Shown: positions 1 to 64,000 of the stretch, piece after piece | Layout: every line of letters starts with the position of its first letter | Position numbering within the stretch: the first letter of the stretch is position 1 | Origin: Gossypium raimondii | Taxonomy: Eukaryota > Streptophyta > Magnoliopsida > Malvales > Malvaceae | NCBI RefSeq assembly: GCF_025698545.1 | Contig: NC_068575.1 | Span: 61,637,980-61,701,979 of the forward strand | DNA: 64,000 nt | Reading direction: 5' to 3' | The notes under the pieces: generated by a model | What the model saw: only the letters and a program-made list of their open reading frames with translations | Database searches by the model: none | Told to the model about the DNA's origin: nothing | Made by a program: the position numbers and the translations under genes

Positions 1-1040
1 TTCTTCACCATGTTTCGTCTCTAATCATTACAAGTAAAATGGTATTATTAAAAAAAAATGGTATTATTAAAATTTAATTTTTAATTTAGTTGGTGTGTAC
101 AAATTATAGGCCTAAGAAACCCGGCCTCAAAGCTACAAAATCCTAGCCTCTAAAATACCATTGTTATCGGAGGAGCTCTAGGGAATGTCGGAGTAGCTGG
201 AGGAGAGAGTAGGGGATGTACTTTTCGCCGGCATGTAATGCCTTCGCAGGGAGACCATGCACGACGACCCAAAAATAGCATCGTGAATTTCCATGGAGCA
301 GAAGGGAGCCAACGTCAGTGGAAGAACTTATGGCTGTTAAAGTGGCTTTAGCCACTAGTCAAACTAGCTGGTCCGGAGAATCCCAAGCTCCGTCGAGCTC
401 CAACTAGCAGGGAACCGAAGATATAATGGCGCTAAACAAACAAAGGGATGAGGTTGCTGGAGAAAAGTTGAAAGGGCCAAGCCTAATGTCGAGGGTGGAA
501 TATGAGGGAAACCCTTACAAGATGGTCGAAAATACCTCTTAGATTGCCGATCCAAGGCTGAAGAAATAAAGAAAAGGTTCAGATATTATTCTGCCGAGAG
601 CAAAGAGAAAACTAAAACAAAAAATGGGACGACAACAAGCATATCAAATCAACCATTTGATGACGGAAGAATCCAAAACGGACCTCATCAGATTAATGGG
701 CTGAGGGAATGTCTCACTCATAAAGAGCAACTAGTCAAATAATATGTGGAGCTTACTTGGACACTCTTATTTTCATATCTAAGCCACTTCATAACTTAAC
801 TATCAACTCTTCACTATTTTATCAAGTCATATTTTATCTGTCCTTTTATAATTCCACCATTATCTGTTTTAAAAGGAAACGTATTTAAACGGATCCACAT
901 CATGTACCAGAGTGGATCTAAGGGCTGGCGGGATAATAAAATGGTCTCCCCTAAAATGAATTTTAAATTATTTATATTCTTTATAATTTATAGAATCTTA
1001 AACTAATAGTAGTGAAGTTGTATTTGAGTACTTCAAAAAT
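1..1040. other. Intergenic, no gene recognised
   Basis: Short ORFs on the minus strand between about 160 and 560 match no family I recognise. The stretch from about 150 to 720 is clearly less AT-rich than its surroundings, so it may be a decayed gene or transposon fragment. I could not name a family. The rest is AT-rich spacer. Confidence 0.4.
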
Positions 1041-1480
1041 TAGAGGTGCTCATGGGCCGGGCGGCCCGGCCCGATGGCCCGTCCGAAATATGGGAGGGTT
1101 TGGGTAAAAATATAGGCCCGAAATATGGGCTTGGGCAAAAAAATGAGGCCCGTTTAGAAAACGGGCCGGGCCTTGGGCACTACTTTTTTGGCCCGGCCCG
1201 GCCCAATATAATAAATATATTTATTTTTAAATTTTAAAATATTTTTTACATACTTTTTTAATTTTTTTTATTTTAAAATAATTTTAAAATACTTTTTTTA
1301 ATTTTTTTAATTTTAAAATATTTTTAAAATATTTTTTAAAATTTTTAAAATAAAAATGGGCCGGGCCGGTCCCGGGCTTATGATTTTTTTCCCGGATCGG
1401 GCCTGGGCAAAATCTTAGGCCCATATTTTGGGCCGGGCCGAAATTTTTTATGGGCCTGGCCCGGCCCATGAACACCTCTA
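1041..1480. mobile_element. Inverted-repeat (MITE-like) element with GGGCC-rich ends
   Basis: The left end reads AGAGGTGCTCATGGGCCGGG and the right end reads CCCGGCCCATGAACACCTCT. These are imperfect inverted repeats that continue inward for more than 60 bases, with repeated GGCCCGAAATATGGGC-type motifs. The middle, about 1200-1350, is almost pure A/T with runs of TTTTAAAAT. No transposase is encoded, so this is a non-autonomous foldback or MITE-like element. Two short ORFs inside it are by-products of the repeat. No clean target-site duplication could be fixed: the flanks CAAAAATT and TAAAAAAT are only similar. A related GGGTC-rich element lies near 60.1-60.7 kb. Confidence 0.7.
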
Positions 1481-3670
1481 TAAAAAATGATGAAAATTTA
1501 ATTTAATATTTTAAAAATTATAAAAATATAAATTATTAAAATAATAAAATTATATTTTATTATCATAAAAATATACCATTTAATTTTGTACTTCAAAAAA
1601 AATTCCTTACTTCATCTGTTACATAAGCTTTGTTTTCTACCTAAAAGACTCCACAAAGAAAAACAAACTCACTCTGCTTGCCAAGCTCGACCTTCAATTC
1701 ATCTCCGAACTCGTCAAAACCACTTTAGATCTCCAACCCTGATTCTTGTGTATCAGTGGTGTGTATATGTATATGTATGTTAAGGCTAGTTTTGATTCAA
1801 TTTATTCAGAATATTTTAAACTTTACATGATAATTGATTCAATTTTATTTTTTTATAAGTTTTTTATTTTATTATTTTTACACTTTCTTTGATAAGGTTT
1901 TAATATTTTTTATAGAACTTTTTTTTTTCATTAATAAAACTCTTTAAAAGAGGAAAGCACATCAGTGCCCCACACAGACTAAAAGAAAAAGAGGCACGAA
2001 GGTATGAATACTAAAATGCAAAGTTTTTAAAATTAGAGGTTAAGTCGCTGATTTATCAGTGTAACAAGTTTAGATGGCTTAGTTCAATATATTCATTAAA
2101 ATATATAATTAATTTTTTAGCTCGATTAGATCAATTCACACCTATTCCTGTTTCAACTAATCCAAAACTTTTCTCTGAATCGATACCTAACTAATTTTCA
2201 GTTTACCCAGTCCAACCAACCGATTCGATTAAGATAATATCGCTAAAACGAGTTTACCCACACCCAATACACAATATTTTTTTTGAAAAATAATTTTTAA
2301 ATTATTTTTACTAATTAATATACATTTCTAATTTTTATGTTATATATTAATAAAAATAAATTCAATTAAGTTATGAAAAAAAATCCAAAAACCATCAACT
2401 CGAATCAATTTTCAATTTCTAAGTTTTGTTTGCTCAACTTTAATATTATTATATTATGTATTGAAAATCAAATAGCCATGTTACTTGACTAAACTTTATT
2501 GGAATGCCAGCAATTAGCCTTTTCTGATTAGAAAAATAAAATAAATAAATACATAAAATATAGTAATATTATTTTTCAGCGTTAGCATCATGCGTTATTT
2601 TTAAAATTAAAAGATTCTTAATCATCTGTTCTTATTTTCCCCATTCGATGAGTTAGAAACCAAAATAAAATAAATAAAGTTAAAGGCTTTTTACCGACCA
2701 AAAGATTAAATAAATTAAAGATGTTTACGAATTCCACTACTGTATTCAAGTAATAATAATATTTGTCATTATTAATAAATTAAAATAAATAAAGAAAAAA
2801 AAAAAGAGGTGTGGATGTTAATGTTCATCGAGCTCATCAATAATATTTAAAACAAAAGTTTTGAAAATGAATAAAATAGTAGGACTTGGTTTGTTCTTAT
2901 CTTAAATTAATTATTTAATACCACTATTTTCTTAACTTACCTTTTAAATTTTGTTATAATATTTATAATCTGAAAATTAATTGCATTTCTAATGGGTCAG
3001 TCTTGTGGTCCATCCATGATTATAATATAAAATTATTTATTTCTATTAAATCAGAATTACTTCCTTTTCAATAAACAAATAATAATAATTTTATTTTATT
3101 TTCCTCTCGTTTTCTTCCTAAGAAAAGTATGAAATAATTTATTTTAAATTGTTTAATCGATGGCTTGACGAATTTTCATTTTAGAAATTATAATTGCAAT
3201 TATTTATTATTGATTAAATTGAGATAATCGATCTAACTAAAGCTTCTAAGTTGAATCAATACTCCAAGTTTAATTGATTTGTTTAAGTTATAGAATCTTA
3301 AAATCGAATATTTAGAGTTCTTTATTTTATTTTATTTTATTGACAGTGGTTTTGTTAATAAGTTAAATTTTTGTTACATATTTTATGTTTTAATAGTCAT
3401 TTTTCAAAAATATATTTGGCCTAGCCGTTACACCTCACCAATTTGATGACCATAACGTGTTAACGATTCTTTTATTCAGGATAAAAGTGAGCAACGTATT
3501 TTATATATTTATTTTTATTAAAATAAGTTTAATCTTTATCTCTTGGTTTTTAATCATAAATTATTTTTTTATTTCGAAACTAATTTAATGGAGAAATAAT
3601 TAAAATCCACGAAAATAAAGATTATTAATAAGAAAATGTTCTTTTTCTTTTTTCTTTTTTAAAAAATCGA
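1481..3670. other. AT-rich intergenic region, no gene seen
   Basis: Very AT-rich DNA with only short, unconvincing ORFs. About 2100-2260 contains repeated ATTCGATTAAG-like motifs similar to the inverted-repeat element at 42.1-42.7 kb, probably an older relative. Nothing else could be supported. Confidence 0.5.
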
Positions 3671-3677
3671 AAAAGAA

Positions 3678-3866
3678 TTACATCAAGATAAATTGAACAA
3701 AAGCATCATTATTCTTATCATGTCGAATGAGCTCTAAAACTTCATTCGGGACACAATAATAAACTTGAAGATTTGAACTCTCCTTTAGACTCAGTTTCGA
3801 CAAACAATCAACTTTATTAAGGTTTCTAAGGACATATCTGATGCACCATTGCCCTTCGGCTCTCAT
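3678..3866 (-). mobile_element. Fossil fragment of an RNase H-like domain, LINE-type origin likely
   Basis: The minus strand encodes a 62-residue peptide with a pattern of the form W-x-I-R-Y-V-x-R-x-x-N-x-V-D-C-L-x-K-L, followed by PNEVLELIRHDK. This matches the C-terminal end of the RNase H-like domain (RVT_3 type) attached to many plant non-LTR retroelements and related gene relics, where the usual form is R-x-x-N-x-x-A-D-x-L-A-K. Only this end is visible and no reverse transcriptase was found nearby. It is read as a small decayed fragment. A host gene relic with the same domain is the alternative. Confidence 0.5.
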
Positions 3867-3899
3867 AATTCTTCGAACTATTCTAGAATGTTTTGATCG

Positions 3900-5300
3900 C
3901 TTCTACTTAATCATTTCATTAAAGCCTTATTTAATTTTTAATATAAAATATACAAATCTATTTTTTACATAAGTTTTGTTTCACCATCGTGGGTGTATCA
4001 TAATTTAGTAATATATATAATCTTCTGATTGAGTTGGTATCACGAGTCAATCAGACACCAACTCAATTATAAAATGACTAAAATACATTTCTATATACAA
4101 ATTAAATTATATTGTTAGGGTGTTTTTTATTTATATTTTTATTAAATTAATAAAATACACACGTGTATTTTGAGCATTTACAAAATTTTGTTTGATAACA
4201 TAGATGTCACACACATATATACGTAAATTAAAAGTGATTTAATATGGTTAAGGTTTGTTGAGCTTCAATTATTAAATAAAGTATGAGCTAAATATGTATA
4301 CATGTAACTAATTTTTAATTGATAATACACTAATTAGTAATTAAAATTAACGTGTAAAAGTTATATATTAATTAGAGTTGTGATTCTTAAATTACATATA
4401 CGTAACTTTTTGGTATCCAATCTTTAGAAAAAAGTTGCTTCCTCTAATATACTTGTATTTTAATTTGGAAAATCAAAACCACAAAATTTAAATATTACAA
4501 AATATTGATGGATTCAAATATACTTCATTTTGACTTTTATATAATTTTTTTATATTTTTACATATACCTATCTACTAATATAAAATTTTGTCACACTCAC
4601 AATCTGAGTTAAAAATAATTTTTTAAGTTGATGAGTTGTTTTAGAGCAAAGTAATTACAATAATTTTTAGCTGAGGTGGTTTTTTAAAAGTGAATTTTAA
4701 AGGTATGATACTTATTTGGAGTATAAAAACATTTTAATCTTCTATTTAATTTTTCAGTATCTTTTAATTCCTAATATTGTGTTATTTGTCAAATAATTCA
4801 AAATAAATAGAAAAATTAATATTTATTAATTTTATTATGTAATAATTAATTATGTTTTAAATATAAAAATTTAAAAGTCATTAAAATTTTTAAAATATAT
4901 ATTTTAAAATTTTAATTATTAAAAAATTAATTAAGTACAAACTAATTTTTTTCTAAATAATTTCTTCAAAAACTTAGCAACTTGAAATTACTTGTCATTC
5001 ACGACAAAAAAAACTACGTTTTCAATATATTTATATAATAATATATACCCACTTTTCATTCTATAAAAAATATAAAATTAAAAAGAAAAGAGAAAAAAAT
5101 CTACCCACTTTCATATTTTTAAATATTTTATTTTACTAGATTCCAATCAAAGATAAAAAATCAATATATTAATGTAATAAAATAATTAATATTTTATTAA
5201 AACACAATATTTAATAAATTCCTTTTCATTATTTTAATAATATTAAATTCAAACAGTTTTAAAAGAAAGTTAGGAAGCTAAATTATCAAAAGCTGAACAA
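3900..5300. other. AT-rich intergenic region upstream of the AHL gene
   Basis: No gene seen. One small perfect inverted repeat is present: ATTGAGTTGGT at 4028-4038 and ACCAACTCAAT at 4057-4067. The final part, from about 5290, is pyrimidine-rich (CTTTT/CTCTCT) and probably belongs to the promoter and 5' leader of the AHL gene. Confidence 0.5.
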
Positions 5301-5666
5301 CAAAAACAAAACCTCTCTTTTATTAAAATCTCTATCATTTTTCCTTCAGCTTAATTTTCTTTTTCAATTTTCCTTCTCAAATCTAATTTTCTCCTTCAAA
5401 ATAATTTTAATTTAAAAAATTAAAACCCTCCATAATCCCTGTTTCATTTAAACTGATTTTTTTCTTTTTAGCTTCGAAAATCTTAAATTAGTATAAAAAT
5501 TTAATGTTTTCTGGTTTTGAACTTTGAAAGCTGTTTTGTTTTTAATTTTTTTTCTTGAATTTTTTTTAACGAAACAAGCTGTTTGAGCTTAAAATCCAAA
5601 TGAATTATTGATAGAAATCTAAAGGAAAAAAAAACACTAATTTTTTTCAAAAATTAAAGTTTAACA

Positions 5667-8319
5667 ATGGAGTCAAAAGAATTTGTAACTACTACTACTG
5701 CTACTGCTGGAGTTACAGTGGTAGGATCCGATTCTCCATCGGACTACCACATAGCTCCAAGGTCCGAAAACTCAACCCAAAACCCGAACCCGACTCCCGG
5801 ATCCGCTCCACCGCCGCAGCCCCATGCGACGCAACCGGGACCTCCGCCGCCGGTTTCAGTGTCGGGGATGCCAGAGAAGAAGAAGAGGGGAAGGCCTAGA
5901 AAATATGGACCGGACGGTTCAGTCACTAAAGCGCTCTCTCCGAAACCGATATCAACATCTGCGCCAGCGCCACCTTCGGTTATCGACTTCTCTGCCGTGA
6001 AGAGAGGGAAAGTGAAATCTCCGATATCGTTTTCAAAGGCCAAGAACGAGCCGGAGAATTTAGGTGAGAAAAACCATAACCCATTTCAAGTGATTTTGGT
6101 GGATTGTTTTCATCTTAAAAGTTGGGTTTTCTTTGTTTGTTTATGTTGATGGGTCTTTTAAGTGGGACCTTAGAACTGGGGCTCCATGCCTCTCTATAAG
6201 TCATAATCGAGAGATCTCTTTGAGAAGCGTGTGTATGCGGTAGATTTTTTTGAATGATAGTGAGCGCATTTTTATGGGTTATTATTGAGTTTCCTTACGG
6301 AATCTTATCGTTATTGAGTGTGCTTTGCCACTTGGCATATTATATGCGGTGAAAAAATTGTGGAAGGTACCTGCTTTGAATCTCCTGTTCAAATCTATCA
6401 GAATCTGAACTGACTTTGATATGAAATCTGTTCAGACTATTGGAAAATCATATATGACATATAGTACGAGAATATGACTCTATAAATACATAGAAAAAGA
6501 ATCGAACTCATACTCGACTTGAAATAACATAGGTTGCTTTTATAAGCTCTTGTAACTATGAATATATGGGGCTTCTGTTTTGGTTACTCTGTATTTAGTT
6601 TCTTTTGAGTGTTTGAACTTGAAGTGAAGGATATAAATCATATGTATCATAGTTTTAATCTTTACTAGTAAGGTGGATAGATTGAGTGTCATGCCATTTA
6701 TTAGCGAACAAAGCAACTTCTTGGTGTAATACACTGTTTTTCGGTGTATCAAAATACAACCGGGTGATTTTCATGAATGTCCCCGGGGTGATCTTTGTTC
6801 TTTGGCTGGATTTGTGCTACGCAATGAACGTTTAGTTGGTTTTCCGTTTTGGTTATAATTTGGGGATAAGCGGATCATGATAGTTTCTTGGAAATCTCAT
6901 ATTTATGCATTTGTGTTCTGCGGTGTTTGGTTTTTTATTACATCATTCTCTTTTCTCTTTTTTGTTTAATCCGATTTTGTTTTCACAATTCTGTGTGTGG
7001 TGATGGAAGATCTCTTATGCCGAGATAACTCCTATGTGCTGTTGCTGATTCTTATGACTTTCTCAATGTAGGTGAATGGGTTCCATGTTCTGTCGGAGCT
7101 AATTTTACGCCGCATATCATCACTGTTAATGCTGGTGAGGTATGTTGTATAGATAACATTGAGCTTGCGTGATGTTTATGTTCGGTTATGAATGTGAAAG
7201 ATCTGAATTTTCTTGCTGAGGAATATGGTTCAAGAATACTGCGAGTTTCATTCTGATGTTTAGCCAAGAATAAAACTCGTTAATTCATTACGTCAGGGGA
7301 TTTAATTTTTGTTCTTTTAGGATGTCACAATGAAGATTATATCATTTTCCCAACAAGGGCCTCGAGCTATATGTATTCTCTCTGCAAATGGGATCATCTC
7401 AAGTGTCACTCTTCGGCAACCAGATTCTTCCGGGGGTACATTGACATACGAGGTAAATGCTCTGTTTCTCTTTAATTCTACATCAGTTGTGAGACATCCT
7501 TTGAATTATATCATCAAAAGTTGTGAGCTATTGCATGAACATCTTACAGATGTACATGTGACGTGCATGCCCTTGTGCATAAGCATATATTCGAAGTATA
7601 GGAGTAAAATTTCCAGAAAAACCGACATCGCTTTGATTGATTTTACTCTTCTAAGTTGCAATATGGCCTCCTCTTCATAATAATTCTGCATTTCTTGACT
7701 TCGATGTTGATTAATCCTAGGGTGAAGTAGTTCTACTTTGTTATTTCATCCTTCATCGGCAAACGTATGATCTCTTCTCAAATTTCCTGCAGGGTCGTTT
7801 TGAGATACTGTCCTTGTCCGGTTCTTTCATGCCCAATGAAAGTGGAGGAACAAGAAGCAGATCTGGCGGGATGAGTGTTTCATTAGCAAGTCCAGATGGA
7901 CGTGTAGTAGGTGGTGGAGTCGCTGGACTCCTAGTAGCTGCTGGTCCCGTGCAGGTTTGGCTTCGGTTTTGCCACTCTTTTCTCTCTGTTATTTCCAGTC
8001 TTCATATTTTCACAACTTCGTTTAACCAAATGATTACCGCAACCCTAGTTACGACATAGCTTCTAACTTCTTACTTTCTGTTGTTGCAAACCAGGTTGTA
8101 GTAGGCAGTTTTCTGGCCGGGAACCAGCACGAACAGAATCTGAAGAAACAGAAGCACGACTCTGTAACAATATCAGCTGCCACACCAATGGCTGTTATTC
8201 CCATTTCTAGTGCCGATCCCAAATTAAACATCTCCTCATCTTTCCGTGGCGATACTTGGTCGCCGACTGATTCAAGAAATAAGCCCACTGACATTAATGC
8301 ATCTCTGCCTGGAGGCTAA
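5667..8319 (+). CDS. AT-hook motif nuclear-localized protein (AHL1-like), 5 exons
   Basis: A 327-residue DNA-binding protein of the plant AHL family, which binds AT-rich DNA in the nucleus and modulates transcription and chromatin. Exons: 5667-6063, 7072-7139, 7321-7452, 7793-7954, 8095-8319, all GT-AG and in frame. One AT-hook, RGRPRKY (residues 74-80, type II form), is followed by YGPDG. The PPC/DUF296 domain follows from about residue 133, with [43 protein letters not shown] and the glycine-rich [15 protein letters not shown]. The N-terminus is Pro/Ser/Thr-rich and the C-terminus is low in complexity. Exon pattern and sequence closely resemble Arabidopsis AHL1 as I remember it, including the [11 protein letters not shown] opening and the ending DINASLPGG. 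Assignment to AHL1 rather than a close paralogue is an inference. The gene stands alone, with the MLF-like gene 3.4 kb downstream on the same strand. Confidence 0.95.
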
Positions 8320-8388
8320 TATAAAACATTACAATGTTTGATATCAAAAGCGTCAATGAATTTCATTCTCACCGTAGTTGTCATTATT

Positions 8389-8424
8389 GTTGTTGTTGTT
8401 GTTGTTGTTGCTGTTGTTGTTGTT
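8389..8424 (+). repeat. (GTT)n microsatellite in the AHL 3' UTR
   Basis: About 12 GTT units with one GCT interruption lie 70 bases after the AHL stop codon, so probably within the 3' UTR. On the complementary strand this is (AAC)n. It is likely polymorphic in length. Confidence 0.9.
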
Positions 8425-8999
8425 TTATGTGTAAGTTTATCGACTTCTCACAAGTACCGACATGTTCATGTCCGGCTCGGGTTTGGTTTACCCAATTTAT
8501 TTTTCTCTAGTAGCTAGTCTTTTCAGTGTAGAATATTGAGTGTACTGTTTTAGTGAGAGAGAGCATTAGCCTTTCTTCCAAGTTATGGATTTGTGATTGA
8601 GAAAAAACCAATGTATTTTGAACATCTCAAATTCATTGCTAATGGATAATTTATGTAGCTTCAGATTATTATTGGTTCAGTCAGCTGGTTGAATCAGTTA
8701 AAAAGAGCTAAAATCTCAAATTGAAGAGGAAAAAAAAGGTTAAATTCTGTTATTAGTCCTTGTACTTCACAAATTAATTTTTTATATCATATTGCAAGGT
8801 GTAATTACAAATTTACATAATTTATATTTTAAAATATATTAATTATTATAGAAAAATTATTAGGACGATAAAAAATCTAAACAAGTAAAAGAAAATTAAA
8901 ATCAAATCATAATATGTATGATGTTAGTCCAAAAAAGTAGTTGATAATATTATTACCAATAAAATAAATATCATATGTAATTTTATCTAATTGTTTTAG

Positions 9000-9480
9000 T
9001 GTTCCATATTTGTTGGATTATTCCTCTTTGATATTTAATATAAACTCATTTTCATCAAATGTTGGTCCTTGATCGAGTTCATCATCTTGAGAATATGAAT
9101 TTATATCATTAAAATTATCAAGATCTCTTTCATCCATGTACTCTTCAACGTATGAATCATCTTAAATCGACCTATAAATGAAACTATGAAATATGCAACA
9201 TGCTAGTACGATCTAACATTATTTCTTTTATGCTATACTAAGGTGATGCTGTTAAAAAAGAAATGTTTCTTTAAAACAACAAATGTTCTCTCAACCACAT
9301 TTTAAAACCTCGAATGTCTCAAATTAAAGAGTTCATGAACCATCTCTAGTGCTTGTGTTTAGCTTCATTCCCTCAAGTGATATCATACTCCATGACATAA
9401 TGCAAGAAAATTTTTTATATTTGCATAAGTAACATCTAACATATAATATTAGGGTTCACGATGCAAATAGCATGTAGTAT
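9000..9480 (-). pseudogene. Decayed PIF/Harbinger transposase (C-terminal part)
   Basis: Read on the minus strand, this shows three hallmarks of the HARBI1-like transposase C-terminus in the right order. First comes ELFNLRHSR, then NVVERTFVVLKKHF (usual form RNVIERTFGVLKKRF). The third is IVLACCIFHSFI (usual form IV.ACC.LHNFI), after a frame change near 9210-9250. An acidic tail, DDSYVEEYMDERDLDNF, runs to a stop at 9018-9020. A stop codon interrupts the region between RHSRF and NVVERT. The catalytic N-terminal part is not recognisable upstream (9480 onward on the plus strand is AT-rich). This is a DNA-transposon relic, not a working gene. Confidence 0.8.
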
Positions 9481-10038
9481 TAATCATAAAAACTCATATA
9501 AACTTAAGCTAGAAAAATAATTGTGCTAGGTTATAACATTTTTATAATATATTAATTAAGACAAAAATATATAAAATCTATAATATATAATTTTTATAGT
9601 CTAATAATTTTCATAACATTTTTATAAAAAATATAATTTTTGTCATAATTTTAAAAAGTTATTTTCTTTTACAAATAAGTTATAATAAAAACTATAACAC
9701 TTTTTTTTTACCAATAAGCATATTATTTTTATAATATATAGTGCAGACACATAATTAAGTTATGTCGATATTTCTTAGCCATAAGTTTTATAAATATATT
9801 ACACTTTTATAACATGTAGTTATTTTTATAATAAACTTTTTATCATAACTTTAAAAATAGGATTTAAATAATATAAATTTTGTTATAATCGTATAAAGTA
9901 CACAAAATTATTTTTTATAATATGATTTTTAAGATTTATAATATAATAAATCTTAAGTCATAATTATCCTAAACACTCATTCATACTTATAATATAAAAA
10001 TTATAACTTAGTATAAAAATAATATTTTTTAAAACTGA

Positions 10039-10199
10039 ATTTGGGTGTAATCAAGCACATAATTACTATAATTCTCACCCTTAAAATTAGAAAGTGTAAT
10101 TGGGATGCTCCAATTACATCTAATTCAATGGTATCTATAAATTATAATGGTTATCCAAACATACCACCATCTGTAATTACAAGTAATTATACCCAAATC
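10039..10199. mobile_element. Small inverted-repeat (MITE-like) element
   Basis: ATTTGGGTGTAATCAAGC at the left is mirrored by GTAATTATACCCAAAT at the right. Internal GTAATTGG/CCAATTAC motifs are also palindromic. No coding capacity. Lying 600 bases from the Harbinger relic, it could be a related non-autonomous element or that relic's far terminus; neither could be shown. Confidence 0.45.
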
Positions 10200-11687
10200 T
10201 AATTATTAAGTGGCTTTCTAAACACTACCTAATGTAAAAAAAACGGTATGACACATCCAACAAATGAAAATGTATCACATGGCATTCATTTTGATATGAA
10301 ATTGATGGTGTGGAATTCATTAAGAAAACATTCAAAATATATTTTTATAATATTTAAAAATATATAAAATAGAAAAAAATTAAATTTAAGAATAATTTTA
10401 TAATAAACAAATTATATAAAAAATATAAAATGATAAATAAGTTTAAATTGAAAACATTCAATTCTTTATAATATCAATTATATAAAATTTTAAAAATTAT
10501 ATAAGCTATAAATAATTAAAAATTCTAAAAATTTAAATATATATTAAATAGTCAATGATCAATTCGCGTTTCAATAGTTATATTATCGATCAATAGCCAT
10601 GAAAGACAAAGAAAATGATGAACACGTGCCACGTTTTCATTGGTTAAATATGCCATCAATTTCTTTAACATGGTTAATATTAATATAATTATTTTTATTT
10701 AATTTTTAATACATTTAATTATTAATAATTTTAATTCATATTTAATATTTTTAAAATATTTTGGAGTAATTATTAAGAATATCAAAAGAAAGACCAAATT
10801 GATTATTAGCCCATTAAACTAACGTTCCACGTCATTATTTTTAATGGAAGAAAATGGATGAGTAACACAAATGTAACAATTCAATAACATTAATAGTTAT
10901 TACATAAATTTTAAAAGTTGAGTGGTCGAAATATAGATTGAGTTGGTATAATTTGTCCCTTTATACTAAAAACTAAAATGAAAAGATAATTAAGTTTCAA
11001 ACTTGGGCTTTGTACGTGCGAATATAGGCCTTAAGTACCACGGAGAACTCCCACACGAAGTAGAATCATCCTTTTCAATACCATTATCGCAACTTAGGCG
11101 GTTTATGATCCCATATAAATAGAAACCTGAAATACCCCCTAACTTATATTTTGATCAAAATCAGAGCATCTAGGGTTTCAATCGTCCCAAATTTGACTTG
11201 ATTTCCTCTTTCCATCGCAGGTATTCTCGTTTTTCTCCCTTTTTAGGCTTCAATTTTCATTGAAATTTAGCATATATGCTACGATGACCACTTCCTATTG
11301 AATCACCGATTGGTTCTTAATTTCGCGATTGTTTGTTACTAAATTAGTACTTTTTTTAAACATTGATTATATTTTGTTGTTTTTAAGTGAAATGTTCCTT
11401 CAATCTTTTGGTTTTAGGGTTTAGATTGATTTTCGCTTCTGAAATTTGATACGGTCGCTGTTTTTTTTTCCTATGTTCCATTTAGACATATTTAGAAGTT
11501 CAATAAATTGGATTCGATTGCTTGTGTTGCTCTATTTGTTGAGTTGTTGACAAAATATTTACCTTTAGAATGATGTATGTGGCGTTATCTAAGTAATTAC
11601 AAAGATTGGTTCCTTCTTTCTTTTTCTTTTCTCGAAATTCATATTTAACTTTTTTCTTCTTCTTCAGAGTTTAGAGGGATTCAGAAA

Positions 11688-13240
11688 ATGCAGGGAGGCA
11701 GAGGTGGAAGAGATCCTTTCTTCAATTTTGGTGGTGACCCCTTCGGTGGTGACCTCTTCGGTGGTGACCCCTTCGGTGGTTCTGGGGGCTTTGGAGGATT
11801 TGGTGGTCCTAGAAATTTATTCTCCAACTTCTTTGGAGGAAGGAACCCATTTGATGACCCTTTTTTCACACGCCCTTTTGGAAGCATGTTTGATTCGAGC
11901 TTCTTTGGCCCCGGTCAAAGTCCTTTTATGGATATGCATCCGACTGGGTTTATTGAGCGTCAGGCTCCAGAGCCAAAGAGACCAAGGGGTCCGATTATTG
12001 AAGAACTAAATTCTGATGATGAGAAGGAAGAAGCAGATACCGGGATGAAAGGGAATCCTAGGAAGCATGGTAGGTCTAATGCCGAACCTTATGTTGAGGT
12101 TCCAGATGATGAAGCTGGACAATCTGAGAGAAGGAACAGGCATTTGCAGTATATGAATGGTTACAATGGTTTGTATCAAAATCAGCAGCAGCAACAGCCT
12201 CAAACTAGTAGTTTTGTGTTTCAGAGCTCCACTGTCACTTATGGTGGCGCTGATGGAGCTTACCATACTTCATCAAAAACAAGGAGGACTGGAAGTGATG
12301 GAGTAAGTTCTTCTGACGCTTAAAGAATGTTCATTGATAATCCTTTTTTTATTGTCTTACATTTCTCTGTTGTGGAATAGATTACTTTTGAAGAAAACAA
12401 AGAAGCGGACACAACTACAGGCCAAGCAAGCCACCGGGTTTCTAGGGGACTTCACAACAAGGTGGCTTGCAAATCTTGTTTTTCTCAGTCAATCTAAATT
12501 CCGAGTCTTTGACATTGGATTATGACTAGTATTTTTGCTGTAGGGTCATTCAGTTATGAGAAAGCTGAACTCAGATGGTAGGGTGGATACGATGCAGACC
12601 TTACATAATTTGAATGAAGGTATGCACATGTTATATACAACAGAGTGCCATGGTGTATTTGTTGATAGAGTTAGATTACCTGGTCCAATGGCAGTTAAAG
12701 TAAATGTTTTAAATTGAACTTTCCAGATGAACTTCCTGGTTTTGAAGAATCTTGGAAAGGAAAAGCCCAAAAGCGTCTGCCTGGCTGGTCCGGGAGTTTT
12801 ATTGGCCATGATAACATAGGTAAGTTATGTCTTAGGACAATGCCTTCTTTGTTCATTCGTTTTTTTTATTCGGTTACACTACATATTAAACACTAGATTT
12901 TCAATTATTTTTTGCGTAATACCAGTTCATCTTTTCCCGGATATATTGTGGGTGTGACGATAGGAATAACACTAGGCAATGCTTTTTTTACACCTTATAA
13001 CATCAAATCATATTTGTTGCTGCAATTTTTGTCTCAGGGACTGGCAGCAGTGGACAGAACGGGCAGGCAGGTCGGGGAGGATGGGCACTTCCCTCTACTG
13101 AGTCTTCTCAACCAAAAGGGAGGATGATGGTAGATGCAAGAGACAGGTCAGTGCCTCTGCGTAGCCAACACACTAGGATGAAAGGATCAGCAGATTTTAA
13201 AGATAAGAGTTCTCACTCTCAAGGGAAACGTAGGGACTAA
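11688..13240 (+). CDS. Myeloid leukemia factor (MLF)-like protein, 6 coding exons
   Basis: A 355-residue protein. Coding exons: 11688-12302, 12381-12461, 12544-12619, 12727-12819, 13038-13240. This makes five coding exons plus a probable non-coding 5' exon ending near 11219 (CAG|GTATTC), whose intron ends at 11668. The N-terminus is Gly/Phe/Asp-rich (GGDPFGGDLFGGDPFGG), followed by NPFDDPFFTRPFGSMF and later GFIERQAPEPKRPRGPIIEEL, the typical start of the MLF1-interacting/MLF family. A Gln run (YQNQQQQQPQ) and the segment GHSVMRKLNSDGRVDTMQTL also match the family. The C-terminus has DELPGFEESWKGKAQKRLPGW and ends SHSQGKRRD. In animals MLF proteins associate with Hsp70/DnaJ partners and chromatin. 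The plant function is not established, so none is assigned. Confidence 0.85.
11730..11783 (+). repeat. 18-bp tandem repeat coding for GGDPF/LF units
   Basis: Three near-identical 18-base units based on GGTGGTGACCCCTTC sit inside the first coding exon of the MLF-like gene. They give the repeated Gly-Gly-Asp-Pro/Leu-Phe peptide. Copy number may vary between alleles without breaking the frame. Confidence 0.8.
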
Positions 13241-14430
13241 GTTGGAGTGAGTTAACACGGAGATGATCTTGTGGTGCAGAAGGCATTGCCTTTCCTCTTA
13301 TATATATACGTATGTAGTATTGTATGCTTGGCTGTTGCCATGTTTTCCTAGTTTAGAGCTTTTATGATTCATGCGTCTGTTGTGGCAGTCCTTTTACCAA
13401 GGGGGGTTGCTAATGCAGAGAGAGCTTTAGACAATTACTGCAAATACGTAGTGATTATATAATATCTACTTTCTAGTATATTAACATTGCAATCTGAAAT
13501 AATCAAATGCTTTGCTTCACTTTTTATGAGGAATTTTAATGATGTGCTAATGTTTGCACTCGAGTCTGTGTTTGATGTTTAGGCTTTGTGTTGAGTAAGC
13601 AAAGTTTGGTTCACTGAAATAGAACTGTAATTAGTAATTTAATTGTTTGATTGAATGGAATGGATTAGAATTTTAATAGTATTCTTGTGTTTGGTCGAAT
13701 GAAATAGATGTTCTAATAGCACAAGGAAAATACTGAAATCATCAGAGTATCTTTAGTGGAAATTTTTGTAAGTAGATTATTGTTATTGTTATTAAATTGT
13801 AATAGGGTTATATATAATGTTCTTAATATAATTATTATTAAAATATGAATTACTAAAATATATAATATACAATATTAGAAAAATATATATAATTTATTTT
13901 ATTATTTTTATTTGTAATACATATTTAATGTGTTAGAATATTATTTGAAATAAATAATTTAATGTTTATACGAGAGGACTATATTTAATATATCTGGAGG
14001 ATTATATTTTACATCTAAATATAATATATATATATTAGCAAAAGGTTACATGATGTCATTAGTTTATTCATAATCTATATGTTAAAATTGATAATATCAA
14101 AAGTTGCAATAATTTGTGCCATTTTATGATGTCATTATACAATTTAAATATTACATATATAAAAGTTATCAAAATATCATTAATAAAATCATGATTTTTA
14201 ATTATTCAGTTTTTGTGTAAAATAAATTAATTATAATAAGGAAAATTGTGATGTCTGAATTGGCTGACTTTTTATGGTTATAAAAAGAATGAATTCACAT
14301 TAGATATAAATTTAATAAAATAAGATAATAAAGACGAGAAATAATTTTTACACCTATATATAAGTTTCGTACAATATTGGCATTTTTCTTTTGAAGAGGG
14401 CATTCCTCTAGCCACCAAAGTAAAACATTG
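13241..14430. other. 3' region of MLF-like gene and intergenic spacer
   Basis: Contains the 3' UTR of the MLF-like gene and then AT-rich DNA between two convergent genes (MLF-like + and ARPC5 -). No gene or clear repeat seen. Confidence 0.5.
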
Positions 14431-14676
14431 AACTTTATTTTTTTTTTGAATACAACCCAGGTGGAAGGCAAACAAGGTCTTCATAGATTACAACTCCCGA
14501 AAGAGCTCTATCTCATAAGTACTTCTTTGAGCCCAAATTAAGACACAGTAACAAACTTTATTTTTTTTTTGAATACAACCCAGGTGGAAGGCAAACAAGG
14601 TCTTCATAGATTACAACTCCGAAAGAGCTCTATCTCATAAGTACTTCTTTGAGCCCAAATTAAGACACAGTAACAA
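14431..14676. repeat. 123-bp direct tandem duplication
   Basis: Two adjacent copies with a period of 123 bases (14431-14553 and 14554-14676) are nearly identical, differing by about one base and by the T-run length. Each contains a T-run of 9-10 followed by GAATACAACCCAGGTGGAAG. On the minus strand each copy ends in a poly(A) run, as in a retroposed 3' end. It lies about 340 bases beyond the ARPC5 stop, so it may fall in or near the ARPC5 3' UTR or be a SINE/LINE tail. The near-identity means the duplication is recent. Confidence 0.9.
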
Positions 14677-15017
14677 CTGTTTGACAAAAGTTCCCAATAA
14701 GCAAAGCACAGCAGCATAGAGGAGACGCTGATGTCATGGTGAAAACGATTTCAAATGCATTCAATCTGCTAATTTATATATTAAAGGGGAAAAAATGCAG
14801 TAAACAGAGAAAAACAACTGATGCACTAGTAATATGATTTTGCAATGACCCCAAACTGAAAAGCCAGATATTTGTATTATTAATTTATGACAAATTATAG
14901 CCTCTAATCATTCAGTGATGGACAAAATTTGTGGTTCACATGTATGTGGAACAATGAAGAGAAAATGCCGAACATTTCTATAATAATTATCTTTTCAAAG
15001 AGAAGGGGTGAATAGAG

Positions 15018-15992
15018 TCAAACTGTATTCACAGTGTCTGCAAGGGAACGAAGTATGCATCCGAAACCAGCTTTCTCTGTCAGCTTTTCATGGATCTTAA
15101 GGCATTGGTCACATGTTGTGCGATTTCCAGTCGACAATCCTCTATATATATACCTGAAAATATTCATAACAATCATATATAACCCACATAACATTTGTGC
15201 TTGTAATGAAAGCAGTTGTTTCCTCAAGAGCTATAACATCATCAGGCCAAATGTTCAACAATGGGAACAACTAACCTAGTAAAAGATTTTCTCACAAAGT
15301 GCAAATTCATCAGCTGCAGGAGCTTCTAGCTATTCATTGGTCACAAATAATGTAACATTCAGTGCAACAACAGTTGTGCACTAACAACTGCTAAAAGAGG
15401 AAAAGCATAAAAGTAGATTTCACGGGGATTAAGTAAATCAGATCAGATTTCATTTTGCTCAAATACTCTTAAATCTCATTTAAAAAATTTGAAAGAGACC
15501 TATTATTGAATGAGATGTACAAGTAAAATGCCAAAAAAAGAGAAAGGACTCACTTCATAAGAATATCATAGTACTGGGGATCTAAAGAACGAAGCATTCC
15601 TTCAACATCTTTTATAGCCATTAATGCTTTATGCACACCTATCCAATTTGCAGACTGCAAATGCCAATATCCAAATTAAAATATAAAAAAATGGACAAAA
15701 AAACCTTTTTCTTTTTAGGGTACCAAACCTTGCATCGTTCGTCTCGGGGAGGATAACCCTCGAGCGCAGTTTTAATCGCTTCAATGAATTTATATCTGAG
15801 ATAGAAACAAATCAATCCTACAAAATTAGGGTTTTTTTATTTTCCTTTTAAAACTTTTAAATGGGAAATTCAAATTCATATTAGAAATTTCAACTGTTTA
15901 ATTAAGCTCTCAATCTTCAAAGATTTGTTTTCTATTTTTGTTAGTATATCCTCGGCGTTATCAGATTCCACAGATTTCTTCACTTCTGCCAT
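15018..15992 (-). CDS. Actin-related protein 2/3 complex subunit 5 (ARPC5)
   Basis: A 133-residue subunit of the ARP2/3 complex, which nucleates branched actin filaments. In Arabidopsis loss of ARPC5 gives the crooked trichome phenotype. Exons on the minus strand: 15992-15895, 15795-15729, 15654-15554, 15153-15018. The joined frame gives MAEVKKSVESDNAEDI, then YKFIEAIKTALEGYPP, RDERCKSANWIGVHKAL, DVEGMLRSLDPQYYDILMKY, YRGLSTGNRTTCDQCLKIHE and a C-terminal GCILRSLADTVNTV. Length and order match the p16-Arc family along the whole protein. A spliced 5' UTR is plausible, with a donor near 16178 (CCCG|GTAAAG) and an acceptor just upstream of the ATG. Only one plausible start exists. The gene is tandem with maspardin (same strand, about 970 bp apart). 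Confidence 0.96.
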
Positions 15993-16960
15993 TATCGCTA
16001 ATTCACTCGCTCTCTCTGATCAATCACCTGCCAAACAAAAAACTTTCTCCTTTCATACAGAACTCCTTTTAGAGTTAGTGGGATGGACCTAATATATAAA
16101 CAAGCTTAGATTTCTAACCAAATAAGCAAAGAGATGAAATTGTAACAACCGAAGTGAGATTAAGGGGAATAATAACTTTACCGGGATCAACTCTGTTGAT
16201 TACTTTGGGGGTGTGGTGGCTTGAGGTATTAGTGAGGCTGAGAGTGATAAAGGACAATAATGACAGGTTAAGGTTTTTCTCTTTATTTCTCAGCTGTTTT
16301 TTGGGTATGGTGAGGAATGCTAATTAGGGAGAAACTGTAATAAGAGATGAATGACGATTCCATGGAATGAATGATTCGGTGAACCAAACAAAGGGATCAC
16401 TTATTATCACCAAATTGATCAGTAATGAAATGACTATTACAACCAACCAGACATGAGGTTATACTAGAATTTCATTTTTTTTAATTTTACATTTACAATT
16501 AACTCGCACACCCTTAACAAGAGCGAGCTTACTAGACTATGACTGCAAATAGGGTTGTTCCTATGATTCAAACAGTTGCGATATTTTTGGAGTGAACGCC
16601 CAATGCTACTTGGTCAAGAGTTAGAATTCGAGAACTTCGTACTAGGTCAACAGTTAGGATTCGAGAACTTCGTATATGTTTTGTGAATTCATGGTATCCT
16701 TAAGATTATTGCTCATAAGGGTTTTGCAAGTAATTTTGTTACTGATTCTGAAATTGCAAATACTTGAAGATCTGAACTTTGCATGCTTCTTCGGATACTG
16801 CAGCATTTACGGTGTCTGGTGAACAAGATTCGATTTGAAAATTCAATAATGAGGAACTTAAAATAACTGAATAGATACAACACTGTCAATGGAGAAACTG
16901 TTTGCAACAGAGCTTATATTTATATAAACAACGAGCAGAAACTGCTAACCAATGCTCTAT

Positions 16961-19900
16961 TTACACCAGTTGTCTCAATTTCCAAGCATTATTAGAATAA
17001 ATGTATAATGAATCCACATATAACGGCAGCAAAGAGAAAATAAAGAACTCCCATGTCGATTGGAGGAGGATTCCGGCAGCCGCACTGTGTTGATTCATTG
17101 ACATTGCAGAAGGCTTCAAAATGATTGAATCTTTCTGATCGATGTAATGAATTTCGGCATTGCTGAGGAGCTGTTCATCTAGACCATGAGATTCTGAACT
17201 TTCCGGAGCCGAAGGTGACGGCTGGCTTTCGTCAGAATTGCTTTCGGGATTTCCCCCATTATCTTTTTGTTCATCATCACGATCCTCCTTATCATTTTCT
17301 TTGCTGGGGCCTCCACCGGTGCCATCTTTTGGGATGCTCTGAACCAGCTCTGGCTGAGCTTCCAATCCAACCCGTCTCAGGTGCAGCTGCCATGATTCAC
17401 ACACCAGATGAAACGACAGTCATCTTGATATAACGATTGTACAATCAATCACATTTATGGGTCAAGCTCCGTTTTGATATATAAACTTCCTGTACCTGAA
17501 GATGTAGGTTAACTTCATCAGGGCGGGAAAGAAAGGGGAAATCGCCTCCTGTTTTGAGATAAGCTCGCCTTGCACCTGGGTACCTCTCACTCAACTGATC
17601 TTTAAGTTGTTGAGGAATTGCCGAGTAGTCGTTCGTCTTCGAGGCCATGTCAGAAACCATGTCAATTATAGAGCTACCAGCTAAAGCTTAAATTTCTCCT
17701 AGTATTGAAGGTGAAGGCAAAAACTTCCTCATATGAATTCAATCATGTAGCTAGAAAATGGTCAAAATATGTTGAAAGTCTCGGTACTCTTCGAAAATTT
17801 GGAATTTAGTTACTATATTTTTATTTCTACAAATGCAATCCATCTACTTATCAAATTTCAAAATACAAGTTCACCACTGTCAACCTTGTTAATTTTTTTG
17901 GTTAAATTCAAGTTAATTATAACATCATTTTGTAATTACATAGCTACAAAATGAGTTTTTCTTTTTAATTCAAAATGTCATACTAACAAATATAACAAAA
18001 AATTTAACAGTGTTAATAGTTGAATCTGAAAATTGAAATCTGAAAATAGAAGACAAATTCCTTGAAATAAAAGTATAGAGACTAAATTCAAAATTTCAAA
18101 AAGTACTGGGACTTATGGCATATTTTAACCCTAGAAAATTTGGCATATTAAGCTGCAAGTTAACTGAAAGATATCTAAACAATGAGATGGGATTTTTTAA
18201 AAATAAAATTATATTTACTACCATCTTTTATGTTTTTTCTTCTCAGTTTTGCAAGGAAACTTTGTTTCCCAGAAACGGCATGCATACTTGAGATACATTA
18301 GTGTGCACAGCCGATAAAAAGCAAGTTTCAGACTACTTACATCCATTATAGTAATAAATGAATCTGAAAGTAGTAGCGGTTTTACTGAAGCAGAGTCAAC
18401 TGTCAAAGTCAACCTGGATGCTAATTCATCTCTTGAGAGTGTTTCGACCTGAAATGATTTTCACATATGGCCTCATATAACGACAGCAATCTCTTTTTTA
18501 TAGCAGACAGTTTTGTGTTTAAAAGAGCAAAAGATACGAAGTGCCCCATACCGTAATGTTAATAACAAAAAACCCAATAAAGAAAAATAGTCATGTTGTT
18601 CCCTGAAACATACCTGCGAAACAACAAAGTCCACAGAATCGGCAATAAAAGGTTCATGAGGGCCATCACGGATTCCTGTTAAGACGTATCGTTTCAACAA
18701 AAAAGACGGGGTCCAACTGACACTGCATGTCGGAAATAAATATCTTAAGAACACATTCATATTGACAAGCAATATGTAAATTTAATAAAAAGACCAGACA
18801 AGGATAAAAACCAAGAAACACTAAATTAATAGAAAAATATAGGGTTAAATCACTTTTTGTGGCTTGAACTTCTTTTTTTGTACAAATTAGACCCTCCACT
18901 TGGCAGTTGTTCCCATATTAGGGCTTGAACTTTTTTTGTCAAAATTAGTCCTTGAAAATCCTAAAGCTCAGGCCCCAATGTAGGAACAATTGCCAAGTTC
19001 AAGCCCCAATGTGAGGACAATTGCCAGGTTTAGGGACTAACTAATACGAAAAAAAGTTCAAGCCCTAATATGGGAACAGTTACTTAGTTCAGACCCCAAA
19101 TGGGAACAATTGTCAAGTTCTAGGCCCAACTTAGATAAAAAAAAATTCAGGTCCTAATGTCTAAATAGTTGCTAAGTTCAAGCCCTAAATAGTGATTTAA
19201 CCCAAAAATATTTGTAAAAGCAGAATGAATATACTTTTTTCTTTCATCCAAGAAATGCAAGCACACAAGTGGTTAATTTACAGGGAATTGACTCATTGCA
19301 AGGGAATTTTGTTTGAACTCGATACCACACAAAACTGCATGCATGCATTATCGGATTTCAAATTTCCAATGAATTTCTGATGAATTTACAACGCACTTAG
19401 ACGCAAATCTTAAGCAAATGAATAGCTAATATGCGTAATCCAATAAATGAATCAATTTAGAACAGCCTAGAGTTGATAACAAGAAATGTAGAAACATACA
19501 AAGGTGCCCAAGGCATTGCTGCTGCAAAACTGCGTGTCTCCAAAAATGTATTTGATAGAATTAAGGATTTAACCCGTCTGGGACGATGTTGAGCAAAAAG
19601 TTGTGCTAGGAAGCCTCCAAGGGATGTACCATACAGATGTATCTGTCAAAGACATGCTACTCAGTCTGCTAAGCAAATGTTACAATTCAAGATAAACTAC
19701 TGCTAATTAGATTAAGAACTACACTGTAGAACTGTGCAGTCTACTTAATATTACAGTCAACTGCACGATGTTGTTTCACTTTAAGCAGGTAACCTATGCT
19801 TTATTCCAGAAAAATATAATAGAATAATAAATATAAAATATCTACTAAAAGGAAAAATAAATGCTATAATAGGGAAGGAATGAAGCGTGGGCCACAAATA

Positions 19901-21679
19901 TATTATGTTCTCACATGATGAACATCGATGGCATCCAAGAACTTTTCAAAACTTTGAATCCACTCTTGATGATTCCAAACACAGGGAATATCAACAGAAA
20001 TGACCCGGTAACCCTGAACATTTGTGAAATTAAAACGATTAGAGTTAATGAGAAGTAAACATTCTTCACAATATTATTCGGTAACCATAAAATAAGTTGA
20101 GTAAATCCATATCAGGAATATGAATAATCTTTTCACCAACCAATAAATGAAATGGGGAACTTTGAGCGTGCTAGCATTGAAAAGAAAGGGTTAAATCACT
20201 TTTTGGAGCTTGAAATTGGCAATTACTCCCACATAGGGGCCTAATCCTTTTTTTGGTCCAAATTAATCCCTGAACTTGGCAATTGTTCCCACATTGGGGC
20301 CTCAACTTTTCTTTGGTCCAAGTAAGTGCCTGATATTTCCTTGAAAACCTTTAAGTTAAAGCCCTAACGTGGGAATAGTTACCAAGTTCAGAGACTTACT
20401 TGAACAGAAAAAAAAAGTTCAAGCCCTAATCTGGGAACAATTACCAAGTTCAGGGACTAACTTATACAAAAAAAAATTCAAACCCCAATGTGGACATTGT
20501 CGCCAATTTCAGGCCCCAAATAATGGTTTAACCCAAAAGGAAATTAGGAACTCTACTCATTAATAAAATAAGATTAATAATTTGCTAGGAGCCAACTCAC
20601 TGAAAAAAATAGAACTTCAGAATATCCACTATATCAAGCAATAAGGGAACAAAAAGACATAGCCTATGAAGGTTGCCTTCCATTTATCTTATGTCAAAGT
20701 TACTTATCATAGATGGCTTACAACCTTCATGGACAAGCACATGATTTGTTTGTAGTAGACATCTGCTGTCCCTGCAGTTCCAGGAAGACATATGAGTGGA
20801 GTAACCACTTTGGGACCAAAATCATAATACCGCCACTGCTTCGTGCCGATCTGTGAGAAAAATAAGGAACTCCAAAAATGAGTCATCACAATTAATAAAA
20901 GGTAATGACAGAGAGACAAGATGAGTCTATAACTTCGAGACACATGCTAAGCAATGCCATAACCAACTAGGTATGGTAAACTATACTAGACTTGAAGTGA
21001 TAAAAAGATGATAAAATTTATCAGAAATCACAATATACCTTCATGAAAATAGTATATAATGAATAACAATTTAATTAACCGCTGATCTGACAAACCTCGA
21101 GAAATTATTTTGAAGTAAGGATTTCACAATCGTAAGCATAAGAGTTAAAAGTAATAAGGAAACCGTGGCACTGAGGAAAATCAGACAAATAACCAGCTGG
21201 TTAATAACCATTCAATCATAGGCATCCTTAGTGATAAAACAAAGTCAACTAGTAAACTCCACCAGATAAGAATTCAATAATAAGCATGAAATCTATCAAA
21301 CTGAAATCCAATTCTTTTTTTATTTTTTCAAGATGAGGAAATATCTAAGCTCATATGAATAACTAATTTACTGAAAATGGTCATTAACAGTAAGAAAAGC
21401 ACAGATTTAAGCAAATCCTATGAACACCCAGAACAACATTTTGTAATTTAGAGATCAGAATTTTAATCAAAACCCACACAATGATAGACTATAGCTAAAA
21501 CAAAAATAAACCCATTATCGCAATAAACTTTAATCATAAAACCCGTGATAAAAAAATTATAAAAGTCAACAAAAATATTTAGAGAAATAAAAAAAAAAAA
21601 AACTTACGGGGATCCTGTGAAGAGGGACTTGGGACTTGAAGTAGATGTAATCTCCGGGCGCCGAGAAGACGCTTTTCAT
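16961..21679 (-). CDS. Maspardin/SPG21-like alpha/beta hydrolase, 8 exons
   Basis: A 407-residue protein of the maspardin (ACP33/SPG21) family, an alpha/beta-hydrolase fold protein tied to endosomal trafficking in animals. Exons: 21679-21608, 20850-20725, 20013-19915, 19642-19500, 18722-18614, 18448-18341, 17636-17496, 17386-16961. The fold shows in [36 protein letters not shown] and the nucleophile elbow GTSLGG (Ser about 106), followed by LSNTF and [28 protein letters not shown] and the [20 protein letters not shown] segment are family features. The C-terminal 100 residues are acidic and low in complexity ([16 protein letters not shown]). They end in a hydrophobic stretch with [20 protein letters not shown] that could anchor the tail. 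The exon 7 acceptor (CTCGAAG|ACG) has a weak pyrimidine tract. Introns 2, 4 and 6 each carry a MITE-like element. Confidence 0.9.
17760..18130. mobile_element. MITE-like element in maspardin intron 6
   Basis: The left end GGTCAAAATATG...AATTTAGT and the right end ACTAAATTC...CATATTTTAACC are inverted repeats of about 50 bases. The inner stretch is AT-rich and has no transposase. It belongs to the same broad family as the element in HOP intron 6 (46824-47097), sharing the GGTTAAAATATG-type terminus and a GTACTC/GTACT core. Confidence 0.75.
18842..19203. mobile_element. MITE-like element, GGGTTAAATCACT ends, maspardin intron 4
   Basis: The ends are GGGTTAAATCACTTTTTG and AATAGTGATTTAACCC, inverted. 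Inside are several copies of a module of about 35-40 bases, AATGTGGGAACAATTGCCAAG-like, in both orientations. The flanks AAAAATAT (left) and AAAAATAT (right) look like an 8-9 bp target-site duplication, the size used by hAT or Mutator-type transposons. It is non-autonomous, with no ORF of note. Confidence 0.85.
20188..20534. mobile_element. Second copy of the GGGTTAAATCACT element, maspardin intron 2
   Basis: The termini GGGTTAAATCACTTTTTG and ATGGTTTAACCC and the internal GGGAACAATTACCAAGTTC modules match the element at 18842-19203. The flanks GAAAAGAAA and AAAAGGAAA are compatible with a decayed target duplication. Two independent insertions of one family within one gene are therefore likely. 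Confidence 0.85.
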
Positions 21680-22925
21680 TGCTGAAATCCACTCACTCTA
21701 CGTTCATTTCATTCCATTTGATTCTTTGGATCAATCAACTAAATCTGATCGACGATCTCTCTGTTTTTATTTTTTTATTATATTATTATATTTCTATTAG
21801 TTTCAAGTTTAATTTTGACGAGAAGACGAGAGAAATCACGTGGCTGAGCTATAACGATCAATTGACGGAAACGTTTGTCATCAACCAGTCAGCGTTATCT
21901 CTCAAGGGGTGCGCAGTATAAATTTTGGTGCACCTTGTCGGTGCATTTTAGACGTGCCGGTATCTTCCAATGACTATTTTTCGGTTTTATTAGCAAATTA
22001 GTATCTAAACTATACACCAATATCTTAATTGGTCCTTAAATTTTTTCATTTATTTCAATTTATTTAGAAAATTATATCAACCAATAAAAATATCACATAC
22101 AATATATTCTTATCGAATACAATATATTTTTATTGCATGTCGTATACTTCTTAAATAAAATGGAATAAGATTGATAGTTCAAAAATAAGTTTGGCAAAAA
22201 ACTTTAAGCACTAATTTAAGAATTGAGATATAATTTAGAGATTAAATTTATTAATAAAGCATTTCATTTTCAGTTACATTATATTTGAATAAATAATTAT
22301 AAAGGATATAAAGCAAAAGCAATGGTAAAAAAAAAGAAAAGAGACGAAATAATTAGGTAAAATGGATTTTTATTTTATTTTTATGGATCAACCATTCAGC
22401 CTTCAGTCTCTAATATGTCCCCAGTTCAGTGAAGATGCCATGGAATTATAAAAGATCATGGAAATAATTGTCACCTAATCTTTGTTATTACAAATTCATC
22501 AGTATTTGAACATTAACAACATTAACCTAAGAACATATTGACAACATATTATACTAATATTCAATTTTTAATAAAATTTCACCTGGTATATTTATTTAAA
22601 AGAATTAATTAACTAATTAACGGACTAGCAATTACACTTACCTTTCAATTTCTAAACAATATAAAAACTAAATTTCTTAAAATAAAATAATTTTTCAAAT
22701 ATGTGACGTAAGGAATAGATAATTTATTTTAAAATGTAATTTTAAAAAGATAAAAAGGTTGGAAAAAAAAACAAAACACTCTTACTCCGAAAGAGAAAAA
22801 TCCTGCAAACCTATAAACCAGTTCCTAACACTGACTATAATTTTTACTTGTTTCCTTGGAATGAACACAAAGATGAGTATTTTATATTTACAACACAAAC
22901 GAAATCAAATTACTAAGGAACTATT
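21680..22925. other. Intergenic between maspardin and Hip
   Basis: Holds the maspardin promoter and leader (about 21680-21900) and the Hip 3' UTR. About 21960-22280 contains repeat-like text (TAGTATCTAAACTATACACC and AATTGGTCCTTAAATT) typical of the local MITE families. No gene seen. Confidence 0.5.
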
Positions 22926-25754
22926 TTACTTGGGTCCGCCAAATTTACTCATCATATTTGCAATTACAGGTGCGACTTTGGGATTTGCTTGATGCTTTGC
23001 AAGATTAGCAGGATTCTTCATCACTGCAAAAACCAACAACAAGATCAAGTAACAACCATTGCTCAAATGCATAAAACTCGGTTACGGATAAATAAATTTC
23101 TCGAGAAAATATGAATGGTTTCCTAATCTCCTAATCCGCAATTGCAGTATATGCTTAAAGAAACCCCAATGATGTTCAAACACTATTAAGGCAAACTCGT
23201 TATAAGCATATAAAGATTGGGAAAAAGAACGGAAAAGATATCGAGTGTTGAATTATTCGTTCTTTAACTTCCATGTAGGTTAGAACATGATCATTTGGCA
23301 CAATCACAAAAAAGAATCATCCACATAGCACATATAAGGATAAATGCAAACTCTGTAAATTATCAAAAGTATTAAAGAATAAAGATCAACTAGAACTACA
23401 GGCTTCAAGGAAAATGTATTTGAAATATGGTATAGCAAAATGCCTACCGTCTTGAAGAGCAGCCATGACTTCTGGATCACTAAATGCTGCCATTAATTCA
23501 GGATCCTGGCGGAAAAATATCAACATTAGAAATCACATAAAAGGACAAGCATTTTCTAGATGACCTAAAGAAAGTGAAAAGGAGGGGAAAAAAGAATTGC
23601 ATTAGCACATAAAAAGAAAAAAAACCCAAGCCTGTTTCATCATATACTCACATTCAATATTTTACTGAAATCAACGTTTCCAGGCATCCCACCCGGCATA
23701 CTACCAGGGAAACCACCTGGCATTCCTCCAGGCATTCCACCTGGAAACCCACCAGGCATCTCACTAGGTTTTGTACTGGAGGATGATTGCTCCTGCTTCT
23801 TTGCTTTCTCATATTCAGCCTTGAGCAAAATATGCAATGGAATCAAAGTCAAGAAAGCAATGATATGGTAATGTTAGCAAAGGATGAATAAGAGCAAAAT
23901 TACTTGAGCTTGAGCACGACGATGCCGTCTCTCACGTTCAATAATTCTATCTTCTTTCTCTTTACGCAGTCTATCATACTTCCTACGGTGCTCCTCAATG
24001 CGGTGTGCATTAGGTTCAACCTGTTTAAGCAAAGAAGTCAGCGTGAGCTGTTAAAGCAGGATTTACGCCCAACAACTATAGCCCTGTTACGCATTTTTTA
24101 GTGAATCCGATGCAGCGAAAACAAACATTAGTGGCATAGAATAATACTTCATTTCTATGTCAAAAAAGATGTATATGTACCCCTAGTTATTTTAATTGGA
24201 GAAATCCTCAATGCATCTGATACATCACATTTTGATCAGATCACTCAGTTAAAAATGTAAAAAGAAGAAGCAATACAACTTGGATGAGTTCAGTTAGTTA
24301 GTGCAAGAACACTATATAGACATTCACTTTTGCAAGGAGAAAAAAAATGAAACAGAAAGAGCAAACCTTCTTAAGGGCGCTGTTTATTTCCTCATCGTGA
24401 TCCAACTTTGATGCCAAGCGTAGATCCTTGGCGGCATCTTCCCATTGACCAAGCATTGCTCGTGCAATGCCCCGAGACTTGTAGCCCTTAGCAGAATCTG
24501 GGTTAATCTGCGAGACAAGAATGAGGATAAATATGTCTCATGAATCCATAAAAAATGAGGAAACAAATATGGAACACAATGTTGCTCAGCAAAAGTTCCT
24601 TACATATCAAGCAAGTCAATACATGGTTTAAAATTTACATAATTACCATTTAAGCATTTATCCTTCGAGCATGTGCACACATTCAAACGAAGGCAAACAA
24701 CAATATATGTAAATATATACATACAAACCTCCAAAGCCGCATTGGCATCTCGAATGGCAGCATTTGGCTTTTTCATCTTGATATAAACACTAGCTGAAAC
24801 AGAAAAAAGAACACAAAGCAACCAAATCATTCGAACAAATATAAGAATCTATCTCAATTAAAATTAAATAAAAACAGAGAATGTAAGTAGCTAAATAACA
24901 AAACACTAACCTCGGGTTCCATACATGATTGCCGATGTTGGATTCAGCAAAATCGCCTGTGTCAGATTCTCTATAGCTTCCTCTAACTTCCCTGCAGTAC
25001 GCAGCTTCAGTAAATACAAATTCAATAAAAAAAGAAGAAGACAAAAACATTAATTATAGTGATTCATTTACCTTCAGAAATAGCATCCATGGCTTTGGCT
25101 TTAGCCAACTGCGCAGCATCGCGGTTCTCATCGTTAACCTCCACTGAAGAGTCTCCCATCTACAACACCAAAACACACACACAATTAGACATAACTAAAC
25201 AAACTAAAACGGAAATTAACTGAATAATTGTGAGATGAGATCCTACCTTCTGAGGAGGATCATTATCAGGCTCAACGACATCGCCTTCAAGCTCGATATC
25301 AGATTCAATAATCTCTTCTTCTTCCTCCTCTAAATTAATTTTCTCTCCATCGTCTGCCACTTCCTCGTCACTCTCCTCCATCACATAACTCTTTATAAGT
25401 CAATTTCCTCAGTTTGATCAGTAAATAAGTAAAAAAAAAAGAATGAAAAACACGATTGATGCTAATTAGTATCAAAACGGTTACCGATTTGGAGTCTCCA
25501 GCTTCATGGCCGCAAGCTGAAGATGGGAGATTTGCTCCGAGACTGACAAAACGGTGCCGTTATTTACTTCTTTTTTTCCATTAACGAATAAAAATTAGGA
25601 GCAAAAAATAGATAACGATTGAGTGAATATACCTTTGGAGATAGTCACGGAAGAAGGAGAGTGAAGGGTCGCTTAGAATGGAAGGATTAGCTTTGCACTG
25701 ATCAATGAACTCCTTTAGCTCCTTTAATTTTGCTTCGTCCATTGTTAAATTCAT
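22926..25754 (-). CDS. Hsc70-interacting protein (Hip/ST13, FAM10 family), 11 exons
   Basis: A 379-residue cytosolic co-chaperone that binds the Hsp70 ATPase domain and stabilises its ADP state. Exons: 25754-25633, 25542-25485, 25390-25247, 25159-25072, 24991-24911, 24793-24729, 24507-24367, 24020-23904, 23819-23652, 23505-23448, 23023-22926. Domains in order: an N-terminal dimerisation segment (residues 1-60, [19 protein letters not shown]); an acidic linker ([17 protein letters not shown]); TPR repeats at about 110-230 ([57 protein letters not shown]); a charged helix ([19 protein letters not shown]); a GGMP-type repeat ([15 protein letters not shown]); and a C-terminal DP/STI1 domain, [19 protein letters not shown] to [11 protein letters not shown]. 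The first ATG (25754) gives [10 protein letters not shown]; the in-frame ATG at 25742 (MDEAKLKEL) fits the family start better. Confidence 0.95.
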
Positions 25755-27450
25755 TTTTGCAGAGGTTTTTTTTTTTTTTTTGTTTCAAAACCGAAACAAT
25801 ATAAATAGTACAGAACAGTCGCTGTTCTTCCAGGTCTTTCCACAGGCATTATGCTGAACAAGCTTGGAAAAAGAAAGATTAGATTTAGTTGTTAGTCCCT
25901 GCACTTGTATAGAGTTTGAAATTTAATCCTTATATTTTAAAAGTTAAAAATTCCATCCTCTTACACTTTCAATTTAAATATATTAGTTCAATCATTATCG
26001 TCGTCGTTGGTAGTTTATGTCAAAATTTATCAACTTGTTATGTTTATTTTTTGTTAACTATATGTCACGTCCTATGAGGACTACCTACTTAAAATTCTAA
26101 GTTAAAAAATTATGATAGAAAATACTTACGATTAGGGGCGAAGGGAAAATCATTTTCTGAGGGGCAAGATTGAGTTACATGCGTTTGTGAGAGTTAAAAT
26201 GAAATTTCACCATTATATTAATATATATCTTTATAGTTTTTAAAAAGACTAAAACAAAGTTTTATCATTTTTTAGAGGCTAAACAATAATTTTATCATTT
26301 TATTTACTTAAAGTTTTATAAAATTTCAGAGGCTAAAAGCATAATTTTTTATTTTAGGCCTGCCCCTCCCTTCACCCTTCCTTAAGATTCTAGTGATTAG
26401 GCTCATATTTTTAAATAAAAAAGTAGGAGGACTTAATATTTTAACTTTTAGATATAGGGATTAAATCTTAAATTTTGTCAACATCAAGCACTAATAGCAT
26501 ATATTAACCAAAAGAAAACTATGGGCAAATTTCTTTTCTAATCATTAGTAGTAAATGTTGGCCCAGTATAGGCATGATCTTAAAGTGCAAACAAAATTGT
26601 TTTGTTATAAGATATGATTAAGTTTATTGCTTTATATATAAAGAAAATAAATTTATAATTTATATTTAGAATGTAAATACGATTACTAAATGAGGAAATT
26701 ATTTAATATACTTTATAAAATTTGATTTTTTAATTTAAAAAATTAGTTTCAATGTAAATTATTTATCACCTATTTTGATAGTATCTAACGGCTAATTCAA
26801 TTAATTGTATTAAAATTTTAAGATTATTAATGAGATTGTTCTTTTAAAATTATTGCTTTATTTTATTATATTAAAAATTAAAATTAAAATTGTTTTTTAA
26901 TTTACGTATGGATTATATTTTCACTTATTAAATTATTTATTAAATAAATAACTGATACTTTAATACATGTTTTACATATATAATATAATATATTTTAACT
27001 ATTACACACGATCTAGGTGCATGGAACCGAAAAGAAAATAAACTAGAGTTAATACACTTGAGAAGTCCCTGTATTATTAAATGGATTAATTTAATTCCTA
27101 TATTATTAAAGAGAATTAAATAAGTCCAATTTGTAAGAGAATAAATATTTGTTGTATAAAAATATCTTGAAAATTATTTTTCAATTATAATTTAAGTCCA
27201 AAATAATTTTATTTATCAAATAATAAAAATTTAATTTTATTAAAAAGTAAATATTAACTATTTTCTGTTTTAATTTGATCTTATTTGATCTACTTAATTT
27301 ATCGTTTAATAGTATAGGGATTAATTTGATCAAATTCCTATATAGAGGGACCTCTAACCTACATTCACCAAAAAAACTAGTTTCCCAATAAAATCAAGTC
27401 CTGGAAAATGGAAACGCGTGTGGTGTAGGTTTGTGTGGTAAGTGAATGAG
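25755..27450. other. Divergent promoter region between Hip and GRXS14 with repeats
   Basis: Separates Hip (-) from GRXS14 (+). It contains an inverted-repeat element (25881-26509) with another repeat inserted in it (about 26130-26395). A second terminal-repeat-like sequence spans about 27035-27355, with ends GAAGTCCCTGTATTATTAAA and TATATAGAGGGACCTC. No coding sequence found. Confidence 0.5.
25881..26509. mobile_element. MITE-like element with a nested insertion
   Basis: The left end TTAGTTGTTAGTCCCTGCAC and the right end GCACTAATAGCATATATTAACC are inverted. Adjacent inner arms, TTGAAATTTAATCCTTATA and AGGGATTAAATCTTAAATTT, extend the match. In the middle, from GGGGCGAAGGGAAAATC (about 26135) to GCCCCTCCCTTCACCC (about 26385), lies a second inverted-repeat element, so the outer element is the older. 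Confidence 0.65.
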
Positions 27451-29538
27451 ATGGCTTTGAGGTGTGTAATGGCGGTGTCCTCCCCCTGTTCGCCTGCAAC
27501 TGATGCAGTGGGTCGAAAGGTTTTCTTCTCGAAAACTCTCTCCCAATCGCACCGCACCTTCACTTTTCCTCTTTATTCAACGAACCGGAGCTCTACTGCT
27601 AGGATTGCCCGCTTTCGTTGCTTTTCTTCTGGTACGTCGTCACCTCTATCCCTTCTCAAAATATACTTGCTTGGAATTTTATATTTACCCTTAAATTTCT
27701 CTACAGCAAATCAATTTGTGGATATCCATTGAATTTCATATTCACTATGTTTCTTTTCCTTTTCCATTTTTGATAAAATTGCGATTAGAGACCTGTTTGA
27801 GTATTCAGCAGGACTACTAAATTTGAAATACTGCTGAGAAAACCCATCTTAGTTATCAACTCCTTTGGTCAGGGACGAAGACAAAGGGGGCAGGGCCTTT
27901 GTCCTCCCAAAAATGGTAGATCTGCCATTTAGTCCCTTAAATTTTTATTAAATTACATGTTAGTATAACAGTAAAATGCACTTTGGCCCCCAATAATTTA
28001 TGATTCATCTCTGCCCCCTAAAACAATTTTCTGGTTTCGTCCTTGCCTTTGGTAGCAGAAAGAATATCTTAAAAAAAAAAAAAAAAGAACCACAGCTTTA
28101 ACTTTAGAGAAAGCATACGCCAAAAGATACCCATTTGTTTTTCTTGACTTCCAGGTGCCTTAGGGTAACGATAGCCCTTATATTGTTGTGTTCACTTTAG
28201 ACATGCTTGTTGCATACTTGTGATGAAAGGAGATTAATAGTATCAGCTCATAAGTCAAATATATTTGGGATTAGGATAAATTAATGTAGGCTATGATATG
28301 TAATAACCTTGTTTAGATACTAATGAAGCACTTACATTGTATTAAGTGTAATCATGGATGATTTTATTAACAAAAAGAAGTTTTGTATGTGCAGCCTTAA
28401 CTCCTCAGCTAAAGAATACATTGGATAAAGTGGTGACATCAAACAAGGTGGTTCTTTTCATGAAAGGAACTAAGGACTTCCCACAGTGTGGGTTTTCAAA
28501 TACGGTAGTGCAGATTTTGAATTCTTTGAACGTTCCTTTTGAAACCATAAACATATTAGAGAACGAAATGCTACGTATGGGTCTGAAGGAGTATTCCAGT
28601 TGGCCTACCTTTCCTCAACTTTATATCGAAGGAGAGTTTTTTGGTGGTTGCGATATCACTGTTGGTAAGCTTCTTGTTAATTTCACTTTGCTATTTTTTT
28701 TTAGTATTAAAAAAAAAAAAACTCACTTTCATATGTAAATAAATTGATAAAAGTACCATGGAGGCTTTGTTATGAGGCCATTGTACAAAAAATCAGATTG
28801 CATTTTATTTCCTTTACTTTTAAAATGGGCAAATTAATCCTTGTATGATAGATCAAAAAGCAAACTAGTCTTTTCTGTTAAAAGTTTTATCCATTTAGGG
28901 ACTAATTTGTAGTGTAAAAATGGATGGAGTTTTTAACAGAAGGATTGGTTTGCTCTTTGATCTAATATATAGGGACTAATTTGCTCATTTGTTGAGTAAA
29001 AAAGGTAAATGCAATCCAACTCTTAATATAAGGGCCTTCATGGTACTTTTACCAAATAAATCTGGTTTTAGGCAATTGATTGGTAAAAGAATCATAGAAG
29101 CTCTTGTACTACGAGTCGGATTGCATTTTCTAGCCTCTGTTCAAAAAATGAGTAAATTAGTCCTTGTACGATAAATCAAGGAGCCAATTGGTCATTTTGG
29201 TTTTTGGTCAGTCATGTCAATTTTTAACAAAAAAAGATCAATTTCCTTTTTTACCTAACCTATTGAGATTAATTTGTCTATTTTTTGAGTAGAGCGATAA
29301 AATACAATCTAACTCTTAATACAAGGACTTCCATGATACTTTACTTTTCCTAATGTTTGTTATATATAGCATCGATGATCAATTCATGGATTGTATACAT
29401 TGTTACTTTCTCATTTTAAGAGTAGTTTCTAACATTGTGTTTTGTAAGTATTTTTAATGAATCCTTTCCTTTTTACGTACAGAAGCATATAAAAATGGGG
29501 AATTGCAGGAACTATTGGAGAAGGCGATGTGCTCTTAA
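27451..29538 (+). CDS. Monothiol CGFS glutaredoxin, chloroplast (GRXS14/CXIP1-like)
   Basis: A 168-residue protein. Exons: 27451-27631, 28395-28664, 29483-29538. Residues 1-60 are rich in Ser, Arg and Thr with few acids (MALRCVMAVSSP, RIARFRCFSS), a plastid transit peptide. The mature domain follows: LKNTLDKVVTSNKVVLFMKG, TKDFPQCGFSNTVV with the CGFS active site (Cys about 92), the glutathione-binding region SWPTFPQLYIEGEF and GGCDI. CGFS glutaredoxins bind a glutathione-ligated [2Fe-2S] cluster as dimers and pass it to acceptor proteins in the stroma. The ATG at 27451 is the first in frame. Introns 1 and 2 contain repeat insertions. Confidence 0.95.
27872..28042. mobile_element. Repeat with GGACGAAG ends in GRXS14 intron 1
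   Basis: GGACGAAGACAAAGGGGGCA at the left is answered by GCCCCCTAAAA and TTTCGTCC at the right, as imperfect inverted repeats. The inside carries CATTTAGTCCC and CTTTGGCCCCC motifs. Similar sequences appear at about 26135-26385 and 57340-57570, so this is a family in the window. Confidence 0.6.
28748..29345. mobile_element. Two MITE-like units in tandem in GRXS14 intron 2
   Basis: The unit at 28748-29053 starts TAAAAGTACCATGGAGGC and ends GCCTTCATGGTACTTTTACC. A second unit at 29081-29345 starts TGGTAAAAGAATCATAGAAG and ends ACTTCCATGATACTTTA. Both contain GAGTCGGATTGCATTTT-like and GACTAATTTGCTC-like motifs. Other copies of the family are at 38048-38367, 49202-49460 and 56396-56622. None encodes a protein. 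Confidence 0.8.
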
Positions 29539-30169
29539 TACTTATCTGCATTGAAAAACAGATGTAGTTGTACTTGTTCGTAATTAGCTGATTACTTATT
29601 GTCTCGGCTGGCTTAACTTCTTTTGTGATTGATTTTGTTGGTCTCACATTGGAATTATACAGTTTGTTGTTGGAATAATAAGATAAAAGGAATTAAAATT
29701 TGAACCCCATATTTATCTCCACTTTTTTTTTTCTGGTGCTGCTACTTTTTAGAATTCAAATGGCCTTTTAATTATTAAAATTAGTTTGATCTATTCAAAA
29801 TTTAATTATTATTCTATTCCATATTTTTATTTTATTAATTAATAAATTCAAATATCTAATATGCATTTAAAAGAAAAAAGAAACCAATTAAATCTTAATT
29901 GATATAGACATTATTATTAACATATGAGTACGTATTATTAAATAGATTAATACCACAGGATTGATATAATAACCAACACTGATCAATAACCATGTATAAC
30001 ACCAAACAACAAAGATACAACCTCATTTACGCAACTGACTTAAAATCAGATTTAAATTTATTTCAAATTTTAATCTCTTAAAAATATAATTTTGAATTCG
30101 TAATCTCTAAAGATATAATGACAAAACTAGTACTCTATTTTCTCTGTCTAATTGATATATAACACTTCA
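29539..30169. other. Convergent spacer between GRXS14 and the LTP-like gene
   Basis: Contains the two 3' regions facing each other. AT-rich; no gene or clear repeat recognised. Confidence 0.5.
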
Positions 30170-31879
30170 TCACAGTGCCATAGAGATGGAAAAAAAGAAT
30201 ACGATGGTAACTCCAGTCAATGATATCCTGTCAGCACCTCCATTTTGATCTGCAGATCGTCCTCCTATAAAAATATTAACAAAATTATTATGATATTAAT
30301 AAAAACAAAACTAAATTCGAACCCAATCTCATATTGTACAAGCGGATGTGTTATGCCCAATACACAAATGCCCCTAATTCTTTGAAGTAAATTGGTTCAA
30401 TCAACTTACCAGATTAATATTAATTTAAATTCTAATGTATAGAGATTAGAGAGAGTTTAAATTAACTATTAGTAGTTGATGCAAATAGATTTACATAACT
30501 TGAGGGACTCGACTATAAATAAAAGTTTACTCAACTCAACTTCACTCCACTTGTATCATTTAAATTAGTATTATTACATTTTTTCTTAGTTAAAATATCG
30601 AGTTTGAGGCCGATTGAGTCTTAACTCAGTTGGTATCAACATTATTGCCTATAAAAAAAAAGTGGGTTCGAATGGATTGAAGTGCATTATATTCTTATTT
30701 AACAGTTTGGGAAAAGCTATGAGTAGTTTTAAGCATTGTATCAAAAAATAAATATTAGGAATTATGATATTACACTTATATGGATTCGTAAGAGAAATGA
30801 TTCGATTTTTATATTGTAATTTAATTCGATCTGTAATTTTTGTATTAATTATAAATTCTTCTATCAAAATATTATAATACAGCATTGTTTGGTTCCACTA
30901 AGCAGTTAGACATTAATGAAAATCACTTATTTTCTATAGTTTTCAAGTCAACTTTGAGAACCACATAAAGCAAAAAATTCAAAGTCCAGCTGACAATGGC
31001 ATCACCACCAGCCCCTCTTATTGACATTTATGATAACTTCAAGTATGTGGCCCCAAAATAAAATAAAAACTAAATTAAAGTAAAAATAAATTTTTAGTAG
31101 TAGCTACTAGCTAGTAGGGTTTCATTCACATGTTTTCTGCTGATAGAAATAAAAAAAGAACAAAATAAATATTTAATATTTAATATTATTCAGATTCTTT
31201 TTTGGATTTTAATTTTTTAAATTTAAATATTATTCGATATTTGAAATCTATTAGCAAAATCTAGTTCATTTATGCAAATAAGCATACTTAATTCTTATTT
31301 AATCTTATAATTTTGTTACCTGGTGGGGATGTAGCAGAGCTTGTAGAAGTGCCTGCAGAAATGAGAAGACAGACAGAGAGAGAGAGAGAGCAATTAATTT
31401 ATTAATCGAAATTATAGAAGAAATTAGTATACAGAGATGAACAGCTTTTGAACAAAGACTTCACTTAGAGTAAACGGAAAAATACAAATAAATAAAATGG
31501 TTTTTTTTTTTAAATTCAAACCAAATTTTTATCAAATCAAATTGTATATATGAGTAATTAGAAACTTACTGTTGCTGTTGCAAGCGGTTAGATCAGTAGT
31601 GACGCCGCATTCACGAGTGACATTGAGAGCTTGCGCGGTGGAGATGTTCAAAGAAGCAAAAACTTTAGGGTCTTTGTAGAGGTTACAAAGGCAGGAAAGA
31701 TCGTTGGCTACCTCTTCCTTGATCGGGTTACAACAGTCGTCTTGAGGTTTGATGGTGGTGTTTAGGATGTAACGAGAACAAGACACTAGCTTTGCCGCGC
31801 AAGTTGCTTGCGCGTCCGTAACGGTTGCCGCCGTCGACACCGCAACCAGGAGAACCGCCATGATCATGAGGTTAGCCAT
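30170..31879 (-). CDS. GPI-anchored lipid-transfer-like protein (LTPG type)
   Basis: A 145-residue secreted protein. Exons: 31879-31570, 31352-31320, 30264-30170. The signal peptide covers about residues 1-23 (MANLMIMAVLLVAVSTAATV). The mature part has the eight-cysteine pattern C-C-CC-CxC-C-C, visible as ATCAAKLVSC, QDDCCNP, LSCLC, TREC and TAC. N-glycosylation sequons NTT, NIS and NVT are present. After the last Cys comes a Ser/Thr/Pro stretch (STSTSSATSPPG). A C-terminal hydrophobic tail (SLTGVTIVFFFSISMAL) is typical of GPI attachment, so it probably sits on the outer face of the plasma membrane or wall. LTPGs bind lipids and support cuticle and wall functions. The ligand cannot be told from sequence. 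The 33-base middle exon is small but keeps frame and sequence type. Confidence 0.88.
30610..30740 (+). mobile_element. tRNA-derived SINE-like fragment in LTPG intron 2
   Basis: TCTTAACTCAGTTGGTATC resembles an A box and GTGGGTTCGAATGGATTG a B box, in the spacing of a tRNA-derived SINE head. A degraded segment follows (GTGCATTATATTC, AAGCATTGTATC). No 3' tail could be defined, so only a part is claimed. Confidence 0.55.
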
Positions 31880-33009
31880 TTTGGGGGTTTGTGAAATTCA
31901 ATTAGACTCCGCGTTGTTTTGATTTTCCTTAGCTGCTAAGTTTTGGCTTAAAATGAAAACAAAATCCCTATTTTACCTGTTTCTGTAATTAATAGTAAAG
32001 ATGTCCGGGCTGGACCGGAACTCCAATAATTTCAAAAAGGATCTGTTTGTGCTGACCTCAGCAGTACATCATTGAAAAATGGTTAGCGACTAGCGAGGGT
32101 TTTTTTAACTAATATAATAATAAATTTAATCTTCAATATCTATATATTATCAATTTAATTTTAATTTTAAATAATTTAATAAATTTAGTCATATAAATGA
32201 GTTATTTTTATCCTTAACTTATAATTAAATATAAATATGATTAAATCATTATTTTATATTATAAAAGGTGCAAAATATATTATAAAATATTATAAAAATA
32301 ATAAATTTAACTCTCCACATTGTTACATTGTAATCTTGTAAAGTTATAACTTATAAGCTTCGTGTCGGAGTTTATCTGTGTCAACTGCCAAGGTTCTCAT
32401 TATTTATGGTGTGGTAACCATTTAATTTTATGTGTTTAAGGATTAGATTATTAGAGTTGTTAAATGAAAAGAGTTAAATTTATTAAATTATTTAGAATTA
32501 GAATCAAATTGATAGAATATATAAATATTGAAGACTAAATGTGTTATTATACTAGTTAGAAAAAAGGCGAAAGAATCACTTATGTTAACCGTTTAACAAA
32601 GATTGACCAAAACAAAAATAATCTAAAACATTAGTGATGAAATTAAAAATTTCTCTAATTTGATGACAAAAATGGAAACACACTAATAGTTGGGTGGCTA
32701 ATTATAAAGTTTGCCCAAAAAATAAATGGAAGGCCCAATGCTGCTCTAGATCGTTAATCATAGCCCAAATGCAACGATCCCTCGTTAATGCTGAAGAGAG
32801 AGCTGAAAAACCCATACCGTACAAAGACCAAATCCATTTGCTCCCGCCACTACCCAACAAATCCACCATAACTGAACTGCAAAAAAGAAAAGAAAAATTA
32901 TAAATGCACTAATTCTAACGGATAAGACGCCATCAACACATCTTCAAAGAACCCCCAAAAAGAAAACCAGACGCAGTAAAAAGAAGCTTCTATCAAAGTG
33001 CCATTAACA
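31880..33009. other. Divergent spacer between the LTP-like gene and the 33 kb gene
   Basis: AT-rich intergenic DNA. About 32110-32350 and 32440-32560 contain ATTTAGTC/TAAATTTAATC motifs common in the local repeats, but ends could not be set. No gene seen. Confidence 0.4.
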
Positions 33010-35887
33010 ATGGCCACTCTCTCAATTGGCATCGCCTCCTCCGCCCCCGCCGCCACCACCTTCTTTTCGACAAAAACAAAACGAACCCACTTCAAGCTCA
33101 ACATATCCTGCGTCCAATGGGTAAAGAACTTGAACTTTCTTCTTCTTCTTCTTCTTCTTTGGTTACGGTTTGATAAACAATTGAATCTTTGGATTGAAAT
33201 CAATTCTTTGTTTTTTAAACCTAAGGAAGGACCCAGAAGGTATTTTAGGAAAGCCGGGGACAGGACACTTAGCTCGTCTTGAATTCAAAAGGCGGCTAGA
33301 GAAGGACGCAGAGGCTCGAGAAGCATTTGAGCAACATTTACGTGAAGAGAAGGAACGTCGCCAAGCTCTTCGCCAAGTATACTAGTTTTCTTTATTTTTA
33401 TTTTTGCAATTTATTCAGTTGGTTTTATTTTGGATGTTTTAAATTTTGTTTTCTTCTTCTGGTGGTTTCATTATTAGTCCAGGGAATTACCCGGTACTGC
33501 TGAGGAGACGATCGAGTATTTTCTTGACACCGAAGCTCAAGAGATCGAGTTTGAGATTGCAAGATTGAGGCATAGGTTAGTACTTCAATCTTGCTGCGAA
33601 GAAGTTGTGAAATCCTTGTTTGTTGAATGTTGCATGTTAGTTGTTTGTTGTTTTGCTTCTCTGGGTATTGAAATTTATTAGAACACTTGAGTTTTATTGA
33701 GAAGTTCAATGTTTTTTTTTCTATAGGGTCACTCTATTATAGAGATTGGATAAAATTAGTCCTTATGGATCAATTTATATCCTACACTGTTAAAGCAAAT
33801 CATATAAGGACAAATTACATAGGAGTTAACATTTACTGTTTAAAAACATTTCTTTATTGTTTAACAGAGTTATATTTTTATTTTTGAAAGCTTTTATGGT
33901 TTTGCAAATGAAATATTTTGCTAGAAATTCTACTGCAAATGAAAGAAAAATTTTAAGTCGTTTTTAAATAGTAAATGTTAACTCTATTACAATTTAGCTT
34001 TATTCATTTACTTTTACTAGTAAGGGACTAAATTGATCAATTTAGTAGAGGGACTAATTTGATGTAGTCTATATAATAGAGGGACTTCTCTGGTACTTTC
34101 ACCTTTTGTATAGTCTTTCTCTGTTGAAATGTTCTGTTTGAGTGTTTTCTTCATTTCGTTGCCATTAACTTTACTTAATTGGTAAAATGCACCTTAAACT
34201 CTCAGTTCAATACACCATCTTTATTTGCAACTTGTAGATTAGATAAGGACTTCTTCTCCCACCTGAAATTTGAGATCGGGGAGATTCGATTTGCTGTTTT
34301 GAAGACTGAGGTTTGTCTTAAAACAACCTTATGTGTGATAATCCCTCGGTTTAACTAATGTCAGACAACTGGGAATTTAAAAGCTGGTAAATTTTGCAGG
34401 ATATGGAGGACAGATTGATTGAGCTGGAGGCATTACAAAAGGCCTTACAAGAAGGCACCGGTAAGTTTTCCAACTGTATAAACTACAGTTAAACTCTTAA
34501 AGAGTTAATGCCTTTTTCTAATGATCCTTGGTCCTCTGATTGCAGAAGCATATGATAAAATGCAAGCCGAACTTATAACTGCGAAGAAAAGCCTCACCAA
34601 GATTTTGTCATCCAAAGATATAAAAGCAACCGTAACTGCCTGTCTATCATTGAGTCCGTTTTATATTTCTAATTTTATGCAGGTCAGCTGAGGTTTTGTA
34701 TTGTCATGCAGTTGCTCGAGATGGTTGAAGGCAATGAACTAAATAGATCCTTATTGACACTTCTAGATGAAAACATAGCAAATGCAAACATGGATAACCA
34801 GGTTAGCATTGTCTTCATCCTCAAGATTCTGTATATACTTTCATACATGTACGATCTGGCGACTAACCTATTGGTTTAAATGTTTTAAGCTTTTGGGTTT
34901 TACCCTAAAGCTGATTCTAGGACTCGAGCTATACAATAGGTTAGGTCTCTCGAAGATTATAATGTACGATCTGGCGACTAACCTATTGGTTTAAATGTTT
35001 TAAGCTTTTGGGTTTTACCCTAAAGCTGATTCTAGGACTCGAGCTAATAATTTTGCTCGATCTCAACTGTCTATAAGACAATTACTGTATCATTTCGGAA
35101 CTTTATTGTTGTCATAATTGGCGTGCTTTAACGGTTACTATGACCTTTGTTGGAATTGACTATATTAAACACCATGAATCAGAATAGAAAGCGGCTGATA
35201 TGGCCTTCATGTGTCAGTTTGATGGCTATAAAAATATTATCAGGTTCCATGTAGGCGAAATGCTTGTAAACACCATGCTTTCAAATCCATGTTTTGGCCG
35301 ATTGGCTACAAAACGATTTCATTTGATTATGATAGAACCTTATTGCTTGCTATAGTTGCCCATTATTTTCTTTTATCTCTCCTTTTCTTTCACTCCGTTG
35401 TCTTCTTGGATCTGCATTTGTCTTTGGTGTTTCTATTCAACGATAACGGTCTTGCATCCCTTCTTTTTGCAATTGATATAAAATATCTGAACTGATATTT
35501 TGTGAGTTTTCTCAAAACCTAATCACCTTATCAAGATTAGCACTTGTAGTTATTTGGTTGCTGTGTAGCCAACAAACATGGACCCGACTTGTTCACATCA
35601 GAACATTCATGCCATCTGTCATGTTATATCTATCCATTTGTATCATGAATATCATTCAATGTGTTTTGAGTTGACATCTTCTTTTAGCAGCCATGAAAAC
35701 TTCACTTGGGCTTCTCCTAAAACTTAGATAAAAATACATTGCCACCGTCTATATCCGTAATACACTTCCAATTCAGACAGAACTCCTATAACTTAGTTCA
35801 ATCATTTTTTATCTTAACTTGCAGAAGCAAGCAGCGGCTTTCATGGAGAAGATCCGTGCAGCCGTTCTCAAATATTTGACGGTATAG
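33010..35887 (+). CDS. Conserved coiled-coil protein, probably plastid, unknown function
   Basis: A 242-residue protein. Exons: 33010-33120, 33230-33376, 33478-33575, 34238-34310, 34400-34460, 34546-34631, 34712-34801, 35825-35887. The N-terminal 37 residues (MATLSIGIASSAPAATTFFS, few acids, many Ser/Thr/Ala) look like a chloroplast transit peptide. The rest is mostly charged helix: GTGHLARLEFKRRLEKDAEA, EEKERRQALRQSRELPGTAE, then FLDTEAQEIEFEIARLRHRL, HLKFEIGEIRFAVLKTED and LLTLLDENIANANMDNQKQA. It ends KIRAAVLKYLTV. There are no cysteine, metal or nucleotide-binding motifs. I do not recognise a family name and do not assign a function. Eight in-frame exons without any stop make it a real gene. 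Intron 3 carries a repeat and intron 7 a duplication. Confidence 0.82.
33722..34103. mobile_element. MITE-like repeat in intron 3 of the 33 kb gene
   Basis: The left end has TATAGGGTCACTCTATTATA and TAAAATTAGTCC. The right end has GACTAATTTGATGTAG and GGGACTTCTCTGGTACTTTC. The motifs are shared in inverted form with the GTACCATGG family. The ends are imperfect, so limits are approximate. Confidence 0.55.
34848..35046. repeat. 115-bp-period direct duplication in intron 7
   Basis: About 84 bases starting TGTACGATCTGGCGACTAAC occur at about 34848-34931 and again, apparently identical, at 34963-35046. The 31 bases between them include CAATAGGTTAG, the reverse complement of CTAACCTATTG in each copy. 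A recent local duplication in the 1.0-kb last intron. Confidence 0.9.
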
Positions 35888-37421
35888 TATACACTACACG
35901 TGTCCGAATGTTAGTGATAAGTAAAGTATCACTCTAGTTGATTGTTGGTGAATTCAGTTTAGCAGTTACTGTACCTACAGAGATTTAGGTATTGTACTAA
36001 AGATCAGGTCAGTACTTTACATGTACCAAGACATGGATCAGAATTAGAGTTTTATACAATGATTTTGCTGTTTTTCAGACATGGTCTATATAAAGGAACT
36101 CCCATATTCTAGCCATTTCATTAACTAGAGTATTATTTTTTACAAGTATATGGATTAGTAATAAATTAACTTAACTGATAATATTTAACCACTCCTATAA
36201 CTTATTTTTAGCAAATAGAAGGAAAATATTTCACTTATTTCGAACAAATCTTGTTATTTTACAAGAATTTTAACTTATCTTTCCAGTAATCAAATGAGAC
36301 ATCTTTCTCCTTCAAATGCATGGCGAAGACTAGGCTTTTTGGCACCAACTTTTCCTTTGCCTTTTTACTGGCATAGCTACATCCTATGTTTCTCTGTTTC
36401 TTTTGTTTTTTTTTTTTATATATATTTGATATTCGTATTTGACATATATTTAAACATAAATATAGAATATAACCGTCTAAATATATCAAAACCTTTGAAA
36501 ATAATTGAACTGTGTAGCCAAATGGGACGAGCTGTTGGTCTGGTCTTCATGCGGCACATCAGCCTGTAAAAAACCTTAGATGCTTCGAATATATATATAT
36601 TTTACTTTTTAAAGCTCAACTGGCATAGTTGGCACTTGGCAATAGCCGATAAAAATAATAAATATCATTTATAAATTACTCATATACTTTTAAACTCGCT
36701 CAAACTCATAATTTTCAGAATAGATATTATATAAAAAATATCATTATTTTCCTATGGTTAAATTTTTATACTATTTCTAAATTATCCATATACTTTCAAA
36801 TACACTAGAATTTACTGTTTTAGATTGGTGTAATAGTAATTATGACAATTGAACTGTCAAAGTATTAATCTTTTATAAATATAATAAAATAAATTATACA
36901 AATATAAATGAAAAACTTAAGTGTATTAAAAATAACGAATTGATGTATAATAAAACAGAAAAAACATGTGTGGAGGTTGTTAAAGTTTAAGCATTGATAT
37001 GATTATGTTTAAAATGTTATGTATTCATGTGGTCTTCGTATTTTACTATAATTATATTAAAATACAAATACTATAGAATTCTATAAATTGCAAATTATCC
37101 ATTTTATGCTTGTATTATGGATGAACATGAATATACGATAGGCTGAGAGGAGTCCACTAGGGAAACCTGCCCCACCGTTCTGGTTTATGCGGACATATAA
37201 TTTCAAATATACGTGGCAGCCTCACGGCCGTTGGCTTCCAACCTCATCATCAACCATAGAGTATGGCATTTTCGTTATTATAAGTATAAATTGATGGCAA
37301 ACTCATTAACCACATCAGTAGGAAATATAAACACCACGAAGTTATCGTTATCCCTAACCTCACACATAAAAAAAAAGTGAAACAAAGAACAGGTAATTCG
37401 TGAGGCCAAAAAAAAAAAAAA
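35888..37421. other. Intergenic between the 33 kb gene and EF-G
   Basis: AT-rich spacer with no gene. At 36613-36650 AGCTCAACTGGCATAGTTGG resembles the A-box head of a tRNA-derived SINE. 37240-37421 is probably the EF-G promoter and leader. Confidence 0.45.
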
Positions 37422-40400
37422 ATGGCAGCAGAGACAGCGCTAAGAGTATCGAGTTCGAGTTCTACTGTGTGCAATCTAAATGGGTTTCAAAGGAGACCAA
37501 CCCCTTTATCTTCTTCAACTCGTTTTCTGGGTCTTCGTCCTCGAGCTTCTTCTTCTTCAATTTCCTCTTCTTTATCCCAGTTCATGGGGAGTGTCAGAAT
37601 TGGCTCAAGACTTCCTATTTCACGTCAACAAAAGGGGAAGAGAAGGAACTTCTCTCTCTTTGCTATGGCCGCTGATGGTAAACGTTTTCCATTTCTGCGT
37701 TTTTTGGCTCTGTTCTTTTACTTGTTCTGGGTTACCGTTTTAAGTTATTTAGTTGAATTTTTCTTAAAATTTTATGAAGTAATTTGTTGTAATTTTGATT
37801 TGTTTTGTTATGTTTTGAATTTTTGAAGACTGGGTTTTTGTTGGTTCTAGCTTTAATTTTAGTTTTTTTCATCGCTTGGCAATAGGAAATTTGGTATGCT
37901 TGCTTGTTTAAGCTAATTTTCGGGTTTATTAATGCAAAAACTTAAAATATTTCCAAATGCTAATGTAAATTATTTGTCCTTTGATTCACATTTTTTAGTA
38001 TTCTTGTTTTTCGATGTAATGTGTTCCATTTATTTAGACAATTTTTTGGGTAAAAGTACGGCCGTGTCAAATTGCATTTTGCCTAAATGTACAATCATTC
38101 TATATTAGATTAAACAGTAAATTAATACTTTTGTTAAAAATTTAATCTATTTCTACGCTTAAAAATAGGCATAGCTGAAAGAATAATCAATTAGTGACAT
38201 GTGGTACACTACGTGTATCTCATGTTGATGCACAGGGATTGGATGAAAATTTTAACAGAAGGTCCAATTTATTCCTTCATCTAACGTATATGAACTAATT
38301 TGCCCAACTTTTGAGTAGAGGGTGCAAATTGCAATCCGGCTCCTAGGGCTTCTATGATGCTTTTATTATTCTTTTTCCAACTTTGTGAGTTTGTGAGATG
38401 GATAATTGGATATATATTTTTGGTTGTTAACAGAGTCAAAGCGTGCTGTACCTTTGAAAGATTATCGCAATATTGGAATTATGGCTCACATAGATGCCGG
38501 AAAGACAACGACAACAGAACGTATTCTATACTACACAGGAAGAAACTATAAAATTGGTGAGGTACATGAGGGAACTGCTACAATGGACTGGATGGAACAA
38601 GAGCAGGAAAGAGGTATTACCATAACATCGGCTGCAACTACTACATTTTGGAAAGACCACCGGATTAATATTATCGACACCCCTGGCCATGTTGACTTCA
38701 CACTTGAAGTGGAGCGAGCTCTCAGGGTTTTGGATGGAGCTATATGCTTGTTCGACAGTGTTGCTGGTGTTGAACCGCAATCTGAAACCGTATGGAGACA
38801 AGCTGATAAGTATGGGGTACCTAGAATTTGCTTTGTCAACAAGATGGATCGTCTAGGAGCAAACTTTTTCCGGACGAGAGATATGATAGTTACAAATTTG
38901 GGTGCTAAACCGCTGGTGATTCAACTACCGGTTGGTGCAGAAGATAATTTTAAAGGTGTCATTGACCTTGTAAAGATGAAAGCTGTGCTTTGGTCCGGGG
39001 AAGAATTGGGTGCAAAGTTTGAGTATGCTGATATTCCGGCTGATCTTCAAGAGTTGGCTGAAGAGTACCGATCACAAATGATAGAAACGATCGTTGAATT
39101 AGATGACCAAGCTATGGAGAACTATCTAGAAGGAGTTGAGCCCGATGAGGAAACCATTAAGAAATTAATTAGGAAAGGCACCATTGGAATCAGTTTTGTA
39201 CCTGTATTATGCGGCTCGGCTTTTAAAAATAAGGGTGTTCAGCCATTACTCGATGCTGTTATGGATTACTTGCCGTCTCCTCTTGAGTTGCCGGCAATGA
39301 AGGGGACTGATCCTGAGAATCCCGAAGTGATAATTGAAAGGACAGCAAGTGATGAAGAACCGTTTTCCGGATTAGCTTTCAAAATCATGACCGATCCGTT
39401 TGTGGGATCCCTTACATTTGTGAGGGTGTATTCAGGAAAGCTTGCTGCGGGATCTTATGTTTTGAATGCTAACAAAGGGAAGAAAGAGAGAATCGGTAGA
39501 CTATTGGAAATGCACGCTAATAGTCGAGAGGACGTTAAGGTTGCATTGGCCGGTGATATTGTTGCTCTTGCAGGTCTAAAGGATACTATTACAGGTGAAA
39601 CTCTTAGCGACCCTGACCATCCTATTGTACTTGAACGAATGGACTTCCCCGATCCCGTGATTAAGGTTGCTATTGAACCTAAGACTAAAGCTGATGTCGA
39701 TAAAATGGCTAATGGTTTGATCAAGCTTGCTCAAGAAGACCCTTCTTTCCACTTCTCACGGGATGAAGAGATCAACCAGACCGTAATTGAAGGAATGGGA
39801 GAATTACATCTCGAGATTATCGTTGATCGTTTGAAGAGAGAGTTCAAGGTTTGTAGCAACATCTAATTGCCAAACATATTAGTACCCTTGATCATCCCGA
39901 TGAACTATATGTGTACAGACATTTCTCTAATTGCCATTATTTTGATTGCTTGGTGCATGTAGGTCGAAGCCAATGTCGGTGCACCACAAGTTAATTACCG
40001 GGAAAGTATTTCCAAAGTTTCAGAAGTGAAATACGTACACAAGAAACAATCAGGTGGACAAGGGCAGTTTGCTGATATTACTGTTCGTTTCGAGCCTATG
40101 GAGGCAGGTAGTGGATACGAGTTCAAGAGTGAAATCAAAGGTGGAGCCGTGCCGAAAGAATATATTCCTGGAGTGATGAAAGGACTGGAGGAGTGTATGT
40201 GTAATGGTGTCCTTGCAGGTTTTCCTGTTGTTGATGTACGTGCCGTGCTAGTAGATGGTTCTTACCACGATGTCGATTCTAGTGTATTGGCATTTCAACT
40301 GGCAGCCAGGGGAGCCTTCCGAGAAGGGATTAGAAAGGCTGGCCCTAGGATGCTTGAACCTATAATGAAAGTTGAGGTTGTCACACCCGAAGAACATTTA

Positions 40401-40740
40401 GGTGACGTGATCGGTGATCTCAACTCAAGGAGAGGCCAGATTAACAGCTTTGGTGATAAGCCTGGAGGACTCAAGGTATATATGGGATCACATCATCATA
40501 ATATATGCTTTCTCCTTGTTTTGCTTGTAATATTATCGTGTTGATGAGTTTTGGTTTCGGATTAAACTGCAGGTGGTGGATGCCCTTGTTCCGCTTGCGG
40601 AGATGTTCCAATACGTCAGCACTCTCCGAGGTATGACGAAAGGTCGTGCATCCTACACCATGCAACTGGCCAAGTTTGATGTCGTCCCTCAACATATCCA
40701 GAACGAGCTTGCTACTAAACAACAAGAAGTTGTTGCTTGA
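37422..40740 (+). CDS. Elongation factor G, chloroplast (cpEF-G, SCO1-type)
   Basis: A 783-residue translational GTPase that moves tRNA and mRNA on the plastid ribosome. Exons: 37422-37677, 38434-39848, 39963-40475, 40573-40740. Residues 1-85 form a Ser/Arg-rich transit peptide ([19 protein letters not shown]). The G domain has [12 protein letters not shown] (P-loop, about 103), the switch segment [23 protein letters not shown] and NKMDRLG. Domain II follows ([15 protein letters not shown]). Domains III-V then follow, with [14 protein letters not shown], the domain IV start [16 protein letters not shown], and [14 protein letters not shown]. It ends [19 protein letters not shown]. The full family length is present. 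Arabidopsis SCO1 (snowy cotyledon 1) is the counterpart. Intron 1 holds a MITE-like element (38048-38367). Confidence 0.96.
38048..38367. mobile_element. MITE-like element in EF-G intron 1
   Basis: It starts GGGTAAAAGTACGGCCGTGT and ends GGGCTTCTATGATGCTTTTA, inverted. Inside are AAATTGCATTTTGCC and GGGTGCAAATTGCAATCC. It is the same family as the GRXS14 intron 2 units. Confidence 0.75.
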
Positions 40741-43523
40741 TTTTGTTGTTTCATAATTTTCCTGGCATCCAAACACTATTTTTTGTTCACTTCATAATTT
40801 GAAGTGCAGCACTCTCCTTTCTTTAATTTATAAGTTCCATGTATCAGTTTTGGGTATAAATGTAACAAAACTATTGAAGTAGAAAATGCAACATAAATCA
40901 GAATTTGGGGTTTTTACCTATATAATATTAAAAAAAAAATACTGAAATGTCATGCTCTAAAAATTATTTACCAAAATGGTACATTTAAAGGGGTGGAGGG
41001 TGGTGCATGGTTGGCACCACCCTAGTATTTTGACAGCATTTTGTTAAGAAAATAATAATAATATTTTAGTAGTGGTGTCAAAGTGATAGGCGGCATCACT
41101 TAGGGGTATGGTGCCTATCTGATAGGCGGTGATATTTTTCCCCTCTCTCTCATCTAGCTCAATTAATAAAAATAAATAATTTAAATATGATAATTATTGG
41201 AATATGCTATTTCATTATTTTTTATCTTATTTTATATTATATAAGTAAAAAAGTCCCAGAATTTGCAAAAGAAAAATCTAGGTCTGCTTGATGAATTTAT
41301 TTAGTGTAAAATTTTCCCAAAAAGGGAAAAAAATGAGCTAGATTAAGTGGTTTTATATAATTTTTTTAGTGTTGGAATAGTTGAGAATTTTAAAATGGTA
41401 TTTGTTTATTTAAAATTATGTAGTTTGAACAAACATATGAGGAGGTACCATTCTCTCAACAAGAAAATGGGACCTTTTTTTGTGGAGTCAACTAAATCCT
41501 CAATGAATTTATTGTTATTGTTTTTGGTAGATATTGTCTTTTAATTTTGTGAGGTGATGTCGAATTGAATTGTGTATATCACACGATCATCAAATAAGGG
41601 AACATGTGCATTTGTTTCTAGTGGAGTTTGAACTCGTGTCTTTAAATAGTGTCAATGGGTATCTATGTTACTTCTAGTATCATGGGACTAAAATTTAAGT
41701 TTCGCAAATCATGTGGTTTTAGACAATTTTTTTTACTTTAAATTCATCTAAGTCAATTTATCTCTTTAAATTAGGAAATTTTTAAGAAAATTCTCTAAGA
41801 CACCGAAATAAAGTGGAAACAAACTTAAAAGACAAAAGAACTTGAGTCAAACAGAAAAAACAAAAAAATAGTAAATGCTCTAAAAATATTATATTATTCA
41901 ATAATGAGATAATTACAAATGAAGACAAGACATTTACTTATATCCCCAAAATTGACGATACAGCTTTAAATTATATCGACAATCAAAATTAAAGTTCATC
42001 TACAATATAAGAGTTTTGAGAGATTTAAATTTTATAAAATCTTATCACTTATTATTACAAATATTAACCATGGTAACTTAAGAGTGAGCATTCAATTGAA
42101 TTGATTCAATTAAGTGAAAAATTTCTAGTTAATGTGTCTTTTCTATCATCCTAACTTGATTCAAAAAATTTTCGAATCAAGTTGAGTGAAATGAAATTCA
42201 AATCGAGTCGAATCGAGTGAATTTGTTAAAGTTAAATTAAAAACGAAAGATGTCAAATTAAAATCTTATTACAATATAACTAATTCTATGTTAGAACATA
42301 TAAAATTGAAACCATATATATTTAAAAACTTTTTCCAATCAAAATAAGAAAAGAATTATTTTTGTATGATAAATTTGAATAATTAGTTAACTTATTTAGG
42401 TTCAAAATTATTATTTTAGAATTTTTAAATTTTAACTTTCTTTATATATTTTTAGAATTTTTAATTTTTTTAATTTTTTAAATATAAATTTTGGAATTTT
42501 AAAATTTATTTGATTTTTTTGTAATTTTGTTAAGAAATACTAATTTGCTCGTTTTAAAATTGACAATGACCAAAAAAGTATTTACACCAATCTGTTATTC
42601 GAATTGTAAAATTCAACTCGAAACCAGAATTATTTATTTGAGTTGACTAAAAAAATCGAATAACTCAAATTGATTAACTCGATTTTTTTTTATTTTTTGA
42701 ACCGAATCGAGTTTTGATCACCCCTATCTATGTGCATTCATCATGAGCTCTGATTCACAACCTAAATCACTAATAGGTGGTTGTGCGTGACAGAGTTCGA
42801 TTCAACAAGACACTTTTGCTTTGTTGAACTCAGCGCCTCAAGTACTTGGGCTCTTCGTAGAGTTGAGAGACAACCCTAATTAAAAATAATATCGATCCAT
42901 TGAGAGTGTCCATCGGCTCTTGACGAACAACATATCGAAAGATTAATTTTATATTTTTTAATTAGGATCAAATTGAGATAATGTGTAAATATTGAGTTAA
43001 TTTTTTGAAATTTATGACTAAATTGAGATAATGTATAAATATTAAGGGTTAAATTTAATACAAAATTTTAAACTGCCAACTCACTATTCCGTCATACATT
43101 TAATGGAAGTTAACGGAAAAGGACTAAAAAAACAAATCCTATTAGTTGGGTGACCAATTTAGAACTTTTAATAGTTAACTGACCAAAAACGAAAGTTGAC
43201 CATAGTTAGATGACCTCCTTTGTAGTTTACCCATTATTAAAATATTGTGATCTTATTCTACTCAACTCATGCCCAAAAACCCGATTTAGTACTTGGGAAA
43301 ACAATTAAACTGACGTCCAAACAACCCCTAATCCAAGTAGACTACTCAAACGCTGAAGAAGCTTCGAGAAGCACCAGAACTCTCTAGTCTGCTCCTCTAA
43401 CTTCTCTTTCTTTATAATTACATTTCGTTCCTTCCAAATTTTGCAAATTACCCCTAAAACCCTAAAAAATCCGATATCGTCTTTCCCAAAACCAGATCCA
43501 AAAGCCAGCAGATTCATCCACCG
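40741..43523. other. Intergenic between EF-G and HOP
   Basis: EF-G 3' UTR, then AT-rich DNA with no gene. A large palindromic element lies at 42080-42726, and repeat text at about 43090-43240 (TTGGGTGACCAATTTAGAAC, GTTAGATGACCTCC). About 43270-43520 is probably the HOP promoter and leader. Confidence 0.5.
42080..42726. mobile_element. Inverted-repeat element with CGAATTGA-type arms
   Basis: The left arm is AGAGTGAGCATTCAATTGAA followed by TTGATTCAATTAAG. The right arm is GAACCGAATCGAGTTTTGAT followed by CACCCCT; its reverse complement, AGGGGTGATCAAAACTCGA, aligns with the left. Repeated GAATCGAGT and TCGAATAACTC motifs lie near the ends and the middle is very AT-rich. No ORF. A similar pattern appears at 2100-2260. 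Confidence 0.65.
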
Positions 43524-46500
43524 ATGGCCGACGAAGCCAAAGCCAAAGGCAACGCCGCCTTTTCCTCTGGTGATTTCAACGCCGCAATCAAACACTTCAC
43601 CGATGCTATAAACCTTTCCCCCACCAACCACGTCCTTTACTCTAACCGATCCGCTGCGTATGCTTCTCTCCATCAATACGAGGCCGCATTGTCGGACGCC
43701 AAAAGGACCGTTGAGCTTAAACCTGACTGGTCTAAAGGTTACAGCAGGCTCGGCGCGGCTCACCTCGGTTTGCACCAATATCAAGATGCTGTTTCGGCGT
43801 ATAAGAAGGGTCTGGAGATTGATCCTAATAATGAAGCTTTGAAGTCTGGATTGGCTGATGCTCAATCGGCGGCGACGGCTTCGGCTTCGCGTTCTAGGGC
43901 TGCTCCGCCACCTAATCCGTTTGGTGATGCTTTTCAGGGACCGGAGATGTGGGCGAAGTTGACTGCTGATCCGACTACTAGGGTGTTTTTACAGCAGCCG
44001 GATTTTGTTAAGGCGATGCAAGAGATTCAAAGAAATCCTAGCAAATTGAATGAGTATTTGCAAGATCAGAGGGTTATGCAAGCTTTGGGTGTTTTGTTGA
44101 ATGTTAAGTTTAAGGCACATGGTGGTGGCGATGATATGGAGATTCCAGAGGCGGATTCACCTCCAGCTCCGTCTCCTTCACGTCCAGCTAAGGAGGAGGT
44201 GAAGAAGCCTGAGCCCGAGCCTGAACCAGAACCGATGGAAATTACGGAAGAAGAGAAGGAGAAAAAGGAGAAGAAAGAGAAAGCTTTAAAGGAGAAGGAG
44301 GCTGGCAATGCTGCATATAAGAAGAAGGATTTTGAGACGGCTATTAAGCATTACACGACAGCAATGGAGCTTGATGATGGAGATATTTCGTACATCACTA
44401 ATCGGGCTGCTGTTTATTTGGAAATGGGCAAGGTGTGGTTATTTCTATCTATTTATTTAGAAGTTGGAAATTTTACTTCCTTTAACGTAGCTATTGTTAC
44501 AATACTAATATAGTTTAGAAACTGTTTGTTGATTTGGCCTAGGTTAGTAAATTCATGCTAATTTCTAGTATAAAAATTAACAACAGGATACTACTTTGGA
44601 ATGAGATTCACTGTTGGGTTTTCTTCTGCTCTAAGATGGACATAGACCCTTGTTTTTTACGAGCGTCTAACAGTGATTGAACTTATGAATTTCGAACGTG
44701 TTTAGGTCTTGTGGTGGTCGCCATTTAAATTCTTGATCATGATTTCACGGTATGAATTTATGGTGGTGTGATTCTGAGTGCAGTTTTAGGCGTTGCTAGT
44801 GATCGTAATGTATATCATCTGCTTAATAATGTAGGTAATCATGATGTCATATACAAACATTAACGCAACGACTTTGTGTTATTCTTCAGAAGACTATTAT
44901 TTTTGGGGGCTGGGTGTAAAGGCCTAGTAGTTTCCGCCTAGGGAAATGAGTTTCAAAGGAGGCTAGCCTCTCCTAGGGGAGATCAATCGGTTTAATTGAA
45001 TGGTTTTGTATGAGTTTTTTTCGAACTTAGCTGATTTTAACATGAGAAAACCGACCTGACCGATTTTAGTTTTGAAAACTAACTAAACTGAACCGACCTT
45101 GGGTAATTTGATTGGGTCAAGGGTTATTGGGTTAGGTTTATATGATTAATGTCTATTATATATATTATAAAACATAAATATATATTTTAAATAATTTAAA
45201 AATAATATAAAATCAGTTGGTTTTTCGGTTGGTTTGGTTCTAGGATGCAAAAACCGATGAACGATTGAATTAACCAATTAAACTGAGGTCAAAACTGACC
45301 AACCTGCCCCCTCTACTAACCAAAACCGAAGAACTTAATGGGCTGGTTTTATCGGTTTTTTGGTTAAAACCAAATATTGCTCTCCACTAGCCTATCCTTT
45401 TCTTAACCTGCCAATATCTTAAGTGAATATTTTTGGGTAAGAATAGATGTCATCAGCTTATCACCATTATTACATTTCGCATGTCTATTTCATCTGAGAA
45501 CTAATAAAAGAACTCTCTACAATTTTTATATCTGCATTACTATGTTCTATGCCTGGAAAAGATCTAAATATAAACTTTGGTGCCCTTTTCTTGGAAACTT
45601 CCTTGTTCGAGTTCAGTACGAGGATTGCATTAAGGATTGTGACAAGGCTGTTGAAAGAGGTAGAGAGCTCAGATCAGACTATAAAATGATAGCAAGAGCT
45701 TTGACTAGGAAGGGAACTGCTTTGGTGAAGATGGCAAAATGCTCGAAAGATTACGAACCAGCTATTGAGACTTTCCAGAAAGCCCTTACAGAGCATCGCA
45801 ATCCAGACACATTGAAAAAACTAAATGATGCTGAAAAAGCAAAGAAGGATTTGGAACAACAAGAGTACTTTGATCCAAAGATAGCAGACGAGGAGCGTGA
45901 GAAAGGTATTCTTTATCAGTTTCTGTTTATTTTTACTAATACCTTGGTGGTAATGTTGGAATAGTTATGTTCGATCAAGTTTTATCTTTAGTCCGTGTGG
46001 AATAGTTATATTATATAGGAGTTACCAGAATAGTAGTCTGGTATAATATTCATTTATTGACTGCAAAAATATATTCACAGGGAACGAATTTTTCAAGCAG
46101 CAGAAGTATCCCGAGGCTGTGAAGCATTATACGGAATCATTGAGAAGAAATCCGAAAGATCCAAAGGTGAGAAGTCTGATTCTATTTTTTTGTGAATTTG
46201 TTGGTGATCATTGACCAAGGAATGATAGTATTATCATTTTGATTGTTGAAATGCATTTTGGCCTTGTCAGGCATACAGCAACAGAGCTGCATGCTACACA
46301 AAATTGGGTGCATTGCCCGAGGGGCTAAAAGATGCTGAAAAGTGCATTGAGCTTGACCCAACCTTTTCCAAAGGTTACACAAGAAAAGGTGCTGTTCAGT
46401 TCTTCATGAAAGAGTATGACAAAGCTTTAGAAACATACCAGGAAGGGTTGAAACACGATGCCAATAACCAGGAGCTGCTCGATGGTGTTCGAAGGTATAC

Positions 46501-47311
46501 ACAGTATTCTTTTTTATTTTTGGTTTTCTCTTCCTAGTTCAGGAGTACCTTATTTAAGTATTTGGTTATCTCAATTATTTTGCAGATGCGTAGAACAGAT
46601 CAACAAAGCCAATCGAGGTGATTTGAGCCCCGAAGAACTGAAGGAAAGACAGGTGAGGATCGAGATTATATGTATTTGTTTTTCTTTTGAATTGACACAA
46701 GCTGTTTAAGATGTCAATATAACTTTAAATTGATGTGATATTGCAGGCTAAGGCAATGCAAGATCCAGAAATTCAGAACATTCTCTCAGATCCTGTAATG
46801 AGACAGGTAAGTGCTTAAAAAATGGTTAAAATGTGACTATAGTCCTTGTACATTTCGGAAATTAGGAATTGTCTTTTGATTTTTCAAATCAGGTTGAATT
46901 CTTAACATGGTTTTTTTTTTTAAATTTTTTGTTAGTGACATTTTGAAATGAAAAACTATTCATTCATGAAGAAAAGATTGCAAGTGGATTTGAATTTTAA
47001 AATATGAAAATATGAAAAATAAAAGGATTAAGTATAGGGCTAGATTCCTAATCCAAAAATATAGGGACTACAGGCATATTATAACCCAAAAAAAAAAGGT
47101 TTCAACTTTGAACTGAGAAGTACTTATGATATATGGACCTGTCTGTGGATACTTTGCTGTTTGGTTTACTGAAAGCCAAAAACTTGGATTTGGGCAGGTT
47201 TTGATTGATTTCCAGGAAAATCCGAAGGCAGCACAAGAACACATGAAGAACCCTATGGTGATGAACAAGATCCAAAAGCTGGTCTCTGCTGGAATTGTGC
47301 AAATGAGATAA
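43524..47311 (+). CDS. Hsp70-Hsp90 organizing protein (HOP/STI1), 7 exons
   Basis: A 582-residue adaptor that holds Hsp70 and Hsp90 together during client transfer in the cytosol. Exons: 43524-44432, 45617-45905, 46081-46166, 46271-46494, 46586-46652, 46747-46806, 47198-47311. Domains: TPR1 at about residues 1-118 (MADEAKAKGNAAFSSGDFN, LYSNRSAAYASLHQYEAAL, WSKGYSRLGAAHLGLHQY). DP1 follows at about 130-195 (PEMWAKLTADPTTRVFLQQP), then a charged linker (EEVKKPEPEPEPEP). TPR2A starts at EKEAGNAAYKKKDFETAIKH and TPR2B at GNEFFKQQKYPEAVKHYTE. DP2 closes the protein (AMQDPEIQNILSDPVMRQ to NKIQKLVSAGIVQMR). Carboxylate-clamp residues of the TPR type (K/N/N/K/R) appear in each TPR unit. The order is that of the whole family. 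The introns are mostly short; intron 1 (about 1.2 kb) and intron 6 hold repeat elements. Confidence 0.97.
44973..45388. mobile_element. Palindromic repeat in HOP intron 1
   Basis: GGGGAGATCAATCGGTTTAA at the left is matched in inverted order by GGTTAAAACCAAATATTGCT at the right, with CTCTCC next to it. Repeated AACCGA/TCGGTT motifs lie between. The ends are approximate. It resembles the CGAATTGA-type element at 42.1 kb in organisation but not in sequence. Confidence 0.5.
46824..47097. mobile_element. MITE-like element in HOP intron 6
   Basis: GGTTAAAATGTGACTATAGT at the left and ACTACAGGCATATTATAACC at the right are inverted. Inner arms TCGGAAATTAGGAATT and GATTCCTAATCC continue the repeat. 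It shares its termini with the maspardin intron 6 element. Confidence 0.8.
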
Positions 47312-47877
47312 ATTGTAAAAGTGATCAATTTTAACTTAATTGCTTTTTTTCCTTCATAGTAAATTTGTACTTGCAATTGTCCGAATTTGAGTGGATTAAT
47401 CCATAAAAAAACTAGTTTTCAGTTGGAAAAATTGTTCAAAAGTTCGAATGGGATTTGATTTATTTTACTTTTTCTGTTTTAAAATCGTTTGTTCTCATTA
47501 CTCAAAATTTCTACTTGGAAGCAAGTAACATGCATGATCATTTAAACAGCAGGTATGATGAAATGTTTTGTATAGTTTCGTAAAATGAAGACTATGTTTT
47601 AGTGCAGAACCAGCAAAAAGCAGACATCAACTGATTTTTGGTTCATGGAGTATGAAACAGTTTCTGTGATTTTTTTTCAAACATCAAGCTTTCATTAAGA
47701 ACAATAAAAAAAGGACACTAAAAAACCCCAGTAAAACTTTACCTAACAGTTCTTTTGTTCTTTATTCAGTGAAGTCTTAAATATGCCCCATGTGATGCAA
47801 ATACTTGCAGAGACAACCAGAAAAAAAAGTAGTACTACGTTAAGCTTGTACAGGACAGTTGTACTTCTTATGAGTCC
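47312..47877. other. Convergent spacer between HOP and the PSY-like gene
   Basis: About 0.57 kb between two stop codons facing each other. It contains the two 3' regions. No repeat or gene seen. Confidence 0.5.
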
Positions 47878-48918
47878 TCAACTGCCGCCACCACCAGTTC
47901 CGGCTGATGTCCCCGGTTTTCCTCTCGGCGGTGGTTCGTGTTTAGGATTTGGAATAACCGGAGTATAGTCTTTTACAATGTCAACATCTAGTTTCAGCTT
48001 CCTCATCTTCACTTCAACCATATCCTTCAAAACCAGATATCAATCATCATAATATATTAGCAAAAGGTTAAATTCCACTACTAGTCTCTTTACTTTGTGA
48101 AAGTGGTGAATTTAATCCTTGTATTTTAATTTGATCACTTTTAATCTCTGTTCTTTTCAAATTTTTAAACATCAGTCCTCATCAAGTAGTAGCTATTAAA
48201 TTTATTATATTAAGTTCAGTTATTTTCAAAGTATGATGTGTCAAACACATTATCATGCGTAATATTATTTTTATATATTATGTACTAAAAATCTAGTTAA
48301 TGAATTAATGCATGTTATTTTCACCTAGATTGAAATTTTAAAATTTTAAAAAGTATAAGTGCTTCACCCAATTGGAGAATATGAACCAAATCTATATCCC
48401 TATTCATAGTAAAAATCAGTAATTGAATTTAACTAGACAGATTTAATCGCTATTATTTGGGTCGAACTAAAATTTTAAATTCAAAAATATAGAGATTAAA
48501 ATTGATCCATCTGAAAAATACAAAGATTAAAATTGAGCAAATTAAAATACAGGGAATAATAGCAAAATTCAACCTTAACAAATCAAAACTCCTTGAATCA
48601 TCAAATTCAAATAATATTTTATGGTAAATGAAACTTTTAGAGATGTTTTATGACAAATAGAAATTTTCAGATCCCTTGCTGTTAAGAGTTACCTCATTAA
48701 TTCCAGAGTCAGCTGAAGTTGCACCAGCATCCAAGCCCTTAACTTTGGCTACAAAATATAACCAAAAAGAAAATAAAAAAATAAAGATTAAAATCACCTT
48801 TTGTATCATCTTAGAATTAACTTGACTATGAGTGAATGGAAAATTTTTGCAGACCTATAAATGGAACAAGATAGAGTACCAAGAGAAGGAGAATCATGGT
48901 TTTAGCATAAGTACCCAT
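47878..48918 (-). CDS. PSY-type sulfated-peptide precursor (PSY1-like), 3 exons
   Basis: An 88-residue precursor with exons 48918-48855, 48748-48693 and 48024-47878, all with GT-AG borders and in frame. The start MGTYAKTMILLLLVLYLVPF is a signal peptide. A variable middle follows (AKVKGLDAGATSADSGINED), then a basic and acidic stretch and the conserved end DIVKDYTPVIPNPKHEPPPR. The core DY...P-x-x-NPKH-x-P matches the mature Arabidopsis PSY1 glycopeptide (DYGDPSANPKHDPGVPPS) from memory. That peptide is tyrosine-sulfated after Asp by TPST, then hydroxylated and glycosylated on Pro. Here the Tyr is preceded by KD, and Pro residues suitable for hydroxylation follow. The tail GKPGTSAGTGGGGS is low in complexity. 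In Arabidopsis PSY peptides act through LRR receptor kinases in growth and stress trade-offs. Family assignment rests on the motif and on architecture, not on a search. The large intron 2 carries a MITE-like element. Confidence 0.85.
48066..48574. mobile_element. MITE-like element in PSY-like gene intron 2
   Basis: GGTTAAATTCCACTACTAGT at the left and CAGGGAATAATAGCAAAATT followed by CAACC at the right are inverted. The inner arms GAATTTAATCC and GATTAAAATTG match. It fills most of the 0.67-kb intron. Confidence 0.7.
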
Positions 48919-49201
48919 GGTGGTGCTATCAGAAAATGGAGGAGACAAGATTGGAGATTTATATTGGTTGAGAAGGTGGCTAAATCCCCACTGTTTTGAA
49001 TAGCAAAGCTACTCAAAAGCTTTGTAGAATATTTATGAACATCCATTAGCAACAATACCACAAAAGTCTGAATGCCACTAACTTTCTGTCACCTCAATGA
49101 AACAACTCTGAGGTTTCCAAAAAGCATTTGTTAGGTTGCAATGCATGGTTCGGTTAGTCCCTACATAGTTTCTTTCGTGTAGGCATTGCCCAAGTCTTTT
49201 G

Positions 49202-49460
49202 GGTAAAATTGTAATAGAGGTTCATGTATTTGGAGTCGAATTGTATTCTGCTTTATTTGCTAATAAAATGGGTAAATTAATTTTGTATCTTAGATCAAAA
49301 GAGTAAAATAGTTTTTTTATTAAAAATTTAATTCATTTTTTGATTAAATAATCCGACAGTTACATGTGGCGTGATATGAACTAATTTGTTGAAATTTTTA
49401 ATGAAAGAGATAAAATACAATTCAGCTATTGATATAACAGTTTAAATGATATTTTTATCG
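49202..49460. mobile_element. Decayed MITE-like element of the GTACCATGG family
   Basis: It starts GGGTAAAATTGTAATAGAGG with GGAGTCGAATTGTATTCTG and continues to AAAATACAATTCAGC and ATGATATTTTTATC. It lacks intact termini. The order of internal motifs is as in the GRXS14 and EF-G introns. Confidence 0.6.
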
Positions 49461-51000
49461 TGATTCGTGAATGATAGAGTAATATATATATTTTAATTGA
49501 ATAACAAAAAACTACAATGATTTAATTAATTTGCTTGGATTCTGTGTTTATAATAATTAAATTTAGTTATATAATTTTAAAATATATATTATCCTTTTAA
49601 AGAGAACACCTCAAGAAAGTCTCATCTCCAACAGAAGATGAGATAGTGCTGGGAAATTAACAGAAGGGTGGCACTACCAGAGGTTGTAATTAGAAAACTA
49701 AACATCTGGCTAATAATTATTATTACATACAGATTGCTCTTCTTGTTACTGTAATGCCTTGTTTAATTTTGTGGCTAAAAATTTATTAGTGTTTGCACAC
49801 ATTAATTAATGAATGATTTCCCTCTTTGATTGGATTGGCTGATGAATCGATTTGTCTTTTCAAGATTTGCAAAAAAAGGCTGTATTCGATTGAACGTTTG
49901 CTATTCACGTTGAATACTTATCTGATCTCAAATTTATTAAATATTATTTCCGAATATTGAAGGATTTTTGGAGAGAAAGAGAGAGCTTCCCTTTCCTCTT
50001 GATTTCTTCGTATTTTGAGAATGTTAGTTCTCAACTAAGCCATGAGAAGAGCTTGTATAGCCCCGATCCCTGTGGGATATGTATGAGAGCCACGTGTATA
50101 ATCTGTGTATATTGTCATCTAGCATTTTGCGAGATGAGGTGTCAACAACATATATGAACTTGATCGAGTAAGACTTTCGTATGTGATTGCTGATTTGAAG
50201 AGATCTTTCAAGAGTGATGAATACATACAATAATAGTGTTTTGTTGGAGTGAAAGTTAGGTCGGATTTAGCTCGGTTGAATGCAATATTTTAGTAGTGTT
50301 TTTTAGATTTGGGTTTCACTTGAAAAATAAATTTAAAATTTTATTAAATTTCAACACAGATAAAAAATGTTAAATTCGTGCCCGATCTGATACGCTCGTA
50401 TTAAAATTTTTTAATATTATTTTTTAAATATAAAAATAAATTTAAAAAATACAATACGAGTTATATAATATCTAAACACTAATAATAAAATAATAGTAAT
50501 ATAATAACAAAATGACAGTAAAACATAAGCAAACAACAAAAAGAAAAAAATTTAGACCAATTTAAATCGAATCCGGACAAAAAATTTATCCAAAACCAAA
50601 CCTATTTAAAAAACAAACATTATTTTTTATCCAATTACTCATATATTTTTACATAAGCACACTATTCGAATGCGAAATTCAAATCGCAATCTCAAGAAGC
50701 AAGTTAATTGCTATTGCACAATTGATGATTTGTTTTGATTTTATGTAAAAAATTGACTCAATGTTAATGGACGACATTTGGGGCTTTGGGCTGGTCCAAA
50801 ACGATTCAGCTATCGTGCGTTTTAGGTTCAATTGCCAGTCTACTAGTCAATAGTCGTCTTATGTATATGACCAAAAAGAAAGAGTCGTTTATTTATTAAT
50901 CGGGAAAGCGGACGATTGGGAAAAGAGAAAATAAACGGCCAGGATCTCCCCAACACAAGATCTAATTTGATTGGCTCATAAAATCCTTGTTCGGAATGTC

Positions 51001-51014
51001 ATTGGTCCACGTCA
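51001..51014 (+). promoter_or_regulatory. ERSE-II plus bZIP (UPR) site in the BiP promoter
   Basis: ATTGGTCCACG at 51001-51011 is an exact ERSE-II (ATTGG-N-CCACG). CCACGTCA at 51007-51014 is the reverse complement of TGACGTGG, the plant bZIP28/bZIP60-type ER-stress site. They overlap and lie about 220 bases before the BiP ATG and 100 bases before its TATA box, as expected for an unfolded-protein-response promoter. A further ATTGG lies at 50970-50974 and a CCAAT at 51058-51062. Confidence 0.9.
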
Positions 51015-51112
51015 GCACCTATGACATGTTCTCTCTTTTTCGCACCCCCATCTGAAACCAATGTTAGATTCGGGATACTCCAAATATAAAAATGGCTCCA
51101 ACAGCGACTCAC

Positions 51113-51120
51113 TATAAAAG
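51113..51120 (+). promoter_or_regulatory. Probable BiP TATA box
   Basis: TATAAAAG about 110 bases before the BiP ATG, at the expected place between the ERSE-II and the leader. Confidence 0.75.
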
Positions 51121-51229
51121 GAAAGGAGTCTCGGTCCTCAAAGCTCATTTAAACGATTCAGCGATTTATAGTGGAAATATAGCTCCGAGAGACTTCTTCG
51201 AAGAGAGGTAGAGGAGTTTAGGACGCGCG

Positions 51230-54631
<3,402 letters not shown>

Positions 54632-55331
54632 AACAAAAATCTTCAATGGCTACTGCCGCTGAAAAGTGATTGAGTTTATTAGAGTTAGGTGCAATGAGGA
54701 TACTGTGCTAATTTTTGTAGAAGTTCTAAAAGGGAGAAAAATATTCCCGCTTTCTTCGCTTGTTTTTTTTTTCTTGGTGAATGTATACATTTTGAAGGAT
54801 TAGAAAAATGGTAATACATTTTCAAAATAACATTTCATGGCTTACATCTCTTAATAATTATATGTTAAAATTGTTATTTCTAAATTGGTTATCTAGTGTT
54901 ATTGTAATCATAGTTTATCTAGTGTTTATAATTGTAAAAAAATTATCAAAGTAAAAAGTTTATAGTAAATTATTATGTTTAACTTACCTGAAATAAACAT
55001 TTACATTGCATAATGATCATCATCAATTTTTGTTCTAACAAAATTTCTATTAAAATAGTAATTTTAACAATGGTGATGTGACTACTTAGCAGTTTCATTT
55101 TTCATTTATTTTATATTATCAACTAATAATTTAAAATTTTAAAAATATCCTGTCCTTTTGTTGAGTTCATGTTTTTTTTTCCTTTACATTAAGGAATCTA
55201 ATTCTGATTAACTGTTAGTGTTTATAGGATTAAATATTTAGTTCTTTCATAGTACAGTCATCTATCACCTACTTTAACTACTATCGGAGAGACCTCCTCA
55301 CCTACTTTCACTACTATCAGAGAGACCTCCA
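54632..55331. other. Intergenic between BiP and trehalase
   Basis: BiP 3' UTR, then AT-rich DNA and the short trehalase leader. It contains the 33-bp tandem duplication just upstream of the trehalase ATG. Confidence 0.5.
55266..55331. repeat. 33-bp tandem duplication just before the trehalase ATG
   Basis: CACCTACTTTAACTACTATC (from 55266) recurs as CACCTACTTTCACTACTATC (from 55299), 33 bases apart, and both continue GAGAGACCTCC. The second copy leads straight into the ATG at 55332, so the pair forms most of the leader next to the start codon. Confidence 0.9.
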
Positions 55332-58300
55332 ATGGCTGCTGCCAATCACTCACCTTCATCGCCTTACTCATGTGCTAAAGATTCAGGCCCTGTAATACCA
55401 ACAACCTCTTTAGTTACTTTCCTTGAACGTGTCCAAGAAACTGCTTTCCAAACTTACGAGAGATCAAAATTTGATCACAAAGACTTTATAGACTTGTCAT
55501 TAAAGTTCGATCTTTCAACCACAGTGAAGTCGTTCGATGAAATTTCCAAGACAGAAAATGGGTCAGTGTCGACTAAGGATTTTGAAGAGTTTATAGGAAA
55601 GTGGTTTAAAGGTGCAGGAGAGGATCTTGTTTATGTTGAGCCAATGGATTTTGAGACGGAGCCATATGGGTTTTTGCCCAAGGTGGAGAACCCAGAGGTG
55701 AGAGCTTGGGCATTAGAGGTGCATGGTTTGTGGAAGAAACTGAGTAGGGAAGTTTCGAGCTCGGTTCATGATCATCCTGAATTGCATACTTTGCTTCCTT
55801 TACCGGTGCCTGGTATGATCCCTGGTTCACGGTTCAGGGAAGTTTATTATTGGGATTCTTATTGGGTTATCAGGTTAGTTTTGATTTTCCTTTTTAACTT
55901 TTTGCCTTCATATGAAGATATAAATGTGATATAAATGGTTGTGCAGAGGGCTGCTGGCGAGTAAAATGCACGAGACAGCAAAAGCCATTGTGACTAATCT
56001 CATTTCGTTGCTAGATACATATGGTTATGTACTTAATGGTGCCAGAGCCTATTACACGAATCGAAGGTAGTGGTGCTTTCATTTATTTTCTTCCCATTGT
56101 TTGTAGGGACATTTTGTGAAAGGTAATTTTTTTAAAAAAAAATTCTTTTAATATAACTCAGTCTTAAAGTTTAATTCAATCAGTTCACGTATATTTTCTT
56201 ACCTTTAAGAGATGATAGCTAGTAAGCTCAGGATTCGAATATCTTTGATTTTATTCCTTCCTTTCTTAAATAACTTTTATCACCCTAATCTCGCATTGAA
56301 AAAACTCTTAAGACCAGCTATAATATATATACATAGAGACTTGAAAGTTAAAAATTGTGAGCAATCACTAATAAGAATATAATAGCTAAGTGAGTAAAAG
56401 TATCATAAAGGTCCCTATACTATGAGTCAAATTGTATTTGACCCCTTTTACTCAAAAAAATGATAAATTAGTCCTCTTCTTTTAAAGCAAAAAACAAACC
56501 AGTCATTTCTGTTAAAAATTTCATCCATTAAAAACTGAGTTGACTGATGGAATAATCAAAGAGTAGAAGGGGACAAAATGCAAATTGACTCCCAGTAGAA
56601 TGGCCTTCATGGTGCTTTTACTGAGCTAAGTGCTTAGCCACCTCTAAAATCCCAAAAGTTCAGTGGCTTTCAAGCCTTGCAGGTGAATTGCTCATGGAAG
56701 TATTTACAAGGTTTGAGGTACCCTTTTTTTGCAGCCAGCCTCCACTCCTGAGTGCAATGGTTTATGAGATATACAATAGAACTGGTGATGTGGATTTGGC
56801 GAAGAAGGCTCTCCCTGCATTGCTTAAAGAATATCAGTTCTGGAATTCAGGTATACTAATTACCCTTCACTTGTATGACCAATTTCTTGCTTGTTCTAAC
56901 TTTCCCGGAAAATAAGATTTAACTTCCTCTCACACTAAAAATCTTTCTTCAAATTGAGCTTTTTTTCTGAGTTTGAACTATGATGTAGAAATACATACGA
57001 TGATCATCCATGATGCTGAGAATTGTAATCACTCATTAAACCGGTATTATGCAATGTGGAACAAACCCAGGCCTGAAGCATCAGCCATTGTGTGTTCTTG
57101 TCTTCAACTTCCTTTTACCTTTGCTAGTATTTTCATGTTGTATATTTGAGGAATTTTTTTTAACATGATCATATGTACCAGGATAAAAGATTTGCTTCCA
57201 AGTTCTTGAATGTTAATGAGAAACAGAAATTTTACCGAGAGCTTGCTTCAACTGCTGAATCTGGATGGGATTTCAGCACAAGATGGATGAGGTTATACAA
57301 ATTATACTTTCATTTATAGCTTTTCATCAGAGGAGAATTCAGAATTTTTTTTAGCAGGGCTGGACTTTAATTATAATTTTTTCATAGATCTAAATATAAG
57401 TTTACCAAGTATTAAATGATAATTTCATCCTTTTTAAAGGGACTAAATAGAAATTTTTCCATTTTTAGGGGGGTTAAAATGCAATTTTAGTATATTAATT
57501 TATAATTTTTCTATTTATAAGAAGACTGAATTGAAAAAATTTTCATTTTTGGAAGGTCAAAGCACCTGATTATGCCCTCGTATTCAGCTCTGATGAATTG
57601 GTTAACTACAGCTATGTTATTCATATCAGGGTGTGGGTGATGAATGTAATGTGTCTAACACGAATTTATCCCCAAACACGTGTCTGAATATGTGGCGGAG
57701 GTAGTATTAGACACTGATATTTCAAAAACAATGTAGAGTTTCGAATCAACCATTGAGCTAGAGGTGAATTTAGAGCAGTCAAGGGCTTCAACCCCTCCAA
57801 ATTAGAAACAAAAATTGTCTTTTAGTCCTTTATAAATGCTAAAATTAAAAATTAATATATGATAAAAATACATTTTAAATCGAAAAGATTTCTATTTAGT
57901 CCTTCAAAAATGATGAATCTATAAGTTAATACAAAATAAAATTACACTTTAACCATATAAAAATTTATAATTCAATTCCAACCCTCTTAATAAAAACATT
58001 CTAGCTTGGCCCGAGACTGTTGTATTTTACGAAGGACATTTTTACTAATCAAATATATGAAATCTTTGTTATAGGAACCCTTCTGAATTTACAAGTTTGA
58101 GCACAACAACTATTTTACCTGTTGATTTAAATGCATTCATGCTGAGGGTATGTTGTAACTTTCTCTTTTAATAACACCTATGAGATCAGTAACACCTTGG
58201 ATGTTCATCCATTTCTTGATATATGTACAGATGGAACTTGACATTGCCTTCTTTGCGAAAATTGTTGGAGACGATGCCATTGCTGAGGATTTCCTTACAG

Positions 58301-59711
58301 CTTCTCACACAAGAAAGAAGGCATTCAACTGTGTCTTTTGGAACGAAAACATGGGACAATGGGTGGATTATTGGCTTAACTATGGTGCTGAACCCAAGGT
58401 TTGTGTGTGTCCAAAGGACCAAAAGTACCGTAGTTTTGTAAGATGATACCATAACAATTTTTTCTACATTCTTCTCGTTTTTTTGTGTTGCTGTCCTTCA
58501 GGAACCACAAACTTGGGAAGCTCAGAATCAGAACCAGAATGTGTTTGCTTCAAACTTTGTTCCCTTGTGGATTGATTTGTTCAACTCAGGTTTGTAATTT
58601 TTTGCAAAAAGCCTCACTACCCATTTACAAATTCATCTCAATTAGAAACCATGCATTATTTTCACAAGAAGAAATTGTGTTTTTTTTGCTTCATAAATGG
58701 AAGAAAAACTTAAAAATCTTTCGATATGTTTGTCTGTCTGTATGTATAGATACTCCTCTGGTGGAAAAGGTAACAAGAAGTCTTCAAAGTTCAGGCCTGC
58801 TTTGTGCTGCTGGGATTGCAACCTCTTTGACAAATTCGGGACACCAATGGTTAGCACATCTTTTCACTCTTTAAAACTACACATATTTAAGTGCAAGCGT
58901 TAAACACTGGTCCATGTATTTTCTTTTACTTTCACATAGAATTAATGTTCCAAAGGAAAAAAATAAAAATAAAAAGCAGGGACTTCCCAAATGGTTGGGC
59001 TCCAATTCAGCACATGATAGTTGAAGGCTTGTGGAGATCTGCATCGACAGAAGCAAGGAAAGTAGCTAGAGACATAGCTGAAAGATGGATCAGAGCCAAC
59101 TACGTGGCCTACAAGAAAACAGGGACAATGCATGAGAAATATAACGTGGAAAAGTGTGGCGAATATGGTGCTGGTGGCATTTATAGACCCCAGGTACCGT
59201 TTCATCTACATATTTTTTTAGCGTAAACTCCGTTAATAATCACCAATTATTAATAAATATCTTTTTTGGTCATCCAACTATCAAAAGCTATAAAATGAAC
59301 TATTAATAAATTTCTTTTTTGGTCACCCAACGGTGGCAACTTTTAAAATTGACATAATAACAACTTTAACCTACAACATTTATATATTATATCAATTTAA
59401 TCTTAATTCTTAAAAATCAAACCCTCAACATTTATACATTATGTAATTTATTTTTTTATAATTTTATTATTATTTTTAAGTTGAATGACCAAAATATAAA
59501 TCTATTAATAATTTAGCGACCTTATACATATATTTTTTAAGTTTGCAGAAAAGAATTGCTATATTCAAAAATGGCATCAAAGTTTTTGTTTTAAAGATTT
59601 TATTTTGGGGATAATGAAATGCAGACAGGTTTCGGTTGGTCGAATGGAGTGGTGTTGGCATTTTTGGAGGAATTTGGATGGCCTAAAGACCAAAACATAG
59701 ACTGCAACTAA
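55332..59711 (+). CDS. Trehalase (GH37), TRE1-like, 11 exons
   Basis: A 572-residue enzyme that splits trehalose into two glucoses. Exons: 55332-55873, 55947-56066, 56735-56850, 56989-57089, 57182-57291, 58075-58147, 58231-58398, 58502-58589, 58750-58849, 58980-59193, 59625-59711. The signature PGSRFREVYYWDSYWVIRGL and the second signature QWDFPNGWAPIQHM (made only by splicing exons 9 and 10) are present. So are YGYVLNGARAYYTNRSQPP, NRYYAMWNKPRPEASAI, ASTAESGWDFSTRWM, and the ending QTGFGWSNGVVLAFLEEFGW. Against the usual GGGGEY loop the sequence reads KCGEYGAGGIYRPQ, a change at a generally conserved substrate-loop site. No obvious signal peptide or N-terminal membrane anchor starts the protein, unlike some plant TRE1 models. 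Either this start is internal to a longer form or the protein is secreted by another route. Several introns contain repeats. Confidence 0.93.
56396..56622. mobile_element. MITE-like element in trehalase intron 2
   Basis: It starts AAAAGTATCATAAAGGTCCC and ends GGCCTTCATGGTGCTTTTAC, inverted. It has the GAGTCAAATTGTATTTGACC and GACAAAATGCAAATTGAC core of the GTACCATGG family. Confidence 0.75.
57340..58010. repeat. Repeat cluster in trehalase intron 5
   Basis: Two stretches of similar type, about 57340-57570 and 57770-58010, carry GGCTGGACTTTAATTATAAT, AATTTATAATTTTT and GTCCTT/GTCCTTT motifs like those in the GGACGAAG-type repeat of GRXS14 intron 1. Limits are approximate. They account for the 0.8-kb intron. 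Confidence 0.5.
59225..59540. repeat. Repeat in trehalase intron 10
   Basis: The TTTTGGTCATCCAACTATCA and TTTGGTCACCCAACGGTGGC motifs occur about 55 bases apart and reappear in inverted form near 59480 (TTGAATGACCAAAATATAAA). The same words occur at 43140-43225. It is a dispersed repeat in this genome; the ends are uncertain. Confidence 0.5.
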
Positions 59712-60123
59712 AGCTTCAAAATGGGTTTGGTTTGATTTAAATAAACAAGACAATAATCTTTTCATTAAATAAAAACCAAGAGGTTAAATGTTGGCAGCCA
59801 TGTACTAGTATTCTATGCCATAATTTTTTCATATATAATGTGATATTCTTATTTAAGCCATTCAAAATTATGATAAAATATTCATCATTTACTGCTTTAA
59901 TAACATTAATTGTTACTGTAAATAATAGGTTAATTAATTTCTTTTTAAAAAAAGTATATAATTATTTACTGTTATACATAGATTATAAAGTATAGTGACA
60001 TTAAAATTAAAAACTTTAATTTTTTAAGGGAAATTAAAAACTTCATTTAAAAAATTGTTTTTAATTAATTTTATTTTTTAATAAATCCTTATATTGAAAA
60101 ACATAGTCAGAAGCAAAGGTTAA

Positions 60124-60745
60124 TTAGACTTGTCCATAGGTTGGGTCGGGTTCGGGTTGGGCTTTGACAAAATTTCAGGTTCGTTTGATAGGCTTGGTAT
60201 TGCCTGAAAAATGACCTAAAATTTTGTCCAAATTTGACCCAAAAATGTTAAAACCTAGTCTTGGCCCGCCCGTATTAATTATATATATTAAAAATATATA
60301 TAATACATCAAAAACACTAAAAATATTAAAAAATTTATTTCCCAACAAATTGAAAATAAATTTTAAAAAATCTTTATACTTAAATAATATTAAGATAGGT
60401 GCAACTTAACAAACAAATGCTTTTAAAATAGTAGCAAAATTAACAATAAAATAAGAGTTATATAATATTCAAATAATAACAACAAAATAATAGCAACATA
60501 ATAGTGAAAATTCAACAAAACAGTGGAAAAATAACAAGAAAACAGTAGGAAAACAACAAAAAAAAGTAGGCTTTTTTTTTCTTTTTGCAAATTCAGGTCA
60601 AGTCAGACTCAGACCAAAAAAATTTTACTCGAGACTTGACCCATTTTCTAAACGGATCTTATTTTTTTACCCAAACTTATTTTTTGAGTTTATTTTTTTA
60701 CTTAAACACTCTTACTTTTTAAACCCGGACTATGGTCAACCGCCA
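60124..60745. mobile_element. Inverted-repeat element with GGGTCGGG ends
   Basis: TAGACTTGTCCATAGGTTGG followed by GTCGGGTTCGGG at the left is answered by AAACCCGGACTATGGTCAAC at the right. Inner parts show TTGACAAAATTTCAGG and GCAAATTCAGGTCAAG in inverted order. The middle is A-rich with AACAACAAAATAATAG repeats. It is a relative of the GGGCC-rich element at 1041-1480 by general plan. Confidence 0.6.
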
Positions 60746-63195
60746 ATATTTATGAATTCAATGCCGCCCACGTCATTAGTCAAACACAGCTGGCAAATGA
60801 AGCAAACCGAAACCAAATGGAGAATATATGAATTTCATTTAATTTTATGATAAAATAAAATAATTAAGATTAATCATATAAAAAAAATCCAATATTTGCA
60901 CCACAAAAGTCCAAATAAAATAAGTATTTTTATGAAGTTTGACTTGGTAACCTTTTTCTTTTTTATTATAAGATTATTAGAATTTCAGTCTCAACGTACA
61001 ATCTTCATTTTATCTTTAAATTATGGTTTATTATAATTTTTTTTGGTCATCATGGTTTACTATATTTGTTGTTTTTTAATGTATTATTGTATATAAATTT
61101 ATATATCAAAATAAATTATATAATATCACATGTTAAACGGATAAATCTCAAAATTGATGTGAGATTTATTATTGATGTATGAATCCATCAATGTATATTT
61201 ATTTTAAAATTGTATGTGGATAATTTATTAAATACGAAAAGTTAAATTATTATAAAATACTTCATTATTAAAAAACTTGTACAAATGCTTAAATTATTTT
61301 TTTTTATAGAACTGTAATTTTGCATGCATATTAACAGAAACAACACAGAAGAGAAGTGACAAAAATAGTTACAGATAAATTTGAAAATTAGTCCTTATAT
61401 TTTTATTTTAAATGAAAAATAGATGGACTTTAACCATATTTTAAACTCATTCTAAGCGTACATTGCATGTAGTTTTTGACAGCTGCCAGAAACTAAAGAT
61501 TTGGTTGGCTCAAAAACATGCATTTGAAACCATGTGCTGCTTTCGACATAAGCTTCAAACTTGTACTTTTTGTTGTTGGATTTCAAACAATTAGGATCAC
61601 TAATGTCTAATGACAGACAAGGTTTTCTTTGCCATGAAAATCAACGTATGTTTGCTCTACTGAATCTGGACTGCAATATCGAATATAAATACATTGAATT
61701 CCCATCGTGTTTGTACATATATAATTTTTTATCATGCTTGTACTTTGCGAGCTTATTTCGCAACACACCAATCTCGTACCTGTGAGAATAAGATTCTATT
61801 AGGGATGTTTTACCTTACAAATCCACAACAAGGCAAGAATTTACGGGATTACACACTTTGATAAAACTAACGTGTTGTTCTGACATAACAAAAAGTGATG
61901 TTAATAGGACCAACAAGGAAATGACACGTGGTGTCTCAAGAAAGATCAATAACGTCTTTTATCATATTCATGAGTCTAGGAATGAGGATCTCCTCCCCCT
62001 CCTTAATATGCAGGGACAAATAAAGGGGCAGACAAGGCACCAAAATTGAAAAACTACAATTTTACCCTTTATAATTGATCAAATTATAAATTATGCATTA
62101 CCCCCTTAAAAATAAAAGAATCTATTTAATTCTTTCAAAAATGATAAAATTATATTTGAAATCTGAAAAATTTATAATTTAATTTTGACCCAAAAAAATT
62201 CTAAATTCCCTTGCTAACATGCACAATACATTCTATAACTTTCCGGTTATCAAATGAACTGCCTCATCCTAACTTTGTATCAACTCTGTTCATTTTTTAG
62301 TATGTTATTATTTTATAACTTTTAAAAATAATTAATCATGCTATACATTAAAAAAAATTGATATGGTCATATGTAAATACGTTTGTATGATGTAGAAGAC
62401 CCTACTCAAAACAAGGTCCCTTCCCCAATAAACCCTTTTTTCTAAAAACAAATCTATTATTTTGCTTTATATTATAAACTTAATTAGTTGTTGCATTGTT
62501 TATTTGAGTACAATCATGTAGTGGTATTCAATGGGAGTAGATATAATAATTAAATTCATGATTGAAAAGTGGATGTGTTTTATAATTAACAAATCATTTC
62601 ATTAGAGTTCTAATAATATTGTTTTTAATATTAATTATAATGTTAGGAAAGTTAGATCCAAAACTAAACCCACAATCCCACATGTGAGTCCATGAGCGAG
62701 ATAGATTAATTAAGAAATTCAGATTTGAATTGGTTTTAATTATAAAAGAAAAGATAGTTTGGAATCACTATGCAATTTACTCAAATTATGGCTTTATAAC
62801 TTTTTTATAGACTTCATAATTGAAAAATACAATGGAATCACTATGCAATTTACTCAATTTATGGCTTTTTAACGTCTTTTATAATTGAAAAAATACAATA
62901 AAATATCCTCCACTTTAAACTTTTGAAATACTACATGATAAGAGATATTTAAATAAATTTCAACCATAAAATATCATTTTATAATTAAAGTATTATTAGA
63001 ATAATTATCATTACCGATCCAAAGCTCGAATGGATTTGGGTCGAACTATAATAAGTTCGCAGGCCAGTTTTACAGAATTGGCTTGCAAGTTAGGCTCACA
63101 GGCTAAGCTTGCAAGTTGAGCTTGCTTTCCCGTGGGATTACCTGTATAAATCAAACTCACATAAGACCTTATAAACATGTGTTAAATCTAAAATA

Positions 63196-63198
<3 letters not shown>

Positions 63199-63246
<48 letters not shown>
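63199..63246. repeat. (TA)n microsatellite
   Basis: A pure TA run of about 24 units. Confidence 0.95.
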
Positions 63247-63249
<3 letters not shown>

Positions 63250-64000
63250 CCTACTTAGCTAATATATCGTGTCAATGAACAATATTCATATCTCATAATT
63301 ATCTAAAAAACACAAAAAAAAACACTCAACAAGTACATATACTCTTATTTTATATTTTTAGATATTATATTATTTTTATATATATGTTCATTTTAATATG
63401 ATTAATATAATTTATTTCTTAACATCATATGATTATGATTATAATGATTTTGAAGTTTAGCTACATTCCGAGGAAATGCTAGATTCGAGGCCGTGGAATT
63501 GACCGATGTACATAATTGTGGAATCCTCACGTGCGATTCCACTTTGACGATTCTTACGTAGAACCTCGTGCCAACGATTTATTTATTCGTTTTAATTAAT
63601 CGCCGACCTGTTTTCCGACCAACCAATGTTACCCACGTGCACACCCTAAGCTAACACTTAAACTACTTTTAATTCGTTTTTTCTTTTGACTTTGAAGAAC
63701 CTCCCTCCCCTAATTCCTTACTTGTCCCCTGCTTATAGGTACTATTAATAAAAATTAGTTTTATAATTAATATTTATATATTTTATAAATAAATTTAAAT
63801 AAAAATTTTTAATAATAAAATAAGTCATCTAGTCACACCTGTTGAGTTGGAGCTTAAGTCTAATTTTTTTAGAATAGGGATTTGAGTTATCCTGATAAAA
63901 ACCTTTACTCTTAATACTATATAATATATTTTGAAAATATTTTTAAGAAAATAATATCATTAATAGAAATTATAAACTATAAAATATAAAGACATGAATC

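What the first reader, a model, noticed from the sequence alone, without database searches (positions are those of the whole stretch)
47878..48918. Hidden PSY-type sulfated-peptide gene between HOP and BiP
Each of the three exons is too short to be called from ORFs alone. Joined by good GT-AG sites they give an 88-residue precursor with a signal peptide and a C-terminal DYTPVIPNPKHEPPPR motif. This matches the PSY1 core (DY...NPKH-x-P) as known in Arabidopsis. A single tyrosine after an acid is what tyrosylprotein sulfotransferase needs. The residues around the core (TPVI in place of GDPSA) differ from PSY1, so it may be a divergent member.
Basis: partly seen in the sequence, partly recalled or inferred. 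Interest (0 to 1): 0.75.

Follow-up and report, generated by a model that had tools for sequence, protein, structure and literature searches.

The report
Divergent PSY-type plant peptide hormone gene
A small three-exon plant gene between two chaperone genes encodes the precursor of a short peptide of the known PSY growth-hormone family; it looks like a real but divergent member, not a new kind of signal.

Summary
On the minus strand, exons 48918-48855, 48748-48693 and 48024-47878 join through GT-AG sites into an 88-residue precursor with a hydrophobic N-terminus and the core DYTPVIPNPKHEP. The core meets the published PSY motif DYXXXX[AP]NXXHXP; about 0.0004 such matches are expected by chance in 64 kb. 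The plant's own genome gives the strongest support. A paralogue on contig C9 keeps the three exons and both phases, with dN/dS 0.38-0.47 by three methods. An upstream stretch with a TATA-like site is conserved. A HOP paralogue lies 0.44 Mb from it. Five further PSY genes fit the same two intron phases. An RxLx subtilase-type site precedes the core. Best reading: a functional, divergent PSY precursor, secreted, sulfated on Tyr60, trimmed to a peptide starting at Asp59 and sensed by PSYR-type receptor kinases. Gene structure, family motif and constraint are shown; expression, sulfation, processing and receptor are inferred. On a core profile it scores below all nine Arabidopsis PSYs but above all 17 other DY-peptides tested. 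Ordinary, but correctly spotted.

The parts
48855..48918 (-). exon 1 (64 nt, ends in phase 1): start codon and signal-peptide-like region, residues 1-21
   Evidence: hydropathy peak LLLLVLYLVPFI, Kyte-Doolittle mean 2.97 against at most 0.46 from residue 31 on
48749..48854 (-). intron 1, 106 nt, GT-AG
   Evidence: 85 nt at the same position and phase in the C9 paralogue
48693..48748 (-). exon 2 (56 nt, ends in phase 0): variable propeptide
48025..48692 (-). intron 2, 668 nt, GT-AG
   Evidence: 323 nt in the C9 paralogue
47878..48024 (-). exon 3 (147 nt): propeptide, PSY core, Gly/Pro-rich tail and stop codon
   Evidence: same length and 64% protein identity in the C9 paralogue
47992..48003 (-). 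RKLK, an RxLx site of the SBT6.1 type, residues 48-51
   Evidence: motif from PMC7913133 section 4.2; cleavage not tested
47932..47970 (-). PSY core DYTPVIPNPKHEP, residues 59-71; Tyr60 is the only Tyr after residue 26
48956..48967 (-). TATA-like CCAATATAAATC, conserved in the C9 paralogue; if used, the 5' leader is very short
49005..49096 (-). conserved upstream (promoter) stretch, 79% identical to C9
   Evidence: blastn; alignment
47761..47766 (-). AATAAA, 112 nt after the stop (candidate polyadenylation signal)

Best explanation
The locus is a functional nuclear gene for a PSY-family (plant peptide containing sulfated tyrosine) precursor. The product enters the secretory pathway through its N-terminal signal peptide. 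TPST sulfates Tyr60 in the DY pair; prolyl hydroxylases may modify the Pro-rich end. A subtilase may first cut near RKLK (SBT6.1-type), and an Asp-directed cut frees a mature peptide that starts at Asp59 and ends near Arg74 or beyond. The apoplastic peptide is then sensed by PSYR-type leucine-rich-repeat receptor kinases and shifts the balance between cell growth and stress response. Shown here: gene structure in DNA, family motif, exon layout shared with relatives, purifying selection between paralogues, conserved upstream stretch. Inferred from the family: transcription, secretion, sulfation, processing, receptor and function.
For: Strict PSY motif met. Seven of seven PSY genes modelled in this genome have 3 coding exons with phases 1 and 0. 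The borders of the relatives were picked by eye with the window model in mind; a phase-blind consensus score then put the chosen phase-1 donor of exon 1 first in 7 of 7, and the chosen exon-3 acceptor first in 5 of 7, tied in one (C2a) and behind one other in one (C12). Paralogue on C9: dN/dS 0.38 (NG86; 0.47 LWL85, 0.42 YN00), exon 3 0.29 (NG86; 0.33 LWL85, YN00 failed); NG86 values this low in 4 of 1000 and 3 of 1000 neutral simulations, which were conditioned on no stop codon. Gaps in the coding alignment are multiples of 3 while introns differ in length. blastn similarity to C9 in the gene region falls on exon 3, on exon 1 with its 5' flank, and on an upstream stretch. A HOP paralogue at C9:45,534,170, one of two HOP places at E<=1e-30, lies 0.44 Mb from the C9 PSY gene. 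RxLx/RxxL site between signal region and core in 5 of 7 members; the two without are the PSY6/8-type ones, in line with the report of the SBT6.1 site in Arabidopsis PSY1-5. Core profile score 14.3 against at most 7.2 for 17 non-PSY DY peptides.
Against: The core scores well below the nine Arabidopsis PSYs scored leave-one-out (28.4-42.5), and TPVI replaces the usual small or acidic residues. The paralogue has Ser where the motif asks Ala/Pro. Differences between the paralogues lean only mildly to third codon positions (22, 21, 28 over 84 codons), and exon 2 gives no blastn match to C9 at 1e-10. No Pfam family matched; no transcript, peptide or signal-peptide predictor was available. Published wheat and tobacco texts report three introns in most PSY genes (passages), against two coding introns here; a UTR intron would not be seen by my method. 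A second test of the duplicated block, EF-G, found no copy on C9.
Confidence: 0.88

Rival explanations
1. A decaying or silent PSY duplicate: family ancestry is real but the gene no longer yields a working ligand, which would explain the divergent core.
For: Core diverged from the canonical pattern in both copies, and the C9 copy loses the Ala/Pro position. No expression data.
Against: Open frame, GT-AG splice sites, dN/dS below neutral simulations in all but 3-4 of 1000, conserved upstream stretch and TATA-like site; DY, N, PKH and EP kept in both copies.
Confidence: 0.08
2. A precursor of another DY-starting sulfated peptide family (RGF/GLV/CLEL or CIF/TWS) that resembles PSY by convergence.
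For: These families share the DY start, a precursor of similar size and a short peptide motif (PMC11534595 Table 1).
Against: None of the 17 non-PSY peptides scored above 7.2 on the PSY profile, window 14.3; the window peptide has none of the HN, NN, IPN or IPH endings of that table; the 3-exon phase 1/0 layout is shared with PSY6/8-type genes in the same genome.
Confidence: 0.02
3. Chance: a random motif assembled from unrelated sequence by choosing splice sites.
For: Exons are short and splice sites were chosen by eye in the first stage; Pfam gives nothing.
Against: About 0.0004 strict motif matches expected in the window; the C9 paralogue has the same borders and five more family members fit the layout.
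Confidence: 0.01

Closest known systems
Arabidopsis PSY5 (At5g53486), DYDDAGPNPKHDPRRRPGGKG
   Same: 8 of 13 core positions identical, the most among the nine Arabidopsis PSYs; PNPKH, and a basic Arg/Pro/Gly-rich tail (peptide from PMC11534595 Table 1)
   Different: TPVI in place of DDAG; Glu for Asp after His; longer Gly/Ser/Thr tail
Arabidopsis PSY1 (At5g58650), DYGDPSANPKHDPGVPPS
   Same: DY, NPKH and P of the core; DY sulfation site; short precursor (75 aa in the table, 88 aa here)
   Different: 7 of 13 core positions identical; TPVIP for GDPSA; PPPRGKPG tail for GVPPS
C9 paralogue in the same genome (L003), core DYGPVTSNPKHEP
   Same: Same 3 exons and phases, 64% identity in exon 3, upstream stretch conserved
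   Different: Ser at the Ala/Pro position; one extra Gly after EP; 85 aa
PSY mimics of pathogens: RaxX of Xanthomonas and MigPSY of root-knot nematodes (sections of PMC7913133, passages of PMC10629525)
   Same: Reported to share the DY...NXXHXP plan
   Different: Encoded by pathogens; not compared by sequence here; this gene is an intron-bearing plant gene

Membership tests
PSY (plant peptide containing sulfated tyrosine) | Core DYXXXX[AP]NXXHXP (PMC7913133, PMC11641228) | tested here: met
   DYTPVIPNPKHEP, residues 59-71
PSY | Precursor of 60-200 aa with the motif in the C-terminal region (PMC11641228 criteria) | tested here: met
   88 aa, core at 59-71
PSY | N-terminal secretion signal peptide | tested here: inconclusive
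   Strong hydrophobic stretch at residues 10-21, as in the six other members; no dedicated predictor was run
PSY | Exon layout shared with other PSY genes of the genome | tested here: met
   7 of 7 modelled genes: 3 coding exons, phases 1 and 0; borders picked by eye, then scored phase-blind
PSY | Core resembles known PSYs more than other DY peptides | tested here: met
   14.3 bits against at most 7.2 for 17 others, but below 28.4-42.5 for Arabidopsis PSYs leave-one-out
PSY | SBT6.1-type RxLx/RxxL site (reported for Arabidopsis PSY1-5) | tested here: met
   RKLK at residues 48-51; presence of the motif only, cleavage not tested
PSY | Sulfated tyrosine in the mature peptide | not testable with these tools
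   Asp before Tyr60 is present; needs mass spectrometry
PSY | Perceived by PSYR1-3 type receptors | not testable with these tools
   needs binding or root-growth assays
RGF/GLV/CLEL and CIF/TWS | Peptide endings of their Table 1 entries (mostly HN or NN in RGF/GLV; IPN, IPH and similar in CIF) | tested here: not met
   by inspection of the table against the window peptide

The most novel reading that the evidence does not exclude
The C11/C9 pair defines a PSY subclass with a hydrophobic P-V-[IT] centre and a PPRGK[PS]GT tail, kept under purifying selection after duplication, that may have a receptor preference or role different from canonical PSYs.
Probability: 0.2. Interest if true: 0.45.

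Novelty: new member of a known kind. Interest (0 to 1): 0.3.

Why it matters
It adds a well-supported, divergent ligand candidate to a peptide-hormone family that sets the growth/stress balance and is copied by pathogens. The paralogue pair shows core positions that changed (3, 6 and 7) and ones kept (DY, P4, V5, NPKHEP), which is testable with synthetic peptides. Beyond that it is ordinary gene annotation.

Tried and rejected
Pfam and PDB sequence search with the 88-aa protein: 1 weak Pfam match and 5 weak PDB matches. The Pfam match and the top three in PDB are foamy-virus-type envelope proteins (Pfam E 0.28, residues 12-54; best PDB E 0.011, residues 12-87), below Pfam's cut-off; rejected as chance. 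PSY1 mature peptide as whole-genome query: nothing, and the tool notes that an empty answer shows nothing. PSY5 as query: one weak hit (E 0.25) that proved to be a PSY gene. NPKH[DE]P pattern: 51 of 53 places rejected for lack of DY at the right spacing. ANT-x-HDP pattern: 1 place (0 in the control), a PSY gene. ANN-[RS]-H-type pattern: 5 places (2 in the control), 2 of them PSY genes and 3 rejected. Window against 90 kb of C9 by blastn: 19 matches. Three belong to the PSY gene and its upstream stretch. Two more stretches (1038-1439 and 9151-10233) lie in one order and orientation at C9 45.083-45.090 Mb, with the PSY gene inverted relative to them; no stop-free stretch of 60 aa was seen at 9000-10400, two of about 70 aa at 900-1500, and their nature is unresolved. 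Most of the rest look like repeats. Block duplication therefore rests on PSY plus HOP; EF-G has no C9 copy. Naming the species through annexin exons against PDB: inconclusive.

Rows dropped or cut before counts: in the profile test PSK peptides and GLV9 (EY start) were left out of the non-PSY list; PSY, RGF4, GLV8, CIF and TWS1 peptides longer than 13 residues were cut to 13; the C12 member (core with an inserted EH) was not scored.

Full report
What is there. On the minus strand the sequence holds three short exons, 48918-48855 (64 nt), 48748-48693 (56 nt) and 48024-47878 (147 nt), separated by GT-AG introns of 106 and 668 nt. Joined, they give MGTYAKTMILLLLVLYLVPFIAKVKGLDAGATSADSGINEDMVEVKMRKLKLDVDIVKDYTPVIPNPKHEPPPRGKPGTSAGTGGGGS, 88 aa. 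The most hydrophobic 12 residues begin at residue 10 (Kyte-Doolittle 2.97; at most 0.46 from residue 31 on). After residue 26 there is no Cys and one Tyr, Tyr60, which follows Asp59. A TATA-like CCAATATAAATC lies at 48967-48956 and an AATAAA 112 nt after the stop. The gene is tail-to-tail with HOP and divergent from BiP; those neighbours were confirmed by Pfam (TPR and STI1/HOP-DP; HSP70) and by the HDEL end.

Is it more than chance? The published PSY search motif DYXXXX[AP]NXXHXP (PMC7913133 section 4.1; used again for wheat, PMC11641228 passages) is met by DYTPVIPNPKHEP. The six-frame window has one match; 0.00044 are expected at order 0, and 300 order-2 Markov simulations gave 0 strict and 4 loose matches. 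In the whole 751-Mb genome, 53 places match NPKH[DE]P at the DNA level (11 for the reversed pattern). All 53 were looked at in frame: 2 of 53 have DY at the PSY spacing, and these are this gene and a copy on contig C9.

The paralogue. C9:45,092,843-45,092,977 (L003) aligns with exon 3 at 68% identity (E 1.5e-11). Reading upstream gives a complete gene of three exons, 64, 47 and 147 nt, with the same phases (1 and 0), 85 aa, core DYGPVTSNPKHEP. dN/dS over 84 codons is 0.38 (NG86), 0.47 (LWL85) and 0.42 (YN00); over the 47 codons of exon 3 it is 0.29 (NG86) and 0.33 (LWL85), YN00 failing. Neutral simulations, started from the window sequence and conditioned on no stop codon, reach the NG86 values in 4 of 1000 and 3 of 1000. 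The differences lean only mildly to third positions (22, 21, 28). The introns differ in length (106/85 and 668/323). In the gene region blastn finds exon 3 plus 7 nt, exon 1 with 14 nt of intron and 56 nt of 5' flank, and an upstream stretch (49005-49096); exon 2 and the bodies of the introns give no match at 1e-10. The upstream alignment holds the TATA-like site. HOP has two places in the genome at E <= 1e-30, in this window and at C9:45,534,170 (93% identical), 0.44 Mb from the PSY paralogue; so the two PSY genes most likely arose with a duplicated block. Against that, EF-G from the window has no C9 copy, and the PSY gene is inverted relative to two other weakly matching stretches near it on C9.

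The family in the same genome. Five more PSY genes were found: C2 (core DYEETGANTKHEP, L006), C12 (DYDDTGANQKHEHDP, L067), C6 (DYEETGANTKHDP, L069), C2 again and C7 (both DYPGSGANNRHTP, L070 and L072). All 7 of 7 models have three coding exons with phases 1 and 0. I picked the borders of the relatives by eye with the window model in mind, so the agreement is not independent. As a check, a phase-blind consensus score of every GT in the first open frame and every AG before the core put the chosen donor first in 7 of 7; the chosen acceptor was first in 5 of 7, tied for first in C2a and behind one other site in C12. Seven is a lower bound, because short peptide queries and exact patterns miss members; the PSY1 query found nothing. 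In five of seven an RxLx or RxxL site lies between signal region and core (RKLK in the window gene); in the two PSY6/8-type genes the only such match is within the signal region. PMC7913133 section 4.2 and Table 3 report the SBT6.1 site for Arabidopsis PSY1-5, which fits.

How divergent. Against a profile of the nine Arabidopsis PSY cores (PMC11534595 Table 1), the window core scores 14.3 and the C9 core 19.3. The Arabidopsis PSYs score 28.4 to 42.5 leave-one-out, and 17 RGF/GLV, CLE18, CIF and TWS1 peptides score at most 7.2. The gene is thus a PSY by motif, layout and kinship, but an outlying one: TPVI replaces the usual small or acidic residues. Closest by identity is PSY5, 8 of 13.

How it most likely works. 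By family knowledge (PMC7913133: part 1 of the text, sections 4.1, 4.2 and figure legends/tables; PMC11534595: two sections and passages; PMC10629525: passages): secretion, sulfation of the DY tyrosine by TPST, subtilase processing, release to the apoplast and perception by PSYR receptors, which regulates the trade-off between growth and stress response. None of these steps was tested here. TPST activity depends on an acidic neighbour, which Asp59 provides. The window gene differs from PSY1 at the GDPSA positions, so receptor preference could differ.

Points that do not fit smoothly. Wheat and tobacco reports speak of three introns in most PSY genes (passages); here two coding introns were seen, and a UTR intron cannot be excluded. 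The C9 paralogue has Ser where the motif asks Ala or Pro, so the strict motif would miss it, while the family layout includes it. No annotation or transcript of this species could be consulted, so 'hidden' is untested. Two literature searches that assumed cotton showed no dedicated PSY survey among the papers listed (20 of 56, 15 of 380); that is a look at capped lists of an open library, not proof of absence, and the plant's identity as cotton is a recalled guess.

Verdict. Observation confirmed, interpretation supported; a divergent new member of a known family.

Noticed in passing
window 49202-49328; also 28774-29342, 38238-38365, 56394-56621; C9 about 45,110,166 and 45,134,950: A repeat of about 130 bp, found in both orientations, recurs in the window and in the C9 region; one copy lies about 284 bp upstream of the PSY start codon. 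Possibly a small transposon.
   Followed up: no
window 9151-10233 and C9 45,088,327-45,089,648: About 1 kb of 71-81% DNA identity with no stop-free stretch of 60 aa seen at 9000-10400; on C9 it lies about 2.7 kb from the start of the PSY paralogue. Repeat or conserved noncoding DNA.
   Followed up: partly
C12:55,264,757-55,264,894 (L067): A PSY gene whose core carries an extra EH (NQKHEHDP), so the H-x-P spacing is broken or shifted.
   Followed up: partly
C7:45,881,823 (L072): A PSY6/8-type precursor with a C-terminal extension ending in RCADC; it has two Cys after residue 26, where the six other members found here have none.
   Followed up: no
window 38406-40544, 55332-55931, 28358-28735, 31532-31879: Other ordinary genes by Pfam: EF-G, trehalase, glutaredoxin and a lipid-transfer-type protein.
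   Followed up: partly
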